DNA of 64,000 bases, from contig CAIUWA010000046.1 of NCBI GenBank assembly GCA_903902745.1, positions 62,001 through 126,000 of the forward strand, written 5' to 3'. This DNA comes from an uncultured Opitutia bacterium. Lineage in GTDB: Bacteria; Verrucomicrobiota; Verrucomicrobiia; Opitutales; Opitutaceae. The position numbers were made by a program, and so were the translations under genes. The notes under the pieces are model-generated. The model did not search any database. It was not told the DNA's origin and saw only the letters and a list, made by a program, of their open reading frames with translations. Each line of letters begins with the position of its first letter. The stretch's first letter is position 1. Positions 1 to 64,000 of this stretch are shown in pieces.

Positions 1-122
1 CCGGAATGAAATTCCGCGCGCGGTTGATCGCACCACTCCCCGGCGGAATAGACGGGCTAATATTCCGGGCGGACGTTTCCGCCTTGTCCCATTCGCGGCG
101 CGGCAAATGCTGATTGTTCCGC

Positions 123-2624
123 ATGGCCGCCCGTACGCCCAAGATTGTCCAAGCCTGGATGGAGACGCCCACCGCCGGGGTGATCGAACTCGTCCGCGAC
201 TGGCGCGGCAAGGGGGTGCCACCGGTGGCGCTGTGCCACGATGCGGCCTGCACGGTATTTGCGACGCTTACCCGGGTGCCGGATCACATCTTTGGCCAGG
301 AAAGCGGCTATTTTGTCAGCGACCAGCACGAGCTTTTCTTCTTCGTGCCGCTGGCGCGGCATCCGGAGCTGGATCTGGCGCACGACGGATTGTTTGTAGC
401 CGGCGATTTCAACGACTGGCAGCAGGCGGTCGGACGCGAGGAATGGAGCCTGATGCCGGGTAAAATCGCCGGTGAACCCGTGCTGCTGTGGTCGGGCCCG
501 GCCTCGCGGTTCAAGACGGTGCAAAACTTCAAGTTCGTCACGGGCCAGCACCGCTGGCTGCCTGTGCCGCCGGGGACGCCGAATGCGGTGCGGGACGAGT
601 CGGGCAACACCAACTACCGGTTCGATCCGGACCGGACAGGCCGGCATCTGTATACCTTCACGCTGGCCGCGCCGCTCGATCTCACGCAGGCGTGGATGTT
701 TGGCTGGGCGGGGGCCGACGCGGAAGACGAAGTGCCGCTGCGCGCGGGGGCTTTTTTCTACGAGCTCAAAAGCGACCTGCCCTTGGGCGCGATCGTCAAC
801 GGGGACGAAACCACCTTCCGGCTGTTTGCGCCGCGGGCGCAGCGGGTCGAATTGTTCGTCTGCGCGGATTTGGCGGAGCAGGGGTCGCCGCATCGTTATT
901 CGCTGACCCACCGGCTCGAGGAAATTCCGGGGGCGGGGCTCACCCCGGTGCCACTGGCCACCAGCGGACAGGAATGGCGGGGCGTCTGGGAACTCGCCCT
1001 GGAGCAGAACCTGCACGGCTGGTTCTACTGGTATTCGATCGACGGGCCCAAGGATGCCTTTGGCCTGTTCGCGCCCGAGCAGCGCGTGCTGGATCCGTAT
1101 GCCCTTGCCGCGGTGGATCGGGCGGGACCAGGCATCGTGCTCGATCGTACCTGGGTGGGGCGGGGCGACCGCGAGTTCAAGACGCCCGCCTGGCACGACC
1201 TCGTCATCGCCGAGGCGCACGTGCGGGATCTCGCGGCCCACGCGCCGGTGCGCGCGAGCGCGGACGAGCGGCTGGGTTTCAGCGGCCTGACCAAATGGGT
1301 CGGGAGCCCTGAGTTCCATCTGCACCGGCTCGGCGTGAACGCAGTCGAGCTGCAGCCGGTCCAGGAGTTCGATAACCGCACCCGGGAGGAATATCACTGG
1401 GGCTACATGACGAACAATTACTTTGCGCCCGAGAGCTCCTACGCGCTCGCACCGGTCCAGGCCTCCGGGGTCCGGGAATTGCAGGCGCTGGTCGCGGCGT
1501 TTCACCGGCGGGGCATCGCCGTGATCCTCGACGTTGTCTACAACCATGTCGGGGAGCCGGCGCACCTGATGTTCATCGACAAACTTTATTATTTCGAGAT
1601 GGACAGCGCCGGACAGCTGGCGAACTGGAGCGGCTGCGGCAACGACCTGCGCTGCCGTTCGGCCATGGCGCGCCGGCTCATCATCGACAGCATGATCCAC
1701 CTCGTGGAGGCCTACGGCGTGGATGGCTTCCGCCTCGACCTGGCCGACCTCATCGGGCTCGAGGTCCTGCGCGACATCGAGCGCGCGCTCAAGCAGGTGA
1801 AGCCGGACATCGTGCTCATCGCCGAGCCCTGGAGCTTTCGTGGCCACATCGGGGGCGAACTGCGCGACACCGGCTACGCCTCGTGGAACGACGGCTACCG
1901 GAATTTTCTGCGCGAGTTCGTCCGCGGCGGCGGCAACCGCGAGCAGTTTGAATATTTCCTGAAGGGCTCTCCGTGGCATTACGCCAAGTGGCCGGCGCAG
2001 ACGGTCAATTATACCGAGTCGCACGACGACAAGACGTGGATCGACCTCATCACGGAAAATGCCGACGGCAGCGGCCAGTCGCCGACCTCGAACGACCGCC
2101 GCCGCACGCACCTCATGGCGGCCATCCTGTTCGCGTCGATCGGCATCCCGATGATCGCCGCCGGCCAGGATTTCCTGCGCTCCAAACAAGGGGTGAATAA
2201 CACGTACCAGCGCGGCGACCTCAACGCGCTCGATTACCGCCGGCTCTACCGCTTTCCCGGGACGCACGCCTACTTCGCCGACTGGATCGCGTTTCGCCGG
2301 AGCGAGACCGGCCGCCTGCTGCGGCATTACTCGCGGGCGAGCGAGGGTTTCTTCCGCTTCTTTTTTGCGCCGGATTCGACCGCCGCCGCGGTGGTCTACA
2401 ACGCCGACCGCTCTCAGGGATCACAGCGCCTGCTGTTTGCCGTCAATCCGACGACCAGTGAAGTGACCATCCCGCTGGATCCCGGCGCCGTGGCGGGCGC
2501 CTGGCGGCAACTGGCCGACGCCGAGCGTTTCTACGGCCTGGCCGGCCACGGCGCCGCGCAGCCGGTCGAGGCGGAATTGTTTGTGCCCGCCCTCGGCTGC
2601 GGACTGTGGCTGGATGAAGCCTAA
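123..2624 (+). CDS. GH13 alpha-glucan debranching-type enzyme
   Basis: Glycoside hydrolase family 13 protein of 833 residues, expected to cleave alpha-1,6 or alpha-1,4 bonds in glycogen-like glucans. The four GH13 regions are visible: DVVYNH (from D470), GFRLDLA with nucleophile D539, IAEPW with acid/base E568, and ESHDD (H634, D635). The first three resemble pullulanase/isoamylase more than amylases or branching enzymes. About 400 residues precede the barrel and include beta-rich E-set/CBM48-like stretches (GDFNDW; FRLFAPRAQRVELFV). No signal peptide is seen, so a cytoplasmic role in glycogen breakdown is likely. I chose the ATG at 123; an in-frame TTG lies at 114. It precedes the glycolytic genes, which suits a glycogen-to-glycolysis role. 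The exact bond specificity cannot be read from the sequence. Confidence 0.88.
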   Translation: MAARTPKIVQAWMETPTAGVIELVRDWRGKGVPPVALCHDAACTVFATLTRVPDHIFGQESGYFVSDQHELFFFVPLARHPELDLAHDGLFVAGDFNDWQQAVGREEWSLMPGKIAGEPVLLWSGPASRFKTVQNFKFVTGQHRWLPVPPGTPNAVRDESGNTNYRFDPDRTGRHLYTFTLAAPLDLTQAWMFGWAGADAEDEVPLRAGAFFYELKSDLPLGAIVNGDETTFRLFAPRAQRVELFVCADLAEQGSPHRYSLTHRLEEIPGAGLTPVPLATSGQEWRGVWELALEQNLHGWFYWYSIDGPKDAFGLFAPEQRVLDPYALAAVDRAGPGIVLDRTWVGRGDREFKTPAWHDLVIAEAHVRDLAAHAPVRASADERLGFSGLTKWVGSPEFHLHRLGVNAVELQPVQEFDNRTREEYHWGYMTNNYFAPESSYALAPVQASGVRELQALVAAFHRRGIAVILDVVYNHVGEPAHLMFIDKLYYFEMDSAGQLANWSGCGNDLRCRSAMARRLIIDSMIHLVEAYGVDGFRLDLADLIGLEVLRDIERALKQVKPDIVLIAEPWSFRGHIGGELRDTGYASWNDGYRNFLREFVRGGGNREQFEYFLKGSPWHYAKWPAQTVNYTESHDDKTWIDLITENADGSGQSPTSNDRRRTHLMAAILFASIGIPMIAAGQDFLRSKQGVNNTYQRGDLNALDYRRLYRFPGTHAYFADWIAFRRSETGRLLRHYSRASEGFFRFFFAPDSTAAAVVYNADRSQGSQRLLFAVNPTTSEVTIPLDPGAVAGAWRQLADAERFYGLAGHGAAQPVEAELFVPALGCGLWLDEA

Positions 2625-2725
2625 GGCACTGTGAAGCCAAAACCCTTGCATCCACCCAAGCGCCGCTGTTCATTTTCAACTTCCCGCGCTCGCGCGGCTT
2701 AACGTCACACAGTAATCAACCATAG

Positions 2726-3793
<1,068 letters not shown>

Positions 3794-3811
3794 GCAAAAC
3801 ATCCGAATTTT

Positions 3812-3880
3812 GCCGCGGATAGCGCGGATGATCGCGGATCAATCCATCCGCATCTGCGTCCATCCGTGTATTCCGCGGTA
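3812..3880. repeat. palindromic repeat, CCGCGGAT family
   Basis: Imperfect inverted repeat between gap and pgk. The left arm contains GCCGCGGATAGCGCGGAT and the right arm ends in GTATTCCGCGG, with CATCCG words between them. Related copies are near 14286-14319 (half element) and 49904-49981. It is non-coding and could fold as a hairpin in the gap-pgk transcript. Confidence 0.7.
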
Positions 3881-3895
3881 ATTTCCCTTCCGACC

Positions 3896-5140
3896 ATGTC
3901 CAAGTTCAAAACCATCCGTGACCTCGATCTCGCCGGCCAGCGCGTGTTGATGCGGGTCGATTTCAATGTCCCGCAGGACAAGGCCACCGGCGCCATCACC
4001 AACAACCAGCGCATCGCCGCCGCGCTGCCCACGATCAAGTACGCCCTCGAAAAGGGCGCGTCCGTCGTGCTGATGAGCCACCTCGGCCGGCCAGATGGGC
4101 AGAAGATCGCCAAGTTCTCGCTCAAGCCGGTGGCGGCCGAACTCGAAAAGCTGCTCGGCCGGCCGGTAAAGTTCCTCGATGACTGCGTGGGGCCCGCCAT
4201 CGAGGCCGCCTGCGCGAAGCTGGCGCCCGGCACCGTGGTGCTGCTCGAAAACCTGCGCTTCCACATCGAGGAGGAGGGCAAGGTTAAGCTGGAGGACGGT
4301 ACTTCGAAGAAGGCCGATCCCGCGGCGGTTGCCGCTTTCCGCGCGTCGCTTTCCAAACTCGGGGATGTCTACGTGAATGACGCCTTCGGCACGGCGCACC
4401 GGGCGCATTCGTCGATGGTCGGCGTGAGTCTCCCGCGGAAGGCCGCGGGCTACCTGATGGAGGCCGAGCTCAAGGCGTTCGCCGCCGTGCTCGACCATCC
4501 GCAACGTCCGCTGCTCGCCATCCTCGGCGGCGCGAAGATCGCGGACAAGATCCCGCTGATCAAAAACCTCCTCGCGAAGGCCGATGAAATCATCATCGGC
4601 GGCGGCATGGCCTACACGTTCAAGAAGGTCATCAACGGCATGGCCATCGGTGGCAGCCTGTTTGACCCCGAGGGCGCCAAGATCGTCCAACAACTGGTGG
4701 ACGAGGCGAAAACCCGCAACGTGAAGCTCATTTTTCCCGTGGACTATGTCTGTGCGGACAAGTTCGACCCCAACGCAAACACCCAGCCCGCCACGGATGC
4801 GACCGGCATCCCCGACGGCTGGCAGGGTCTCGATGCCGGCCCGCAGTCCATCGTGCTCTATCGCGAGGCCATCCTGCGGGCGAAAACCATCATCTGGAAC
4901 GGGCCGTCGGGCGTGTTCGAGTTCGAGAAATTTGCCGGTTCGACCAAAGCCATGGCCGCCGCCGTGGCCGAGGCGACCGCTCGTGGCGCCACGACCGTGG
5001 TCGGCGGTGGCGATACCGCGACTGCGGCCAAGAAATTCAAGGTGGCGGACAAGGTCACCCACTGTTCCACCGGCGGCGGCGCCAGCCTCGAGTTCCTCGA
5101 GGGCAAAGTGCTGCCGGGCGTGGCCTATCTCGAAACCTGA
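3896..5140 (+). CDS. pgk: phosphoglycerate kinase
   Basis: Transfers the acyl phosphate of 1,3-bisphosphoglycerate to ADP in glycolysis; 414 residues, typical for bacterial PGK. Signatures seen are RVDFNVP near the N-terminus, [44 protein letters not shown] and the C-terminal [12 protein letters not shown]. The open frame extends upstream to 3866, but that segment translates the intergenic repeat, so the ATG at 3896 ([20 protein letters not shown]) is the start. It lies between gap and tpiA on the same strand. Confidence 0.97.
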
Positions 5141-5150
5141 AAATCCAATT

Positions 5151-5238
5151 TTTAACACAGAGGTCACAGAGGACCCGGAGAAAAGGCCAAAATCCCTGTC
5201 AATATCTCAGTGTTCACTCCGTGTTCTCTGTGTTTAAA
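5151..5238. repeat. palindromic repeat, ACACAGAG family
   Basis: Inverted repeat filling nearly the whole pgk-tpiA space. The left arm reads TTTAACACAGAGGTCACAG and the right arm ends in GTTCTCTGTGTTTAAA, its near reverse complement. From general experience, such cagag/ctctg palindromes occur in several unrelated bacterial phyla and are often mistranslated as small proteins. Confidence 0.75.
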
Positions 5239-5249
5239 AAACCAATCCC

Positions 5250-6020
5250 ATGATTCTCCGCAAAAAACTCATCGCCGGTAACTGGAAGATGAACAAGACG
5301 ACCGCCGATGCGGCCGCGCTGATCCAGGAGCTGGCCGGACTGATCGGCAAGCAGACCGAGGTGGACGTGGTGGTTTGCCCGCCCTTCACCGCGATCGAGA
5401 GCGTCGCCCGCGCGCTGGAAGGTTCCACGCTGAAGCTGGGGGCGCAGAACATGCATTTCGAGTCCAGCGGCGCGTTTACGGGCGAGGTTTCGGCGCCGAT
5501 GCTGCGCGCGTTTTTCGCCACCCACGTCATCCTCGGCCACAGCGAACGCCGAACCTTCTTCGGCGAGAACGACGAACTCATCAACAAGAAGGTGCTGACC
5601 GCGCTGCGGAACCAGCTGCGGCCGATCCTGTGCGTCGGCGAAACCCTGGCGGAGCGCGAGGCGGGTGCGACGCTCAAGGTCGTGCAGGCACAGACCGAGC
5701 GTTGCCTTGAGGGCGTCAGCAAGGAACTCGCCCCGAGTGTTGTCATCGCCTACGAGCCCGTCTGGGCCATCGGCACGGGCAAGGTCGCCACGACCGAGCA
5801 GGCGCAGGAGGTGCACGCCTTCATTCGCGGGCTGCTCACCAAGATCTTCGGCGAACCGGCCGCGCAGAAAGTTCGCATCCTCTACGGTGGTTCAATGAAA
5901 CCCGCCAACGCGCCCGACCTCCTCGCCCAGAAGGATATCGACGGCGGCCTGATCGGCGGCGCCAGCCTGGAGGCCCGCAGCTTCGTCGACCTCGTCAACG
6001 CAGCCAGCGCGGCGAAGTAG
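5250..6020 (+). CDS. tpiA: triosephosphate isomerase
   Basis: Interconverts dihydroxyacetone phosphate and glyceraldehyde-3-phosphate; 256 residues, the usual size. Seen are GNWKMNKT with the active-site lysine, GHSERR with the catalytic histidine, the AYEPVWAIGTGK loop with the catalytic glutamate, and YGGS phosphate binding near the C-terminus. It is the third glycolytic gene in the gap-pgk-tpiA set. A GC-rich hairpin lies just downstream. Confidence 0.97.
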   Translation: MILRKKLIAGNWKMNKTTADAAALIQELAGLIGKQTEVDVVVCPPFTAIESVARALEGSTLKLGAQNMHFESSGAFTGEVSAPMLRAFFATHVILGHSERRTFFGENDELINKKVLTALRNQLRPILCVGETLAEREAGATLKVVQAQTERCLEGVSKELAPSVVIAYEPVWAIGTGKVATTEQAQEVHAFIRGLLTKIFGEPAAQKVRILYGGSMKPANAPDLLAQKDIDGGLIGGASLEARSFVDLVNAASAAK

Positions 6021-6031
6021 GGCGGGTCTCC

Positions 6032-6060
6032 GGTAGGGCGCGGATTCCGCTCCGCGCCGA
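6032..6060. repeat. GTAGGGCG-family hairpin after tpiA
   Basis: Short member of the GTAGGGCG family: GGCGCGGA (6037-6044) pairs perfectly with TCCGCGCC a few bases on. It sits 11 bases past the tpiA stop and could act in 3' end formation, but no T-run follows. Confidence 0.6.
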
Positions 6061-6138
6061 GAATACCGACAGAGTCCCTTCCGGAATGAATGGCTCCGTC
6101 AGGGCCCCAAAGACGTTCCCGTCGCTACCGGCCCAGCC

Positions 6139-6360
6139 TCAGACTCCGTGGAGCTTGCAGAGCGCCTGGAGCTTGTTGCGGCCGATGTCCAGGCGTTCAC
6201 CGCGTTCCCAATCAAAGGCGTCCATCGCAATTTCCGTTGTGATCGCCCCGGGCCTCATTTGCAGCCGGCGCAACATGTCCTCGATGTCCTTCGGGAAGGG
6301 GTGTTTCCCCTCCAAGAGCATGGCGCGGATGGGGTGTTCACTTGATTTGTCGGTGGACAT
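6139..6360 (-). CDS. small hypothetical protein
   Basis: Open frame of 73 residues that I do not recognise. The product is charged and helical-looking, with no signal peptide or membrane segment; it contains MLLEGKHPFP, MLRRLQMRPGA and DAFDWERGERLDIG. The amino-acid composition is ordinary for a real protein rather than the arginine/proline-rich pattern of shadow frames here. No strong Shine-Dalgarno precedes the ATG. It stands alone between tpiA and the prenyl synthase and overlaps no other gene. Confidence 0.5.
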   Translation of the reverse strand: MSTDKSSEHPIRAMLLEGKHPFPKDIEDMLRRLQMRPGAITTEIAMDAFDWERGERLDIGRNKLQALCKLHGV

Positions 6361-6474
6361 GCTTGGGGGAGCAACGGGGGATCAGTCTCGAAGGAATGAA
6401 GTGAAGGGAGCGCTCGTTTCAAGCGTCGCTGCATTCAGTAAATTTCTTGCGGGGTGGCAAGTGAATAGGATTCC

Positions 6475-6504
6475 AAGGTGGAACGCGGTGTCCCCCACGC
6501 GCTG
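6475..6504. repeat. degenerate GTGGAACGCG palindrome
   Basis: Single diverged arm of the GGTGGAACGCGTTGTCCCC family, reading GGTGGAACGCGGTGTCCCCC followed by ACGCGCTG. The 250-base space between the small protein and the prenyl synthase holds this arm and a short hairpin around GGCGTGGCTCGTCCACGCC near 6590; nothing else is recognisable there. Confidence 0.5.
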
Positions 6505-6612
6505 CCTGCCCTGAGCCCGTCGGAGGGGCTTGGCTCCGTCGATGCCAATCAGGCGCACTCCCTACACAGAACTGGGTTTGGGCGTGGCTCGTCCACGCCT
6601 GAATTGACTGCT

Positions 6613-7500
6613 CTAGCGTGCCCGCTGGCCCATGTCGTGGGCGAGACTGGAGAGAAAGGCGGTGTCGCCCGGCAGCCGGGCCAGCGCGGCCACGGCCTTC
6701 TGCGTGTGCTCTCCGGCGAAGCGCCGTGAAGCGTCAAGGCCATGCAGCTGGACGAAGGTGGTCTTTCCAGCTTTCGCATCCTTGCCGGCGGTCTTGCCGA
6801 GGGTCGCGGTGTCCGTCGTGGCGTCGAGGATGTCGTCGATGATTTGAAACGCCAGTCCGAGGTGCCGCCCGGCGGTGCGGAGCGCCTCGACCGCCGTCTG
6901 ATCAGCCCCGCCAATGATGGCACCCATCACCAGCGAAGCCGAGATCATGGCGGCGGTCTTGTGCAGGTGGATGAACTCAAGTTCCTCGGGAGTGGCATCG
7001 GCCTTTTTTTCGGCGAGCAGGTCCTCCATCTGGCCGCCGATCAGTTGCCGGCTGCCAGCAGCGGCGCCGAGTTCGCGCACCAAGGCGGTGGCGAGGGCTG
7101 GTTGCGCACCGTAGCCCGTGGCGAGGAGAGCAAAGGCGTGCGTAAGCAGGGCGTCGCCGGCGAGCAGGGCGGTCGCCTCGTCGAAGGCTTTGTGGACGGT
7201 GGGGCGACCGCGGCGCAGGTCGTCGTTGTCCATGCATGGCAGGTCGTCATGAATGAGCGAATAGGTGTGCACGCACTCGACGGCGACGGCCGCCGGCAGG
7301 GGATCGGGCCGGCCCTCGGCGGGAAAGAGTTCGGCGGCCGCGAGCACAAGCACGGGCCGCAAGCGCTTGCCCCCGGCCTGGAGGCTATAGCGCATCGCAG
7401 TGTGCAGGCGGGCGGGCCGGGATTCAGCGGCGGGCAGCAACTGGTCGAGGCCGCGTTCGACGCGGGCGACATAGCTGGTTAATAGAGTGGAGACTTCCAT
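6613..7500 (-). CDS. ispA: polyprenyl (farnesyl/geranylgeranyl) diphosphate synthase
   Basis: Short-chain trans-prenyltransferase of 295 residues making C15-C20 isoprenoid diphosphates from IPP and allylic substrates. Seen are GGKRLRPVL, the first aspartate-rich motif DDLPCMDNDDLRRG, the second IIDDILD, and the KAGKTTF segment typical of IspA. I place the start at the ATG at 7500 (MEVSTLLTSYVARVERGLDQ), since the frame upstream is arginine-rich and not family-like. Chain length (C15 versus C20) is not certain from sequence alone. Confidence 0.93.
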   Translation of the reverse strand: MEVSTLLTSYVARVERGLDQLLPAAESRPARLHTAMRYSLQAGGKRLRPVLVLAAAELFPAEGRPDPLPAAVAVECVHTYSLIHDDLPCMDNDDLRRGRPTVHKAFDEATALLAGDALLTHAFALLATGYGAQPALATALVRELGAAAGSRQLIGGQMEDLLAEKKADATPEELEFIHLHKTAAMISASLVMGAIIGGADQTAVEALRTAGRHLGLAFQIIDDILDATTDTATLGKTAGKDAKAGKTTFVQLHGLDASRRFAGEHTQKAVAALARLPGDTAFLSSLAHDMGQRAR

Positions 7501-7675
7501 GGGTGCGCGCGGCGGGCTTCGCGTGAATTTCGCCCGCCGCAATGCCCCCCCGCCCGCAAGTTTGCAAACGCCTTTTCGCCGGGCGAGCGACGGATCGGTA
7601 CGGCGACGATGTTCCCGTGGCGGTAGAAGAGTCTCGCAAAAACACCTTCCCCCGCCCACAACCGGGATGTTTTCC

Positions 7676-7957
7676 ATGCCCACCTACGAGTATGTCTGCA
7701 CCAAGTGCGGCCACGATTTTGAGATCGTCCAGTCCATGAAGGATGCGACGCTGAAAAAATGCCCGAAATGCGGCAAGTCCGCCCTCAAGCGCCTGGTCGG
7801 CGCCGGGGCCGGCCTGATTTTCAAGGGCACGGGCTTCTACATCACCGATTACAAGAACAAGCCCGACAAACCCGCCAAGAAGGAGGGCGGTGAAAAGCCG
7901 TCCACCGGCGGGACCGGCCCCAAGCCCGTGGCGCCCGCGTCCACGGCCGCCGGCTGA
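7676..7957 (+). CDS. FmdB-type zinc ribbon protein
   Basis: Small protein of 93 residues with the FmdB zinc-ribbon fold: MPTYEYVCTKCGHDFE with CxxC, then KKCPKCGK with a second CxxC, binding one zinc. The C-terminal 35 residues are a lysine/proline/glycine-rich tail. The family is widespread with a regulatory role suggested but not proven. It lies 9 bases upstream of the next membrane-anchored gene, so the two are probably co-transcribed. The upstream in-frame extension reads through non-coding sequence. Confidence 0.87.
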   Translation: MPTYEYVCTKCGHDFEIVQSMKDATLKKCPKCGKSALKRLVGAGAGLIFKGTGFYITDYKNKPDKPAKKEGGEKPSTGGTGPKPVAPASTAAG

Positions 7958-7966
7958 TATTTTCCC

Positions 7967-8709
7967 ATGAGCTCAAAAAAAATTGATCGCGCGCTTTATG
8001 GGCCCAGCTGGGCCGAAGTCATCATTGGTGCCGCCCTCAGCCTGGTGCTGGGCGTCATCCTGGCGGCGGCCGTGCTCGTGCTCCGGCCGGTGCAGACCGT
8101 GCGCGAGCTCCCCAAGGAGCCGGTGCGCGATGCCGTTTACTATATCGAGGGATCAAAGGATTCCACCAAGGGCCGGCAATGGGCGGCCAAGCACAAGCTG
8201 CTCAATGACGGCACCTCCGTGGCGTTGACCGAGGACGAGCTAAATGCCGCATTTTACGTCAGCGCGCCGCCCGGAAAAACTCCGCCCCCTCCGGAGAAGG
8301 CCAAGGCAGGCGCGAAGGCCAAAGCCCCCGCTCCCGCGCCGGCGCCGGAGCCGCCCGCTCCCGCCGAGGTCGCGGCGAATGAAGGCCTCATCGTTCCCGG
8401 GGCGCCCAATTTCCGGATTCACGACAACCTGCTGCAGGTGGGCATTCCCTGTACCCTGAATGTCTATGGCTTCAAGCTGTCGGTCATCGTGATGGCGACC
8501 GGTGGTTTTGGCAAAGGTGGCGACGGCGTGGTTTTTGTCCCCGAAACCTTTTACCTCGGTTCCCTGGCATCAACCGGTTGCCGATGCTTGAGGGCTTCGT
8601 GACGAAGAAAATTCTTACCGCCAAGCCTCTGCCCGAGGACTTGGCGGCGGCGTGGAAAAAACTTTCCGACGCCAGCATCGACGGCAAGACACTGAAGCTG
8701 ACGATGTGA
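7967..8709 (+). pseudogene. membrane-anchored hypothetical protein with apparent frameshift
   Basis: The initial frame runs 7967-8602 (211 codons) and begins with one membrane segment (VIIGAALSLVLGVILAAAVLVL), then a lysine/alanine/proline-rich linker and a beta-type domain ending FVPETFYLGSL. After 8568 that frame becomes unlike a protein end (STGCRCLRAS). The neighbouring frame continues sensibly from about 8570 to the stop at 8709: INRLPMLEGFVTKKIL then DLAAAWKKLSDASIDGKTL. A one-base loss near 8565-8572 would explain this; adding one base there restores about 247 residues. It may be a real mutation, programmed shifting or a sequence error. The function is unknown. Confidence 0.7.
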
Positions 8710-8717
8710 GCGTCAGG

Positions 8718-8780
8718 GTGGGGCGGGTCTTTGACCCGCTCCTGCAGCGATGCTGAAGGCGGTTCAAAGACCTGCCTCAC
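8718..8780. repeat. GTGGGGCGGGTCTTTGA palindrome
   Basis: Inverted repeat with arms GTGGGGCGGGTCTTTGACC and GGTTCAAAGACCTGCCTCAC (reverse complement with a few mismatches). It belongs to the GTAGGGCG group, with a further single arm at 49863. It lies between two convergent genes and might serve as a bidirectional 3' end structure. Confidence 0.7.
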
Positions 8781-8789
8781 TTTTAAAAT

Positions 8790-9965
8790 TCAGCAGGCGG
8801 CCAGGAGTTTCTTCAGATCGACGTGCTCGATGATCAGGCGCTTGATCACCGGGATCTTGTCGGAGTCCTGCGGCTGCGTCTTCACGGTCATGCCGTGGAT
8901 CTTGGAGGTGATGGTGAAGCTCTCCTCCTTGGCCGCGATGACGGGGATGCGGGTTTGCGCGAGCATGGCGAGGAGCTTTTCCGACGGCACGGTATCGTTG
9001 GTCAGGATGAGGCCCGCGATGGTTTTTCCACCGGGGAGGCGGGAACTGGAGATGGCCGCGAGGATGATGTCGTCGCGGTCGCCAGGCGTGATGATCAGCA
9101 CGCCGGGCTGGAGATAGTCGACGATGCCCTTGGCGGTCATGGCGCCGACGATGACGCGGTGCACGCGCTCGAGCAGGCCGGCCTCGCGGGCGTTGAGCCA
9201 CCGGCCGCCGATCTCCTCCACCACCTGGAGCAGGTTGGGCGCGGAAAGCATCTGCTGCACCGGCAGGACCCCGAGGAGCGGCACGCCGAGGCGTTGCAAG
9301 CCCAGTCCGGCGTACTCCGTGATGAGGGGAATCTTGGCGGGGTCGACCTTGTTGAGGATGACACCGGCCACCTCGACCCCGGCCTTGTCGAAGAGCGCCT
9401 TGTTCAACGCGATCTCGTCAATGGGCCGGCCGATGCCGCCCGGCGTGACCAAAATGACCTTGGCGCGCAGGAGCTTGGCGACGCGGGCGTTGGAAAGCTC
9501 GAAGATCGAGCCGACGCCGGCGTGGCCCGTGCCCTCGATGAGGGTGAAATCCTTTTCCCACGACACCCGGTCAAAGGCGCGGCAGATCCGGTCCTCGAGC
9601 TCGGCCAGCATCGGGCCGGGATTTTTGAGGAAGCGCCGCGTGAACGTGCCGTCGACGGCGACCGGGCTCATGCTCTCGATCGGCACGTGGACGTTGTAGA
9701 TGGTGTCGAGCAGCACGGAGTCCTCATCGACCTGGTGGCCGTGGACCTCGACGAAGCGCTGGCCGATGGGCTTGATGAATCCGACCCGCGGATAGAGCGA
9801 CTGAAGCGCGGCGAACAGGCCGAGACACGTGGTGGTCTTGCCATCATTCATGCGGGTCGCGGCCACGAAGAGGCGCTTGGTGGCCGTGTTGGTCGGCGCG
9901 CGCAGCAGCGGCAGCGCCGGCTGGATGAAGGGATTCTCCGTGGGGGAGGAAGGCGGCGGAGGCAT
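8790..9965 (-). CDS. P-loop/DRTGG-domain protein (Pta N-terminal-like)
   Basis: Protein of 391 residues resembling the non-catalytic N-terminal part of long bacterial phosphotransacetylases. It has a BioD-like P-loop domain (ATRMNDGKTTT near residues 32-42, FTLIEGTGHAG, ILNKVDP) and then a DRTGG-type domain (LIITPGDRDDIILAA). Its ATG overlaps the stop of the upstream pta gene by one base (TGATG), indicating translational coupling. In E. coli these domains are fused in front of the catalytic domain and have a regulatory or structural role; here they are a separate, second gene. A role with Pta in acetyl-CoA/acetate metabolism is inferred. Confidence 0.85.
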   Translation of the reverse strand: MPPPPSSPTENPFIQPALPLLRAPTNTATKRLFVAATRMNDGKTTTCLGLFAALQSLYPRVGFIKPIGQRFVEVHGHQVDEDSVLLDTIYNVHVPIESMSPVAVDGTFTRRFLKNPGPMLAELEDRICRAFDRVSWEKDFTLIEGTGHAGVGSIFELSNARVAKLLRAKVILVTPGGIGRPIDEIALNKALFDKAGVEVAGVILNKVDPAKIPLITEYAGLGLQRLGVPLLGVLPVQQMLSAPNLLQVVEEIGGRWLNAREAGLLERVHRVIVGAMTAKGIVDYLQPGVLIITPGDRDDIILAAISSSRLPGGKTIAGLILTNDTVPSEKLLAMLAQTRIPVIAAKEESFTITSKIHGMTVKTQPQDSDKIPVIKRLIIEHVDLKKLLAAC

Positions 9966-10996
9966 CAGGAAGTACCGTAAAGCAGGCGCCGGTCGATGGC
10001 CTGGCAGCCGACGATGGCGGCGGCGCCGAAGACATCGTGGGCGCTGGCGCCGCGGCTGATTTCCGCCGCGGGCCGGGTCAGGCCGGTGATGATCTGGCCG
10101 AAGGCATTCGCGCCGGCGAGGATCTGGACGAGCTTGAAGCCGATGTTCCCGCTGTTGAGGTCGGGAAAGACCAGCACATTGGCGCGGCCGGCCACCGCCC
10201 CACCGACTTTTTTCATCGCGGCCACGGCGCCATCCAGCGCGGCGTCGACCTGGATCTCGCCCTCGATCTCCATTGGGAGATTGGCGGCCCGGGCCTTGGC
10301 GCGGGCGAGCTCGGTGGCCGTGCGCACCTTGACCAGCAGGGGATGCTGCGAATCGCTCCGCGAGGCATAGCTGAGCATGGCGACCCGCGGCGTTTCGTCG
10401 GTCAGATGGTGGGCGATCATGGCGGTCGAGATCGCGATGTCACACAACTGCTCGGCCGTCGGCTCGGGGATGACGCCGCAATCCGCGAGGAACAGCGAAC
10501 CGTCGCTGCCGACCTTTTTCTCGTCCCAGTCGAGGATCATGAGCGACGAGGCCGTCTGCACATTTTCGAGGCGGGGGATGAGCTGGAACAGCGGCCGCAG
10601 CGCGCTGGAGGCGGTGACGGTGGCGCCACCGACGAGCGCGTCGGCCTGTCCGGCGGCGAGCATCATGGTGGCGAAGTAATTGGGATTGCGGAGGACGTCG
10701 GGGGTGTCGGCGAGCTTGAGGACCTTGGTGCTGCGGATCTGCTCCAGCTGGGCGGCAAACGCCTCGAAGTCCGGGCTCCGCTCCGGCTCGATGATGCGCA
10801 TGCCGGTGACGTCGAGCGACAGGCGGGCGGCGGCATCCTTGATGACCTTGCGGTCGCCGAGGAGGATGGGCGCGCCCATGCGACGCGTGACCCACTGGCG
10901 GGCCGCCTGGAGGATGCGCGGGTCGGCGCCCTCGGGAAAGACGATGCGCTTGGGGTGGCGCTGAAGCCTCGCAATGAGTTTCGGGACGAGCGGCAT
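9965..10996 (-). CDS. pta: phosphate acetyltransferase (catalytic domain)
   Basis: Interconverts acetyl-CoA plus phosphate and acetyl phosphate plus CoA. At 343 residues it matches the short, catalytic-only PTA/PTB form. Typical features are RIVFPEGADPR at the N-terminus, GLVGG-like QADALVGGATVTAS, FLADCGVIPEPTAEQL, VAMLSYASRSD, VFPDLNSGNIGFKLVQ and a closing ISRGASAHDVFGAAAI. It is followed, with a TGATG overlap, by a gene for the P-loop/DRTGG part. No acetate kinase gene is in this window. Confidence 0.92.
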   Translation of the reverse strand: MPLVPKLIARLQRHPKRIVFPEGADPRILQAARQWVTRRMGAPILLGDRKVIKDAAARLSLDVTGMRIIEPERSPDFEAFAAQLEQIRSTKVLKLADTPDVLRNPNYFATMMLAAGQADALVGGATVTASSALRPLFQLIPRLENVQTASSLMILDWDEKKVGSDGSLFLADCGVIPEPTAEQLCDIAISTAMIAHHLTDETPRVAMLSYASRSDSQHPLLVKVRTATELARAKARAANLPMEIEGEIQVDAALDGAVAAMKKVGGAVAGRANVLVFPDLNSGNIGFKLVQILAGANAFGQIITGLTRPAAEISRGASAHDVFGAAAIVGCQAIDRRLLYGTS

Positions 10997-11100
10997 GGGC
11001 GGTCGGAGCGTGCAAATGTATTACAGCAGGGTCAATGCCGCACCCGGCGTTGTCTGTTAAGAACTTGCTAAGCGGCCGGTGCGTCCGGTGAATTCCGCCC

Positions 11101-12663
11101 GTGTCGAAGCACCTGAAGAACATGGGCGTGGTCTCGCTGCTGACGATGGTGTCGCGCGTGCTCGGGCAGCTGCGTGACACGTTGACGACGGGAATATTTG
11201 GCGCAACCGCGCTCGCGCCCTTCGTCACCGCCTACCGGCTGCCGAACCTGTTCCGCCGCCTGCTGGGCGAGGGTTCGCTCACGGCGGCCTTTCTGCCGAC
11301 ACTCCAGGAGACGCTGCACCGGAACGGCCGGCCGGGGGCCTTTGCGCTGCTGAACAAGGTGGTGAGCTGGCTGGCGGTCGTCACCGGCGGCCTCGTGGCG
11401 CTGGCGATGGTCGGCTTCAGCCAGTCGCGGCGTTTTCCCGGCCACGATGAAAAATGGTACGAAGCGGCGGACCTGACCGTGATCCTGTTTCCCTATCTCG
11501 CCTTTGTGTGCATCGCGGCGGCGTTCAATGCGGCGCTGAATGTTTTCGAGCGGTTCACCGAACCGGCGCTCTCGCCGATTTGGTTGAATCTCGCCTGGAT
11601 CGCCGCGCTGGGCGGCGCGGGCCTGCACTTCGCGACTACACCGCTCGGTGAGCTGCACTGGCTGTGTGCGGGCGTGTTGGTGGGTGGGTTCCTGCAGATG
11701 AGCGTGCCGGCGGTGGTGCTGATGCGCGAGGGCTGGCGGCCTCGGCTGGACTTCGGGTTGTCGCCCGCGGTGAGGGAAATTGCCGCGCTGATGGCGCCGG
11801 GTTTTTTTGGTTCCGCGATCTATCAGGTGAACATCTTCGTCGGTGGCATGCTGGCGTTCGCCGTCAGCGATTCGGCGGCCACGCTGCTTTTTTTTGCCAA
11901 CCGCCTGATGGAACTTCCCATCGGCGTCTTTGCCATCGCCGTCTCCACGGTGGTTTATCCCCTCATCGCGCGCCACGCCGTCGAACGGAAGTTCACGGCG
12001 ATGGCGGACGATTACCGCAAGGGGATCCGCCTGATTCTCATCATCAATGTCCCGGCGGCGCTCGGCCTGGCCCTGCTGAGCCGGCCGATCATCGACATCC
12101 TGTTTCAGCATGGGGCGTTCACGGCGGAGGATGCCCGGGCCATGGCGCCAATCCTGGCGCTGTTTGCGATCGGCTTGCCGTTCTTCTCCGTCGTCAACCT
12201 CACCGTCCGCGCCTTCTACGCGCTGAAGGATACGAAGACGCCGGTGCGGATCGCACTCGTGGATTTCATCATCAACCTGGTGCTCAGCCTCGTGCTCATG
12301 CGCCGGTTGGGTGCGGCGGGACTCGTGCTCGCCAGCACCACGGCGATCATCGTGCAAACACTCCTGCTCAAGCGCGCGCTGACCCGCAAGCTGCCCGAGA
12401 TGGAATTTGCGCCGCTGTGGCCGAGCGTGGGCAAGGTTTTGCTGGCCACGCTCGTCATGGGCCTCGGCGTCGCCGGCGGCTGGCACTGGCTGCAGGGCGC
12501 GGGCTTCGGCGACCGCATGACGGACCTGCTGGCCCTGGTCGGCCTGATTCCGCTTGGCGTGGCGCTTTACGGCGTGGTCCTCTGGACGCTCAAGATCGAA
12601 GGCCGCGATGACTTGGCGGCGATTTTCACCCGTCTCCGCGGGAAGATCACCCGCGCATCCTGA
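11101..12663 (+). CDS. murJ: lipid II flippase MurJ
   Basis: Integral membrane protein of 520 residues of the MurJ/MviN family, which flips lipid-linked peptidoglycan precursor across the inner membrane. The family-specific N-terminus is clear: SRVLGQLRDTL, then RLPNLFRRLLGEGSLTAAFLP. About fourteen hydrophobic segments follow. The start is a GTG at 11101 (MSKHLKNMGVVSL); a later ATG at 11122 is possible but would trim the first helix. The next transporter gene begins 9 bases after the stop, so they may be co-transcribed. Confidence 0.95.
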   Translation: MSKHLKNMGVVSLLTMVSRVLGQLRDTLTTGIFGATALAPFVTAYRLPNLFRRLLGEGSLTAAFLPTLQETLHRNGRPGAFALLNKVVSWLAVVTGGLVALAMVGFSQSRRFPGHDEKWYEAADLTVILFPYLAFVCIAAAFNAALNVFERFTEPALSPIWLNLAWIAALGGAGLHFATTPLGELHWLCAGVLVGGFLQMSVPAVVLMREGWRPRLDFGLSPAVREIAALMAPGFFGSAIYQVNIFVGGMLAFAVSDSAATLLFFANRLMELPIGVFAIAVSTVVYPLIARHAVERKFTAMADDYRKGIRLILIINVPAALGLALLSRPIIDILFQHGAFTAEDARAMAPILALFAIGLPFFSVVNLTVRAFYALKDTKTPVRIALVDFIINLVLSLVLMRRLGAAGLVLASTTAIIVQTLLLKRALTRKLPEMEFAPLWPSVGKVLLATLVMGLGVAGGWHWLQGAGFGDRMTDLLALVGLIPLGVALYGVVLWTLKIEGRDDLAAIFTRLRGKITRAS

Positions 12664-12671
12664 TTCCGACG

Positions 12672-13640
12672 ATGAAATTTAAACCCGACTGGTTTTTGCT
12701 CGGCATGGTGGCGGCCACGACACTGGCGTGGGCCTATCCGGCCCCGGGCGCGTCCGGCGGCTGGCTGCATCCGGAACTGCTGACGAAGGCCGGTATCGCG
12801 CTGATTTTTTTTCTGCATGGTGTGGCTTTGTCGTTTGCCGCGCTCAAGGCGGGTACGTTGCGCTGGCCGCTGCACCTGCTGGTGCAGACCAGCACGTTCC
12901 TGCTGTTCCCGCTGCTCGGGTTTGCGCTCAATGCGGCACTGGGCGACCGCGTGACGCCGGAGCTGAAGATCGGCCTGTTTTATCTTTGTGCGCTGCCGTC
13001 GACGGTCTCCTCGTCGGTCGCCATGACCGCAGCGGCGCGCGGCAACGTGGCGGGTGCCGTGTTCAACGCCACGCTGTCGAGCCTGCTGGGCGTTTTTCTC
13101 ACGCCGCTCTGGATGGCATTCGTCCTGAAGACCAGCGGCCAGGCGCAGCCGCTGGGACCGGTCATCTGGGATTTGGTGCGCTGGCTCGTGCTTCCACTCG
13201 TCGTAGGGCAGGCCTGCCGGCCAATGCTCGGGGCCTGGGCGGGACGGAACAAACGCTTCATCAATCTGGCCGACCGCGGCACAATCCTGCTGCTGGTTTA
13301 CACCTCCTTTTGCGATTCCTTCCGAACCGGCGTGTGGGCGGGACATGGCTTTGGCACGATCGGGATCGTCCTGGCTTCCGCTCTGGGATTGTTCGCGCTC
13401 GTGATGACGGTGATGGCTTCCGCCGCGAACGCGTTGGGCTTTGCGCGGGAGGACAAAATCGCGGCGATGTTCTGCGGGTCGAAGAAGACCCTGGCCTCGG
13501 GCGTGCCGATGGCGAAGCTGATCTTTGCCGGGCATCCCGGCCTGGGGATGATCCTGCTGCCGATCATGATTTATCACCCGTTGCAGCTGGTGATCTGCGG
13601 CTGGCTGGCCGGGCGCTGGGGCCGGCGGCCGGCCGACTGA
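12672..13640 (+). CDS. bile acid:sodium symporter-like transporter
   Basis: Membrane protein of 322 residues of the SBF-like family (YfeH type, PF13593). It shows about ten hydrophobic segments and family stretches such as ALIFFLHGVALSF, ALPSTVSSSVAMT, ARGNVAGAVFNATLSSLLG and KKTLASGVPMAKLIF. The family is related to sodium-dependent organic anion transporters, but bacterial substrates are mostly unknown. It starts 8 bases after murJ. Nothing nearby identifies its substrate. Confidence 0.85.
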   Translation: MKFKPDWFLLGMVAATTLAWAYPAPGASGGWLHPELLTKAGIALIFFLHGVALSFAALKAGTLRWPLHLLVQTSTFLLFPLLGFALNAALGDRVTPELKIGLFYLCALPSTVSSSVAMTAAARGNVAGAVFNATLSSLLGVFLTPLWMAFVLKTSGQAQPLGPVIWDLVRWLVLPLVVGQACRPMLGAWAGRNKRFINLADRGTILLLVYTSFCDSFRTGVWAGHGFGTIGIVLASALGLFALVMTVMASAANALGFAREDKIAAMFCGSKKTLASGVPMAKLIFAGHPGLGMILLPIMIYHPLQLVICGWLAGRWGRRPAD

Positions 13641-13748
13641 CCGGCTTCTGAACCCGCAAATATATTTCACCGCTCCGGCTGGCGTCCGGGCCGCAGCTGT
13701 GTTCAATGGCATTCGTTTGACGTCATCCACCCATCCCAAATCACATCC

Positions 13749-14177
13749 ATGAATCGCAAAGCTTCCGCCGTCTGGCACGGCGATCTCAAATCCGGCCGCG
13801 GCCAGATTTCCACCGAAAGCACCGTCCTCAAGGACGCCAAGTACTCGTTTGCCACTCGTTTTGAGAACGGCCCCGGCACGAATCCCGAGGAACTCATCGG
13901 CGCTGCACACGCGGGCTGTTTCAGCATGGCGCTCTCGGCCGAATTGTCCAAGGCCGGCTTCACCGCCGACACGGTCGCGACCACGGCCACCGTCACCCTG
14001 GAAAATCATCCGCAAACGAGCTGGACGGTCACCAGGATCCACCTCGACACGACAGCCAAGGTGCCCGCCATCACGCCCGCGAAATTCGCCGAAATCGCCG
14101 CCGGCGCGAAGGCTGGCTGCCCGATCTCCCGACTGCTCAAGGCGGCGGAGATCACCTTGGATGCCAAGCTGGTCTGA
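13749..14177 (+). CDS. OsmC-type peroxiredoxin
   Basis: Thiol peroxidase of 142 residues of the OsmC/Ohr family that reduces organic hydroperoxides. The two redox cysteines are in HAGCFSMALS and KAGCPISRLL, at the expected spacing, and the N-terminal part has FATRFENGPGTNPEELIGAA, which is typical of OsmC rather than Ohr. It is a stand-alone gene with about 100 bases of upstream space and a strong palindrome downstream. Confidence 0.93.
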   Translation: MNRKASAVWHGDLKSGRGQISTESTVLKDAKYSFATRFENGPGTNPEELIGAAHAGCFSMALSAELSKAGFTADTVATTATVTLENHPQTSWTVTRIHLDTTAKVPAITPAKFAEIAAGAKAGCPISRLLKAAEITLDAKLV

Positions 14178-14207
14178 TGCGCTGGCAGTTGGCCGGTTTG
14201 GTGTCTG

Positions 14208-15464
<1,257 letters not shown>

Positions 15465-15465
15465 G

Positions 15466-15546
15466 GGTAGGGCGCGTTATCCCTAACGCGCCGGTTGGAC
15501 GTAGTCGGAGCCAAACGCGGCGGATTAGGGGATAATCCGCCCTACC
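15466..15546. repeat. GGTAGGGCG inverted repeat
   Basis: Two arms in opposite orientation: GGTAGGGCGCGTTATCCC with its own hairpin (GGCGCGTTATCCCTAACGCGCC), and GGGATAATCCGCCCTACC. The element begins two bases after the oxidoreductase stop. It is one of the best examples of the GTAGGGCG family in this window. Confidence 0.75.
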
Positions 15547-15607
15547 ATCGGCCCCGCACAATTTGCGCTTTGGGTCGGCGTCCACATCCCTTATGCAAGG
15601 ATTTCCC

Positions 15608-16258
15608 ATGGCCCATATTTCTCCCGATACCTTGCTGGCTGCGCTGCACTGGCGCTATGCGACCAAGAAATTCGACCCCGCCAGGAAAATCCCGGCGGAA
15701 ACCTGGGCCGTGCTGGAGCAGACCCTCGTGCTCTCGCCCTCGTCGGCCGGCCTGCAGCCCTGGAAGTTTATCGTGATTACCGACACGGCGATGAAGGCCC
15801 GGCTCGTGCCGGCCTCGCATCGGCAGGCCCAGCCGGCCGACTGTTCGCATTTTGTCGTGTTCGCCGTGCGCCGCGGGATCGATCATGCCCATGTCGAACG
15901 GCATGTAGCCCGCACCGCCGAGGTGCGGGCGATCACCGTCGAGTCGCTGGCCCGGTATCAGAAGATGATCGCCGACAACCTAGAAAGGGCGCGCGCCGAG
16001 GGCACCCTCGACACCTGGCAGCAACACCAGGTTTACATCGCGCTCGGCAGCTTCATCGCCGGTGCGGCCGTGCTGGGGGTTGACACCTGCCCGATGGAGG
16101 GCATCGAGCCGGCGAAGTTCGACGAGATTCTCGGTCTGGCCGGCACGAACTACACGACGGTCGTGGCCTGCGCTGCCGGCTACCGCTCCGACGAGGACAA
16201 GTACGCCGCCACAAAAAAGGTCCGCTTCAAGCCGGACGATGTGATCGTGCGGATTTGA
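15608..16258 (+). CDS. nitroreductase family NAD(P)H oxidoreductase
   Basis: FMN-dependent nitroreductase of 216 residues, NfsB-like. It has the N-terminal FMN-binding RYATKKFDP, then SPSSAGLQPWKFIVI, the central ALGSFIAGAAVLGVDTCPMEG and the C-terminal KKVRFKPDDVI. The family reduces nitroaromatics, quinones or flavins; the natural substrate here is unknown. The ATG at 15608 gives the usual family N-terminus. It may share a redox theme with the preceding old yellow enzyme gene. Confidence 0.92.
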   Translation: MAHISPDTLLAALHWRYATKKFDPARKIPAETWAVLEQTLVLSPSSAGLQPWKFIVITDTAMKARLVPASHRQAQPADCSHFVVFAVRRGIDHAHVERHVARTAEVRAITVESLARYQKMIADNLERARAEGTLDTWQQHQVYIALGSFIAGAAVLGVDTCPMEGIEPAKFDEILGLAGTNYTTVVACAAGYRSDEDKYAATKKVRFKPDDVIVRI

Positions 16259-16347
16259 TTGTCTCACCATGGAAGAGCCTGCTGGCAGGCGATTTTCAAC
16301 AGACGGCGCCGCTCATCGCCCGCAAGCAGGCTACTACAAGGTGAGCC

Positions 16348-16914
16348 TTACCCAAACACCGCCGCGCGTTCCTCCAGGGTCAGCTCGCGCCATTTTCCCG
16401 GCGCGAGTACACCCAGCCCGAACTCTCCGATGCGCATGCGGATGAGCCGCAGTGTTGGGTGGCCGATGGCCGCGGTCATGCGGCGCACCTGGCGGTTTTT
16501 CCCCTCAGTCAGTTCCAGACTGAGCCAGCAGTCAGGTATGCTTTTGCGGAAGCGGATTGGCGGATCGCGCGGCGGCAGGGCGGGCGCGGGATCAAGGAGG
16601 CGAACCCGGCAGGGCAGGGTGCGGCCGTCACCGAGATCCACGCCTTGCTCGAGCCGGGCCAGCGCCGTGGCTGCCAATAGCCCTTCGACCTGGGCCCAAT
16701 ATTCCCGCCGGTGGCCATGCTTCGGGTCGAGCAACCGCGTGTTCAAGCCCGGCTCGTCGCTCAGTAACAACAGGCCCTCGGAGTCGGCATCGAGACGCCC
16801 GAGAGCGTAGCTGTTTTTGGGCAAGCCGAAATCGGCGAGCGTCCGCCAGCGCGAACCCGGCTCGGGGGTGAATTGCGAGAGCACGCCATAGGGCTTGTGG
16901 AGCGCGAGGAGCAC
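16348..16914 (-). CDS. 23S rRNA pseudouridine synthase, RluE type
   Basis: RsuA/RluB/E/F-family pseudouridine synthase of about 188 residues lacking the S4 domain, like RluE. Key features are HKPYGVLSQF at the N-terminus, the catalytic-aspartate motif GRLDADSEGLLLLS, and TEGKNRQVRRMTAAIGHPTLRLIR. I place the start at GTG 16914 (VLLALHKPYG), because further upstream the frame translates short tandem words (GTTACTTGTTACTT) and is not protein-like. No clear ribosome site helps, so the exact start is uncertain. It modifies large-subunit rRNA by family analogy. Confidence 0.87.
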   Translation of the reverse strand: MLLALHKPYGVLSQFTPEPGSRWRTLADFGLPKNSYALGRLDADSEGLLLLSDEPGLNTRLLDPKHGHRREYWAQVEGLLAATALARLEQGVDLGDGRTLPCRVRLLDPAPALPPRDPPIRFRKSIPDCWLSLELTEGKNRQVRRMTAAIGHPTLRLIRMRIGEFGLGVLAPGKWRELTLEERAAVFG

Positions 16915-16930
16915 AGCGGGAAGGGGAGGG

Positions 16931-17070
16931 AAGTAACAAGTAACAAGGCTTAAGTAACAGGATAAAAGCGGCGGAGTGGAGGAGGGCGCACCACGACATG
17001 GCGACCTGATTTCTTGCATCAAGTTTGCCTTCAGCTTTCTTGGCACTTGGCACTTGATACTTGTCACTTT
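16931..17070. repeat. short tandem words GTAACAA / CACTTGG
   Basis: The divergent space between the pseudouridine synthase and the next dehydrogenase has two simple-repeat patches: AAGTAACAAGTAACAAGG with a third copy at 16951 (TAAGTAACAGG), and TTGGCACTTGGCACTTGATA followed by CTTGTCACTTT at 17041-17070. The words are nearly reverse complements in meaning (GTTACTTG versus CACTTGGC). No clear promoter was recognised. Confidence 0.55.
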
Positions 17071-17078
17071 CCCCCACC

Positions 17079-18071
17079 ATGCGCGCCCTGCAGCTTTCCG
17101 CGATCAACCAGCTCGCCGTCGTCGAAGTCAGTGATCCCCTGCCTGCGCCGGGGGAGGCTTTGGTCACGCTGCGCGCCGCCGCGCTCAACCACCGCGACGT
17201 CTGGATCAAGCAGGGCCAATACGCGGGCCTGAAATTTCCATGCATTCCCGGATCGGACGGCGCAGGGGTGGTCTTGGCCGTGGGAACCGGCGGGGATGCC
17301 TCCTGGCTGGGGCGCGAGGTGGTCATCAATCCGTCTCTCGACTGGGGCGCGAGCGAACATGCGCAGGGCCCGAAATTCTCCATCCTCGGCCTGCCGCGCG
17401 ATGGCACGTTGGCCGAAAAAATCGCCGTGCCGGCCGGGCAGCTGGCGCCGAAGCCACCGCATCTTACCTGGGAGGAGGCCGCTGCGCTGCCGCTTACAGG
17501 CCTGACTGCGTACCGCGCGATTTTTTCCCGGGCGCAACTCAAGCCGGGCGAGCGCATCCTCCTGACCGGCATTGGTGGCGGCGCGGCGCTCGGCGCGCTG
17601 CAGTTCGCCGTGGCGCACGGGGCCGAGGTGTGGGTGACCTCCAGCTCGTCAGAAAAAATCAGCCGCGCCGTCGCGCTGGGTGCGGCCGGCGGGTTCGACT
17701 ACACGCAGGCCGGTTGGGCGGCAGCCGCTGCCCAGGCACCGGGACATTTTGATGTCATCATGGACAGCGCCGGAGGGGCAGGCTTTGAGCAACTGATCGA
17801 GTTGGTAGCCCCGGGCGGCCGCGTCGTGTTTTTCGGCGCGACCCGCGGCAATCCCCCCGGGCTGCCCATGCGGAAGGTTTTCTGGCGGCAGGTCTCCCTG
17901 CTGGGCACGACGATGGGCTCGCCGGCGGACTGGCGGGCGATGCTGGAATTTGTCGCGCTCCACCGTCTGAAGCCGGTCGTCAGCGACGTCTTTCCTCTGG
18001 CGCGCAGCGGCGAGGCCTTCGCCCTGATGGAGCGCGGTGGGCAGTTCGGGAAGATCGTGGTGACGATGTAA
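17079..18071 (+). CDS. zinc-independent quinone oxidoreductase-like dehydrogenase
   Basis: Medium-chain dehydrogenase/reductase of 330 residues, quinone oxidoreductase-like. It has the GroES-like N-terminal domain (ALNHRDVWIKQGQY, PCIPGSDGAGVV) and a nucleotide-binding domain (LLTGIGGGAALGALQFA). The structural-zinc cysteines of true alcohol dehydrogenases are not seen. It would use NADPH on quinones or enals; the substrate is unknown. The gene stands alone and is followed by a composite repeat. Confidence 0.88.
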   Translation: MRALQLSAINQLAVVEVSDPLPAPGEALVTLRAAALNHRDVWIKQGQYAGLKFPCIPGSDGAGVVLAVGTGGDASWLGREVVINPSLDWGASEHAQGPKFSILGLPRDGTLAEKIAVPAGQLAPKPPHLTWEEAAALPLTGLTAYRAIFSRAQLKPGERILLTGIGGGAALGALQFAVAHGAEVWVTSSSSEKISRAVALGAAGGFDYTQAGWAAAAAQAPGHFDVIMDSAGGAGFEQLIELVAPGGRVVFFGATRGNPPGLPMRKVFWRQVSLLGTTMGSPADWRAMLEFVALHRLKPVVSDVFPLARSGEAFALMERGGQFGKIVVTM

Positions 18072-18082
18072 TGTCCGAATTT

Positions 18083-18191
18083 GGTAGGGCGAGGCGTCCC
18101 TGCCGACTTGTCCGCCGTAGCTTTGGCGAAGGAGGAGCCGCGGTCCCGTCGTGAGCCTGTCGAACGGCTCACCGGGACGGTTCGCCCTACC
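18083..18191. repeat. nested composite of three palindromic repeat families
   Basis: Outer arms GGTAGGGCGAGGCGTCCC (18083-18100) and GGGACGGTTCGCCCTACC (18174-18191) are inverted. Inside lie the word TCCGCCGTAGCTTTGGCGAA continuing GGAGG (18111-18135), and the hairpin GTGAGCC-tgtcgaac-GGCTCAC (18151-18172). All three words occur elsewhere in the window on their own, so this looks like one element inserted into another. It fills the space between convergent genes. Confidence 0.8.
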
Positions 18192-18203
18192 TCGAAGACC
18201 TTT

Positions 18204-19565
18204 TTAAACCAGGAAACTGACGAACAGGCCGCACGAGACGAAGGTGTAGCCGGCGAAGGTGAACAGAAATATTTTCACCGCCAGGGAGCGCGGGAGGTGC
18301 TGGCATACGAAATCAACGGCCACAAAGCCGAGCGCGTAGAAAATCAGCAGGGCTGGCAGGATCAGTCGCGGCACCCAATAGCCAGCTCCGTAGGGATCTC
18401 CCACCCGGTGGAGATTGAGGAAAATGGGAGCGTAGAACCCCACCGCCAGCGCCGTGAGCACCACGACGGCGTCTGGAAGCAGGGGCTTCGACCGCAGCAG
18501 TGATTGCAAGCTGAGCAGCCCGCAGAAAAGCGTCCCGGTCACGGCGAGGATGGAAAAGGGCAGGCTCCAGCGTACGGACCACGTCTGCAGGGTCTGGGAG
18601 AGCGCGGAGCGGGTGCGACGAAACTCATTGCGCACCCGACCGGCCCACTTGGTGGTCAGCTCGGGCGGCGGCGCCTGAAAATAACTCTGGGAATCAGTCA
18701 CCGAGGCGAGATGGAGAAGTCCCATGTAGCTGTACTTCCGGTCATGATAGACCTCATCCCGGAAATATTCCGGGGCGGAGAAAATGCCCCAGTCGCTTTT
18801 CTGCAGCGTGAGTATGTCGCTCCAGCGCATGACGACCGGTTCACCCGGGGCGAGCCAGTGGCCCTTGAGCTGGTTGCCCTGATTGACCTCGGACCAAAAG
18901 ATTCCCGCCGGCAGCGCAAGGGTGAAAACCCCGACGGAACCCCAGCGCAGGAAGCAGCCAAACGGCAGCTGCCGGCCGAGGGCGACCAGCAGTAACAGGG
19001 CAACGGGCGGCAACACGCCGATGAAGGTGTATTTGCAGAGCATACCGGCCGAGAGGGTGAGGGAGAGCGCGGCCCAGGAAAAAATCCGCCGGGGATTCTC
19101 CATGAGCCGGACGGAGAAGACGGCGGCCAGCACGAAGATCGGAATGGTGAACGCATCGGCGGCATACACGAGGGACTGGATGACGCGGAAGGGCACGAAC
19201 GTGACGAAGGCGGCGGCGGCGTAGCGCAACTGCCAGTGGACGAGGCCGCGCCACAGAAATCCATAGAGCCCCCAGAGGGCCAGCGTGTTGAGGACCAAAA
19301 AAGCCAGGGCGGTCCACTCGAGGAAGTGATCCGGGCTGACATGGTTGCGAAACAAGCTCGTGAACCAGTAGAGTCCGGGAGGATTGGTCAGGAAGAAGGT
19401 GAAGCTCTGGGGGTAGCTGAGGAGGATCCCGTAGTGATAATTAAAATCCTGCCCGATATAGCCGTAGCGAACAATGCCTCTCAGCCCGACAACCACGGCA
19501 AGGATCGAGAGCAGGGTGAGATAGAGCAGATCCTTCCAGTTGAACGGCGGTGACGGAGACTTCAT
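18204..19565 (-). CDS. polytopic membrane protein, GT-C glycosyltransferase-like
   Basis: Hydrophobic protein of about 453 residues with roughly ten membrane segments. The first loop (GYIGQDFNYHYGILL) contains an acidic residue in the place used by GT-C glycosyltransferases, and it is followed by NPPGLYWFTSLF and later LSLTLSAGMLCKYTFIG. This suggests a dolichyl/undecaprenyl-phosphate sugar transferase of the GT39 type, but I cannot name a substrate. The start at 19565 (MKSPSPPFNWKDLL) is preferred; a longer form from an ATG at 19625 is possible. No neighbouring glycan genes are present. Confidence 0.7.
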   Translation of the reverse strand: MKSPSPPFNWKDLLYLTLLSILAVVVGLRGIVRYGYIGQDFNYHYGILLSYPQSFTFFLTNPPGLYWFTSLFRNHVSPDHFLEWTALAFLVLNTLALWGLYGFLWRGLVHWQLRYAAAAFVTFVPFRVIQSLVYAADAFTIPIFVLAAVFSVRLMENPRRIFSWAALSLTLSAGMLCKYTFIGVLPPVALLLLVALGRQLPFGCFLRWGSVGVFTLALPAGIFWSEVNQGNQLKGHWLAPGEPVVMRWSDILTLQKSDWGIFSAPEYFRDEVYHDRKYSYMGLLHLASVTDSQSYFQAPPPELTTKWAGRVRNEFRRTRSALSQTLQTWSVRWSLPFSILAVTGTLFCGLLSLQSLLRSKPLLPDAVVVLTALAVGFYAPIFLNLHRVGDPYGAGYWVPRLILPALLIFYALGFVAVDFVCQHLPRSLAVKIFLFTFAGYTFVSCGLFVSFLV

Positions 19566-19821
19566 CTGCAGGGGCGCTTTGAGGGGGTTGCTGTGAGTAA
19601 TCCAATCGAGGGCAAGTGAAAGCATTATTATGAAAGGGACGATTGGGCTGCCAAAGATAGGGCCGGGCGGCCCGCCCGGCCGGGCCAATGGGAGGCCAAA
19701 TCAGTCGGAACGGACACGCCGGGCCGCGCGTCCCGACCAGTATTTTCAAAAGCCGACCCACGTCGGAAATTCCCGTTGACGCCGTGAGGGTGCGCCCTTT
19801 GCTCTGACCCTTCACGTTTGG
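19566..19821. other. intergenic space before tRNA-Phe
   Basis: The 256 bases between the membrane protein and tRNA-Phe hold a very GC-rich palindromic patch around 19661-19686 (GGGCCGGGCGGCCCGCCCGG). No gene or clear promoter was recognised in the rest. Confidence 0.4.
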
Positions 19822-19897
<76 letters not shown>

Positions 19898-19999
19898 TGC
19901 TTCGCTCTATGAGCTACGCATGGCACGGCCAGCTTTCGTCCGTTGGGAGGTAAATGGGCACTTTTGACGGGGCGCGAAGCATGCCCCGCGAAGCCTGGC

Positions 20000-20170
20000 G
20001 AAGAAGGGCCGGCTATTTCATCCATCGTGCACGGACAAGAATGACACCGCGCCGACTTGTCTGCCCCAGCTTCAGCGACGGCGGAAGCCCGCGTGCAGCG
20101 GATGACGGCAGGCATGAGCGTTGAGAACGGCGCTTCGACTTGGCGAGCCAGCCTTCGCCGGTCGCAGGCC
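20000..20170. repeat. degenerate CCGTAGCTTTGGCGAAGG-family remnants
   Basis: The space after tRNA-Phe contains several words related to the repeat at 18105-18139. The clearest is GACTTGTCTGCCCCAGCTTC followed by AGCGACGGCGGAAGC (from about 20054), which aligns along its length with GACTTGTCCGCCGTAGCTTT. Nearby are CGAAGCCTGGCGAAGAAGG (about 19997-20015) and CCAGCCTTCGCCGG. No gene is seen here. Confidence 0.5.
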
Positions 20171-20239
20171 CCATGATGATGGGAAGGAATGAATTGCCTG
20201 CGGCTGGAGGTATGGGATGATGCTATCGCGTCATTTCCG

Positions 20240-20866
20240 ATGAGCTTACCATCACTCAATCGCCGGGTGAAACCCGGCGCGGTTCCATCGGTGACCGGCA
20301 CCGGCTGGCGGATGCTCTGCTGGGCCGGCGTCATCGGATCGGTGCTCTTTGCCCCGCTTCACGCGCTCACGCTGGAGGAGCTGCTGAACGACCCGAAGCT
20401 GACCCCCCAGAAATTCGCCAACCTCTTCGTGGATTTCAAATTCGTGCTGCAACCGTTTGATGTGCAGAACCCGAAGGTGTTTCTGGCCACGCGCTCGGGC
20501 GACTGCATCGACTACGCCGTGCTCGCGGACTTTGTCCTGGGCAAAAAGGGGTATGAAACGCGGCTGATTCGCATCGAGATGGTGGGATTGAACGTGGGCC
20601 ACGCGGTCTGCTATGTCACGCAGAGCCGGGCTTATCTGGATTACAACAACCGGGCCTATTTTTTCAATTTGCAGCGTTGCGGGCCCACGATCCGTGAAAT
20701 TGCCTCGAAGGTGGCCGACTCGTTCGACGCCAACTGGACTTTTGCGATGGAGTTCACCTACGACTACAAGGAGGATGTGAAGCATCCCGTGTATACCGTG
20801 GTGAAAACCGACCCGCCGGCGACTGATCCCGACAAGCTGCAACCCCGCGCCAAGCCCAAGGGCTGA
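20240..20866 (+). CDS. secreted transglutaminase-like cysteine protein
   Basis: Protein of 208 residues with a probable N-terminal signal or anchor (MLCWAGVIGSVLFAPLHA) and a compact domain with a Cys-His-Asp set in the order of transglutaminase-like/bacterial cysteine proteases: SGDCIDYAVLADF, NVGHAVCYV and AYLDYNNRAYFF. The function is unknown; peptide or cell-wall processing in the periplasm is possible. Starts at 20189, 20240 or 20312 are all open; I chose 20240 because it leaves a plausible basic region before the hydrophobic stretch. The sensor gene begins 15 bases after its stop. Confidence 0.72.
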   Translation: MSLPSLNRRVKPGAVPSVTGTGWRMLCWAGVIGSVLFAPLHALTLEELLNDPKLTPQKFANLFVDFKFVLQPFDVQNPKVFLATRSGDCIDYAVLADFVLGKKGYETRLIRIEMVGLNVGHAVCYVTQSRAYLDYNNRAYFFNLQRCGPTIREIASKVADSFDANWTFAMEFTYDYKEDVKHPVYTVVKTDPPATDPDKLQPRAKPKG

Positions 20867-20881
20867 AGCTCCTCACTTCCC

Positions 20882-22039
20882 GTGAACGACAAAACAATCA
20901 GTCGGGTCCTGCTCTTTTTCCTCCTCATTTCGGCGGTGCTCATTGCCGTCGCCATCGGGGCGGTGCGGAACATCAACCGGTCGGTGGCCGGCAGCGACTG
21001 GGTCAATCACACCCACGCCGTCTTGCTGGAATTGGAGGGGCTCCGCTCGGACCTTTCGCTGGGCGATGGCGCGATGCACACCTTTGCCTTCACCGGGGAC
21101 GCCCGCGACGAGGCGGCGTGTCGCACCGCCCTCGCCAACGTTACGGATCATCTCGAAATCACCAAGGCGCTGACCCGCCTGGAGCCGGAGCAGAACGGGC
21201 AAATCGTCCAGATTGAAACGCTGATCAAACAACGCATGGCGTTCATGCGTGAAGTGCTGGCCACGCGGCAGACGCCCAACGCGGACGCGGTCCGCGCCCT
21301 GCTTGCCGCCGACGCGGGTCGGGCGGCGCTCCAGGAAATCCGGCAGAAGATCAAGAGGCTGAAGGATGACGAGCTGGCGTTGCTGACGCAGCGGGACACC
21401 GCCTCATATCTGCAGGCCCAGGCGACCCGGTGGACCGTGTGGGCGGGTGTGGTGCTCGATGTGCTCCTGCTCGGTGGCGTGGCCTGGCTGATCCGGAATG
21501 ACATTTCAGCGCGCCAGCGGGCGGCCACGGTACTCCAGGCCACCAATGAGCAGCTCGAGGCCCGGGTGCAGGAGCGCACGGCGGAGCTTTCGGCCACCAA
21601 CCAAACGCTGTCCGCCGAGAACCTCGAGCGGCGCTGGGCCAACCAGGCCTTGGAGCACCAGCTGCGTTACAACCATCTCATCATTAATTCCATTTCCGAC
21701 CTGGTCCTCGTCGTCACCAAGTCGCTGAATGTCTCACGCATCAACCCCGCGGTCATCAAGCGAACGGGCTTTGACCTCGTGGAGCTGGTCGACCAGCCAC
21801 TCCAGCGGGTGGTGCGTCTCGCCGACCAGGGCCGGAGCGATGCGCCCGCCTTGTTCGACCCCATCGTCCAGGCGTTGAATGACGGGCGCGACCTGCGCGA
21901 CTTGGCCGCGCTGCTCTCCGACCGACAAAATCGAACCACGCCCGTCCGCTTCAACCTGTTTCCGCTGCGGGACGCGGACAAGGTCGTGGGGGGCGTCATC
22001 ATTCTCCAACCCATCGCCACTCCACCGCCGGCCGCATGA
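20882..22039 (+). CDS. membrane sensor with CHASE3-like and PAS domains, no kinase
   Basis: Protein of 385 residues starting at a GTG. A membrane helix (RVLLFFLLISAVLIAVAIGA) is followed by a periplasmic helical region of about 150 residues resembling CHASE3, a second helix (VWAGVVLDVLLLGGVAWLI), a coiled coil (NEQLEARVQERTAELSATNQ) and a PAS-like domain (INSISDLVLVVTKSLNVSRIN onward). It ends there: no H-box, HATPase or GGDEF domain is seen. A single-domain receiver gene follows. It could signal through a partner kinase elsewhere. Confidence 0.78.
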   Translation: MNDKTISRVLLFFLLISAVLIAVAIGAVRNINRSVAGSDWVNHTHAVLLELEGLRSDLSLGDGAMHTFAFTGDARDEAACRTALANVTDHLEITKALTRLEPEQNGQIVQIETLIKQRMAFMREVLATRQTPNADAVRALLAADAGRAALQEIRQKIKRLKDDELALLTQRDTASYLQAQATRWTVWAGVVLDVLLLGGVAWLIRNDISARQRAATVLQATNEQLEARVQERTAELSATNQTLSAENLERRWANQALEHQLRYNHLIINSISDLVLVVTKSLNVSRINPAVIKRTGFDLVELVDQPLQRVVRLADQGRSDAPALFDPIVQALNDGRDLRDLAALLSDRQNRTTPVRFNLFPLRDADKVVGGVIILQPIATPPPAA

Positions 22040-22097
22040 TCCGCCCGGACCAATCTTCGTCGTTTAACCCACCCCAATCCCTTTCCTTGGAGCTCCC

Positions 22098-22463
22098 ATG
22101 AAAAAACATATTCTAACGGTGGATGACGAGACCGAGATCCTCGAGGTCTTGATGCAGGTTTTCACCACGGAGGGCTACCGCGTCAGCACCGCCAGCTCCG
22201 CCAGCGAAGCCCGGAAAATCGTGCAGGCCGATCCTCCGGATTTGATCATCACCGACCTTCAGCTGGAGGACGAGGACGGCCTGCAATTGGTTGAGCAACT
22301 GAAGGAGCTGCGGCCGGGCACGCCGGTCATTCTTCTGACTGGCATGTTATTCGATCCCAATGTGGTGGAAAAGAGCCTGAGCAAAAGGGTCTCGGGTTAT
22401 ATAAGCAAGACGTCGCCGCTGAAGGATCTGGTGCAAGAGGTGCGGCGACATATCGGGTCGTGA
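22098..22463 (+). CDS. single-domain response regulator (CheY-like)
   Basis: Receiver-only protein of 121 residues with all key residues: acidic pair D9-D10, phospho-acceptor D53 (LIITDLQ), T81 (LLTG) and K104 (YISKTSP). No output domain is attached. A good ribosome site (TTGGAG) precedes the ATG. It lies 58 bases after the kinase-less PAS sensor, suggesting they act in one pathway, with phosphate supplied by an unlinked kinase. Confidence 0.92.
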   Translation: MKKHILTVDDETEILEVLMQVFTTEGYRVSTASSASEARKIVQADPPDLIITDLQLEDEDGLQLVEQLKELRPGTPVILLTGMLFDPNVVEKSLSKRVSGYISKTSPLKDLVQEVRRHIGS

Positions 22464-22486
22464 AGCGGGTCGCCCCCTGCGGGTGT

Positions 22487-24916
22487 TTACTTCAACAGCG
22501 ATTGCAGATCCGTGAGGGAGAGCCGGGCGGCGGTCTCGTCGCTGGCTTCGAAGACGTCGGCGAGCAGGGCCCGCTTGGTGTCCTGCAAGGCCAGGACTTT
22601 TTCCTCCACGGTGCCGGCGGCGATGAGCTTGTAGCTGGTGACCACGCGGGTCTGGCCGATGCGGTGGGCGCGGTCGGTGGCCTGCGCCTCAACGGCGGGA
22701 TTCCACCACGGGTCGAAGTGGACGACGGTGTCGGCGCCGGTGAGATTGAGGCCCGTGCCGCCAGCCTTGAGCGAAAGCAAGAAGACCGGAATCTCGGCTG
22801 AAGCCTGAAAGCGGTCCACCTCGGCCTGGCGGGCCCGGGCGGGCATGGAGCCGTCGAGGTAACAGCAGGCGACCCCCTGCGCATCGAGCTCGGCGCGCAC
22901 GAGGGCGAGCAGCGAGGTGAACTGGGAAAACACGAGGAGGCGATGCCCGTCGTCAATGGCCTCGGCGAGCAGTTCGCGAAAAGCCTCGAGTTTGGCGGAG
23001 TCGCCAAAATCAGTTTCTACAGCAACGCCAGACACCAGCCGCGGATCGCAGCAGATCTGGCGAAGGCGCAGCAGCTGGGTGAGGGTCGCGAAGCGGAGCT
23101 TCGCCTCGCTGGCGCCACCGGCCGCGAGGTCGAGGAGTTCGCGCTCGGTCTTTTCCTGCACGGAGCGGTAGAGGGCGGCTTGCGCGGGCCCGAGTTCGCA
23201 CCAGACGATTTGCTCGAGCTTTTCGGGCAGCTCGGGTGCGACGGCCTGCTTGGTGCGGCGGAGGATGTAGGGCGCAGTCTTCGCACGGAGGCGGGCGTCA
23301 AACCACGCGCGTTCCCCGCTGCGCACGCCCTCGGGCACCCGGTCGAGGTAGCCCGGCAGCAGGAATGCAAAGAGGGAGCGCAAATCGTCGAGCGAGTTTT
23401 CCAGCGGCGTGCCGGTCAGGAGGAAACGGCCATGCGCGCGCAAGGCGCGCAGCGCGGCCGCGTTCTGTGAGCGGCGGTTCTTGATGTGCTGGGCCTCGTC
23501 GGCCACGACGCAGGCAAACTCCACCTCCGCGAAAAGTTCCCGGTCGCGCGTGAGGGTGCCGTACGAGGTGATGACGAGGTCGACGCCTGCGAAGTCATTC
23601 GCGGTGGCGAGCCGCCCTTCACCATGGTGCACGAACACACGCAGTTGCGGGGCGAACCGTGCCGCCTCGCGCCGCCAGTTTTCGAGCAGGGAGGCGGGGG
23701 CGACCACCAGGCTGACGCATGGTGGAGGGGCGAGTGGCGAAGGGCGAGTAGCGAGTGAAGTCAAGAGCCCCAGCGCCTGCAGCGTTTTGCCGAGGCCCAT
23801 CTCGTCGGCGAGGATGCCGCCGAGTTCCTGGCACCAGAGATGCCAGAGCCACGCGACGCCGAGGCGCTGGTAAGGCCGCAACTGGCTGTCGAGCGCCGCG
23901 GGCAGGGGCGCTGGCCTGAGCGCGGAAAGGTTGCGCAAGGCCTCACTGCGTATGCGCCAGGCGGCAGGTGGCTGAAAGCCCGGGGAGAGTTCCTCCAGGA
24001 TCTCCTGCGCCTCGGCCACGCGGGCCGCGTTGATCCGATGGGTACGCCGGGCGGCGAGGCTCGCGCCGGGTTCGCCGGTGAGGGCGCGCTGGGCCTCCGT
24101 CAGGCGCTGCAATTGCGCGGCATCGAGGAGGTAGATCTTGCCGTCGGTCTCCAGGTAACTGCGGCTGGTGGCGAGGGCCGCGCGCAACTGGGACTCATCC
24201 GCCGAGCCGGCGCGGAGCGCGAGCGTGACGGCAAAGCCGCCATCGGACTCGCCGACTTCGGCGGCAATCTCCGCGGGCTTCAGGTGCGCGGTGTTTTTTT
24301 CAAAGTTCGGTGTGAAATCCGCGCCGAACATGCCGTGGAGTCGAGCGGCGTGGACCGCGAGGAAATTGAGGGTCTTGTGCCGGTCGCGGAGCCACCACTT
24401 GCGGTTGGAAGGTTCCAGGCTGAAGCCATGGGACTTTACAAGATCCAAGGCGGCGGGATAGGTGGAGTGCTCGCGGGAGGGAAGCGTGATGGCGAGGTAG
24501 TGCTCGGTCCCATCGACGAGCATGGGGGCAGCCGCCTCAGGATTGAGGGTTTTCGGCTTTCGACTGACGGGAGCGGCTTGGACGGGAGCCTCTGTATTGG
24601 CCGCGGTAGCAGTAACCACCAGGTGCTCAGATACACCCGGGAGCGCATCGCCGGTCCATTCAATGGATTTGGCCGGGAGGTTGACCCAGAAAAATGCCGG
24701 CTGGCCCCGCAGCGCGGCGACCAGTTCGCGCAACTGCTGGCGGGTGAGCTGGATGAAGCGGGGCGGCACGGGCGTGGCGCACCAGCGCTGCAAAAGGGCC
24801 AGGGCGGGCAGCAAGTCCGACGAAGGATCGGCCCCCGCTTCGAGTTCCACCCGCAGGGCAATCGCGTCGCGCGGTGCGGCGGCGGCCAGGTTGGGCGGAA
24901 GGAAGAGGCGAAGCAT
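22487..24916 (-). CDS. SNF2-family DEAD/DEAH helicase
   Basis: SNF2/RapA-like ATPase of about 809 residues. The C-terminal half has the two RecA-like lobes: Walker A ADEMGLGKTLQ, box II DEAQHIKNR, LTGTPLENSLDDLRSLF, and the helicase C motifs LVFSQFTSLL, LKAGGTGLNLT and DPWWNPAVEAQATDRAHRIGQ. The N-terminal 380 residues are of a type found in bacterial SNF2 proteins, without a visible SWIM zinc motif. It probably remodels protein-DNA or transcription complexes. The start at 24916 (MLRLFLPPNL) avoids overlap with the divergent sigma factor gene and leaves a 63-base shared promoter region. Confidence 0.9.
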   Translation of the reverse strand: MLRLFLPPNLAAAAPRDAIALRVELEAGADPSSDLLPALALLQRWCATPVPPRFIQLTRQQLRELVAALRGQPAFFWVNLPAKSIEWTGDALPGVSEHLVVTATAANTEAPVQAAPVSRKPKTLNPEAAAPMLVDGTEHYLAITLPSREHSTYPAALDLVKSHGFSLEPSNRKWWLRDRHKTLNFLAVHAARLHGMFGADFTPNFEKNTAHLKPAEIAAEVGESDGGFAVTLALRAGSADESQLRAALATSRSYLETDGKIYLLDAAQLQRLTEAQRALTGEPGASLAARRTHRINAARVAEAQEILEELSPGFQPPAAWRIRSEALRNLSALRPAPLPAALDSQLRPYQRLGVAWLWHLWCQELGGILADEMGLGKTLQALGLLTSLATRPSPLAPPPCVSLVVAPASLLENWRREAARFAPQLRVFVHHGEGRLATANDFAGVDLVITSYGTLTRDRELFAEVEFACVVADEAQHIKNRRSQNAAALRALRAHGRFLLTGTPLENSLDDLRSLFAFLLPGYLDRVPEGVRSGERAWFDARLRAKTAPYILRRTKQAVAPELPEKLEQIVWCELGPAQAALYRSVQEKTERELLDLAAGGASEAKLRFATLTQLLRLRQICCDPRLVSGVAVETDFGDSAKLEAFRELLAEAIDDGHRLLVFSQFTSLLALVRAELDAQGVACCYLDGSMPARARQAEVDRFQASAEIPVFLLSLKAGGTGLNLTGADTVVHFDPWWNPAVEAQATDRAHRIGQTRVVTSYKLIAAGTVEEKVLALQDTKRALLADVFEASDETAARLSLTDLQSLLK

Positions 24917-24979
24917 GTTGCGGAAAGGTGATGTTTCCGGGAATAAATCAGCTCCGACGCAACTCTGAAACAGATAACC

Positions 24980-25531
24980 ATGGGCTCCGAAGTCTTCACG
25001 CAGCTGGTCGATGCGCATTACGCGTCGCTGTACCGCTTTGCGCTGAGCCTGGCCCGGAACTCCGCCGATGCCGGCGACCTCGTGCAGCAGACTTTCTTTA
25101 TCTGGGCGACCAAGGGACATGGCCTGCGCGAGGCGGCGAAGGCCAAGTCATGGCTTTTCACGACGCTCTACCGGGAGTTTCTCCGCGGCCGCCGGCGGGA
25201 TGCGCGGTCGACTTCACTGGAAGATCTGCCTCCGGGTGAAGCGGATGTGGCGGCCGAAGAGGTTGATCGGGTGGCGCGGCTGGACGCGGCGACGGTCATG
25301 ACGGCACTCCAGTCAGTGGAAGAGGTGTTCCGCGCCCCGCTGACACTCTTTTATCTCGAGGATTTATCGTATCAGGAGATCGCGGAGACGCTCGACGTGC
25401 CCATTGGCACCGTGATGTCGCGGCTCTCGCGTGGCAAAGCCCAGCTCCGTACCGCGCTCGCGCGCGAGGAGTCCGCGGGGCCGGCCAAGGTGGTGCCGTT
25501 TCCCGCGGCGAAAGGAGGAAGACAATCATGA
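24980..25531 (+). CDS. ECF-type RNA polymerase sigma factor
   Basis: Extracytoplasmic-function sigma factor of 183 residues. Region 2 is seen in HYASLYRFALSLARN and DLVQQTFFIWATKGH, and region 4 in LTLFYLEDLSYQEIAETLDV followed by PIGTVMSRLSRGKAQL. The stop overlaps the start of the next gene (ATGA), which encodes an anti-sigma-like membrane protein, the usual pairing for ECF control. Its target genes are not known from this window. Confidence 0.93.
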   Translation: MGSEVFTQLVDAHYASLYRFALSLARNSADAGDLVQQTFFIWATKGHGLREAAKAKSWLFTTLYREFLRGRRRDARSTSLEDLPPGEADVAAEEVDRVARLDAATVMTALQSVEEVFRAPLTLFYLEDLSYQEIAETLDVPIGTVMSRLSRGKAQLRTALAREESAGPAKVVPFPAAKGGRQS

Positions 25532-26265
25532 CGAACCAGGAGGCAAAATTCATTCTCAGCGCCTACCGGCCCGGGGGGAGCGATGCGACCGATGCCCTGT
25601 TTGCCCCGGCCCTGGCCCAGGCGCAGCAGGATCCCGCGCTCGGCGCGTGGTTCGCCCGCGAGCACCGGCACGCAGCCACCGTGGCTGCCCGGCTGCGCGA
25701 AATCACGCCGCCCGCCGGCTTGCGCGAGGCGATTCTCGCCGGGGCGCGGGCCAGCGGCCGTGCGGCCGAACGCTCCTGGTGGAGCCGACCGATGTGGATG
25801 GCGCTCGCGGCCAGCGTCGCGCTGCTGCTCGGAGTGGGATCGGCCTTGTGGTGGCGGAGCCCTTCGGTGCAGCTCGGGCGCCTGACGGCGTTTGCGGTGA
25901 ATGACACTTTGCATGCCCAGCACGGCAGCCATGGCGAGGCGGTGGGCACGCTCAACGCGCTGCTCAGCCAGCCCACGACGCACCTGAGCGGCCCGCTGCC
26001 GGTGGATTTCGCCGCGCTGCGCGCAACCGGCTGCCGCACCCTGCGCTTTGCCGGCCATGATATCGTCGAGCTCTGCTTCACGCGCGGCGACGCCGAGTTC
26101 CACTTCTACGTGCTGCGGCAGGCGGATTTCCCGCGGCTGCCGGCCACGGGTGACATCGAGTTTGGCCAGCGTGAAGGCCAGGGCTTCGCCTCCTGGACCG
26201 ATACCGCCTACCGTTATGTGACCGTCAGCGCCGCTGGCGTATCGGCGATCAAGCAGTTGTTGTAA
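25528..26265 (+). CDS. anti-sigma-factor-like membrane protein
   Basis: Protein of 245 residues with an N-terminal cytoplasmic domain (about residues 1-85), one membrane helix (about 89-108, MWMALAASVALLLGVGSALW) and a 135-residue outer domain. It overlaps the ECF sigma gene by four bases, so the two are translationally coupled. The N-terminal domain does not show the zinc-binding HxxxCxxC of ZAS-type anti-sigma factors. The anti-sigma role is inferred from position and topology. Confidence 0.75.
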   Translation: MTNQEAKFILSAYRPGGSDATDALFAPALAQAQQDPALGAWFAREHRHAATVAARLREITPPAGLREAILAGARASGRAAERSWWSRPMWMALAASVALLLGVGSALWWRSPSVQLGRLTAFAVNDTLHAQHGSHGEAVGTLNALLSQPTTHLSGPLPVDFAALRATGCRTLRFAGHDIVELCFTRGDAEFHFYVLRQADFPRLPATGDIEFGQREGQGFASWTDTAYRYVTVSAAGVSAIKQLL

Positions 26266-26336
26266 GCGTCATGGCATTTGTCGTTGGGCATAAAACCTGA
26301 GTTGCACAATACAGGCGGTCTCGCCCAACGTGGGGC

Positions 26337-27386
26337 ATGCCTGTCTCGAAACATTTTTCCGGCCGCGACACCGTGCGCTGGGGGATCATCGGTTGCGGTG
26401 ACGTCACGGAAGTGAAGAGCGGCCCGGGTTTCCGCAAGGCGGCCGGTTCGCAGCTGGTCGCCGTGATGCGACGCAACGGGGAGCTGGCGGCCGATTACGC
26501 GCGGCGCCATGGCGTGCCGCGGTGGTATGACAATGCCGACAAGCTGATCGCTGATCCGGAGGTGGATGCGGTGTATATTGCGACGCCGCCCGACACGCAC
26601 GAGCTCTATGCCCTCAAGGTCGCGGCCGCGGGCAAGCCGGCCTACGTGGAAAAGCCGATGGCGCGCGCCACGCCGGAATGCGACCGCATGGTGGCCGCGT
26701 TTGCCCGGGCCAAGCTGCCGCTCTACGTGGCCTACTACCGCCGGCGCCTGCCGCGCTTCCTGAAGGCGGAGGAGTTGATCAAAGGTGGGGCACTCGGGCG
26801 CCTCACCGCCGTGACGTACCGGCTGGCTGAACCGCATCATCGCAAGGAGGCTCAGTGGCGTATCGATGCGACCACCGCAGGCGGCGGGCATTTCCTGGAT
26901 GTCGGCTCGCACGCGCTCGACCTGCTCGACTATCTGCTCGGGCCGCTGACGGGCATCGCCGGGACGGCCGCCAATCTGGCATCCGACTATGCGGTCGAAG
27001 ACACGGTGGCGCTCAGCTTTCGCACACAGGCGGGCGTGCCGGGAACGATGTCGTGCAATTTCGCCAGTGCGACGCGCGACGAAGCCCTGCGCATCACGGG
27101 CACGGAGGGTGAACTTACCTTCCAGGTTTTCGGTCCCGATCCCCTGAAGTTTGAACATGCCGGCGGAGTGGAGACATTCGATCTGCCGCATCCGCCACAC
27201 GTGGCGCAGCCGCTGATCCAGAGCGTCGTGGACGATCTGCTGGGCCGGGGGGTCTGCCCGAGCACGGGTGAATCAGCCCAACGCACTTCGCGCGTGATGG
27301 ACCAGGTGCTTTCGGCCTATTACGGCGGACGCGAGGACCCGTTCTGGACGCGGCCGGAAAAATGGCCGGGCCGACGGCAAAAGTGA
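26337..27386 (+). CDS. Gfo/Idh/MocA family oxidoreductase
   Basis: NAD(P)-dependent sugar or cyclitol oxidoreductase of 349 residues. It has the N-terminal Rossmann start (RWGIIGCGDVTEVKSGPG), the family EKPMARATPE motif with catalytic lysine, and the GGGHFLDVGSHALDLLDYL segment with the conserved aspartate and histidine. The substrate is not predictable. It stands alone between the anti-sigma gene and a palindromic repeat. Its genomic neighbour, an MGH1-like glycosidase, may suggest carbohydrate use. Confidence 0.92.
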   Translation: MPVSKHFSGRDTVRWGIIGCGDVTEVKSGPGFRKAAGSQLVAVMRRNGELAADYARRHGVPRWYDNADKLIADPEVDAVYIATPPDTHELYALKVAAAGKPAYVEKPMARATPECDRMVAAFARAKLPLYVAYYRRRLPRFLKAEELIKGGALGRLTAVTYRLAEPHHRKEAQWRIDATTAGGGHFLDVGSHALDLLDYLLGPLTGIAGTAANLASDYAVEDTVALSFRTQAGVPGTMSCNFASATRDEALRITGTEGELTFQVFGPDPLKFEHAGGVETFDLPHPPHVAQPLIQSVVDDLLGRGVCPSTGESAQRTSRVMDQVLSAYYGGREDPFWTRPEKWPGRRQK

Positions 27387-27387
27387 G

Positions 27388-27480
27388 TTCGCGCAGAGGC
27401 GCAAGGGCGCAGAGGGAAGCATCGGGGAGGGAAATATTCCCAGCGTAGTTCCGCTCGGCGTCCTTGCGGCTCAGCGCGAA
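27388..27480. repeat. palindromic repeat, GCGCAGAGGCGCAAGG family
   Basis: Arms TTCGCGCAGAGGCGCAAGG and CCTTGCGGCTCAGCGCGAA are inverted with few mismatches, 50 bases apart. It begins one base after the oxidoreductase stop. It is similar in style to, but distinct from, the ACACAGAG palindrome after pgk. It is the only copy in the window. Confidence 0.7.
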
Positions 27481-27589
27481 ATTTCTTTCGGAGCAACATC
27501 CGAGCGCCTTGCGACCCGGTGGGCCTTGACGGGCGGCCCTTGATTTCGGCTCGATTACATTGGCGGGGCGATGGATTCTTTCCACCCCG

Positions 27590-30316
27590 ATGCCGAAGAG
27601 CCCGCCGAAGACCACCGAACTCATGCGCCTCGCCGAGGATGCGCGCCGTGAGAAAAACTGGAAGCGCTGGGGCCCGTATCTTTCCGAGCGGCAGTGGGGC
27701 ACGGTGCGCGAGGACTATTCGGCGGATGGCGACAGCTGGAATTACTTCACGCACGAGCAGGCGCGCAGCCGGGCCTACCGCTGGGGCGAGGATGGCCTGC
27801 TGGGCATCACCGACCGGGAATGCCGCCTGTGCTTTGCGCTCGCGCTGTGGAACGAGCGCGACCCGATCCTGAAGGAACGGCTGTTCGGCCTCACGGGCCC
27901 CGAGGGCAATCATGGCGAGGACGTGAAGGAATGTTATTTTTATCTCGATGCCACGCCCACGCATTCGTGGATGCGGGCGCTCTACAAATACCCACAGGCG
28001 GAGTTCCCCTATGAGCGGCTGCGCACCGAGAACCATCGGCGCGGGCGCGGTGAGCCGGAGTTCGAGCTGCTCGACACGGGCGTGTTCGACGGTGACCGGT
28101 ATTTCGACGTCTTCACGGACTACGCCAAGGCCGGGGAGAATGACCTGTGCATCCAAATCACGGTGGCGAACCGCGGCCCCGAGCCAGCGCGGCTGCACGT
28201 GCTACCCACGCTGTGGTTCCGCAACACGTGGTCGTGGGGAGGAGGGCATGAGGATTCTGCGGTGAAGCCGAGGCTGAGCGCGGCGGGCGACGACCGGGTG
28301 CAATGCGATCATCCGACGCTGGGCCGATTTCTAATGGAGATAGAGCGAGGTCCGGACGGGGCGTCGCCCCTGTTGTTCACGGAAAACGAGACCAATGCGG
28401 CGCGGCTGTTCGGAGCCTCCAATCCCTCGCAGTTTGTGAAGGACGCCTTCCATGACTGCGTGGTGGGCGGCCGTCCGGAAGCGGTGAATCCGGCGCGCAC
28501 GGGCACGAAATGCGCCGCGCATCATGTGCTCGTCCTCGCCCCGGGGGAGGAGAGGGTGCTGCGCCTGCGACTCTACGCAGAGGCGGAGCGGCCGCGGGAG
28601 ACCTTCGGGAAAACCTTTGCGGCGGTGATCGAAGCCCGGCGGCAGGAGGCCGACGACTATTACACCGCGTTGTTTGGCGGCGCCAACCGCCATGTGACGC
28701 CCGCACCCTTTGCCGTCACGGCGGCCCCCGGGCCGTCGCCGCAGCCCGGTTTCAACCGCGACGAGGCGCACCGGGTGGCGCGGCAGGCCTATGCGGGACT
28801 GCTCTGGTCGAAGCAGTTTTACCACTTGGTCGTGAAGGACTGGCTCGAGGGCGATCCCGGGCAACCGGCCCCGCCGGCCAACCGGAGCACCGGGCGCAAC
28901 AGCGACTGGCCGCATGTCTTCACGCGCGACGTCATCGCGATGCCCGACACCTGGGAGTATCCCTGGTTCGCGGCGTGGGATCTGTCGTTTCACATGATTC
29001 CCTTCGCGCGGATCGATCCGCACTTCGCGAAGGCGCAGCTCAACCTGCTGCTGCGCGAATGGTACATGCACCCGAACGGGCAGATCCCGGCCTACGAATG
29101 GAATTTCTCCGACGTGAATCCGCCGGTGCATGCCTGGGCCTGCTGGCGCGTGTATAAGATGACCGGCCCGCGCGGCACGCGCGACCGCACCTGGCTGGCG
29201 CGGGTTTTCCAGAAACTGCTGGTGAATTTCACGTGGTGGGTGAACCGCAAGGATCCCAACGGTCGGCACCTCTTCAGCGGCGGTTTTCTCGGGCTGGACA
29301 ACATTGGCGTGTTCGACCGGTCCAAGCCGCTGCCGACCGGCGGCACATTGGAGCAGGCGGACGGCACGGCGTGGATGGCGTTTTATTGCGGTACCATGCT
29401 GTCGATCGCGCTCGAGCTCGCCGAGGGCGACCCGGCCTACGAGGACATTGCGTCGAAATTTTTCGAGCACTTCGTCGCCATCGCCGACGCCATGAACAAC
29501 CTGGGCGGCACGGGCCTGTGGCACGAGGAGGACGGATTTTATTACGACCAGCTGCTGATGGACGGCCGGTCGACGCCGCTGCGCCTGCGCTCGATCGTGG
29601 GGATCATCCCGCTTTTCGCCGTGGAGGTGATTGACGAGGCACGCCTGGCCCGGCTGCCGGGCTTCGCCAAGCGCACGCGCTGGTTCCTGGAAAATCGCAA
29701 GGACCTGGCCGGCCAGATTTCCCATATGACGCAGGGCGGGAGCGGGCGCTACCTGCTGGCGATCCCTTCGCGAATCCGGCTGGAGCGCGTGCTGCGCTAT
29801 GTGCTGGATGAGGCGGAGTTTCTTTCGGCGCACGGTGTGCGCTCGTTGTCGCGGACCTATCACGACCGGCCGTTCATCCTCCGGGCCGAAAATGCCGAAT
29901 GGCGCGTCGCCTATGTGCCGGGCGAATCGGACAGCGGACTTTTTGGCGGCAATTCAAACTGGCGCGGGCCGGTGTGGTTTCCGCTGAACTACCTGCTGAT
30001 CGAGGCGCTGGAGCGTTATCATCATTTCTATGGCGACAGTTTCAAAATGGAGTTTCCGACGGGCAGCGGACGCTGGCTGAACCTCGCGCAGATCGCGCGC
30101 GAGCTCGCCCTTCGGCTCGTCACGCTGTTTGTGCCCAATGGTGGCGGTCGCCGGCCCGCGTTGGGCATGGAACCGCGTTTTGTAAACGACCCGCACTGGC
30201 GCGAGCTGCTTTGGTTTCACGAGTATTTCCACGGTGACACCGGCCAAGGACTCGGTGCCAGTCATCAGACTGGCTGGACGGCACTTGTGACACGGCTGAT
30301 CGAGGAACTTACATAG
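27590..30316 (+). CDS. MGH1-like / GH63-type glycoside hydrolase
   Basis: Large cytoplasmic protein of 908 residues with the (alpha/alpha)6-barrel type of GH63 and related enzymes. Typical segments are the N-terminal REDYSADGDSWNYF, GEDGLLGITDRECRLCFALA, GNHGEDVKECYFYLDATPTH, and later WDLSFHMIPFARIDPHFAK, ANLPAYEW-like QIPAYEWNFSDVNPP, and GGNSNWRGPVWFPLNYLL. The family hydrolyses alpha-glucosidic or mannosylglycerate-type bonds; specificity is unclear. No signal peptide is seen. The ATG at 27590 is chosen over an upstream TTG at 27560 in non-family sequence. Confidence 0.87.
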   Translation: MPKSPPKTTELMRLAEDARREKNWKRWGPYLSERQWGTVREDYSADGDSWNYFTHEQARSRAYRWGEDGLLGITDRECRLCFALALWNERDPILKERLFGLTGPEGNHGEDVKECYFYLDATPTHSWMRALYKYPQAEFPYERLRTENHRRGRGEPEFELLDTGVFDGDRYFDVFTDYAKAGENDLCIQITVANRGPEPARLHVLPTLWFRNTWSWGGGHEDSAVKPRLSAAGDDRVQCDHPTLGRFLMEIERGPDGASPLLFTENETNAARLFGASNPSQFVKDAFHDCVVGGRPEAVNPARTGTKCAAHHVLVLAPGEERVLRLRLYAEAERPRETFGKTFAAVIEARRQEADDYYTALFGGANRHVTPAPFAVTAAPGPSPQPGFNRDEAHRVARQAYAGLLWSKQFYHLVVKDWLEGDPGQPAPPANRSTGRNSDWPHVFTRDVIAMPDTWEYPWFAAWDLSFHMIPFARIDPHFAKAQLNLLLREWYMHPNGQIPAYEWNFSDVNPPVHAWACWRVYKMTGPRGTRDRTWLARVFQKLLVNFTWWVNRKDPNGRHLFSGGFLGLDNIGVFDRSKPLPTGGTLEQADGTAWMAFYCGTMLSIALELAEGDPAYEDIASKFFEHFVAIADAMNNLGGTGLWHEEDGFYYDQLLMDGRSTPLRLRSIVGIIPLFAVEVIDEARLARLPGFAKRTRWFLENRKDLAGQISHMTQGGSGRYLLAIPSRIRLERVLRYVLDEAEFLSAHGVRSLSRTYHDRPFILRAENAEWRVAYVPGESDSGLFGGNSNWRGPVWFPLNYLLIEALERYHHFYGDSFKMEFPTGSGRWLNLAQIARELALRLVTLFVPNGGGRRPALGMEPRFVNDPHWRELLWFHEYFHGDTGQGLGASHQTGWTALVTRLIEELT

Positions 30317-30437
30317 CAGGAGGGGCCAGATGCGACCATATGACCCACGTGCGCATTTTGCACGATGGCGAAGGTTCCGGGTATATGTCCGAAATAGTTG
30401 TCAACATTGCCGAACCGCGAAGAGCCGCGCCCAGTCC

Positions 30438-30938
30438 ATGGCGCGCATGAAGAAGACTACGCTTAACATCACCGGACGCGCCCGCTGGGGCACCCTGTTC
30501 CTCACGGGGGTGGCAATCACGCTGGGAGGACTGTTCAGCAGCGAGGCCCGGGCATCGACCCGTTGGGAGACGCTGGAGGCCATTCATGCGATCGAGAATC
30601 CCTACAACCGTTCGGCTCCCGGGCCCTGTGGTGAGTTGGGGGCCTACCAATTCCGGCTCGATACGTGGCGGATGCATTCGCGCCGGCCGTTTAGCGAGGC
30701 CCTCGACCGGCGTCGCTCGGACGAGGTCGCCGTGCGGCATTACGATTGGCTGAAGTCGGCGCTCGAAAGCAACGGACTGGAGTCCTCCGTCTATAATATC
30801 GCGCTGGCTTGGAACGCAGGCATCGGTGCCGTAATGAGCGGCCGTGTGCCGGCAGTGAGCCGAGATTATGCCACGCGCGTCGAGAACATCGCGACGGAAC
30901 TACATTCCCGCCAGCAACAGCTCGCTGACGTGCGCTGA
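30438..30938 (+). CDS. small exported lysozyme-fold (lytic transglycosylase-like) protein
   Basis: Protein of 166 residues with an N-terminal signal peptide (basic MARMKK, hydrophobic LFLTGVAITLGGLF, cleavage near ARA). The mature part follows the order of SLT-type lysozyme folds: AIHAIENP with candidate catalytic E53, GELGAYQF, IALAWNAGIGAV and DYATRVENIA. It is shorter than ordinary soluble lytic transglycosylases. A peptidoglycan-cleaving or binding role is inferred. The open frame upstream to 30330 reads non-coding DNA. Confidence 0.7.
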   Translation: MARMKKTTLNITGRARWGTLFLTGVAITLGGLFSSEARASTRWETLEAIHAIENPYNRSAPGPCGELGAYQFRLDTWRMHSRRPFSEALDRRRSDEVAVRHYDWLKSALESNGLESSVYNIALAWNAGIGAVMSGRVPAVSRDYATRVENIATELHSRQQQLADVR

Positions 30939-31016
30939 GGCGGATTGAGCGTTGGAGGTAGTGATGCTCGTTGCGGACGCCCGCCTTCACGGCCGAAAGC
31001 CGGGCGTCCACCCCTC

Positions 31017-31053
31017 GGCTGGCTCGGGGCCCTGAGCTTGTCGAATGGGCCAG
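31017..31053. repeat. hairpin GGCTCGGGGCCC / GGGCCAG, TGAGC-TGTCGAA type
   Basis: Contains GGGCCCTGAGCTTGTCGAAT followed by GGGCCAGG, matching the CTGAGCC-tgTCGAAC word found inside the composite at 18151-18172. It lies in the 136-base space between convergent genes and could terminate either. Confidence 0.55.
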
Positions 31054-31074
31054 GTATGCCCCTGCTTTCGCCGC

Positions 31075-32103
31075 CTACAATGACAGGCTGCTCTGCTTGG
31101 GCGTGCTGGCTGCAGCGCGGCGGGCCGCCTCTTCCTCGGGCGTGAGATTGAGATGGCGCGGCGGGCGGGACACCCGCTTGGCCACGGCGGCCTCATGATC
31201 GGTGACGATCCGGTCGGCGATCGTCTGGATCTGCAGCTTGAGCCAGTTGAAAGTTTCGCTGCCCTCGCGGTAGTCGGCCTTGCCGTAGTGGTCGATGCGG
31301 CCGGTCTGACGGAGGTTGTCGTTCTGCTTGAACTCATCGGCCCGGTCCGGGTTGTACACGCCGTAGGCCTTGCCGCCGCGTTCCTTGACCACCGAAAAGC
31401 TCGGGATGTCGCTGGGGCCGTCGGCGATGTAGATCATGTTCTGGAACAGGACCCGGCGGTCATCCAGCGCGATCTTGGCATTCACCTCGAGGGCGGAATT
31501 CTTGTTGGTGCCCTTGTTGATCTCGAAGAGCGCGCGGGTCTTCGTGGTGTTGTCGATCATCATGCCGATCTGCGCGATCTCCGCCTCGGCGCCCAGGTCA
31601 AATTCCTTCTGCTGGAGAAAGCCGGGCTGGAGCGGGTTCTCAATGAACTCGCAGCCCCAGATGCCCTCGACGTGGGGCGCAATCGCGCTCCCGCGGACCA
31701 TCTCCGTGAGGCCGGTGCTCACGATGTAATGCTCGAGCGTGATCTCATGCTTCCGGAACTCCGGCCGGTCGGTGACGAAGCCCTTGGCGAGGTCGAAGAA
31801 GCCCGGCAATCCCGGATAAAATTCAATGTCGGCGCCGCACTCCCGCAGGATCTTGTTGTTCAACCCACCCATTTTCCCGGCCAGCACGTAGGTCAGGATA
31901 TGGTTGAGGTAGCTGATCTCGCCCGAGACCCGGGTGCCACGCTTGGCATAATACTCGACCAGCTTGTTGGTTTCGTTCCAAAACCGGGGCTCGTCGATCT
32001 TGTAGCGCTGAAACAGCGGCGCCTGCATGTACCCGGGAATAAGAGTCTTGTCGAAATCCCAGACGCAGGCGATGATGTTTTGAGTGAAAAGCGTAGTAGC
32101 CAT
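31075..32103 (-). CDS. HAD-superfamily hydrolase
   Basis: Protein of 342 residues with haloacid dehalogenase motif I VWDFDKTLIPG (D16, D18), motif II near IVSTGLTEM, and motif IV IADGPSDIPSF. The cap region between them is long (about 150 residues). HAD proteins with this layout are mostly phosphatases; the substrate is unknown. The C-terminal tail is charged (LTPEEEAARRAAAS). It is divergent from prfA, with about 108 bases between starts. Confidence 0.88.
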   Translation of the reverse strand: MATTLFTQNIIACVWDFDKTLIPGYMQAPLFQRYKIDEPRFWNETNKLVEYYAKRGTRVSGEISYLNHILTYVLAGKMGGLNNKILRECGADIEFYPGLPGFFDLAKGFVTDRPEFRKHEITLEHYIVSTGLTEMVRGSAIAPHVEGIWGCEFIENPLQPGFLQQKEFDLGAEAEIAQIGMMIDNTTKTRALFEINKGTNKNSALEVNAKIALDDRRVLFQNMIYIADGPSDIPSFSVVKERGGKAYGVYNPDRADEFKQNDNLRQTGRIDHYGKADYREGSETFNWLKLQIQTIADRIVTDHEAAVAKRVSRPPRHLNLTPEEEAARRAAASTPKQSSLSL

Positions 32104-32211
32104 TGCTGATCAGCACCGCTAGGCGACCTGCCTCGCGCTGCCCTGGCCGCCACACAAGCCGCAACCGGCGGCCCGCGCAATTCGCAAATCACCCGCGCGC
32201 TTTTCCCCGGC

Positions 32212-33333
<1,122 letters not shown>

Positions 33334-33341
33334 GCGGCGCC

Positions 33342-34190
33342 ATGCCCACCGTTCTCGAGATCATCAAGAAGACCACGGATTTCCTCGCGGGCCGGGGCAT
33401 CGAGTCCGCGCGCCTCAATGCCGAGCTGCTGGTCGGCCACGCGCTGGAGCTCAAGCGCATGCAGCTCTACCTCCAGTTCGAGCGGGTGCTGGCCGAGCCG
33501 GAGCTGGATAAAATCCGCCCCCTGGTTCGCCGGCGCGGTCAGAACGAGCCGTTGCAGTATATCCTCGGCACGGTGGAGTTTCACGGCCTGCACCTGAGGG
33601 TCGACCCCCGGGCGCTGATTCCGCGGCCCGAGACGGAACTGCTGGTCGATCTGCTCACCCGTGAACTCGCGGGGCCGCCGGCCCGGGTGCTCGACCTTGG
33701 CACCGGCAGCGGCGCAATCGCACTGGCGCTGGCAAAGCATTATCCGGCGGCCAGCGTGACGGCGGTGGATTTGAACGAAGGGGCGCTGGCGCTGGCGAAG
33801 GAGAATGCGCAGTCGACGGGACTGGCCGAACGCGTGACCTTTTTTCAGTCAAACTGGTTTGAGCAGCTGCCGGCGGACGCGCGATTCGGCCTGATCGTGG
33901 CCAATCCCCCTTACCTCTCGGCGGCGGAAACCGCCGCAACCGCGCGGGAGGTGCGCGAATTCGAGCCGGGCGCGGCGTTGACTTCGGGTGGAGAAGAGGG
34001 GCTGGCGGATTTGCAGATCATCATCGCCGGCGCTCCCCGCCATCTGGAGCCCGGCGGCCTCCTGGCAGTCGAAACCGGCATTGCCCAGCATGCGTTGCTC
34101 CTGCCGGTAGTGCGCGCGGCCGGTTTTGCCCGCGTTGAGTCGCGACCGGATCTGACCGGGCGCGACCGGTTCGTGCTAGCCTTTCTTTAG
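33342..34190 (+). CDS. prmC: release factor N5-glutamine methyltransferase
   Basis: SAM-dependent methyltransferase of 282 residues that methylates the glutamine of the release-factor GGQ motif. Seen are the N-terminal helical domain (RGIESARLNAELLVGHAL), motif I VLDLGTGSGAIALALA and the catalytic VANPPYLS. I favour ATG 33342 over the GTG at 33330 that overlaps the prfA stop. Its last 15 bases overlap the convergent protease gene, whose stop lies inside this frame. Confidence 0.95.
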   Translation: MPTVLEIIKKTTDFLAGRGIESARLNAELLVGHALELKRMQLYLQFERVLAEPELDKIRPLVRRRGQNEPLQYILGTVEFHGLHLRVDPRALIPRPETELLVDLLTRELAGPPARVLDLGTGSGAIALALAKHYPAASVTAVDLNEGALALAKENAQSTGLAERVTFFQSNWFEQLPADARFGLIVANPPYLSAAETAATAREVREFEPGAALTSGGEEGLADLQIIIAGAPRHLEPGGLLAVETGIAQHALLLPVVRAAGFARVESRPDLTGRDRFVLAFL

Positions 34191-36545
34191 GACCTGCACG
34201 GTGAGCGGCGCGTGGCCGCTCGCGAGGAATTCCGGGCTCTTGCTCAGGGTCAGGGCGTCACCAATCACGCGCAATGCCTCGCGCAGGTCGATGTCGACCT
34301 TGGCATAGGAGTCATTGTCGACGTCGGTGCTGAGAGTGTCATCATCCCCGTCGGCATCTCCGTCGGCCGCATCCGGCTTCTTGGGCGCCTTGACCTTCGG
34401 GGGCAGGGGCGGACCAAGCCGGACCTCCTTGAAAGTGTAATCGCCTTTGGCGAGGCGATCATGCTCGGTTTTCAATTCCTTGCGGAAGGCGTCGTCCGCG
34501 ACCTTCTGTTTCTGGCGGAAGTCGAGGTTGAGGGAAACAAGCTTCTGGTCCTGGCGCGCCTTGAACCAGTCGATGTTTTTCTTGAGGTAGGTGAATTCCT
34601 CGAGACTGGACTGGCGCTGGCGGCTGGCCTCGCGCAGCGGCGTGAGCACCTTGGCGTCGAGCGGCTTTCCATCGAAAAAGCTGGAGGGGATTTCATCCCA
34701 CACCAAGGCATGCGGCAGCTCGGACTCGCCCAGTTGCGGCATATAGTCGTCGATGGACGGCAGCACGATGTCCGGCACGACACCCTTGAGCTGGGTGGAG
34801 GAGCCGTTGGGCAGGTAGAATTTCTGGATGGTCAGCTTGGCGGCGCCGGTTTTCACGGGGGAGCGCGCAAACTGCGGGATCAGCTCCCGCATTTCCCGGA
34901 GTTCCTGGACGCTGCCTTTGCCATGGGTGGAGCTGTCACCGATGATGATACCGCGGCCGTAGTTCTGGAGTGCACCGGCGACGATTTCGGACGCCGAGGC
35001 GCTGAAGCGGTCGACGAGTACGGCCAGGGGACCCGTGTAAGTGACCGCGGGGTTGTCGTCACTGTCCACCGCGATCCGGTTTTGATAATCTTTCACCTGG
35101 ACAACGGGGCCCTTGCCGATGAACAGGCCGGTGAGCTCGATGGCCTCGGAGAGCAGCCCGCCGCCATTATGGCGGAGATCGAGGACGACCCCCTTGATCC
35201 CGGCCTGCTGCAGGCGGACGAGCAGGGCGGCGACATCCTTGGAGGCGCTGGACTGCTCGCCCTCCTCGCTGTCATTGGAGTTGTAGAAGCCCGGCAGCGT
35301 GATGACGCCGAGGGGGGTAATCTTGCCGTCGGCATCGGGCACATCGAAGACCGCGGCGTGTGCGCGGGAGGACTGAATCTTGACCACATCGCGGGTGAGC
35401 ACGATCTCCCGGCGCGCCGTGGGGTCGGGGGCGTCGGCGGGCTGCAAGATGAGATGGACCTGCGTGTCCTTGCCGCCGCGGATCATCTCGACGATCTTGC
35501 GGAGCTTCATGCCGATGACATCGACCGGCTCGGCGCCGGGCTGGGCGACGGCCATGATCTTGTCATTCGGATGCAACTGCTTGCTGAGCTCCGCCGGGCC
35601 ACCGGGAACGAGCTCCTTCACCACGCAGTAATCGTCCTCGACACTCAGCATGGCGCCGATGCCGACGAGCCGGAGCTTCATCTGGATGCCGAAATCGGTG
35701 AAGGATTCCGCGGACATGTAGGCCGAGTGCGGGTCGTAGAGTCGCGTGACGGTCGAGAGAAACATCTCGGCAATGTCGCCGTTCTCGATTTCACCGACGT
35801 TCTTGAGCATGCGCTCGTAGCGCTTGTGGATCGTCGCCTTGGCCTCCTCCACGATCTTTTGGTTGTCGATGGCCGGAGCCGGCGGATTCTCGGTCGCCGC
35901 GGTGGCCGCGGCCTTGTCGGATGTCGCGGCTGGCGCCTTCTTGTTGAGCACTTCGCCCAGCAATTCATATTTCAGCCGCTTGCGCCAAAGATCATCGGCG
36001 GCCGCGGCATCGGCGGGCCATTCGGCCTTGGCCCGGTCGGCGGGATAGAACTCGTTTGTGGAAAGATCGATGTCCTTATTCAGTTCATTGAAGATCCAGT
36101 TAACGCGTTCTTCGGTGCGCGCCAGGTAAACCGAGAAAATGGTGTAGCCGGCGTCGATGTTGCCGAGATTCTTGATGTTCCAATAAAGGTTCTTGGCGTA
36201 GCGGTTGTTGAAATCGGTCTTGTCGCTCCCGGTGAAAAAGAGGCGCTGGCCATCGAGTTCGCCCATGAAATCGCTGATGACCTCGTCATAGTTGCTGGCG
36301 CGGACGGCATCGCGATTGTAGCTCACCTGCTCGAGCAGGTCGACGAGGTAGTGGGCCTCGGTGCGGAGCGTGGCGGAGGTCTCGAATTTCCGGTCGGTGA
36401 GGCGGGAGGCCGGCGCGACTGGCGTCGTATCGCGCTGGGGGGGGGCATCGGCCGCGAGCGCGATGCCGGCGGAGAGTAGCAGAGCGGTCAGACCCAAGGT
36501 GGCACGGCGGGCGATGGCGGTGAAAGAGTGGGGAAAATGGGTCAT
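34176..36545 (-). CDS. carboxy-terminal processing (tail-specific) protease
   Basis: Periplasmic S41 protease of about 789 residues, Prc type. It has a signal peptide (ATLGLTALLLSAGIALAAD), a helical N-terminal domain, a PDZ domain (GIGAMLSVEDDYCVVKELVP), the peptidase core GVVLDLRHNGGGLLSEAIEL and the catalytic segments DRFSASASEIVAGAL (serine) and STHGKGSVQ (lysine), then a DUF3340-like C-terminus. It is about 100 residues longer than E. coli Prc. It trims or degrades periplasmic and lipoprotein substrates. The start at 36545 fits the signal peptide; it is convergent with and overlaps prmC by 15 bases. Confidence 0.92.
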   Translation of the reverse strand: MTHFPHSFTAIARRATLGLTALLLSAGIALAADAPPQRDTTPVAPASRLTDRKFETSATLRTEAHYLVDLLEQVSYNRDAVRASNYDEVISDFMGELDGQRLFFTGSDKTDFNNRYAKNLYWNIKNLGNIDAGYTIFSVYLARTEERVNWIFNELNKDIDLSTNEFYPADRAKAEWPADAAAADDLWRKRLKYELLGEVLNKKAPAATSDKAAATAATENPPAPAIDNQKIVEEAKATIHKRYERMLKNVGEIENGDIAEMFLSTVTRLYDPHSAYMSAESFTDFGIQMKLRLVGIGAMLSVEDDYCVVKELVPGGPAELSKQLHPNDKIMAVAQPGAEPVDVIGMKLRKIVEMIRGGKDTQVHLILQPADAPDPTARREIVLTRDVVKIQSSRAHAAVFDVPDADGKITPLGVITLPGFYNSNDSEEGEQSSASKDVAALLVRLQQAGIKGVVLDLRHNGGGLLSEAIELTGLFIGKGPVVQVKDYQNRIAVDSDDNPAVTYTGPLAVLVDRFSASASEIVAGALQNYGRGIIIGDSSTHGKGSVQELREMRELIPQFARSPVKTGAAKLTIQKFYLPNGSSTQLKGVVPDIVLPSIDDYMPQLGESELPHALVWDEIPSSFFDGKPLDAKVLTPLREASRQRQSSLEEFTYLKKNIDWFKARQDQKLVSLNLDFRQKQKVADDAFRKELKTEHDRLAKGDYTFKEVRLGPPLPPKVKAPKKPDAADGDADGDDDTLSTDVDNDSYAKVDIDLREALRVIGDALTLSKSPEFLASGHAPLTVQVLKKG

Positions 36546-36667
36546 AGGGAAAGGGGGTGGGGGGCGGAAAAAAGTTTCATCTTCCGGCGGCAGTTTCAAG
36601 ACCGGTCATGCGAATGTTTGTGCCGTGTGGGGGAAAGACTGGGTCCGATTGAGCGGCGGGACGGGCT

Positions 36668-37573
36668 TCACCGGCGACTCAACAGATCCTTGGCTTCATC
36701 CAGCACGCGCTTTTCCTCGCTGCTGAGAGAACCGAAACCGTGACTGTTGATCTTGTCGAGAATGCGGTCGACCTCGGCCCGGAGATCGTTGCGGTTGGTC
36801 AGATTGACCTGGAACGAAGGGGTCGCGAGCGCGGCCTTGGCCTTGCGCTTCATCCAGCGCGGCAACTGGATGTCGGCGTGGCGCGTCCCGGCGTTCCAGT
36901 CGACCCGGTGCACAAAACGGTAATAGAGCCAGCCCACCGCCATGCCACCGAGGTGGGCGGAGGGCGCATAGGCAAAGGGCACGGCGCTGCCGAGGATCTC
37001 ATAAAAAAACAAGGCGAACAAATCGACCGCGAGCAGCCCGAGGGCGAGGTGCTTCGGCTTCAGGGTGACCGGAAAAAAGAAAAACAGCAGGAAGCTGATC
37101 TCGGTGTTCGGGTAGAGGCTCGCATAAAAAGCGAGCAGTCCGTAGACGCCCGCCGTGCCGCCGATCAGCATCCCGCCGTGCCGCCAGTTGACCACGGTCC
37201 AGACGAGCGCGCCGGCGACGAGGGCCGCCGCGTACAGGGCCAGAAACCGGCGCGATCCGAGCAGCGGCTCCAATTCCCGGCCAAGGACGAGCAGCCCCGC
37301 GAGCACGAGGCCGACATGAAACAAATTGGCCGTGCTATGCAGCAGGCCGTAGGTCAGCAACGACCACACGTGGCCGGACTGCAGGCCCTCGATGGAGACG
37401 GCGACCTGGCCGAAGATGGCCCGGTCCGCGCCTGACCAGGGCGAAAACCACGGCGAGAAAACCACGAGCTCGAGCACAAAGGCCGCGGCGATGGCCGAGA
37501 GCAGCCACGTGAGGGCAGAGGTGCCGCCCCGTCCCGGGTAATCCGTGCGCATGTAGGGCCGGTCGTAAAGCAT
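36668..37573 (-). CDS. rhomboid-family membrane protein lacking the catalytic serine
   Basis: Membrane protein of 301 residues with the rhomboid fold: a loop-1 region, HSTANLFHVGLVLAGLLVLG, a TM4 motif and TM6 AHLGGMAVGWLYY with H207. The active-site GxSG motif reads GGTAGVYG, with alanine (A141, codon GCG) where the nucleophilic serine belongs. The N-terminal MLYDRPYMRTDYPG and a C-terminal helical tail (about residues 245-301) resemble a Verrucomicrobia-type rhomboid subfamily. If the Ala is real the protein is probably not a protease. No other gene overlaps it. Confidence 0.85.
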   Translation of the reverse strand: MLYDRPYMRTDYPGRGGTSALTWLLSAIAAAFVLELVVFSPWFSPWSGADRAIFGQVAVSIEGLQSGHVWSLLTYGLLHSTANLFHVGLVLAGLLVLGRELEPLLGSRRFLALYAAALVAGALVWTVVNWRHGGMLIGGTAGVYGLLAFYASLYPNTEISFLLFFFFPVTLKPKHLALGLLAVDLFALFFYEILGSAVPFAYAPSAHLGGMAVGWLYYRFVHRVDWNAGTRHADIQLPRWMKRKAKAALATPSFQVNLTNRNDLRAEVDRILDKINSHGFGSLSSEEKRVLDEAKDLLSRR

Positions 37574-37749
37574 CGCCTGAAACTTAGAAGCACCGTCGCC
37601 AAACACAAGCCAGCTCCCCGCTTGATCGTGCCGTGCCTGGTGATCCCCGCTTGATAGCCCCGGCTTCAAAGGGTCGTGGGTTCCGGCTTCGGCCCGCCGT
37701 GCCCGCTGCTTGACAGGGTTGGAGCCATGGCTCTTTGTTCGGAAGACCT

Positions 37750-37986
37750 ATGGCTAATAAAGCAGACAAATGGGAGCCGAATGCAGCGGGCAAGTTTTAC
37801 GTCGATCAGCAGTGCATCGACTGCGACCTGTGCCGTGAAACCGCGCCGGCGTTCTTCACCCGGCATGACGAGGGCGGCTACTCGTATGTGTTCAAGCAGC
37901 CCACCACGCAGGAAGAGATCGATCTCTGCATGGAGGCCCTCGAAGGCTGCCCCGTCGAGGCCATCGGCAACGACGGCGGGGAATAA
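37750..37986 (+). CDS. small ferredoxin
   Basis: Ferredoxin of 78 residues with CxxCxxC (C22, C25, C28: QQCIDCDLC) and a later C67 in EGCPVEAI, enough to bind one 4Fe-4S (or 3Fe-4S) cluster. C60 is extra. It is a short electron carrier whose partner is not evident. The start is the ATG at 37750. It is followed by a strong Rho-independent terminator, so it is likely a single-gene transcript. Confidence 0.9.
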   Translation: MANKADKWEPNAAGKFYVDQQCIDCDLCRETAPAFFTRHDEGGYSYVFKQPTTQEEIDLCMEALEGCPVEAIGNDGGE

Positions 37987-38014
37987 GGCCGATTTCCGTC
38001 CCGCGACTTTGCAA

Positions 38015-38044
38015 CCTCCGGTGCCTGCACCGGAGGTTTTTTTT
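38015..38044 (+). terminator. Rho-independent terminator after ferredoxin
   Basis: Perfect 9-base-pair stem CCTCCGGTG (38015-38023) and CACCGGAGG (38028-38036) with a CCTG loop, followed by eight T (38037-38044). It is the clearest intrinsic terminator in the window and lies 28 bases after the ferredoxin stop. Confidence 0.92.
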
Positions 38045-38062
38045 GCCCGGCAGGAGGAGATC

Positions 38063-38090
38063 TTGTTAAGAGACATATTAATACTATTAA
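38063..38090 (+). promoter_or_regulatory. possible sigma-70 promoter of TonB receptor gene
   Basis: An AT-rich patch, unusual here, follows the terminator: TTGTTA (38063-38068) then a 16-base spacer and TATTAA (38085-38090). It lies 38 bases before the TonB receptor ATG. It is a sequence match only. Confidence 0.4.
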
Positions 38091-38128
38091 CTTGTTTTTG
38101 CGGGCAGGATTGGTAGCGGTTCGCGCTG

Positions 38129-39970
38129 ATGAAATTCCCCTCCGCCTTGGTTTTCCTTGCCTTGCTGTCCGCGCGCCCGCTGGCCGCCCAGTCCGGAACC
38201 GTCAGTCTGCCCGAGCTCACGGTTTTTTCTTCCCAGGTGGCAAATCAGGAGCCCGTCGGCACCTTTGCCATGCCGGTGTCGGCCCTGAAGTTTGAACCGC
38301 GGGTTGATGTGCAGGTGCGCAACCTCGCCGAGGGCCAGGCGGACATCGCGGTCCGCGGCGGCATCTTTGAAAACACGGGCATCCGCCTCGGTGCGCTTTC
38401 GCTCTATGATCCCCAAACCGGGCACTATTTCGCCGAGATTCCGGTGGCTCCGGCGATGCTGGGCGCACCGGAGGTATTGACGGGGGCGGAGAATTCCCAG
38501 CGCGGCTGGAACGCCGAGGCGGGGACCATTGCGTACGGCTGGCGGCCCGTGCGCTCCGCAGGCTTCATCACGCTGGGCGGCGGCCAGTTCAACACGGATC
38601 ATGAGGAAGTTTATGAGGGTCGGGTCAGTGACACCCGCTTGGCCGGCCGCCGGGTGGCCGCCGATGCCTCCGTGGCGCGCTCCGCCTCGGATGGCTCAAT
38701 GCAATATGGGGAGAGCCGCTTCGACCGCGTCAGTGCCCGGGTGCAGCTGGTCGGCGCGGATGAGCAGACCGATCTGGTCTACGGATATCAGGCGAAGTTA
38801 TTCGGGTGGCCGAATCTTTACACGCCGTTCAAGTCCAATGAGACGGAAAACCTCCAGACGGTTCTCGTGGCGCTCAATCACCGTCGGCAATTCACTGGGG
38901 GTGACTTCATGGAATTCGGCGCCTACTGGCGGCGCAACAAGGATGATTATGCCTTCAACCGCTTCGCCCCCGTTGGTCCGGTGCATCCCTTCCAGCATAC
39001 CACCCGGGTCGCCGGCACCGCACTCGACGGCCGGGTCACGGTTGACGGCATCGGGCTCGGCTACAAGGCGGGTGTGATCCGCGACGACCTGCAATCCACT
39101 TCGCTGACCTTCGGCCGGTTTCACACCCGGACGTACACGACGGCGGGGCTTTTCCCCGAGAAGCGCTGGGAGCTTGACCAGGGTCGCGCGCTCGTCGCGA
39201 CCGCCGGGGCCACGTTTGACGACACGAATCATGACGGCTCCGCGGTTTCTCCTGTCTTTACGTTGGCCGAGGAACGCACCGGACCCGTTGCGGCGTGGCA
39301 GCGGTTTTACCTCTCCTACGCGGAGGCTTCCCAAGTCCCGACCTACACGGCGCTCAACTCCAATCCCGCCGCGGGCTTGTTTCGCGGCAATCCGAATCTG
39401 GGGCGGGAGAAGAGCCGGAACTTCGAACTGGGGATGAAGGGCACATGGGCCGGCTGGCAGACGGATGCCGCGGTGTTTTACCGACGCGACGACCGACTGG
39501 TGGATTGGACCTTCAAGACTGGCGTGACCGCGCGCACGGCCAATCCCGTTAACATCGATACGACTGGCGTGGAGCTTTTCAGCCGCCGGACTTTTAACCG
39601 GTACGATCTGGTTCTGGGTTATGCCTGGCTGACGAAGGACGCCGATTACGGCACGGCGGCCGTCGATGCGAGTTTCTACGCGCTCAACTATCCGCGGCAC
39701 CGGTTGACGGCTGCGATCACTGCGCGGCTCGGTGGCGGCTGGGAAATCCGCTTCGACAACGAAGCCCGCCTGCAGGCGGCCAACTTCCTGCGTACCACGC
39801 GCAAGGATGCCGTGATCAGCGCGCTGGGGGTATATTACCGTCCGCCCCAGACTCACAACCTGATGATCGGCGTCCAGGCGGACAACCTCTGGGATTCCGA
39901 TTATCAGGACGTGCCCACGGTGCCGGCGTCCAAGCGCCAGCTCACGGGCAGCGTGACTTACACGTGGTGA
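38129..39970 (+). CDS. TonB-dependent outer-membrane receptor
   Basis: Outer-membrane receptor of 613 residues. A signal peptide (SALVFLALLSARPLAAQSG) is followed by a TonB-box-like LPELTVFSS, a plug domain (VDVQVRNLAEGQADIAVRGG; AMLGAPEVLTGAENSQRG) and a beta-barrel with repeated aromatic strands, ending in aromatic Y-T-W as outer-membrane barrels do. It is at the small end for the family. The ligand (siderophore, cobalamin or carbohydrate) is not identifiable, and no transport operon or Fur/B12 riboswitch was recognised. It stands alone. Confidence 0.9.
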   Translation: MKFPSALVFLALLSARPLAAQSGTVSLPELTVFSSQVANQEPVGTFAMPVSALKFEPRVDVQVRNLAEGQADIAVRGGIFENTGIRLGALSLYDPQTGHYFAEIPVAPAMLGAPEVLTGAENSQRGWNAEAGTIAYGWRPVRSAGFITLGGGQFNTDHEEVYEGRVSDTRLAGRRVAADASVARSASDGSMQYGESRFDRVSARVQLVGADEQTDLVYGYQAKLFGWPNLYTPFKSNETENLQTVLVALNHRRQFTGGDFMEFGAYWRRNKDDYAFNRFAPVGPVHPFQHTTRVAGTALDGRVTVDGIGLGYKAGVIRDDLQSTSLTFGRFHTRTYTTAGLFPEKRWELDQGRALVATAGATFDDTNHDGSAVSPVFTLAEERTGPVAAWQRFYLSYAEASQVPTYTALNSNPAAGLFRGNPNLGREKSRNFELGMKGTWAGWQTDAAVFYRRDDRLVDWTFKTGVTARTANPVNIDTTGVELFSRRTFNRYDLVLGYAWLTKDADYGTAAVDASFYALNYPRHRLTAAITARLGGGWEIRFDNEARLQAANFLRTTRKDAVISALGVYYRPPQTHNLMIGVQADNLWDSDYQDVPTVPASKRQLTGSVTYTW

Positions 39971-40017
39971 TCCCGCGTAGAGGGTCGTGACTCTTTTGAA
40001 TTCGGACAGCCTCTGAG

Positions 40018-40113
40018 GGTGGAACGCTTTGTCCTCAACGCGTTGGAAATTCCGTTTACGTTAGATTGCAGACGGAGTTGAACAGTGCGTTGGAGACAAC
40101 GCGCTCCAGCTTC
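40018..40113. repeat. GGTGGAACGC...GTTGTCC palindrome pair
   Basis: Two opposed arms: GGTGGAACGCTTTGTCCTCA (40018) and GTTGGAGACAACGCGCTCCA (40089), about 45 bases apart. They match the elements at 48152-48237 and 52939-53020. The 219-base space between the TonB receptor and the M3 peptidase holds this element and no recognisable promoter. Confidence 0.7.
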
Positions 40114-40189
40114 AGACAAATGGAGTCTCTGCCAGCTGAGGCGTTGGCTTGCACGGAGCTGGGGATCGCGTTCTGTTGGCGGTTCTCTC

Positions 40190-42298
40190 ATGCCCAATCC
40201 ACTGCTCGATCCCGCCTTCAACGTCCGCTGGTCGCAGCTCACGCCGGAGATCATGGCGCCCGCCATCGAGGCGGCGCTGGAGCGGGCGCAGGGTGCGATC
40301 GATGCCATAGCCGCGCGCGACTCTGCGGCGCTGGACTACGAAAACACCTTCCTCGCGCTGGAGCGTGCTACGGAGGAACTCACGGTTGCGTGGGGCAAGA
40401 TCACCCACCTCCAGTCGGTCGCCGATTCGCCGGCCTTGCGCGAGGCGCACAATGCGCTGCTGCCGAAAGTCTCGGCCTTCTACGCGAAGATTCCGCTCAA
40501 CGCGGGACTCTGGCAGCGTCTCCGTGCGTTTGCCGGCACGCCGGCGGGGAGGGCGCTGGCGGGCATCCACCGTCGGTTCCTCGACGAAACCGTGGCCGAT
40601 TTCAAGCAGGCCGGTGCCGACCTGCCCGCCGAGAAGAGAACGCGGCTGGAGGCGTTGCAGAGCGAACTCGCGCAACTGACGCAGAAATATTCCGAGAACG
40701 TGCTGGATGCGACCAACGCCTGGCAACTCGTCATCGATGACGAGTCCCGGCTTGCAGGACTGCCCGCGCACGCGAAGGCCGCGGCCCGGCGCAGCGCAGA
40801 GGGCAAGGGCCTGGGCTCGGCGGACAAGCCGGCGTGGCGGTTCACGCTGCACATGCCCTCGCAGGAGCCAGTGATGATCTACGCGGAGGACGAAGGCCTG
40901 CGGCGCGAAATGTGGACCGCCGCCACCGCGGTCGGAGCGCAGGCCCCGCACGACAACACCGAGCTCATCCGGCGCATCCTGACGTTGCGCGCGGAGAAGG
41001 CCGCGCTGCTGGGTCAGCCGCATTTTGGCGATCTCGTCCTGCAGCGCCGGATGGCGAAGAGCGCGGAGCGCGCGCTGGCGTTCATTGAGGACATGAAGGT
41101 CCGGGCAGAGGCGGCGTTTGCGCAGGAGTGCCGCGAGCTGGAAGAATTCAAGGCGCAGCAACTGGGCCAGCCGGTCTCGACGCTGAAGGCGTGGGAAGTC
41201 GGCTTCTGGGCCGAGAAGCTGCGGCAGGCGCGCTACGCGTTCGACGAGGAGGCGCTCCGGCCGTATCTGCCGATGGATCGCGTGATCGCCGGCCTCTTCG
41301 AGTTGGTGCGGCGTGTATTCGGGCTGAAGGTCATGGAACGGCCCTCCGCCGCCGGGACTTCTGCGGGAGTGCCCTCCGTAGCTTTGGCGAAGGAGGGCTG
41401 CGTGGAAACGTGGCATCCCGAGGTGAAATTCTATGACATGCACGACGCGCGAGGCCGGCACGTGGGCTCGTTTTATGCCGACTGGCATCCGCGCGAGTCG
41501 AAGCGCGGCGGCGCGTGGATGGGCTACCTGATTACCGGTGGCCCGACCCCGGACGGTGGACGCGCCCCCCATCTTGGCTATATCTGCGGCAACATGACAC
41601 CGCCGGTAGGCGGGCGTCCGGCGCTGCTCACCCATCGCGAGGTGGAGACCATCTTCCACGAATTCGGCCACCTGTTGCACCACCTGCTGGGCGAGGTGGA
41701 GATCAAGTCGCTGAACGGCGTGAACGTCGCGTGGGACTTCGTGGAGCTGCCCTCGCAGATGATGGAGAACTGGACCTGGGAGCGGGAGAGTCTCGATCTG
41801 TTTGCGCGACATCATGAGACCGGGGCGCCGATCCCGGAGGAGATTTTTGCCAAGATGACCGCGGCGCGAAACTTCCGCTCGGCCTGCGCCGTGATGCGGC
41901 AGGTGCAGCTGGCGAAGATGGACCTGCTGCTGCACATGCGCACGGCGGAGTTCCTGGACGGCGACATCGAGACAAAGACGCGCGCGGCCATTGCCGACTG
42001 CATGGTACCCACGGAACCGCCGGCGCGGACGATCATGCGGCGGTTCACCCATATTTTTGCCGACCCGGTCGGCTACGCGGCGGGTTATTATTCCTACAAG
42101 TGGGCCGAGGTGCTCGACGCGGATGCGTTCAGCCGGTTCAAACGCGACGGCCTTTTCAACGCGCAGACCGGCGCGGCGTTCGTGGAGAACATCCTGAGCA
42201 AGGGCAACTCGGCGGAACCGATGGAGCTCTACCGGGCGTTCATGGGCCGCGAGCCCGACCTGCGGGCGCTGCTGGTGCGATCCGGCTTGGCGGCGTGA
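40190..42298 (+). CDS. M3-family zinc oligopeptidase (oligopeptidase A-like)
   Basis: Cytoplasmic thimet-type oligopeptidase of 702 residues. The zinc site HEFGHLLHH starts at H490 (E491, H494) with the downstream E519 in AWDFVELPSQ. Flanking family sequence includes WHPEVKFYDMHD and GAWMGYL. Residues 394-404 (VPSVALAKEGC) are encoded by a copy of the CCGTAGCTTTGGCGAAGG repeat flanked by CCCTCC/GGAGGG, so the stretch before VETWHPEV appears to be an in-frame insertion. The start is ATG 40190; the upstream frame covers repeat DNA. It is followed by tamB. Confidence 0.92.
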   Translation: MPNPLLDPAFNVRWSQLTPEIMAPAIEAALERAQGAIDAIAARDSAALDYENTFLALERATEELTVAWGKITHLQSVADSPALREAHNALLPKVSAFYAKIPLNAGLWQRLRAFAGTPAGRALAGIHRRFLDETVADFKQAGADLPAEKRTRLEALQSELAQLTQKYSENVLDATNAWQLVIDDESRLAGLPAHAKAAARRSAEGKGLGSADKPAWRFTLHMPSQEPVMIYAEDEGLRREMWTAATAVGAQAPHDNTELIRRILTLRAEKAALLGQPHFGDLVLQRRMAKSAERALAFIEDMKVRAEAAFAQECRELEEFKAQQLGQPVSTLKAWEVGFWAEKLRQARYAFDEEALRPYLPMDRVIAGLFELVRRVFGLKVMERPSAAGTSAGVPSVALAKEGCVETWHPEVKFYDMHDARGRHVGSFYADWHPRESKRGGAWMGYLITGGPTPDGGRAPHLGYICGNMTPPVGGRPALLTHREVETIFHEFGHLLHHLLGEVEIKSLNGVNVAWDFVELPSQMMENWTWERESLDLFARHHETGAPIPEEIFAKMTAARNFRSACAVMRQVQLAKMDLLLHMRTAEFLDGDIETKTRAAIADCMVPTEPPARTIMRRFTHIFADPVGYAAGYYSYKWAEVLDADAFSRFKRDGLFNAQTGAAFVENILSKGNSAEPMELYRAFMGREPDLRALLVRSGLAA
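41372..41397. repeat. CCGTAGCTTTGGCGAAGG repeat inside M3 peptidase gene
   Basis: CCCTCCGTAGCTTTGGCGAA followed by GGAGGG. The central 16 bases are the same as in the intergenic element at 18115-18133. The CCCTCC/GGAGGG ends pair, giving a hairpin. It lies in the coding sequence without breaking the frame. Confidence 0.8.
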
Positions 42299-42335
42299 TT
42301 TTGCGTGCAACCTCTTGGTGGGCCGTCGGTCTGGC

Positions 42336-45300
42336 ATGAGCATGCGCCGGTGGTTGAAAATCCTCCTGGGGGCCATTGCCGTGCTCGGCGTGGCTCTTGT
42401 GGCCTTGCCGTGGTGGCTGGGCGCGGCGGCGCGTCCGGTCGCTCGCCACTGGGGTCTGGACATCGGCGGGTATGAGCGGATCGGCTACGCGCGGTTTGCG
42501 ATAACAAACGTCACTTATTCCCGGCCGGGTGTGACGGTGACGGCGGCGCGCGTGGAAACTGATACCCCGCTCCTCTGGGGCTGGCGGAAGACTTTTGGCC
42601 ACGGTTCGCCTGCCGCCGTAACGCACTGGGCTGTGGTGGCCACCGGTCAGTCGGAGAAGGAGAAGAAATCAACCAGCCAGATGGGAATGGTACAGCTGCA
42701 TGCCCTGCTGAACCGGATCCAATCATATCTGCAACGCTGGCTGCCCGAGGCGGCGGCGCGGGAGGGCTCCGTGCGCTGGCCGCTGGGCGGCCTTTCGCTG
42801 GACGAGGCGAAGTGGGATGGCCGGACGCTACAATTTAGCGGCCTCGGCTGGCCGCACGGAAAAGTGGACGGCCGCGTTCTCTTTGAGAACGACAAAACCA
42901 TTTCCGCCGAGGTGAACCAGACCGGTGAATTGCGCGCGCGCGTGCGGTGGACCGGGGTGGAGGCGACGGGCGAATTTTCGGCGTGGACGCAGGCCATGCC
43001 GGTGCGGGCGCGCTTCGGCGAGCACGGCTGGCTCCCGGTGGAGGCGAGCGCAGAGGCGGTCAACTGGACCGTGCCGTCGACCAGCATCGGGCTCGGCGGC
43101 CAATATGGCCCGCTGCACGGTGACGGGCACGCGACCTGGCGCGATGAACGATTTCAAGTCTCGGTGCAGGCGGCGGCGGAGCCGCTGAAGGCGGGCGGCG
43201 TGCCGGCGCTGGCCTTGCGCGGGGAGGCGAATGGCGACCGGGAGTCGTGGACGATCACCGCGCTGCATCTCGCGGCGCCGTTTGCCACCGCGGATTTGAG
43301 CGGGCCGGTGAACGTGGGCTTTGACGGACGCGTGCGCTCCGGTCCGGCGCGGCTGTTGTTCGAGGCGGATCTGGCCAAGCAGCCGTGGTTCGAGGCGCGC
43401 GGCCGTGGCACGGGCGAAGTCCGACTCACCGCCGGGGTGGGCGATCCGGTGGCGGCGGCCTTCACGGGCGAGATTGAAGGCATCGCCTGGCGCGAGGTGG
43501 CGGTGGAGCGTGCATCCCTGCGCGGTGCGCTCACGTGGCCGCGGCTCAAGCTGGAGCGCATCGAAATCGTGCTGGATGCCACGAGCCGGGCGACCTTGCA
43601 GGGCGGCTACGATTTTTTGGCGAAGACGGTGGACGACGCGAAGGCGGAGGGTCGGGTGACGCCGGCGTGGTTGCAGCGCTGGCTGCCCGAGGGGGTGACG
43701 TTTGAAACTGCTGACTTCAACGCCACGGCCAAGGGACCGATCGCGGAGCTTGAGCATGCCGGTGAACTGCGGGTCGCCGCCGTGCAGCTTCCCCGCCTCA
43801 AGCCGATCCAGGCCAACGCGACCTGGCAGGCGAGGGGCAAGGCTGTGGAAAATGCGGCGATCCATCTCGCCGCGGGCGCCACGACACTCGATCTGGCCGG
43901 CGTGGTGCTGGCCGACGGCGCCTCCTTGAAGTCGTTGCGCTTCGCTCCCGGCGGCAAGGAAGTCTGGCAACTCGCAGCACCGGCGATGATCGGCTGGTCA
44001 CCGACGTGGCACATCGAGGGCTTGCACCTGGAAGGCCCGGAGACACGCCTGGCCGCGGATGGACGGGGAGGCGAGGGCGGGACCTTTCACCTGGAGATCG
44101 ACCAGTTGAATGCGGCATGGTGGGGCGACTTGATCGCGCTGCCTGGGCCGGCCTGGCAGGTGCAAAGCCTGCGATTGGACGCCGGCTCCAACGGGGGAAA
44201 TCTGACATTTGCCCTCAATGCGCAGGGTGAAATCGAGCTTTCAACCCAGCGGGCCAAAGTATCCCTGGCCGCCACCGGCGACGGGACCGGCGTGCGGTTG
44301 ACGGAATTGAAAGTCAGCGAGGACCAGCGAGTGCTTGCGCAGATCCAAGGACGCCTGCCGGTCACGTGGGACATGCGCAACCAGCCCCACCTGAAGCTGG
44401 ACCAGGATGCACCCCTTGAACTGCAGGCGACCACGGATCCCGCGTCCCCCTTTTGGCCCGCGCTGGCAAAGACCTTTGGCGCCAGTCTCACCGGGCTGAT
44501 GGCGGAGGCGAACGTGCGCGGGACGCTGCACCAGCCGGCCGGCGATCTCAAGGTGGCGCTTGAGCGCCTCGCGATCGAACCGGGGCAGGGCAAACTCACG
44601 CTGCCGGCGGTCGAAAAACTAACCCTGACCGCGCACGCGGAGCGGGGCGTGCTCACGCTCGATGACCTGACGGCCAAGCTGGATGGGCAGCCGCTCCACG
44701 CAAGCGGCCATGTGCCGATGGATGACGCGCGCTGGAAGCAGCTGTTGACCGACCGCGCGAGGTTTGACTGGAAGGCCGCGGAGGGGCGGATTGATATCGC
44801 GGAAGCGGAGCTGGCTCCGCTGGCGCGTTTTGCCCCGGAATATCTCGCAACGCAGGGAAAGCTGGAAGTACACGCGGCATTTTCGGGCGGAAATCTTTCG
44901 GGTGAACTCAAGCTGCGGGACGCCGCAACGCGCCCGCTGGCCGCACTCGGGATCGTGCAGGAGATTACGGCGGATGTGTCGCTCAACGGGCGCACGCTGA
45001 ACCTTCGCTCCTTTACGGGAAAGCTCGGCGGCCAGCCGGTCACGCTGCAAGGGAGCGTGGAATTGCCCGCGGGAGGCGGACTGCGCTATGCGCTGACACT
45101 GAAGGGCGAGAGCATACCCCTCGTGCGCCGCGCCGGCATCCTGGTGCGCAGCGACCTCGATTTGCGCGCCGAGACCGACGCCGCCGGCATCACCCGCATT
45201 TCCGGCCTCGTGAACGTGACCGACGGCCTGTTGCTGTCCGACCTGCGGGCGCTGCTGCCAAGCGGCGAGCGCGGCGTGGCGCGGCCACCGCCCTATTTTG

Positions 45301-45977
45301 CGGTCGAGGCGGAGCCTTTTGCACGCTGGCCGCTCGCCGTGGAATTGCGGGCCAATGGCACGGTGCGCGTCCGCTCGGCGCTCTTCAACGGCAAGGCTTC
45401 CGCGCGCTTCATGCTCGGCGGCACCCTCGGCGCCCCCCGCGCGATCGGTGAGGTGAACATCGACGGGGGCGAGGTGGTTTTCCCCTTTGTGACCTTCAAG
45501 GTGCAACTGGGCACGCTGCGGCTGACGGCGGCGGATCCTTATCATCCGATTTTGAACGTGACCGCGATGGCACGTCGTTATGGCTATGACCTGCACATGG
45601 AAGCCCACGGCCCGGCCGATGCCCCGCAGCTCGCCTTCACCGCCAATCCCGCGCTGGGCTCGGAGCAGGTGCTGCTGATGGTGATGGCGGGTCAGGCCCC
45701 GACCGAGGACCTGACCGCGAGCACGGGAGGCCAGCGGCTGACGAAGATCGGCACTTATTTCGGCCAGAGCCTGATCCAGGAATTTGGCGGCGGCGACCGC
45801 CTGGAAATCATGTCGGGTGAACGCGTGTCCGAAAAGGGCCACGAGACCTACCAGCTCGAATACAAGCTCAACGACCGCTGGACTGCGGTGGGCGAGTACG
45901 ACGAGTTCGACCATTTCAACGCCGGCCTCAAATGGCGCATCTACAAGACCGGGGAGGATAAACGTGCGGGTAAATAA
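42336..45977 (+). CDS. tamB: TamB-like translocation and assembly module protein
   Basis: AsmA/TamB-type bridge protein of 1213 residues. An N-terminal inner-membrane anchor (LKILLGAIAVLGVALVALPW) is followed by a very long beta-rich periplasmic body and a C-terminal DUF490 domain (GGTLGAPRAIGEVNIDGGEV; TANPALGSEQVLLMVMAGQ; GGDRLEIMSGERVSEKG). It is expected to span the periplasm and serve outer-membrane protein insertion or lipid transport together with TamA. The next gene, a TamA homologue, starts inside its 3' end (45964), which supports co-translation. Confidence 0.92.
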   Translation: MSMRRWLKILLGAIAVLGVALVALPWWLGAAARPVARHWGLDIGGYERIGYARFAITNVTYSRPGVTVTAARVETDTPLLWGWRKTFGHGSPAAVTHWAVVATGQSEKEKKSTSQMGMVQLHALLNRIQSYLQRWLPEAAAREGSVRWPLGGLSLDEAKWDGRTLQFSGLGWPHGKVDGRVLFENDKTISAEVNQTGELRARVRWTGVEATGEFSAWTQAMPVRARFGEHGWLPVEASAEAVNWTVPSTSIGLGGQYGPLHGDGHATWRDERFQVSVQAAAEPLKAGGVPALALRGEANGDRESWTITALHLAAPFATADLSGPVNVGFDGRVRSGPARLLFEADLAKQPWFEARGRGTGEVRLTAGVGDPVAAAFTGEIEGIAWREVAVERASLRGALTWPRLKLERIEIVLDATSRATLQGGYDFLAKTVDDAKAEGRVTPAWLQRWLPEGVTFETADFNATAKGPIAELEHAGELRVAAVQLPRLKPIQANATWQARGKAVENAAIHLAAGATTLDLAGVVLADGASLKSLRFAPGGKEVWQLAAPAMIGWSPTWHIEGLHLEGPETRLAADGRGGEGGTFHLEIDQLNAAWWGDLIALPGPAWQVQSLRLDAGSNGGNLTFALNAQGEIELSTQRAKVSLAATGDGTGVRLTELKVSEDQRVLAQIQGRLPVTWDMRNQPHLKLDQDAPLELQATTDPASPFWPALAKTFGASLTGLMAEANVRGTLHQPAGDLKVALERLAIEPGQGKLTLPAVEKLTLTAHAERGVLTLDDLTAKLDGQPLHASGHVPMDDARWKQLLTDRARFDWKAAEGRIDIAEAELAPLARFAPEYLATQGKLEVHAAFSGGNLSGELKLRDAATRPLAALGIVQEITADVSLNGRTLNLRSFTGKLGGQPVTLQGSVELPAGGGLRYALTLKGESIPLVRRAGILVRSDLDLRAETDAAGITRISGLVNVTDGLLLSDLRALLPSGERGVARPPPYFAVEAEPFARWPLAVELRANGTVRVRSALFNGKASARFMLGGTLGAPRAIGEVNIDGGEVVFPFVTFKVQLGTLRLTAADPYHPILNVTAMARRYGYDLHMEAHGPADAPQLAFTANPALGSEQVLLMVMAGQAPTEDLTASTGGQRLTKIGTYFGQSLIQEFGGGDRLEIMSGERVSEKGHETYQLEYKLNDRWTAVGEYDEFDHFNAGLKWRIYKTGEDKRAGK

Positions 45978-48105
45978 TCTATCCCGGCCCGGTGGCCTCG
46001 GGCGCAAGGTGCAGCTGGCAACAATGATTATGCTGCTGGCCTGCGCTGGCGGGACGGTCACTGCGGAAGAGCCGGCGGAGGCGAAGCCGGCCGAGCTGCG
46101 CGTCCAGGGCCTGGGCTGGCTGCGCAATCGGGAGTTGCGGCAGAGCCTGCTGCTGCTCCTCGGCGAGCAGCGGCGCGCGACGCTCGATGCAAACACGATG
46201 GAGGACGCGGCGATGATTGTCTTCTCGGCCCTGACGGAGGACGGCTATTTCGAACCGCTGATCGATCTGGAAGTGACCGAGCCGGCGAGACCAACCGCGC
46301 ATTACGTCCTCGATCCCCAGCTCGACCATCCGCTGCCCCGGCCGCAGGCGGCGTCGAAGGTCACGCTGCACGTCAAGCCCGGCAAGCGCTTCACGCTCAC
46401 GGAGGTGAAGTTCGACGGGCTCACGGCGCTGAAGGAGGATGATGCCCGGGTCTTTTTCCGCGGGGAAAATGCATTGCTCTTCCTCGGCTCGGAGCGGGCC
46501 TATTCACCGGCGCGACTGAAGCGGTCGGCGGCCAACCTGCAGGAGGAAATGCGCCGGCAGGGTTATGCGGACGTGGACGTGGAGGTGGACGGGGTGGAAA
46601 TCAACCATGACACCGGCGCCGTGCGCGTGCATGTGGCCGTGGCCGAGGGCGCGATCTGGCGGGTGACGGCGCTGAATTATGGGGAGGGGCTGGACGGTGA
46701 AATTCCGGCGGGCCTTGAAACCGGCCGGCTGGGCAAGCCGTGGTCATCGCTGTGGCGGCAGGATATGGAGACGGCGATCCGCCGCTGGTATTATCAGCGC
46801 GGGCATCCGGATGTGACGGTGACCCTGGAGGCGCGACCCACTGAAGCCATGAACGGAGTGCGGGCCATAACGATCGTGGCCCATGTTGCACCGGGCCCTG
46901 CTGTGACCCTGGGTAAAGTTCACTTTGAGGGAGTGAAACGCACCCATGAATCGGTGCTGCGGCCGCTCGTGGCGGCGAAGCCGGGGGCACCGCTCAACCC
47001 GATCGAGATGGAGGAGGGCCAGTTTCGTCTTTCGCGCCTCGGCGTTTTCAGCTCGGTCGATCTCGGCTACGACCCGGCCGGCGGGACGACGCGCGACGCG
47101 GTCTATCACCTGGTGGAGGGCAGCCGGCGCGACGCGAGCCTGCTGTTCGGCTACGGCAGCTATGAGCAGCTGCGGGGGGGCATCGAGATGCGCGCCTACA
47201 ACCTGCTCGGCCGCGCGCACCACAGCACCTTTGAGCTGGTGCAATCGATGAAGAGCACGCGGGGCGAATACGATTACACCGTGCCGGAGCTTTTCGGCAG
47301 CTCGGTCGATGGCACGGCGAAGGCGTTTGGCCTGCGTCGGGAGGAACTGTCGTTCCTGCGCGAGGAGTACGGCGTGAATCTGTCCATCGCGATGCCACTG
47401 AAGCGCCTGGGCCTCGACGTGACGACGGGCTACACCTTCAAGCGGTTGCGCAGCACGAATAATTCCCTCGCCACAAATCCGGTGGACCGCGTGCAGACGG
47501 ACGTGGCGATCGTGGATTTCGGCCTGGCGCGCGACCGCCGGGACAATCCACTGACGCCGCACCATGGCTACCGGATTTTTGCGCAGGTCGAGGATGCGAA
47601 CCGGATGCTGGGCAGCCAGGTGGATTACCAGCGGCTGCAGTTTGGCGCGTCCTACCACACGGCGTGGGGCCGCACCCGCTGGTTTCACGTCGGCTTCACG
47701 CACAACTTGCTCACGACGCTGGGTTCGCCCAACGACAGCCAGCTGCCGGTGAACGTGCGCTTTTTCCCCGGAGGGGACAATTCGATCCGCGGCTACCGGG
47801 AGGGCGCGGCCGCCCCGCGCGCGCCCGACGGACAGTTTCTCGGCGCGAAAACGACGATGGTGCTCAACCTCGAGCTGGAGCAGGCGATGACGTCGAAGTG
47901 GTCCATCGTCGCGTTCAGCGATTCACTCGGTATGGCGACCCGCATGGCGCATTATCCGTTTGACGAGCGCCTGTACTCCGTGGGCCTGGGTCTGCGCTAC
48001 CAGACCATCGTCGGTCCGATCCGGCTCGAGTATGGGCGAAACCTGAACCCCCGGCCGCTGGATTCGCACGGGACCCTGCTGTTTTCGATCGGATTTCCGT
48101 TTTGA
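45964..48105 (+). CDS. tamA: TamA-like outer-membrane assembly protein
   Basis: BamA/TamA-family barrel protein of about 713 residues. Starting from GTG 45964, with GGGAGG at 45954-45959, it has a signal sequence (QLATMIMLLACAGGTVTAEE), POTRA-type repeats (TLHVKPGKRFTLTEVKFDGL; GPAVTLGKVHFEGVKRTHE) and a bacterial surface antigen barrel with the family motif SIRGYREG and an aromatic C-terminus (ISF-type SIGFPF). The start lies inside the end of tamB, so the two are coupled. The gene order tamB-tamA is the reverse of the E. coli order. Confidence 0.9.
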   Translation: MRVNNLSRPGGLGRKVQLATMIMLLACAGGTVTAEEPAEAKPAELRVQGLGWLRNRELRQSLLLLLGEQRRATLDANTMEDAAMIVFSALTEDGYFEPLIDLEVTEPARPTAHYVLDPQLDHPLPRPQAASKVTLHVKPGKRFTLTEVKFDGLTALKEDDARVFFRGENALLFLGSERAYSPARLKRSAANLQEEMRRQGYADVDVEVDGVEINHDTGAVRVHVAVAEGAIWRVTALNYGEGLDGEIPAGLETGRLGKPWSSLWRQDMETAIRRWYYQRGHPDVTVTLEARPTEAMNGVRAITIVAHVAPGPAVTLGKVHFEGVKRTHESVLRPLVAAKPGAPLNPIEMEEGQFRLSRLGVFSSVDLGYDPAGGTTRDAVYHLVEGSRRDASLLFGYGSYEQLRGGIEMRAYNLLGRAHHSTFELVQSMKSTRGEYDYTVPELFGSSVDGTAKAFGLRREELSFLREEYGVNLSIAMPLKRLGLDVTTGYTFKRLRSTNNSLATNPVDRVQTDVAIVDFGLARDRRDNPLTPHHGYRIFAQVEDANRMLGSQVDYQRLQFGASYHTAWGRTRWFHVGFTHNLLTTLGSPNDSQLPVNVRFFPGGDNSIRGYREGAAAPRAPDGQFLGAKTTMVLNLELEQAMTSKWSIVAFSDSLGMATRMAHYPFDERLYSVGLGLRYQTIVGPIRLEYGRNLNPRPLDSHGTLLFSIGFPF

Positions 48106-48151
48106 GCCCGATCCAGTCGATCCGGTTTCACGCGAAGCCGCGAAGATCGCG

Positions 48152-48237
48152 AAGGTGGAGCGTGTTGTCCCCAACGCGCTGAGGCGATCCGCGCACACTG
48201 GAGCAAGGACGGAGCCGAACAACGCGTTCCACCTTTC
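48152..48237. repeat. AGGTGGAGCG...GTTGTCC palindrome pair
   Basis: Arms AAGGTGGAGCGTGTTGTCCC (48152) and GAACAACGCGTTCCACCTTT (48217-48236) are inverted copies. The element fills much of the 197-base space between tamA and the cupin gene. Similar elements are at 40018-40113 and 52939-53020. Confidence 0.75.
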
Positions 48238-48302
48238 GAATCTCAAAACCCGCACGAAATATTTGGTCGCCGATGACAGCCAGTCCCGCGTAAGCAGTTG
48301 CC

Positions 48303-48752
48303 ATGATTATCGCCGATCTCGCGAAGCTTCCCGGAGGAAAATTTCCCGCGCGCCGCTGGGGCCGCGGTCTCGTCGGTCAGCTCGGTCAGCCCATCGCGGC
48401 CAAGGGTTTCTCGATGGGCTATTCCATCCTGGAGCCGCACGGTGGCCAGGTGCCTTGGCACAACCAGGAGCAGGAGGAGGTTTACTTCATTGTACAGGGC
48501 GAGGGTGAAATCTGCGTCGGCACCGAGCGCAGACCCATCAAGGCGGGACAAGCGGTCTTCATGCCGCCGACGATTTTTCACCAGCTGACCAACACGGGCT
48601 CGGAGCCGATGCACATGATCTATGTTTACTGTCCCGGTGGGGACGTGGCGCACTGGCGGCAGGAGCTTAATGGCACGCTGCCCAAGGCGGGCGAGGGTGC
48701 CATCCCGCCGCTGCCGGCAGGAGCGGCGCCGCAATACACGAAGGCGCCATGA
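48303..48752 (+). CDS. cupin-domain protein
   Basis: Single-cupin protein of 149 residues. The metal-binding cupin motifs are seen as PWHNQEQEEVYFIVQGEGE and GQAVFMPPTIFHQLTNTG, with histidines and a glutamate in the usual positions. Cupins include enzymes and sugar- or metal-binding proteins; the role here is unknown. The C-terminal 30 residues are a proline/glycine/alanine-rich tail. It is not clearly part of an operon. Confidence 0.85.
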   Translation: MIIADLAKLPGGKFPARRWGRGLVGQLGQPIAAKGFSMGYSILEPHGGQVPWHNQEQEEVYFIVQGEGEICVGTERRPIKAGQAVFMPPTIFHQLTNTGSEPMHMIYVYCPGGDVAHWRQELNGTLPKAGEGAIPPLPAGAAPQYTKAP

Positions 48753-48788
48753 GCGAGGGCTGACTCGCGTCTGGATATTTTGCCTCTT

Positions 48789-48864
48789 GGTAGGGCTCGA
48801 CCTTGGTCGATGCCTCTACGTATGGTCACCTACCCGAGGCGCGGACCAAAGTCCGGCTCTACGG
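48789..48864. repeat. GGTAGGGCTCGACCTTGG inverted repeat
   Basis: Arms GGTAGGGCTCGACCTTGGTC and CGGACCAAAGTCCGGCTCTA are near reverse complements, about 30 bases apart. It is a variant of the GTAGGGCG family. It lies between convergent genes. Confidence 0.65.
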
Positions 48865-48887
48865 ATGAAAGTATCAGGCGATTGGCC

Positions 48888-49754
48888 TTACTTCACTGGG
48901 CCGATGCGTTTCGTGTCGATCGCGATGTCGTCGTAGTAGATGTCGAAGTCATCCGTGGCGCCCGCGCCCCAGGCGTGGAAGCCGAAGGCGAAATCCGAGA
49001 AGCCCTTGACGAGGTCGGTGCCCGCGACCTCGGCTTGCGCCGGACCTGCGGCAGCAGCTGGTGCCGGAGCGGCGGCGGGAGCAGTCTTGGCGGCGGGATC
49101 GCCCTTCGGGGCCCGGGGGGCGCGCGGCTTGACGACGAAATCCTTCAGTTCGGCTGCCGGCTCGCCGTCGATCCAAGCCGTGACGCGATCAGGGTGATCG
49201 GTGAACTCCCATTCGAGGCAGAACCAGCGGCCGACCGGATAGAGGATTCCGCGCGCGATGGTTTCGTTGCGCGGGATATCGGCGGCGTTCTGCTGGTAGG
49301 AGACCATCGCGTTTTTTCCGCCCGAGGCGCCGATTTCCAGGAAGTTAGAAATCGGATAACCGGCCGTGCCGGCATTCAGCAGCACATCGTGCCCGGCGGG
49401 TATGTTCGGGCCGATGAAGACATAGGCGCGGCCAAAAAAATGCGTACGCACGGCGTCCGGCAGGTGGCTGGCGACAATGAAGGCGAAGCTTTTCTCACCC
49501 TTGGGATAGTGGATCTGCAGCGCGGACTTGCCGTGGGCCGCCTGCGCGGACTGGACGGTGAAGGTCGCGTTGGTGACCTCGAGCGTTTTCCAGACCGCCT
49601 TGTTCAGGCTGCCCGATTCAAAGTTTTCCGAGAAGAGCGGGCTTTGGGCGTGCAGCGGGGCGGCGGCAACGGCGAGGCAGAACGCGCACCAGGCGGCGGT
49701 GGAGAACAGGCCCGGCTTGGCGGGCAGCGTGACGAGGCTTGGGGAGGTATTCAT
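48888..49754 (-). CDS. secreted Cip1-like domain protein
   Basis: Exported protein of 288 residues with a signal peptide (TAAWCAFCLAVAAAPLHAQ) and a jelly-roll domain resembling the Cip1 core fold known from cellulolytic fungi and some bacteria (FSENFESGSLNKAVW; AYVFIGPNIPAGHDVLLNAG; SYQQNAADIPRN; CLEWEFTD; VTAWIDGEPA). Near residues 217-251 is a proline/alanine-rich insert before the final GFHAWGAGATDDFDIYYDDI strand. A carbohydrate-binding or lyase-like role is inferred. The start is ATG 49754; the frame upstream to 49823 is not protein-like. Confidence 0.75.
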   Translation of the reverse strand: MNTSPSLVTLPAKPGLFSTAAWCAFCLAVAAAPLHAQSPLFSENFESGSLNKAVWKTLEVTNATFTVQSAQAAHGKSALQIHYPKGEKSFAFIVASHLPDAVRTHFFGRAYVFIGPNIPAGHDVLLNAGTAGYPISNFLEIGASGGKNAMVSYQQNAADIPRNETIARGILYPVGRWFCLEWEFTDHPDRVTAWIDGEPAAELKDFVVKPRAPRAPKGDPAAKTAPAAAPAPAAAAGPAQAEVAGTDLVKGFSDFAFGFHAWGAGATDDFDIYYDDIAIDTKRIGPVK

Positions 49755-49862
49755 ATTCGGGGAGGGGTAACACCATGAGGTAACGATTCGCCCGCGGTTG
49801 TCGCGAAAAATCCCTCGGGGCACTTCCGGCCCGACTTCGGATCCGGCCGAAAGTTATTCGAG

Positions 49863-49886
49863 TAGGGCGGGTCTTTGACCCGCCTT
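49863..49886. repeat. GTAGGGCGGGTCTTTGACCCGCC hairpin
   Basis: GCGGGTC-ttt-GACCCGC forms a perfect 7-base stem. The word matches one arm of the element at 8718-8780. Confidence 0.65.
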
Positions 49887-49903
49887 TTGGCCTCAATCCA
49901 TTT

Positions 49904-49981
49904 TTTGCCGCTGATCACGCGGATGGTCACGGATGATGACGCATGCGTTATCTGTGCTCATCTGTGTATTCCGTGGCGGGG
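49904..49981. repeat. palindromic repeat, CCGC/CACGGAT family
   Basis: GCCGCTGATCACGCGGATGG at the left and TCATCTGTGTATTCCGTGGC at the right form a loose inverted repeat. It resembles the gap-pgk element with the same order of words (CGCGGATG; ATCTGTGTATTCC). Confidence 0.55.
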
Positions 49982-50016
49982 TATTTGCGGATTCAGATGG
50001 GGGTCTGAGACCAGCC

Positions 50017-50784
50017 CTACTTTTTCCATCGGCTCGGGGTCCGGCCGGTTTGGCGGCGGAACCAGCGGGCGAAATAATTCGGGTCATCGAAGCCGGCCTC
50101 GGTCGCGGCTTCGGCGATGGTTGCGGCGCGGCGCAGGGCGCTTTGCGCGGCTTCGAGGCGCAACTGGTCGCGTAGGGCACGCAGGCCGACGCCGGCCTCG
50201 CGCTTGAGCTTCCGATTCAGATGGTCCGGGTGATAGCCCGCCGTGCGGGCGATGCGGGCGAGCGGGGCGGGGGAGCGCAGCAACTCGCGCATCCTTTCGA
50301 ACAGGCCGGGCTCGGGCGCCGGCTCCGGCACTGCCGGCGCCTGCTCCAGCAGGCGCGCAACGACGGCCAGGATCGCGGGATAGTCCGCGAGCGTCAGGCG
50401 CCCCTTGGCCGGCACGCGGGCGAGGAGGGCGTGCAATTCGTTCAGCGTGGCCTGGGGCAGCCGGCGATGCGCCGGCCGCACGCGGCTCGGGACCTTCACC
50501 TCGTAATCCAGCACGAGGCAGAGCGGCCGGCTGCGGCCCCGGACGGCAAAGCCGTGCGGTATGCCGGCCGGGATGATAAACAGGTCGCCCGTGCGCGCGG
50601 TGCGCCGCCGGCCGTTGATCGACTGGCCGCCCTCGCCGGAGAGGTAGAGGATCAGCTGGGCATAGTCGTGGGCGTGGGACGCCACCTCCGCCTCTCGGTG
50701 CCGGTTGAGCTGGAGCTTGCGCAGCACAAAGCCGAGGGCGTGGATTTCGATCTGCTGGATCAGGATGGGGCTCCAGGCGAGCAT
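50017..50784 (-). CDS. AraC-family transcriptional regulator
   Basis: Protein of 255 residues with an N-terminal cupin-type ligand-binding domain (AQLILYLSGEGGQSI, GDLFIIPAGIPHGFAV) and a C-terminal pair of helix-turn-helix motifs (LARIARTAGYHPDHLNRKLK; IAEAATEAGFDDPNYFARWF). It is divergent from the second Gfo/Idh/MocA gene, with 95 bases between, and may control it. Ligand unknown, likely a sugar. ATG 50784 is chosen over an upstream TTG at 50805. Confidence 0.9.
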   Translation of the reverse strand: MLAWSPILIQQIEIHALGFVLRKLQLNRHREAEVASHAHDYAQLILYLSGEGGQSINGRRRTARTGDLFIIPAGIPHGFAVRGRSRPLCLVLDYEVKVPSRVRPAHRRLPQATLNELHALLARVPAKGRLTLADYPAILAVVARLLEQAPAVPEPAPEPGLFERMRELLRSPAPLARIARTAGYHPDHLNRKLKREAGVGLRALRDQLRLEAAQSALRRAATIAEAATEAGFDDPNYFARWFRRQTGRTPSRWKK

Positions 50785-50879
50785 GGGTCGGATTAGTGCT
50801 ATCAAAAGTCGGAACTGTTCTAACGCAAGCCGTGGATTAGGACGTAAACTGATCCGCTTCTTTCACCCCTGCTTCCCCT

Positions 50880-52028
50880 ATGACCACGCACAAAGTCGGC
50901 ATCATCATGAACGGCGTCACCGGACGCATGGGCACGAACCAGCACCTGCTGCGATCGGTCAAGGCCATCATCGACCAGGGCGGCATCAAGCTCGGCGACT
51001 CGGAAGTGATCCTGCCCGACCCGATCCTGGTTGGACGCAGCGAGTCCAAGCTGGCCGCGCTCGCCGCCCGTGCAGGGGTGAAGCGCTTCACGACCAATCT
51101 GGATGCAGCGCTCGCCGATCCGGCGAACCAGATTTATTTCGACGCCACGCTCACCGGCCAGCGGCCCATCGGGGTACGCAAGGCGATTGCTGCAAAAAAA
51201 CATATTTACTGCGAGAAACCCACGGCGACCACCTCGGCCGAGGCCTATGCGCTCTACCAGGAGGCGGCAGCCGCCGGACTCAAGAACGGCGTGGTGCAGG
51301 ACAAGCTGTGGCTGCCCGGACTGCTCAAGCTGAAGTACCTCATCGATACCGGCTTCTTCGGAAAAATTCTCTCCGTGCGCGGCGAGTTCGGCTACTGGGT
51401 GTTCACCGGCGAGACCGAGAAGTTGCAGCGCCCTTCGTGGAATTATCGCAAGGAAGACGACGGCGGCATCATTGTGGACATGCTCTGCCACTGGCAGTAC
51501 GTCATCCAGAATCTCTTCGGCGAAGTGAAGTCGCTCACCTGTCTCGGCGCCACCCACATTCCGCAGCGGTGGGATGAAGCGGGGAAACCCTACAAGTGCA
51601 CGGCGGATGATTCCGCCTACGCGACCTTTGAGCTGCGCAACGGCGTGATCTGCCATTTCAACTCCTCGTGGGATGTGCGAGTGCGCCGGGACGATCTGCT
51701 CACGCTGCAGGTGGACGGCACGCACGGCTCGGCGGTGGCCGGCCTGCGCAATTGCGTCGCGCAGCATCTGTCCGCGACTCCGCGCTGCCTCTGGAATCCC
51801 GACATCGACAGCCCCGTAAAGTACATGGACGGCTGGACGACGGTGCCGAACCACGACAACTATGACAACGCGTTCAAGGTGCAGTGGGAGCTCTTCCTCC
51901 GGCACGTGGTGAAGAACGAGCCGTTTCCCTGGACCTTGCTCGAGGGCGCCAAGGGCGTGCAGCTGGCGGAGCTCGGGATCAAGTCATGGGCCGAGCGCCG
52001 CTGGGTGGACGTGCCGAAGCTGGGCTGA
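50880..52028 (+). CDS. Gfo/Idh/MocA family oxidoreductase
   Basis: NAD(P)-dependent oxidoreductase of 382 residues. It has the N-terminal Rossmann motif GIIMNGVTGRMG, catalytic lysine in YCEKPTATT, DGGIIVDMLCHWQ with the conserved aspartate and histidine, and a long C-terminal beta domain. It differs from the gene at 26337 in length and sequence, so it is not a recent duplicate. It probably acts on a sugar or polyol, with the divergent AraC regulator as a controller. No sugar transporter or kinase is adjacent. Confidence 0.9.
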   Translation: MTTHKVGIIMNGVTGRMGTNQHLLRSVKAIIDQGGIKLGDSEVILPDPILVGRSESKLAALAARAGVKRFTTNLDAALADPANQIYFDATLTGQRPIGVRKAIAAKKHIYCEKPTATTSAEAYALYQEAAAAGLKNGVVQDKLWLPGLLKLKYLIDTGFFGKILSVRGEFGYWVFTGETEKLQRPSWNYRKEDDGGIIVDMLCHWQYVIQNLFGEVKSLTCLGATHIPQRWDEAGKPYKCTADDSAYATFELRNGVICHFNSSWDVRVRRDDLLTLQVDGTHGSAVAGLRNCVAQHLSATPRCLWNPDIDSPVKYMDGWTTVPNHDNYDNAFKVQWELFLRHVVKNEPFPWTLLEGAKGVQLAELGIKSWAERRWVDVPKLG

Positions 52029-52204
52029 GTGCCGCCTCGTTGCCTCAGCTGCTACGTTCTGAGCGACTCCTTGGAATATCCCGCTTTCATTTCCAAACGA
52101 TAAATTTGCACTGGCAAATCACGCGTTTTGAATAACGTGTGCGCAGTGCCGGCTTCGCCGGCCCAGCTGAAATAATTCCTCCCACTTCGGATCTCATTTC
52201 CACC

Positions 52205-52921
52205 ATGCCTATCGTCAACGTCTCATCGACCCATTCGTTCCTGCCGCCCGGGCTGTTCTGGGTGCTGTTCATCGGCGTGTTCCTTTTTTCGCTCTATGCG
52301 CAGTTCAAGGTGTCGAGCGCCTACGGTAAGAACTCCAAAATTCCGTCGCGTGGCGGCATTTCCGGCCGCGAGGCGGCGGCGGCGGTGATGAATCGCGCGG
52401 GCATCAACGACGTCGAAATCACCGAGGTCGAAGGCCACCTCACGGACCATTACGATCCGTTGCACAAGCGCCTGGTGCTTTCCTCGGATAACTACCGGGG
52501 CACAAGCCTCGCGGCCGTCGGCGTCGCGGCGCACGAAGCCGGCCATGCGATCCAGCACAAGATCGGCTACAAGATGCTGAACTTCCGCATGGCGCTGGTG
52601 CCGGCCACGCAGGCCGTTTCCCGCGTTCTGCCCTTTTTGATCCTGGCGAGCTACTTTCTCGTGCGCGGGCTTTCGGGCATGATGCTCGATGTCGCCATCA
52701 TCTGCTATGCGGTGCTCACGCTGTTCCAGCTCATCACGCTGCCGGTCGAATTTGACGCCACGCGTCGCGCGAAGGTACAGCTGGTGGAGCTCGGCATCCT
52801 CGATCGCGATGAAATGCCGGGCGTCAACGAGACGCTCGACGCCGCGGCCCTGACCTACGTGGCCGCGTTCATCGGCTCGCTGCTCATGCTGCTGCAGCTG
52901 CTCTCGGCGCGACGGGACTGA
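52205..52921 (+). CDS. YugP-type membrane zinc metallopeptidase
   Basis: Membrane protein of 238 residues of the zinc-peptidase family PF04298 (YugP). An N-terminal membrane helix (PGLFWVLFIGVFLFSLYAQF) is followed by the zinc motif AAHEAGHAIQH (H110, E111, H114) and later helices (VLPFLILASYFLVRG; FIGSLLMLLQLL). The family's substrate is not known. The ATG at 52205 is chosen; upstream the frame includes a GCCGGC-ttc-GCCGGC hairpin (52148-52162) and is not family-like. It stands alone between an oxidoreductase and tRNA-Ser. Confidence 0.9.
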   Translation: MPIVNVSSTHSFLPPGLFWVLFIGVFLFSLYAQFKVSSAYGKNSKIPSRGGISGREAAAAVMNRAGINDVEITEVEGHLTDHYDPLHKRLVLSSDNYRGTSLAAVGVAAHEAGHAIQHKIGYKMLNFRMALVPATQAVSRVLPFLILASYFLVRGLSGMMLDVAIICYAVLTLFQLITLPVEFDATRRAKVQLVELGILDRDEMPGVNETLDAAALTYVAAFIGSLLMLLQLLSARRD

Positions 52922-52938
52922 GTCATTCAGACGATTGC

Positions 52939-53020
52939 AGGTGGAACGTGTTGTCCCCAACACGTTGGTTTGGGGGATGACTGGGTCCAAGCGCGTTGGG
53001 GACAACGCGCTCCACCTTTC
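52939..53020. repeat. AGGTGGAACG...TTGTCCCC palindrome pair
   Basis: Left arm AGGTGGAACGTGTTGTCCCC with ACACG and right arm GGGGACAACGCGCTCCACCT are inverted copies; the best-preserved element of its family here. It sits between the zinc peptidase stop and tRNA-Ser. Confidence 0.8.
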
Positions 53021-53091
53021 GGTCAGCCTTGTCCTGCCCGGTCTTTTTCTTGCCTGCCATTCGCGCGTTCCGCACGCTGGTTGCACCGTTC

Positions 53092-53181
53092 GGAGGAGTG
53101 GCTGAGTGGTTTAAGGCATCTGACTTGAAATCAGACGAACTCGCAAGGGTTCCGTGGGTTCGAATCCTACCTCCTCCGCCA
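53092..53181 (+). tRNA. tRNA-Ser (UGA)
   Basis: Class II tRNA of 90 bases with long variable arm. Acceptor GGAGGAG pairs with CTCCTCC (53171-53177), discriminator G and encoded CCA (53179-53181). The anticodon stem-loop TCTGA-CTTGAAA-TCAGA gives anticodon TGA, reading UCA. T arm GGGTTCGAATCC. Confidence 0.97.
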
Positions 53182-53208
53182 CTTTCTTTCGGAAGCCGAA
53201 AGAAAGTG
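53180..53208. terminator. long hairpin after tRNA-Ser
   Basis: CACTTTCTTTCGG (53180-53192) pairs perfectly with CCGAAAGAAAGTG (53196-53208) around an AAG loop, a 13-base stem overlapping the CCA end. No T-run follows, so it may be a processing or pause site rather than a classical terminator. Confidence 0.55.
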
Positions 53209-53302
53209 TCCGCCGTAGCCTTGGCGAAGGCGGACTTTGCCATCACTAGGACCTTCATTTTCGCCAAGACGGCAGACTGTGCTTCTGGCGAAGGAGGACA
53301 GA
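53208..53302. repeat. CCGTAGCCTTGGCGAAGGCGG repeat pair
   Basis: TGTCCGCCGTAGCCTTGGCG followed by AAGGCGGACTTTG (53208-53238) is a close relative of the element at 18105-18139; a second, diverged inverted arm (TTTTCGCCAAGACGGCAG, then TTCTGGCGAAGGAGGACAG) lies at 53267-53302. It lies just upstream of the glycosyltransferase gene and makes that frame look falsely longer. Confidence 0.7.
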
Positions 53303-53338
53303 GAATCGCGTTTGCCAGCGGTAGCAACGCGGCGAAGG

Positions 53339-55780
53339 ATGGTTTCATTGGAGACGAACTTATCCTCACGTGACCAATGGGGTCGCCGGCTGACCAGTCC
53401 GGTTGCCGCCGGGCTGGTGCTACTGCTGTTCTGGGCCGGCCTGCTGGCCAGCCTGCGGAACAAGGGCATGACTTATGACGAGATCGGGCATGCGACGGCG
53501 GGATACAGTTACTGGCGCTACAAAGATTTCCGGCTGGATCCGGAAAACGGCAACCTGCCGCAGCGATTGATGGCACTGCCGTTGTATTTGAGTGGCGAGA
53601 AATTCAAGTTTCCGCCGCCCGAGGCGCCGGGCTGGCGCCAGACCGACGTGTGGGTGCTCGGCCGACAGTGGTTTCAGGAAATGGGTCATGATCAAACCGC
53701 CATGCTGTTCCGCGGCCGGGCCATCATGGGCCTGGTGGCCGTGGCGCTGGGGGCCTTGGTCTGGCTCTGGTCGCGCCGGCTCTTTGGCCCGGCGGGCGGG
53801 ATGTTGTCGCTACTGCTCTATGTCCTAAGTCCGATCATCCTGGCCAACGGGGCGCTGATGACCTCGGACACCATTTCGGCCCTGTTTTTCCTGGCCGCGG
53901 TATGGAGCCTGTGGGAGGTGCTACAACGGATCACCCTTGGCCGGGTGCTGCTCGCGGGTTTGTGCCTGGGCGGAATGTGCGTCTCGAAAATGTCCGCGGT
54001 CCTGCTGCTGCCGATGGCGGTGGTGCTGGTGACCGCGCGCCTGATGAGCGGGAAACCGCTGGTGGTCGCCATCGGCCGTTCGTGCGATCTGGTGCGGCGC
54101 AGCCAACAGCTCCTTGCTTTCGCCGCCGTCGGCCTGGCTCAGGCCTTGGTGGCATGGGTGGTGATCTGGGGGTTTTATGGCTTTCGGTACGCGGCGTTTG
54201 TACCGACGGCAGCGGATCCCGGCCAATTCCTGCGGCGGTGGGAAATGGTGCGGGGCCAGCGCGATCCCCTTGACCTGGCTGGTGAGCTGGCGCTGAGCGA
54301 CGGGCAACGCGCGCAAATGGCCCGGCTGATGCCGGTGACCAACGTGCAGCTTGAGCCGTGGGCGCAACCGCGGGTCGCCGCCTTCGAGGCCATCCGCCGG
54401 GAGGTCCTGTCGCCGGCGCAGAACCACCAGATGGACCTCTGGCTCGCGGAACCTTCCCCCGTGTGGCCGATAAGGATGGTGGATTTTGCCCGCCAGCATG
54501 AGTTGCTGCCCGAGGCCTATCTCTATGGCTACGCCAACGTCTGGCGCTTCTCTGCCAGTCGCATCGGCTTTCTCAACGGCGAGCTCAACGCGAATGGCAA
54601 TCGCTGGTTTTTTCCCTACGCGTTTCTCGTGAAGACGCCACTGACGATCTTCGCCTGCTTCGGCCTTGCCGTCGCGGCCGGCGTCCAGATGACACGCCGG
54701 CGTCGGCGCACCGCATCATCCGCGGGCACCGCGGCCGGGCCGACCCTCTACGATACGCTGCCGTTGTGGACGGTGCTGGGCCTTTACGGGCTCACCATCC
54801 TGCTCAGCAGTTTGAATATCGGGCACCGGCATCTCCTGCCGGTGTATCCGCCCCTGTTCGTGCTGGCCGGTGCCGCCGCCTACTGGCTCGGAGATTTCGG
54901 CCGGGCCCATCGGGCCTTTGCACTCACGCTCGTCGGCCTGATGGCGGGACTCATGGCGGAGATGGCTTATCGTTATCCGAACTACCTGGCCTATTTCAAT
55001 GTCGTCGCCGGCGGGCCGGCGCAGGGCTATCGGCATCTCGTCGACAGTTCCCTCGATTGGGGGCAGGACCTGCCCGGCGTAAAGGCCTACGTCGACCAGC
55101 ATACGTTGGAGGGTCCGTTTTATCTGTCCTATTTCGGTATGGACGACCCGACCTTCTACGGAATTTCCGCCGCGCGGCTTTACTCGGCTCCGGGCCAGGA
55201 TGTCCCGCCGCCACTATTTATTTTGCCGGCCATGCCGCGGGACAGGGCAGACGCAGTGGCGGCGAATGTACGACGGCAGTATCCCTTCTATGAGGTCGCG
55301 GGAATTGTTTCGGACGCAAACGACTGGGTGCAGGTCGTGATGCTGAAGACGGCGCGCGCGCTCCATTGGACCAAGGGCACATATCTGATCAGCGCCACGA
55401 TGCTCCAGCCGATCAATTATGTGGCCACCGGCCCGCAAGGGCCGTGGAACCAGCGCTTCGAGACGATTTACCAGGAACTCGGTCGTGCGGCCGGACCCAT
55501 CTACGGTGACGACCCGCAGGCCCGGCTGGCGCTCCTGCACCAGCACGCGCCGGCAGATTGGGAAAGTGTCCTGACGCGCTTCGAGGCCTTCCGTTTTGCG
55601 CGGCTGACCGCGTTCCTGCGCCAGCGCGAACCGGACGACAACATCAACTACTCGATTCTGGTCTATCACCTGACTGACGCGGACATCGCCCAGGCATTAC
55701 AGGGCCCGCCGCCCGAGCTGGGAGCGGACCTGCCCAAGTCCATCCAGAGCCAGGAGGCAGAGCGTAGCAGAGATCGTTGA
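53339..55780 (+). CDS. large ArnT/PMT-like GT-C membrane glycosyltransferase
   Basis: Membrane protein of about 813 residues with roughly 10-12 helices in the first 600 residues. The first outer loop has NKGMTYDEIGHATAGYSYWR, an acidic pair where ArnT/PMT enzymes place their catalytic aspartate. The C-terminal 200 residues (from DLPGVKAYVDQHT) are mainly soluble and may be periplasmic. Such enzymes use polyprenyl-phosphate sugars to modify lipid A or proteins. The start at ATG 53339 (GGATGG context) excludes repeat-encoded residues. A PagL-like lipid A enzyme lies next door on the opposite strand. Confidence 0.8.
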   Translation: MVSLETNLSSRDQWGRRLTSPVAAGLVLLLFWAGLLASLRNKGMTYDEIGHATAGYSYWRYKDFRLDPENGNLPQRLMALPLYLSGEKFKFPPPEAPGWRQTDVWVLGRQWFQEMGHDQTAMLFRGRAIMGLVAVALGALVWLWSRRLFGPAGGMLSLLLYVLSPIILANGALMTSDTISALFFLAAVWSLWEVLQRITLGRVLLAGLCLGGMCVSKMSAVLLLPMAVVLVTARLMSGKPLVVAIGRSCDLVRRSQQLLAFAAVGLAQALVAWVVIWGFYGFRYAAFVPTAADPGQFLRRWEMVRGQRDPLDLAGELALSDGQRAQMARLMPVTNVQLEPWAQPRVAAFEAIRREVLSPAQNHQMDLWLAEPSPVWPIRMVDFARQHELLPEAYLYGYANVWRFSASRIGFLNGELNANGNRWFFPYAFLVKTPLTIFACFGLAVAAGVQMTRRRRRTASSAGTAAGPTLYDTLPLWTVLGLYGLTILLSSLNIGHRHLLPVYPPLFVLAGAAAYWLGDFGRAHRAFALTLVGLMAGLMAEMAYRYPNYLAYFNVVAGGPAQGYRHLVDSSLDWGQDLPGVKAYVDQHTLEGPFYLSYFGMDDPTFYGISAARLYSAPGQDVPPPLFILPAMPRDRADAVAANVRRQYPFYEVAGIVSDANDWVQVVMLKTARALHWTKGTYLISATMLQPINYVATGPQGPWNQRFETIYQELGRAAGPIYGDDPQARLALLHQHAPADWESVLTRFEAFRFARLTAFLRQREPDDNINYSILVYHLTDADIAQALQGPPPELGADLPKSIQSQEAERSRDR

Positions 55781-55848
55781 CGACGTAAAAATCAAAGGAA
55801 TGAGGGGGCCGCTCCGCGTCGGCGGAATCCTGGCGCAGTCGGGCCGGG

Positions 55849-56442
55849 TCAAAACTTCAGGGTGTAGCCGAGCGTAAAGCCCAGTGCATCGATGCCGGGA
55901 TTCGGCTTGGTCTGGCCGCCGTTCGACAGGTGCTGATACATGATCCCGGCATTCAGCTGGGTGTGGCCGGACATGATGTGCTCGATCCCGCCGCGGATAA
56001 ACCAGTTGAACGTGAAGTCCTGGCCCAAGGCGCCTTTCACCGCCTGCGAATCGGTGAAACCGAAGCCACCGCCGGAGCCTCCGTAAAGGGACCAGGTGCC
56101 GGAATGGTTCCACCATTCCACGGAGGGCGAACCGGACACCCCAAAATAATGGGATTCGGGCCCGTGCTCGACCCACGTGCCGATCAAGGTCAGGCGATGC
56201 CGGACGACAATCACTGATCCATCGCTGAGGTCCCAGCCGAACGCCTTGGCCGACCGCCATGAAAGCATCGTCGGCACCAACCGGTATGGGATGGGTGTGC
56301 CGGAGCCGACTTCCCAAAGCAGACCCGATTCCAGCGTGATAGAACTGTTCTCCCAGGCCTGCAATGGAGCCGGCTCGGCGGCGGCGAGCAGTCCCGTTCC
56401 CAGTAGCGAGCCCAGCAGGGCAAATTTTGCAAGAGGAGGCAT
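55849..56442 (-). CDS. PagL-like lipid A 3-O-deacylase
   Basis: Outer-membrane beta-barrel of 197 residues with a signal peptide (FALLGSLLGTGLLAAAEPA). The PagL active-site segment is present: MYQHLSNGGQTKPNPGIDAL, containing the His-Ser pair, and the chain ends in GYTLKF, an aromatic barrel end. The enzyme removes an acyl chain from lipid A. Its convergent neighbour is a GT-C enzyme that could also modify lipid A. Confidence 0.85.
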   Translation of the reverse strand: MPPLAKFALLGSLLGTGLLAAAEPAPLQAWENSSITLESGLLWEVGSGTPIPYRLVPTMLSWRSAKAFGWDLSDGSVIVVRHRLTLIGTWVEHGPESHYFGVSGSPSVEWWNHSGTWSLYGGSGGGFGFTDSQAVKGALGQDFTFNWFIRGGIEHIMSGHTQLNAGIMYQHLSNGGQTKPNPGIDALGFTLGYTLKF

Positions 56443-56596
56443 GTGCTGAATGAGGAGAGGGCTGAGCTGTCGCGGGAAGCGGCGGCTGTCGTTGCCGGCA
56501 AGGCAGTGCGGGTCTGCGCACCAACGCGAACCATATCCGTCCGGGTGGCGGACGGCGCAACGACTGGGACTGCCCCCAGGGAGGTGGTCGCAGCCG

Positions 56597-57331
56597 TCAA
56601 TCCCTGACGGGCTCGCACCGGCGACAGACCAGGAGGACCTCGTGGATATTGGTCAAATCCATCAGGCCGTCGGAAAATTTCAGCCGCTTTTGCAGCAGCA
56701 TGCCGAGGGGAAAGAACAGCCAGTTATACCAGCGAACGGCCGCGGAGTGATGCCGGGTGAGTCCCTTGACCGCGTAGTGCAGCAGGCGCGGACTGTTGGA
56801 TTGCATCCCGAAGACGACGCTTTTTTCGACGATCAATCCGTGACTCGCGATCAATGCCTCCAGGGCGGCCGGCTCATAGCGGCGCGCGTGCCCGACGTAG
56901 TCGTCGAATTCCGTCCAGTGGGCGGGATGCAGGGGCACGGAAAAGATGAGGTGGCCGCCCGGCTTGAGCACGCGGGTCAACTCCGCAAAGACGAGGCGGT
57001 CGTTCTCGACGTGCTCGACGACATCGAAGGCGGTCACGAGATCAAAGCGGCCATCGCCAAAGGGGAGTGCGGTGATCTCGCCGGATTGGGCGATGCCGCC
57101 GCGGGCGTTCAGCCGGGTAATGGCCGGGGTGCTGATATCGAGAAAATGAGTACCAGCGATCGGCAGACGCGGGCGCAGCCCGGGACCGATTTCCAAGCGG
57201 GCGGGGGCGTCCGGCAGCAAGGCGGAAATCAAGGGCCAGGTATTGAAGCGCTCGGGCGGCGTAAGGTAGGTCTTTGACCAGAACGCGTCGTAAAAGGCGC
57301 CGTTCTTGGCCACGAGCGCACGTGAACTCAT
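56597..57331 (-). CDS. class I SAM-dependent methyltransferase
   Basis: Protein of 244 residues of the Methyltransf_11 type. It has motif I RLEIGPGLRPRLP (variant), VVEHVENDRLVFAELTRVLK and KPGGHLIFSVP. The C-terminal half (about residues 155-244) includes YNWLFFPLGMLLQKRL, which may associate with the membrane. The substrate is unknown. The start at 57331 (MSSRALVAKNG) is preferred over GTG 57349. Confidence 0.85.
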   Translation of the reverse strand: MSSRALVAKNGAFYDAFWSKTYLTPPERFNTWPLISALLPDAPARLEIGPGLRPRLPIAGTHFLDISTPAITRLNARGGIAQSGEITALPFGDGRFDLVTAFDVVEHVENDRLVFAELTRVLKPGGHLIFSVPLHPAHWTEFDDYVGHARRYEPAALEALIASHGLIVEKSVVFGMQSNSPRLLHYAVKGLTRHHSAAVRWYNWLFFPLGMLLQKRLKFSDGLMDLTNIHEVLLVCRRCEPVRD

Positions 57332-57459
57332 CGAGCCGCAATTATCCACCCGTGGACGATGTCCGCAAAATTGTCCGCGTGCAATGGGGTATTACCCGCA
57401 ATGCCAGCCGATCGTCCCGACAGATTCCTGTGAGGGCCGGCGTGAGGGCGCGGCCGGCC

Positions 57460-57654
57460 TCAGTCCTTCTTCTTCCCGAAGAAGAACGCGAGCCACACGC
57501 CGAAGATGACGATCAGCACCAGCCACCAGAGGTAGCGCAGCTCCCGGGCGGCCAGCTCGGCAAAGGCAAAGGCGCGGGGAAACAGGAGGCAGATCCCGAG
57601 CAGGACCAGCCCGGCGATAACCCAACCCACGTTGCGCAATGTACTCCGGCTCAT
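57460..57654 (-). CDS. tiny membrane protein coupled to SPFH gene
   Basis: Protein of 64 residues with two hydrophobic segments (VGWVIAGLVLLGICLLFP; YLWWLVLIVIFGVWLAFFFG) and a basic C-terminal KKKD. Its ATG overlaps the stop of the SPFH gene (ATGA), which argues that it is real and co-translated. The function is unknown; it may be a membrane partner of the SPFH protein. I do not recognise the family. Confidence 0.7.
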   Translation of the reverse strand: MSRSTLRNVGWVIAGLVLLGICLLFPRAFAFAELAARELRYLWWLVLIVIFGVWLAFFFGKKKD

Positions 57655-58478
57655 CGGCGGGCGGCGGGTGCGGTGGTGGTACCGGCGGGCAGGCCGAGCG
57701 GGAGGAGAATGTTCGCGCCGTTGTTTCCATCGCTGCCGCCGATCACGAGCGGCGCCTTGCCATCCCATTTTTCCACGATCTGGAGCTGGATCAGGCCGGG
57801 ATTGTCACGAATCGCCTCGGCGCGGACGCGGATGGCCTCGGCCTCGCCCTTGGCCTTGATGATCGCCGTGTCGGCCTCGATCTGCGCCTTCTGCTGCGTG
57901 AAGCGGGCCTTGGCGGCCTCTTGCTCCTGCACCATCTTCGACTCGATCGCGGTCTCGAGCTCTTTCGAGAGGGTGATATTTTCCAGGACGATGTCCTCGA
58001 CGATGAGGATGTCGCCGATCTTCTTCTTCGCCTCAATCAACGTCTTGCTCTTGATGTCCTCGCGCTTCTTCACGATCTGCTCGGCGCTTTGCAGGGCGGT
58101 GACTTCCTTGAGGGCTTCCTGGACGCGCGGGGCGATGAGGCTGTCGAAGGGATCGCCGGCGAATGCCTTGTAGATCTGGACCACGGACGACTCGGGAATG
58201 CGGTAAAGGACGCGCAGCGCGAGGTTCACCTGCTGCAGGTCCGAGGAATAGCATTCGGCCGGAACTGCGCGCGTGAGTTGTCGTACCGGGATGGAAACAA
58301 TATGCGTGATGAAGGGCGCCTTGGTGCCGAAGCCCGAGGGCTTGAATTCGTCGCTTACCTTGCCGAGCGTGACCTCGACCCCGCGGAAACCGGGCTCCAC
58401 GACGTAGGTCGATTGCGAGCCGGCAATCACGAGCGCAAGGATGATGATGCCGAAGCCGATGAGTTTAGCGGGGGTCAT
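57651..58478 (-). CDS. SPFH/prohibitin-family membrane protein
   Basis: Protein of 275 residues with an N-terminal membrane anchor (LIGFGIIILALVIAG), an SPFH domain (YVVEPGFRGVEVTLGKVSD; APFITHIVSIPVRQLTRAV) and a long coiled-coil C-terminus (EAAKARFTQQKAQIEADTAI), as in prohibitins. Such proteins form membrane ring scaffolds and can control membrane proteases. It is followed by a 64-residue membrane protein with an ATGA overlap. Confidence 0.9.
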   Translation of the reverse strand: MTPAKLIGFGIIILALVIAGSQSTYVVEPGFRGVEVTLGKVSDEFKPSGFGTKAPFITHIVSIPVRQLTRAVPAECYSSDLQQVNLALRVLYRIPESSVVQIYKAFAGDPFDSLIAPRVQEALKEVTALQSAEQIVKKREDIKSKTLIEAKKKIGDILIVEDIVLENITLSKELETAIESKMVQEQEAAKARFTQQKAQIEADTAIIKAKGEAEAIRVRAEAIRDNPGLIQLQIVEKWDGKAPLVIGGSDGNNGANILLPLGLPAGTTTAPAARR

Positions 58479-58573
58479 GCGTGGGATGACACAGGGAGGT
58501 CCGGCGGGTCGCAAGCCCGGAGGCCTTGGAACTTGGTGAAAGATTTGGAATCCGCCATCCGTTCCATCAGGGT

Positions 58574-59047
58574 ATGAAGGTGAGTTTCACCCAACACCTG
58601 CTGATTGACGGCGCCAACATCCTGCACGCCTGGCCGGAGTTCCGCCCGCTGCTCAAGCGCGACCGCGCGGCGGCCAGGTCGCAGCTCGTGCAACGGGTCA
58701 GCACCATTCACGACAGCGAGCTGGTGAGGGTGACGCTGGTCTTCGACGGGCGGGGAACCGAACTGATCGTCGAGCGCCCGTCGGGTCACGCGACCTTCTC
58801 GGTGCTCTACACGCCGTCCGCCCTCACCGCCGACGACCTGATCGAGCAATTGGTGGCGAAGGCAGCCGATCCGTCGCTCTGCATCGTGGCGACGGGAGAC
58901 CGGGGCGAGCGGGAAACGGTCGAGGCATCCGGCGCGCGGGTGATACCGCCGGAGGAACTGGCGGCGTGGGTGGGGCGGGTCGAGGCGCGGCAGAGTGCGC
59001 GGGTGGGGGAGCTGCGCCTCGCCAACTCCAAAAAATGGAGAAAATGA
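58574..59047 (+). CDS. NYN-domain (YacP/Rae1-like) endoribonuclease candidate
   Basis: PIN-like NYN-domain protein of 157 residues. It has HLLIDGANILHAWPE with the acidic metal-binding residue, VTLVFDGRG, and CIVATGDRGERETVEASGAR. It resembles Bacillus YacP (Rae1), a ribosome-associated endoribonuclease; the activity here is inferred. The stop overlaps the next gene (ATGA at 59044). Confidence 0.85.
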   Translation: MKVSFTQHLLIDGANILHAWPEFRPLLKRDRAAARSQLVQRVSTIHDSELVRVTLVFDGRGTELIVERPSGHATFSVLYTPSALTADDLIEQLVAKAADPSLCIVATGDRGERETVEASGARVIPPEELAAWVGRVEARQSARVGELRLANSKKWRK

Positions 59048-60312
59048 AGGGCGTGGGTGAATCTCTCCCCGTGACGGACGAAGAGGCGTCGGTCGCGGAA
59101 ATCCAGGGACTGTACGGGCCGTTTTCCTTTCCGGAGAAACTCTTCCAGAAAATCTGGTCGCGTGGTGACTTTGACCAAAACCTGGCCGTGCTGAGCGATG
59201 GCCGTCCGCTCCGGGTAAGGCATCCCGGCAAATGGAACCTGCTCGGCGGGCCGGATTTCAAGGGCGCCCGGCTGCAGCTCGGCGACGATGAGGTCACCGG
59301 CGACATCGAGCTGCATCTGCATGCGGAAGACTGGGCGGCGCACCGCCACGCGGGTGATCCGGCCTACGCGGGAGTGGTGCTGCACGTGGTGCTTTTTCCG
59401 CCCCGGCCGGGCTTGGTGACACACGGCGGCAATGGCCGCGTGATTCCGATGCTGGTACTGCTTCCCCTGCTCAACCATGACCTCGAGGAATATGCTGCCG
59501 AGGAGGCGGTTGAGATCCTGGCCAATCGCCCCATGGCCCATGCCTGCGAGGAACTGGGCGGGCTGGGTGAGGTGGAACTCAATACGCTCGTCCGCCGGCA
59601 CGCGGCGCAACGCTGGGGGCGGAAGGTGCATTTTGCGCGGCTGCGGTTGCAACGCCTCGGCTGGACGGCGGCCTGCCACCATGCAGCGCTGGAGATCCTG
59701 GGTTATCGTTTCAATCGGGCGCCGATGCTGCGGGTGGCGGCGCAGTTTCCACTGGAGGCTTGGACGGGAGGCGCGCTGCCCGTGGAGGCAGTGCTGGCGG
59801 CCGGGGCTGGGAGCTGGAGCCTGCAGGGCGTGCGGCCGGCCAACCAGCCTCGCACCCGGCTGCGGCAGTATGCCCTCTGGGCGAAGCTGCGCCACGACTG
59901 GCCGCTCGAATTGGAAGCCATGGCTTCCCGCCTGCCCCAGGGCGGCGGCTCGGTTGAAGCGACCACGGCCGGCTATCGTCGCCTGCAAGGTCTGGTGGCG
60001 TGGCGGCGGCGCCTGGCTCACGAGCTTTGCGCTGACGCCGTGACGGGAACGCGCTTCGATAATCTTGTCTGCGATGGATTTTTGCCCCTGCTGGCCGCCC
60101 GGGCCGTTGGCCAACTGGGCGGGCTTTGGTTTCATTGGTTTGCTGGCGACGTGCCACCGCATCTGATGCGGGCCTTAAGGGAACTCGGTGTGACGGGAGG
60201 GCACCTCCAACCGGCGTGTCACGGCGCCGCGCAGGGCCTGCTGGGGTGGCTGATCGAGCGCGAAAGCCGCGCCGCTCAGCTTCAGCCAACTCCCTTGGGG
60301 CGCGGGGCTTGA
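59044..60312 (+). CDS. DUF2851-family protein
   Basis: Protein of about 422 residues of the uncharacterised DUF2851 type. Recognisable parts are [36 protein letters not shown] and [17 protein letters not shown], with conserved acidic residues and histidines like those of nuclease-type cores, though no function is proven. The start at 59044 overlaps the NYN stop (ATGA) and has GGAG just upstream; an ATG at 59035 also exists. The coupling suggests a shared role with the NYN ribonuclease. Confidence 0.8.
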
Positions 60313-60338
60313 CAAGATTTGGGGCCGGACGATAGGTT
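60309..60338 (+). promoter_or_regulatory. possible promoter of nusA-infB
   Basis: Perfect TTGACA (60309-60314) with an 18-base spacer to TAGGTT (60333-60338), a weak -10. It overlaps the end of the DUF2851 gene and lies just before the leader hairpins. Confidence 0.45.
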
Positions 60339-60355
60339 CACCAACTCTTAAACAA

Positions 60356-60397
60356 CCACTTTTCAAGAAAGTGGGCCGTGTGGCCCGCTTTTTTTTT
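60356..60397 (+). promoter_or_regulatory. attenuator-like leader of nusA-infB
   Basis: Two overlapping hairpins can form. Terminator: AAGTGGGCC (60369-60377) with GGCCCGCTT (60382-60390), loop GTGT, followed by T to 60397 (nine T in the run from 60389). Alternative: CCACTTTT (60356-60363) with GAAAGTGG (60367-60374). Both need 60369-60374, so they exclude each other. The T-run ends 21 bases before the nusA ATG. This is the layout of a transcription attenuator; the regulator is unknown. Confidence 0.7.
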
Positions 60398-60418
60398 CCC
60401 ATCATCCCAACGTCTTCT

Positions 60419-61654
60419 ATGAGCAGCGAAATTCTATCCGTCCTTGAGTACATGGAGAAGGAGAAGGGCATCGGTCGTGCCGACATGATTGCCACGATCA
60501 GCAATGCGCTGAAGACGGCGGCGCAGAAGGGCGTGAATTCCGGCCAGGAGCTCAAGATCGACATCAACCCCAAGAACGGCCAGCTCCACGCGTGGGCCGT
60601 GCTCAAGGTGGTTGATTCCGTCAGCAATCCCAAGACCGAGATTCATGTGGAGAAGGCCCAGGCGGTGAAACCCGGTGCGGTCATCGGCGAGACGATCGAC
60701 AAGGAAGTCGATCCCTCCACGCTCGGCCGCATTGCGGCCCAGACCGCGCGCCAGGCCGTGATGCAGCGCCTGCGGCAGTTCGAGAAGGACCGCATCTACG
60801 ATGATTTCAAGGATCAGGTCGGCAACATCGTCACGGGCACCGTGCGTCGCCGCGAGCGCAACGATTTGTACGTCGATCTCGGCAAGGCCGAGGCGCTGAT
60901 GCCGGGCAAGGAACAGGTTCCCGGCGAGGAATACCAGCCGGGCGAGCGCATCCGCTGCCTGCTGCTGGCCATCGAGTCGACCCCGCGCGGTCCCGAGCTC
61001 ATTCTCAGCCGCGCCACGCCCAAGTTTGTCCGCCGCCTCTTCGAGCTCGAAGTCACCGAGATTGCGGATGGCACCGTTAAGATCGAGGCGTTTGCCCGTG
61101 AGCCAGGTTACCGCACCAAGATTGCCGTCACCTCGACCGACCCCAAGGTCGACCCGGTTGGCGCCTGCGTCGGCGCGCGCGGCGCGCGCGTGAAGACCAT
61201 CGTGCGCGAGCTTGGTGGCGAAAAGATCGACATCATCAAATACTTTGCCGACCCGCGCGAAATGATCATCGAGGCGCTCAAGCCGGCCTTGCCGCGCGAG
61301 ATCATCATCGACGACAAGACCCACCGCATCCTGCTCAAGGTGGCCACCGACGACCTCGCGATCGCCATCGGCCGCAAGGGGCAGAACGCCCGTCTTACTT
61401 CCCGCCTGATCGGCTGGCGCCTCGACATCGAGGAGTTCAAGGCCCTCGGCGACGATCCGCGCAAGACCGCGATCGATGCGCTCACCAAGGCCTTCACGCT
61501 CGATCCCGCCGTCGCCGCGCGGCTGGTCGACATGGGCATCAACTCGGCCGCCGCCTTTGAGGGCGTCGAGGCAGATGATCTGGTCAGCGGCGCGAACTTC
61601 ACCGCGGAGGAAGCCCAGGCGATCATCGCCCGCGTCACTTCGCAGCAAACCTGA
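60419..61654 (+). CDS. nusA: transcription termination/antitermination protein NusA
   Basis: RNA-polymerase-binding factor of 411 residues that modulates pausing, termination and antitermination. An N-terminal domain ([20 protein letters not shown]) is followed by an S1 domain ([20 protein letters not shown]) and two KH domains ([38 protein letters not shown]), then a short C-terminal helical region. No C-terminal acidic repeats are visible. It lies 31 bases upstream of infB. rimP, often upstream of nusA, is not in the window; a DUF2851 gene takes its place. Confidence 0.97.
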
Positions 61655-61685
61655 GCATCCGCCGCCCTTTCCTTACCGCAGCTGA

Positions 61686-64000
61686 ATGAGCATCCGCATC
61701 CACGAACTCGCGCGCAAGATCGGCATGGACAACAAGGAATTGTTGGCCCTGCTCAAGGAGCGGAAATTTGACGTCAAGAGCGTCTCCAGCACGATCGACA
61801 ACATCTCCGCCGAAGCCTTGTCCCAGGAGTTCGCCGGCAAGTTTCAAGCGGCCAAGCCCGAGGCGGAACCCGCTCCCGCAGTAGTCCCGCCCGCCGCCGT
61901 GCTTGCGCCGGAGACTCCCGCCACCGACCCGCAGAAGTCGCGCAGCCCGGTGGGGATATTCGTCAAGACCGCGCAGGACATCGCCCGCGAAAAAGAAGTT
62001 TCCGCCAAGGCCGCGGCCAAGCCGGCCCCGATGGTTCCGCCTCCGGCACCCCGGCCGGCGCCGCCGCCGCCGCGCGTCATTTCATCGTCCTACTCACCGC
62101 CGCCGACCCCGCCGCCCGTTCGCGTGGCGCCTTCGTCTCCGCCGCCCGTGGTTCGTCCGCCGGCTGCCGCGGGCCCTGCCCCCGTGGTTCCGCCGCCCAT
62201 TTCCCCGCCGCGGGTGACTTCTCCCGTGGCCGCGCCCAAGCCGCCGCCCCTGCCCGGCGCCTCTCCGGTGTTGGCCGTCCTTCCCCCGGTGGCCCCAAGT
62301 GTCAGGGTCACCACCAGCGGCGACGTCAAAATCATCCATCTCAAGCCGCCGATCGTCGTGCGCGATTTCGCCGTGGCGCTGGGCTTGAAGCCCTTCAAGC
62401 TCATCTCCGAGCTGAACCAGCTGGTCGGTTTCGCCTCGATGAATTCCAACATCGACGAGGCCGTGGCGACCAAGGTCGCGGAAAAATACGGCTTCATGCT
62501 GGAGATCAAGCACCGCGCTGATCCGGCCGCGCAGGCGGCGCAGAAGGAAAAGGAAAAGGACAAGAAAAAGCCCGAGGAGGACGAGTCGAAGCTCATGGAG
62601 CCGCGGCCCCCGGTGGTGTGCATCCTCGGCCACGTCGACCACGGCAAGACCTCCCTCCTCGACGCCATCCGCAAGGCCAATGTCGCCGCCGGCGAGGCCG
62701 GTGGCATCACGCAGCACATCGGTGCCTACCAGATCGAGTTCAACGGCCGGAAAATCACCTTTCTCGACACGCCCGGTCACGCCGCTTTCCAGAAGATGCG
62801 CGCCCGCGGCGCCAGCGTCACGGATATCGCCGTCCTCGTGGTCGCGGCGGATGACGGCTTCATGCCGCAGACGGATGAGGCGCTGAAGCATGCGCAGACG
62901 GCGGCGGTCACACTGCTCGTCGCCGTCAACAAAATGGATGTCAAGGGCGCCAACCTCGACCAGGTGAAGGCGCAGATGCAGCAGCGCAACATCGCGCCCG
63001 AGGACTGGGGTGGGGAAACGGTCACCGTGCCGGTCTCCGCCACGAAGGGCACGGGCATCAACGAGCTGCTGGACATGATTCTCCTGCAGGCGGACGTGCT
63101 CGAGTTGAAGGCGAACCCGAAGGCGGAGGCCGCCGGCGTCATCATCGAATCTCAGGTTGATGTCGGTCGCGGCCCGCTGGCCACCGTCATTGTGCAGCGC
63201 GGCACCCTGCGCGTCGGCGACGCCCTGGTGTGCGGCCCGCATTGGGCGAAGGTTCGCGCCATGTTTGATGACCAGGGCAACAATTTGAAGGAAGCGCCGC
63301 CGGCCACGCCCGTGCGTGTCATCGGCTGGTCCGGCACGCCCGAGAGCGGAGCCCAGTTCAAGGCCGTCAAGAACACCCGTGCGGCGGAAAACCTCGCCGA
63401 GGAGGCGCAACAGCTCCTCAAGAAGGCGACCACCACCGCCGACGCCATCCCGAAGGAAGTTTCGGTCGAGCAGCTTTTCGCCAACATTGCGGCCACGCAG
63501 GCGAAGACCCTCAAGGTCATCATCAAGACCGACGTGTTCGGCTCCGCGGAGGCTGTGCGCAACGTGCTCGAGGGGATCAAGAGCGCCAAGGTTTCGCTGG
63601 AGATCGTCTCGGCCGAAGTCGGCCTTGTGACCAAGAACGACGTGCTGATGGCCGGCGCGTCCGGCGCGGTCGTCATCGGTTTCAGCACCAAGCTCGAGAA
63701 TGGTGTCACCCCGCTCGCCAAGCACCACAAGGTGCGCGTCGAGACCTTTGGGATCATCTACGAACTCGGCGACAAGGTGCGGGAGATGATGGCGGACCTG
63801 CTCGATCCCGACCTCAAGGAAACGAAGACCGGCGCGGCTGAGGTGCGTGCGACGTTCCCGCTCGCCAAGGGTTTTGTGGCCGGCTGCCTCGTCACCGAGG
63901 GCAAGATCAACCGCAACGCCTCAGCGCGCCTGCGCCGCGGCAAGGAAATCCTGCACGAGGGCAAGGTCGCCACACTCAAGCGCTTCAAGGACGATGCCAA
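61686..64000 (+). CDS. infB: translation initiation factor IF-2 (partial)
   Basis: The first 771 or so residues of IF-2; the frame runs off the end at base 64000. The N-terminus has an IF2N-type domain ([20 protein letters not shown]), a proline/alanine-rich linker (about residues 60-210) and a second IF2N-like segment ([19 protein letters not shown]). The G domain begins with GHVDHGKT at G315, then DTPGHAAF and NKMD, followed by the EF-Tu-like domain 2. IF-2 positions initiator tRNA on the ribosome using GTP. The start codon is the ATG at 61686. Confidence 0.97.

Follow-up and report, generated by a model that had tools for sequence, protein, structure and literature searches.

The rimP-leader, described as the most ubiquitous attenuator, has a conserved GGGc...gCCC stem followed by a U-run and lies 4-130 nt from the gene it precedes (Naville & Gautheret 2010, PMC2965389). 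As its partner RimP was considered possible and NusA was the preferred candidate, and in the passages cited the general form has no visible antiterminator, whereas the gammaproteobacterial form contains a tandem upstream terminator and a clear potential antiterminator (PMC2965389). Feedback by NusA at such leaders has been reported for B. subtilis, where NusA is autoregulated by NusA-stimulated termination in the leader (2025 review PMC12288461, citing Mondal et al. 2016), and it has been proposed for E. coli, in which terminators t1 and t2 lie upstream of rimP and NusA controls its own operon (PMC6511841). It was also suggested for the rimP-nusA-infB operon of S. agalactiae, where transcripts were seen by RNA-seq to end at a predicted intrinsic terminator, 31 nt downstream of the start (PMC4448216). 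The rimP gene accompanies nusA-infB in ~65% of genomes (PMC9514032, in whose cited passages the phylum considered here is unmentioned).

Here we analyzed a 64,000-nt stretch of DNA (the window) from an uncultured Opitutia bacterium of the phylum Verrucomicrobiota, in which a predicted promoter, a predicted terminator, nusA, and infB follow one another. Like the rimP-leader, the terminator has a stem with GGG on its 5′ side and CCC on its 3′ side, and then a U-run. However, whereas the rimP-leader heads rimP-nusA-infB, this leader stands directly before nusA and heads nusA-infB, with rimP undetected in 38 relatives and 240 phylum genomes; it also differs in having a U-G pair in the stem and an upstream CACTT element that is conserved in the window's family. 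As in the autoregulation of B. subtilis nusA, an intrinsic leader terminator (predicted here) precedes the gene. In contrast, regulation by NusA is established in B. subtilis (PMC12288461) and is proposed here by analogy, and B. subtilis has RimP, serving as a positive control of our RimP_N search. The 3′ end in S. agalactiae is experimental, whereas that of the window leader is predicted, ~54 nt after the inferred start. The E. coli metY-rimP-nusA-infB leader is unlike the window leader in containing two terminators and metY, and a GGGC...GCCC hairpin with T7 can be read before rimP in the E. coli genome. The Rfam model RF01770 (rimP) was tried and gave no match over 47 bits in the window's own genome; among 14 controls only E. 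coli matches, which marks the model as narrow. The window leader is most likely the rimP-leader attenuator of Naville & Gautheret (2010), placed directly before nusA. A literature search, in part by name of the phylum or a genus, listed no paper on this leader in Verrucomicrobia.

Organization of the nusA leader

The features of the locus are collected in Table 1. An earlier note on this DNA had pointed to a TTGACA just upstream, to a 9-bp terminator with a T-run 21 bases before nusA, and to an 8-bp alternative hairpin formed on terminator bases; these readings and their coordinates hold, and in our reading the two hairpins share 60367-60374.

Table 1. Predicted and annotated features of the nusA-infB leader region, in window coordinates
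Feature	Position	Strand	Basis or remark
DUF2851 gene, upstream neighbour	59047-60312	+	ORF listed from 58966
TTGACA, −35 hexamer of predicted nusA promoter	60309-60314	+	sequence reading; kept across family leaders
Candidate −10, TAGGTT, weak match, 18-nt spacer	60333-60338	+	by eye from family leader list
Inferred untranslated leader RNA	60344-60418	+	predicted start 6 nt after −10
CCACTTTT, 5′ arm of alternative hairpin, holds CACTT element	60356-60363	+	conservation in family
GAAAGTGG, 3′ arm of alternative hairpin	60367-60374	+	overlaps terminator 5′ arm; folding and alignment A1
Terminator 5′ arm, 13 nt; core AAGTGGGCC at 60369-60377	60365-60377	+	
Terminator loop, GTGT	60378-60381	+	
Terminator 3′ arm, 13 nt; core GGCCCGCTT at 60382-60390	60382-60394	+	
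T-run, 9 T; predicted 3′ ends of terminated RNA	60389-60397	+	
nusA, 411 aa, NusA_N + S1 + KH	60419-61654	+	ATG 60419-60421
infB (IF-2), runs past window end	61686-64000	+	

The −35 hexamer overlaps the TGA stop codon (60310-60312) of the upstream DUF2851 gene, and the terminator sits 52 bases past this stop codon. A consensus scan of 58500-62000 listed no sigma-70-like promoter, the candidate −10 included. The gap between the T-run and the nusA ATG is 21 bases. In a comparison of ten loci, the window's NusA was closest to the protein of a Verrucomicrobiales MAG (49% identity); next came an Auribacterota MAG (44%) and then a Verrucomicrobia MAG (43%).

The 9-bp core of the terminator stem can be extended to 13 pairs (60365-60377/60382-60394). 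Folding of 60344-60397 gave −19.9 kcal/mol (z −4.33), with 0/200 shuffles equally good, and a hairpin of −16 to −20 kcal/mol with T9 constitutes a strong predicted terminator. A simple terminator scan left the plus-strand terminator before nusA unlisted, possibly owing to the overlap of the stem with the T-run. None of the triplets ATG, GTG, TTG, and CTG occurs from 60344 up to the terminator stem, and a leader-peptide attenuator was rejected on this ground; three GTG triplets lie inside the hairpin, those at 60371 and 60380 in frame with nusA and that at 60378 opening 14 codons. A boxA-like reading of ACTCTTAAACAA was dropped, as by eye most relatives do not keep the sequence.

Conservation of the terminator hairpin

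We compared 126 nusA leaders, 36 from the genomes of relatives (the window's own included) and 90 from a search of the phylum, the latter picked among the listed matches and hence biased toward strong NusA_N scores. Leaders were searched for a hairpin of the G[TC]GGG...CC[CT][GA]C type followed by a T-run in the 170-200 nt before nusA, with 1366 stretches of 203 nt as the control. The hairpin and T-run were found in all 32 leaders of the window's family, in 22/24 from the rest of the order, and in 43/70 outside the order (10/19 from elsewhere in the class and 33/51 from the phylum beyond the class), compared with 23/1366 control stretches. Because 27/70 leaders outside the order are without the motif as searched, the leader element is not indispensable.

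Several leaders deviate from the searched form. Within the order, no terminator was found before nusA in L016 (genome G036, a 1.3-Mb assembly, 91% complete), in which TTGACA lies 54 nt before nusA and the attenuator is apparently lost, and L024 has a terminator without the G[TC]GGG motif. Six misses in the class (L058, L061, L065, L087, L088, and L091) contain a sister hairpin, GTGGAAACT...AGTTTCCACTTTTT, which was left uncounted; it is found before nusA in two families of the same class and retains the GTGG start and not the GGG. In nine genomes of one genus (g56; L276-L284) the nusA leader hairpin is identical, AGTGGGTCTGTCGACCCGCTCTTTT, and lies 34 nt before the NusA match. In several leaders outside the order (e.g., L051, L063, L101, and L107), a GYGT or NGTCT stretch can be seen by eye after the short T-run (TTTTGTGTCT, TTTTTTGTCTG); it is similar to TTTTTTTATGTCT, which follows the rimP hairpin of E. 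coli.

In the 32 family leaders the terminator falls between the predicted promoter and nusA. The −35 hexamer, TTGACA in 29/32 and TTGACT in 3/32, stands 56-73 nt before GTGGG, the T-run ranges from T8 to T11, and 18-46 nt separate the end of the stem from the nusA ATG, a distance into which a second promoter could hardly fit. An extra check covered 18 family genomes without the strict motif (defined below) whose leaders had previously been unseen. Five were without a NusA match; from the 13 with one, 12 leaders were read (L315 was left out), and these contained the hairpin in 12/12, TTGACA in 12/12, and CACTT in 9/12. The proposal of the earlier note that an attenuator lies ahead of nusA-infB is well supported by the promoter-terminator-nusA order conserved in the 32 family leaders.

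To describe the helices we used alignment A1, which holds 30 of the 32 family leaders (L069 and L070, with long loops, were left out); rows L012, L025, L026, L032, and L071 end before the T-run, and the outer pairs of these five rows are absent from the helix statistics. In the terminator helix, 99.0% of cells are paired. Its covariation score and its four double-change cells are above those of 500/500 shuffles, a score that the related rows inflate, and its single double-change pair is matched by 275/500 shuffles. The U-G pair U60372-G60387 is invariant in the 30/30 family rows. Across the order this position is U-G in 46 leaders and C-G in 8 (n = 54), and outside the order U-A in 25, U-G in 13, and C-G in 5. 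The first outer stem pair across the order is A-T in 44, G-T in 5, and G-C in 5 (n = 54). The 5′ side is mostly constant (GUGGG), and the exchange of A for G falls on the 3′ side, which suggests that the sequence of the 5′ arm matters beyond pairing.

Association with nusA and absence of detectable rimP

The strict motif AGTGGGYCN{3,8}GRCCCGCTTTTTT occurs in 34/61 family genomes, one per genome (reversed control, 0), and in 34/34 it lies just upstream of nusA on the same strand (21 assigned by position and 13 by NusA profile). A second motif, AGTGGGN{4,9}CCCRCTYTTTT, was found in 53/144 phylum genomes, again one per genome (5 control hits), and stands at nusA in 52/53 (38 by position and 14 by NusA profile), with G058 as the exception. 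With the covariance model R1, 24 matches were obtained from 23/70 order genomes, 20 of them at nusA and L294, L295, L296, and L304 away from it; its single match in the window's own genome is the window leader (E 2.2e-13), a sequence that belongs to the model's building set. When all genomes were scanned with a related exact motif, at least 115 loci were found. Among the matches listed, 80 loci were examined and nusA follows within 3 kb downstream in 8 (at 21-93 nt in 3 and after a gap of 510-549 nt in 5), some of the other 72 ending too soon past the motif to judge; thus, across bacteria the AGTGGG-type motif is not confined to nusA. Within the phylum the two motif forms are nusA-specific. 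A crude hairpin finder also revealed AGTGGG hairpins before rimP in 5/18 loci from Bacillota, Nitrospirota, and one cyanobacterium (Paenisporosarcina quisquiliarum, Bacillus sp. DNRA2, Paenibacillus whitsoniae, a Nitrospirota MAG, and Leptolyngbya sp. FACHB-8), of which the Nitrospirota locus had been chosen by a related motif at the same place.

The earlier note had remarked that rimP is missing here. Indeed, RimP_N was detected in 0/38 relatives and 0/240 phylum genomes, making the absence phylum-wide in this sample and not a peculiarity of the locus. The same model detected RimP in 10/14 controls and 18/19 other genomes, and NusA_N was detected in 36/38 relatives and 233/240 phylum genomes. 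With a RimP C-terminal model, whose cut-off is exceeded in only 8/14 controls, 0/38 relatives scored over the cut-off and weak matches below it were seen in 11. A very divergent RimP in the phylum is possible.

A CACTT element upstream of the terminator

In RNA 60344-60375 the alternative hairpin folds with −8.5 kcal/mol (z −2.58; 4/200 shuffles equally good). A search of the 42 nt preceding the terminator 5′ arm found the CACTT element in 27/32 family leaders (2.4 on average and 11 at most in 500 shuffles), in 7/22 leaders from the rest of the order (mean 1.5, maximum 7), and in 2/43 outside the order (mean 1.7, maximum 7); it is absent from 5/32 family leaders and from 3/12 of the further family leaders. 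Its distance from the −35 hexamer is 43-52 nt with an SD of 1.5 (27 leaders), and its distance from the partner arm has an SD of 3.3. The alternative helix is paired in 92.8% of A1 cells, compared with at most 67.6% when slid. No covariation was found for this hairpin in A1, 398/500 shuffled partners being at least as paired. Folding of the alternative hairpin leader by leader gave a mean z of −0.85 in the family (p<0.05 in 5/32) and of −0.65 in the rest of the order (p<0.05 in 2/22).

When the RNA ends at GGG, each of the 32 family leaders has two or more of its five GTGGG bases in an upstream hairpin, which does not always involve CACTT. In a simple model of nascent RNA, with 10 nt hidden in the polymerase, the window's alternative hairpin lasts until transcription has roughly reached the last T of the T-run. 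Folding at the decision point, with the polymerase at the eighth T, was carried out for three groups of leaders and four hidden lengths. In the family, the terminator arm was in an upstream hairpin in 26/32 leaders with 10 nt hidden (10.3 expected) and in 31/32 with 11 nt hidden (23.5 expected); there was no difference with 8 or 9 nt hidden, nor in the rest of the order or phylum. The CACTT hairpin is mainly a family feature and lies outside the conserved core. A possible function, plausible and unproven, is that of a family-specific antiterminator or delay hairpin.

Of the mutually exclusive hairpins on which the earlier note had based its reading, the terminator thus stands, and the alternative hairpin, kept in the family, has no covariation and is rare outside the order. 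The same division is seen for loss in close relatives, where the terminator is retained and the alternative hairpin, judged by CACTT, only in part (27/32), and for covariation across the relatives' leaders, where the terminator score surpasses all 500 shuffles but includes one double-change pair, and the alternative hairpin yields none.

Alternative explanations

The hairpin could be a constitutive terminator that ends upstream transcripts and sets a fixed low level of nusA, with no regulation. Its strong stem with T9 and its position 52 bases behind the DUF2851 stop codon are consistent with such a function, and the NusA response is argued here from analogy; a strong terminator with T9 might, moreover, need little NusA, which counts against a NusA switch. 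However, in 32/32 family leaders the hairpin lies downstream of a conserved TTGAC[AT], and the sequence of its 5′ arm, beyond pairing, recurs across the phylum and in some rimP leaders elsewhere. A DUF2851 homologue is present upstream of nusA in 20/36 genomes, the window's own included, and the hairpin is retained in 14/16 relatives without one (L016 and L024 being without the hairpin as searched), so that the hairpin goes with nusA; for the same reason, a terminator serving the upstream gene only was rejected. We consider constitutive termination unlikely. It is very improbable that the leader is a known ribosomal-protein, T-box, or riboswitch leader. The best sub-threshold Rfam match, L20_leader, reached 19.1 bits (E 0.089), but the cut-off of that model is 58.7 bits and the paired part of the match is the terminator; in addition, the downstream gene is nusA and no aptamer-sized region lies between the inferred start and the terminator. 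At the gathering score the whole window matched two tRNAs only, and these leader classes were rejected.

More room is left for other readings of CACTT. In a true two-state attenuator, the CACTT hairpin would be a dedicated antiterminator switched by a ligand, a protein, or transcription speed, and NusA would be one of several inputs. The frequency of CACTT in the family, far above the 2.4 expected after shuffling, and the upstream pairing of the arm when 10 nt are hidden (26/32) speak for this reading, which we consider possible but less likely than not. However, the alternative hairpin shows no covariation, and the folding effect is gone when 8 or 9 nt are hidden and is not seen in the other leaders of the order or phylum. 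The spacing of CACTT, evener to the −35 hexamer than to its partner, fits a start-site-linked element too. CACTT may instead be a promoter-proximal sequence that belongs to the initial transcribed region or is bound by a protein near the 5′ end of the RNA, with its complementarity to AAGTG incidental. The near-constant distance from the −35 hexamer in 27 leaders is in keeping with this, as is the occurrence of CACTT beside GCGGG arms in L056, L057, and L074, but the alternative helix is far better paired in A1 than when slid, and in L069 and L070 the loop is enlarged with both arms retained. An incidental match of this kind seems possible to us without being the reading we would favor.

Discussion

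The order of promoter, terminator, and gene, its conservation, its specificity for nusA in the phylum, and the undetected RimP can be read from the sequences compared. We consider it probable that the leader is a cis-acting attenuator of nusA-infB that is subject to feedback by NusA and represents a version, without rimP, of the leader that is widespread before rimP-nusA-infB. RNA polymerase would start near 60344 and meet a strong intrinsic terminator ahead of nusA; a fraction would read through to give the nusA-infB mRNA, and the remainder would terminate to leave a short, ~54-nt RNA. Polymerase-bound NusA would promote hairpin folding within the exit channel, such that high NusA would reduce read-through and low NusA would increase it, providing negative feedback. 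In the window's family, CACTT may first pair with the terminator 5′ arm, thereby delaying the terminator and sharpening the dependence on NusA. Termination in vivo, NusA as the effector, and the role of the CACTT hairpin are what we infer from sequence. NusA autoregulation appears the best hypothesis because of the analogy with published leaders (PMC12288461, PMC4448216, PMC2965389).

A bolder, and in our judgment doubtful, reading is that the AGUGGG 5′ arm is read as sequence by NusA or by NusA-bound polymerase in a wide range of bacteria, and that a fast-forming CACTT hairpin added in the family holds the terminator open unless NusA helps. Such sequence reading would account for the persistence of AGUGGG without rimP and for the unusual U-G pair.

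Compared with the leaders described before, what is new here is the invariant U-G stem pair within the family, the promoter-proximal CACTT (27/32, mainly in the family) complementary to the terminator 5′ arm, and the persistence of the leader without detectable rimP, which points to nusA-infB as the target. The absence of detectable RimP_N across the phylum sample raises the question of how 30S maturation proceeds without RimP. A phylum without detectable rimP that nevertheless has the leader before nusA constitutes a natural experiment favoring nusA-infB as the target of this attenuator. The window leader would also be a very small version of a promoter-to-gene switch, convenient for in vitro study of how NusA reads a hairpin, and, if the 5′ arm is indeed read as sequence, it would be a minimal RNA sensor of NusA, ~54 nt in length.
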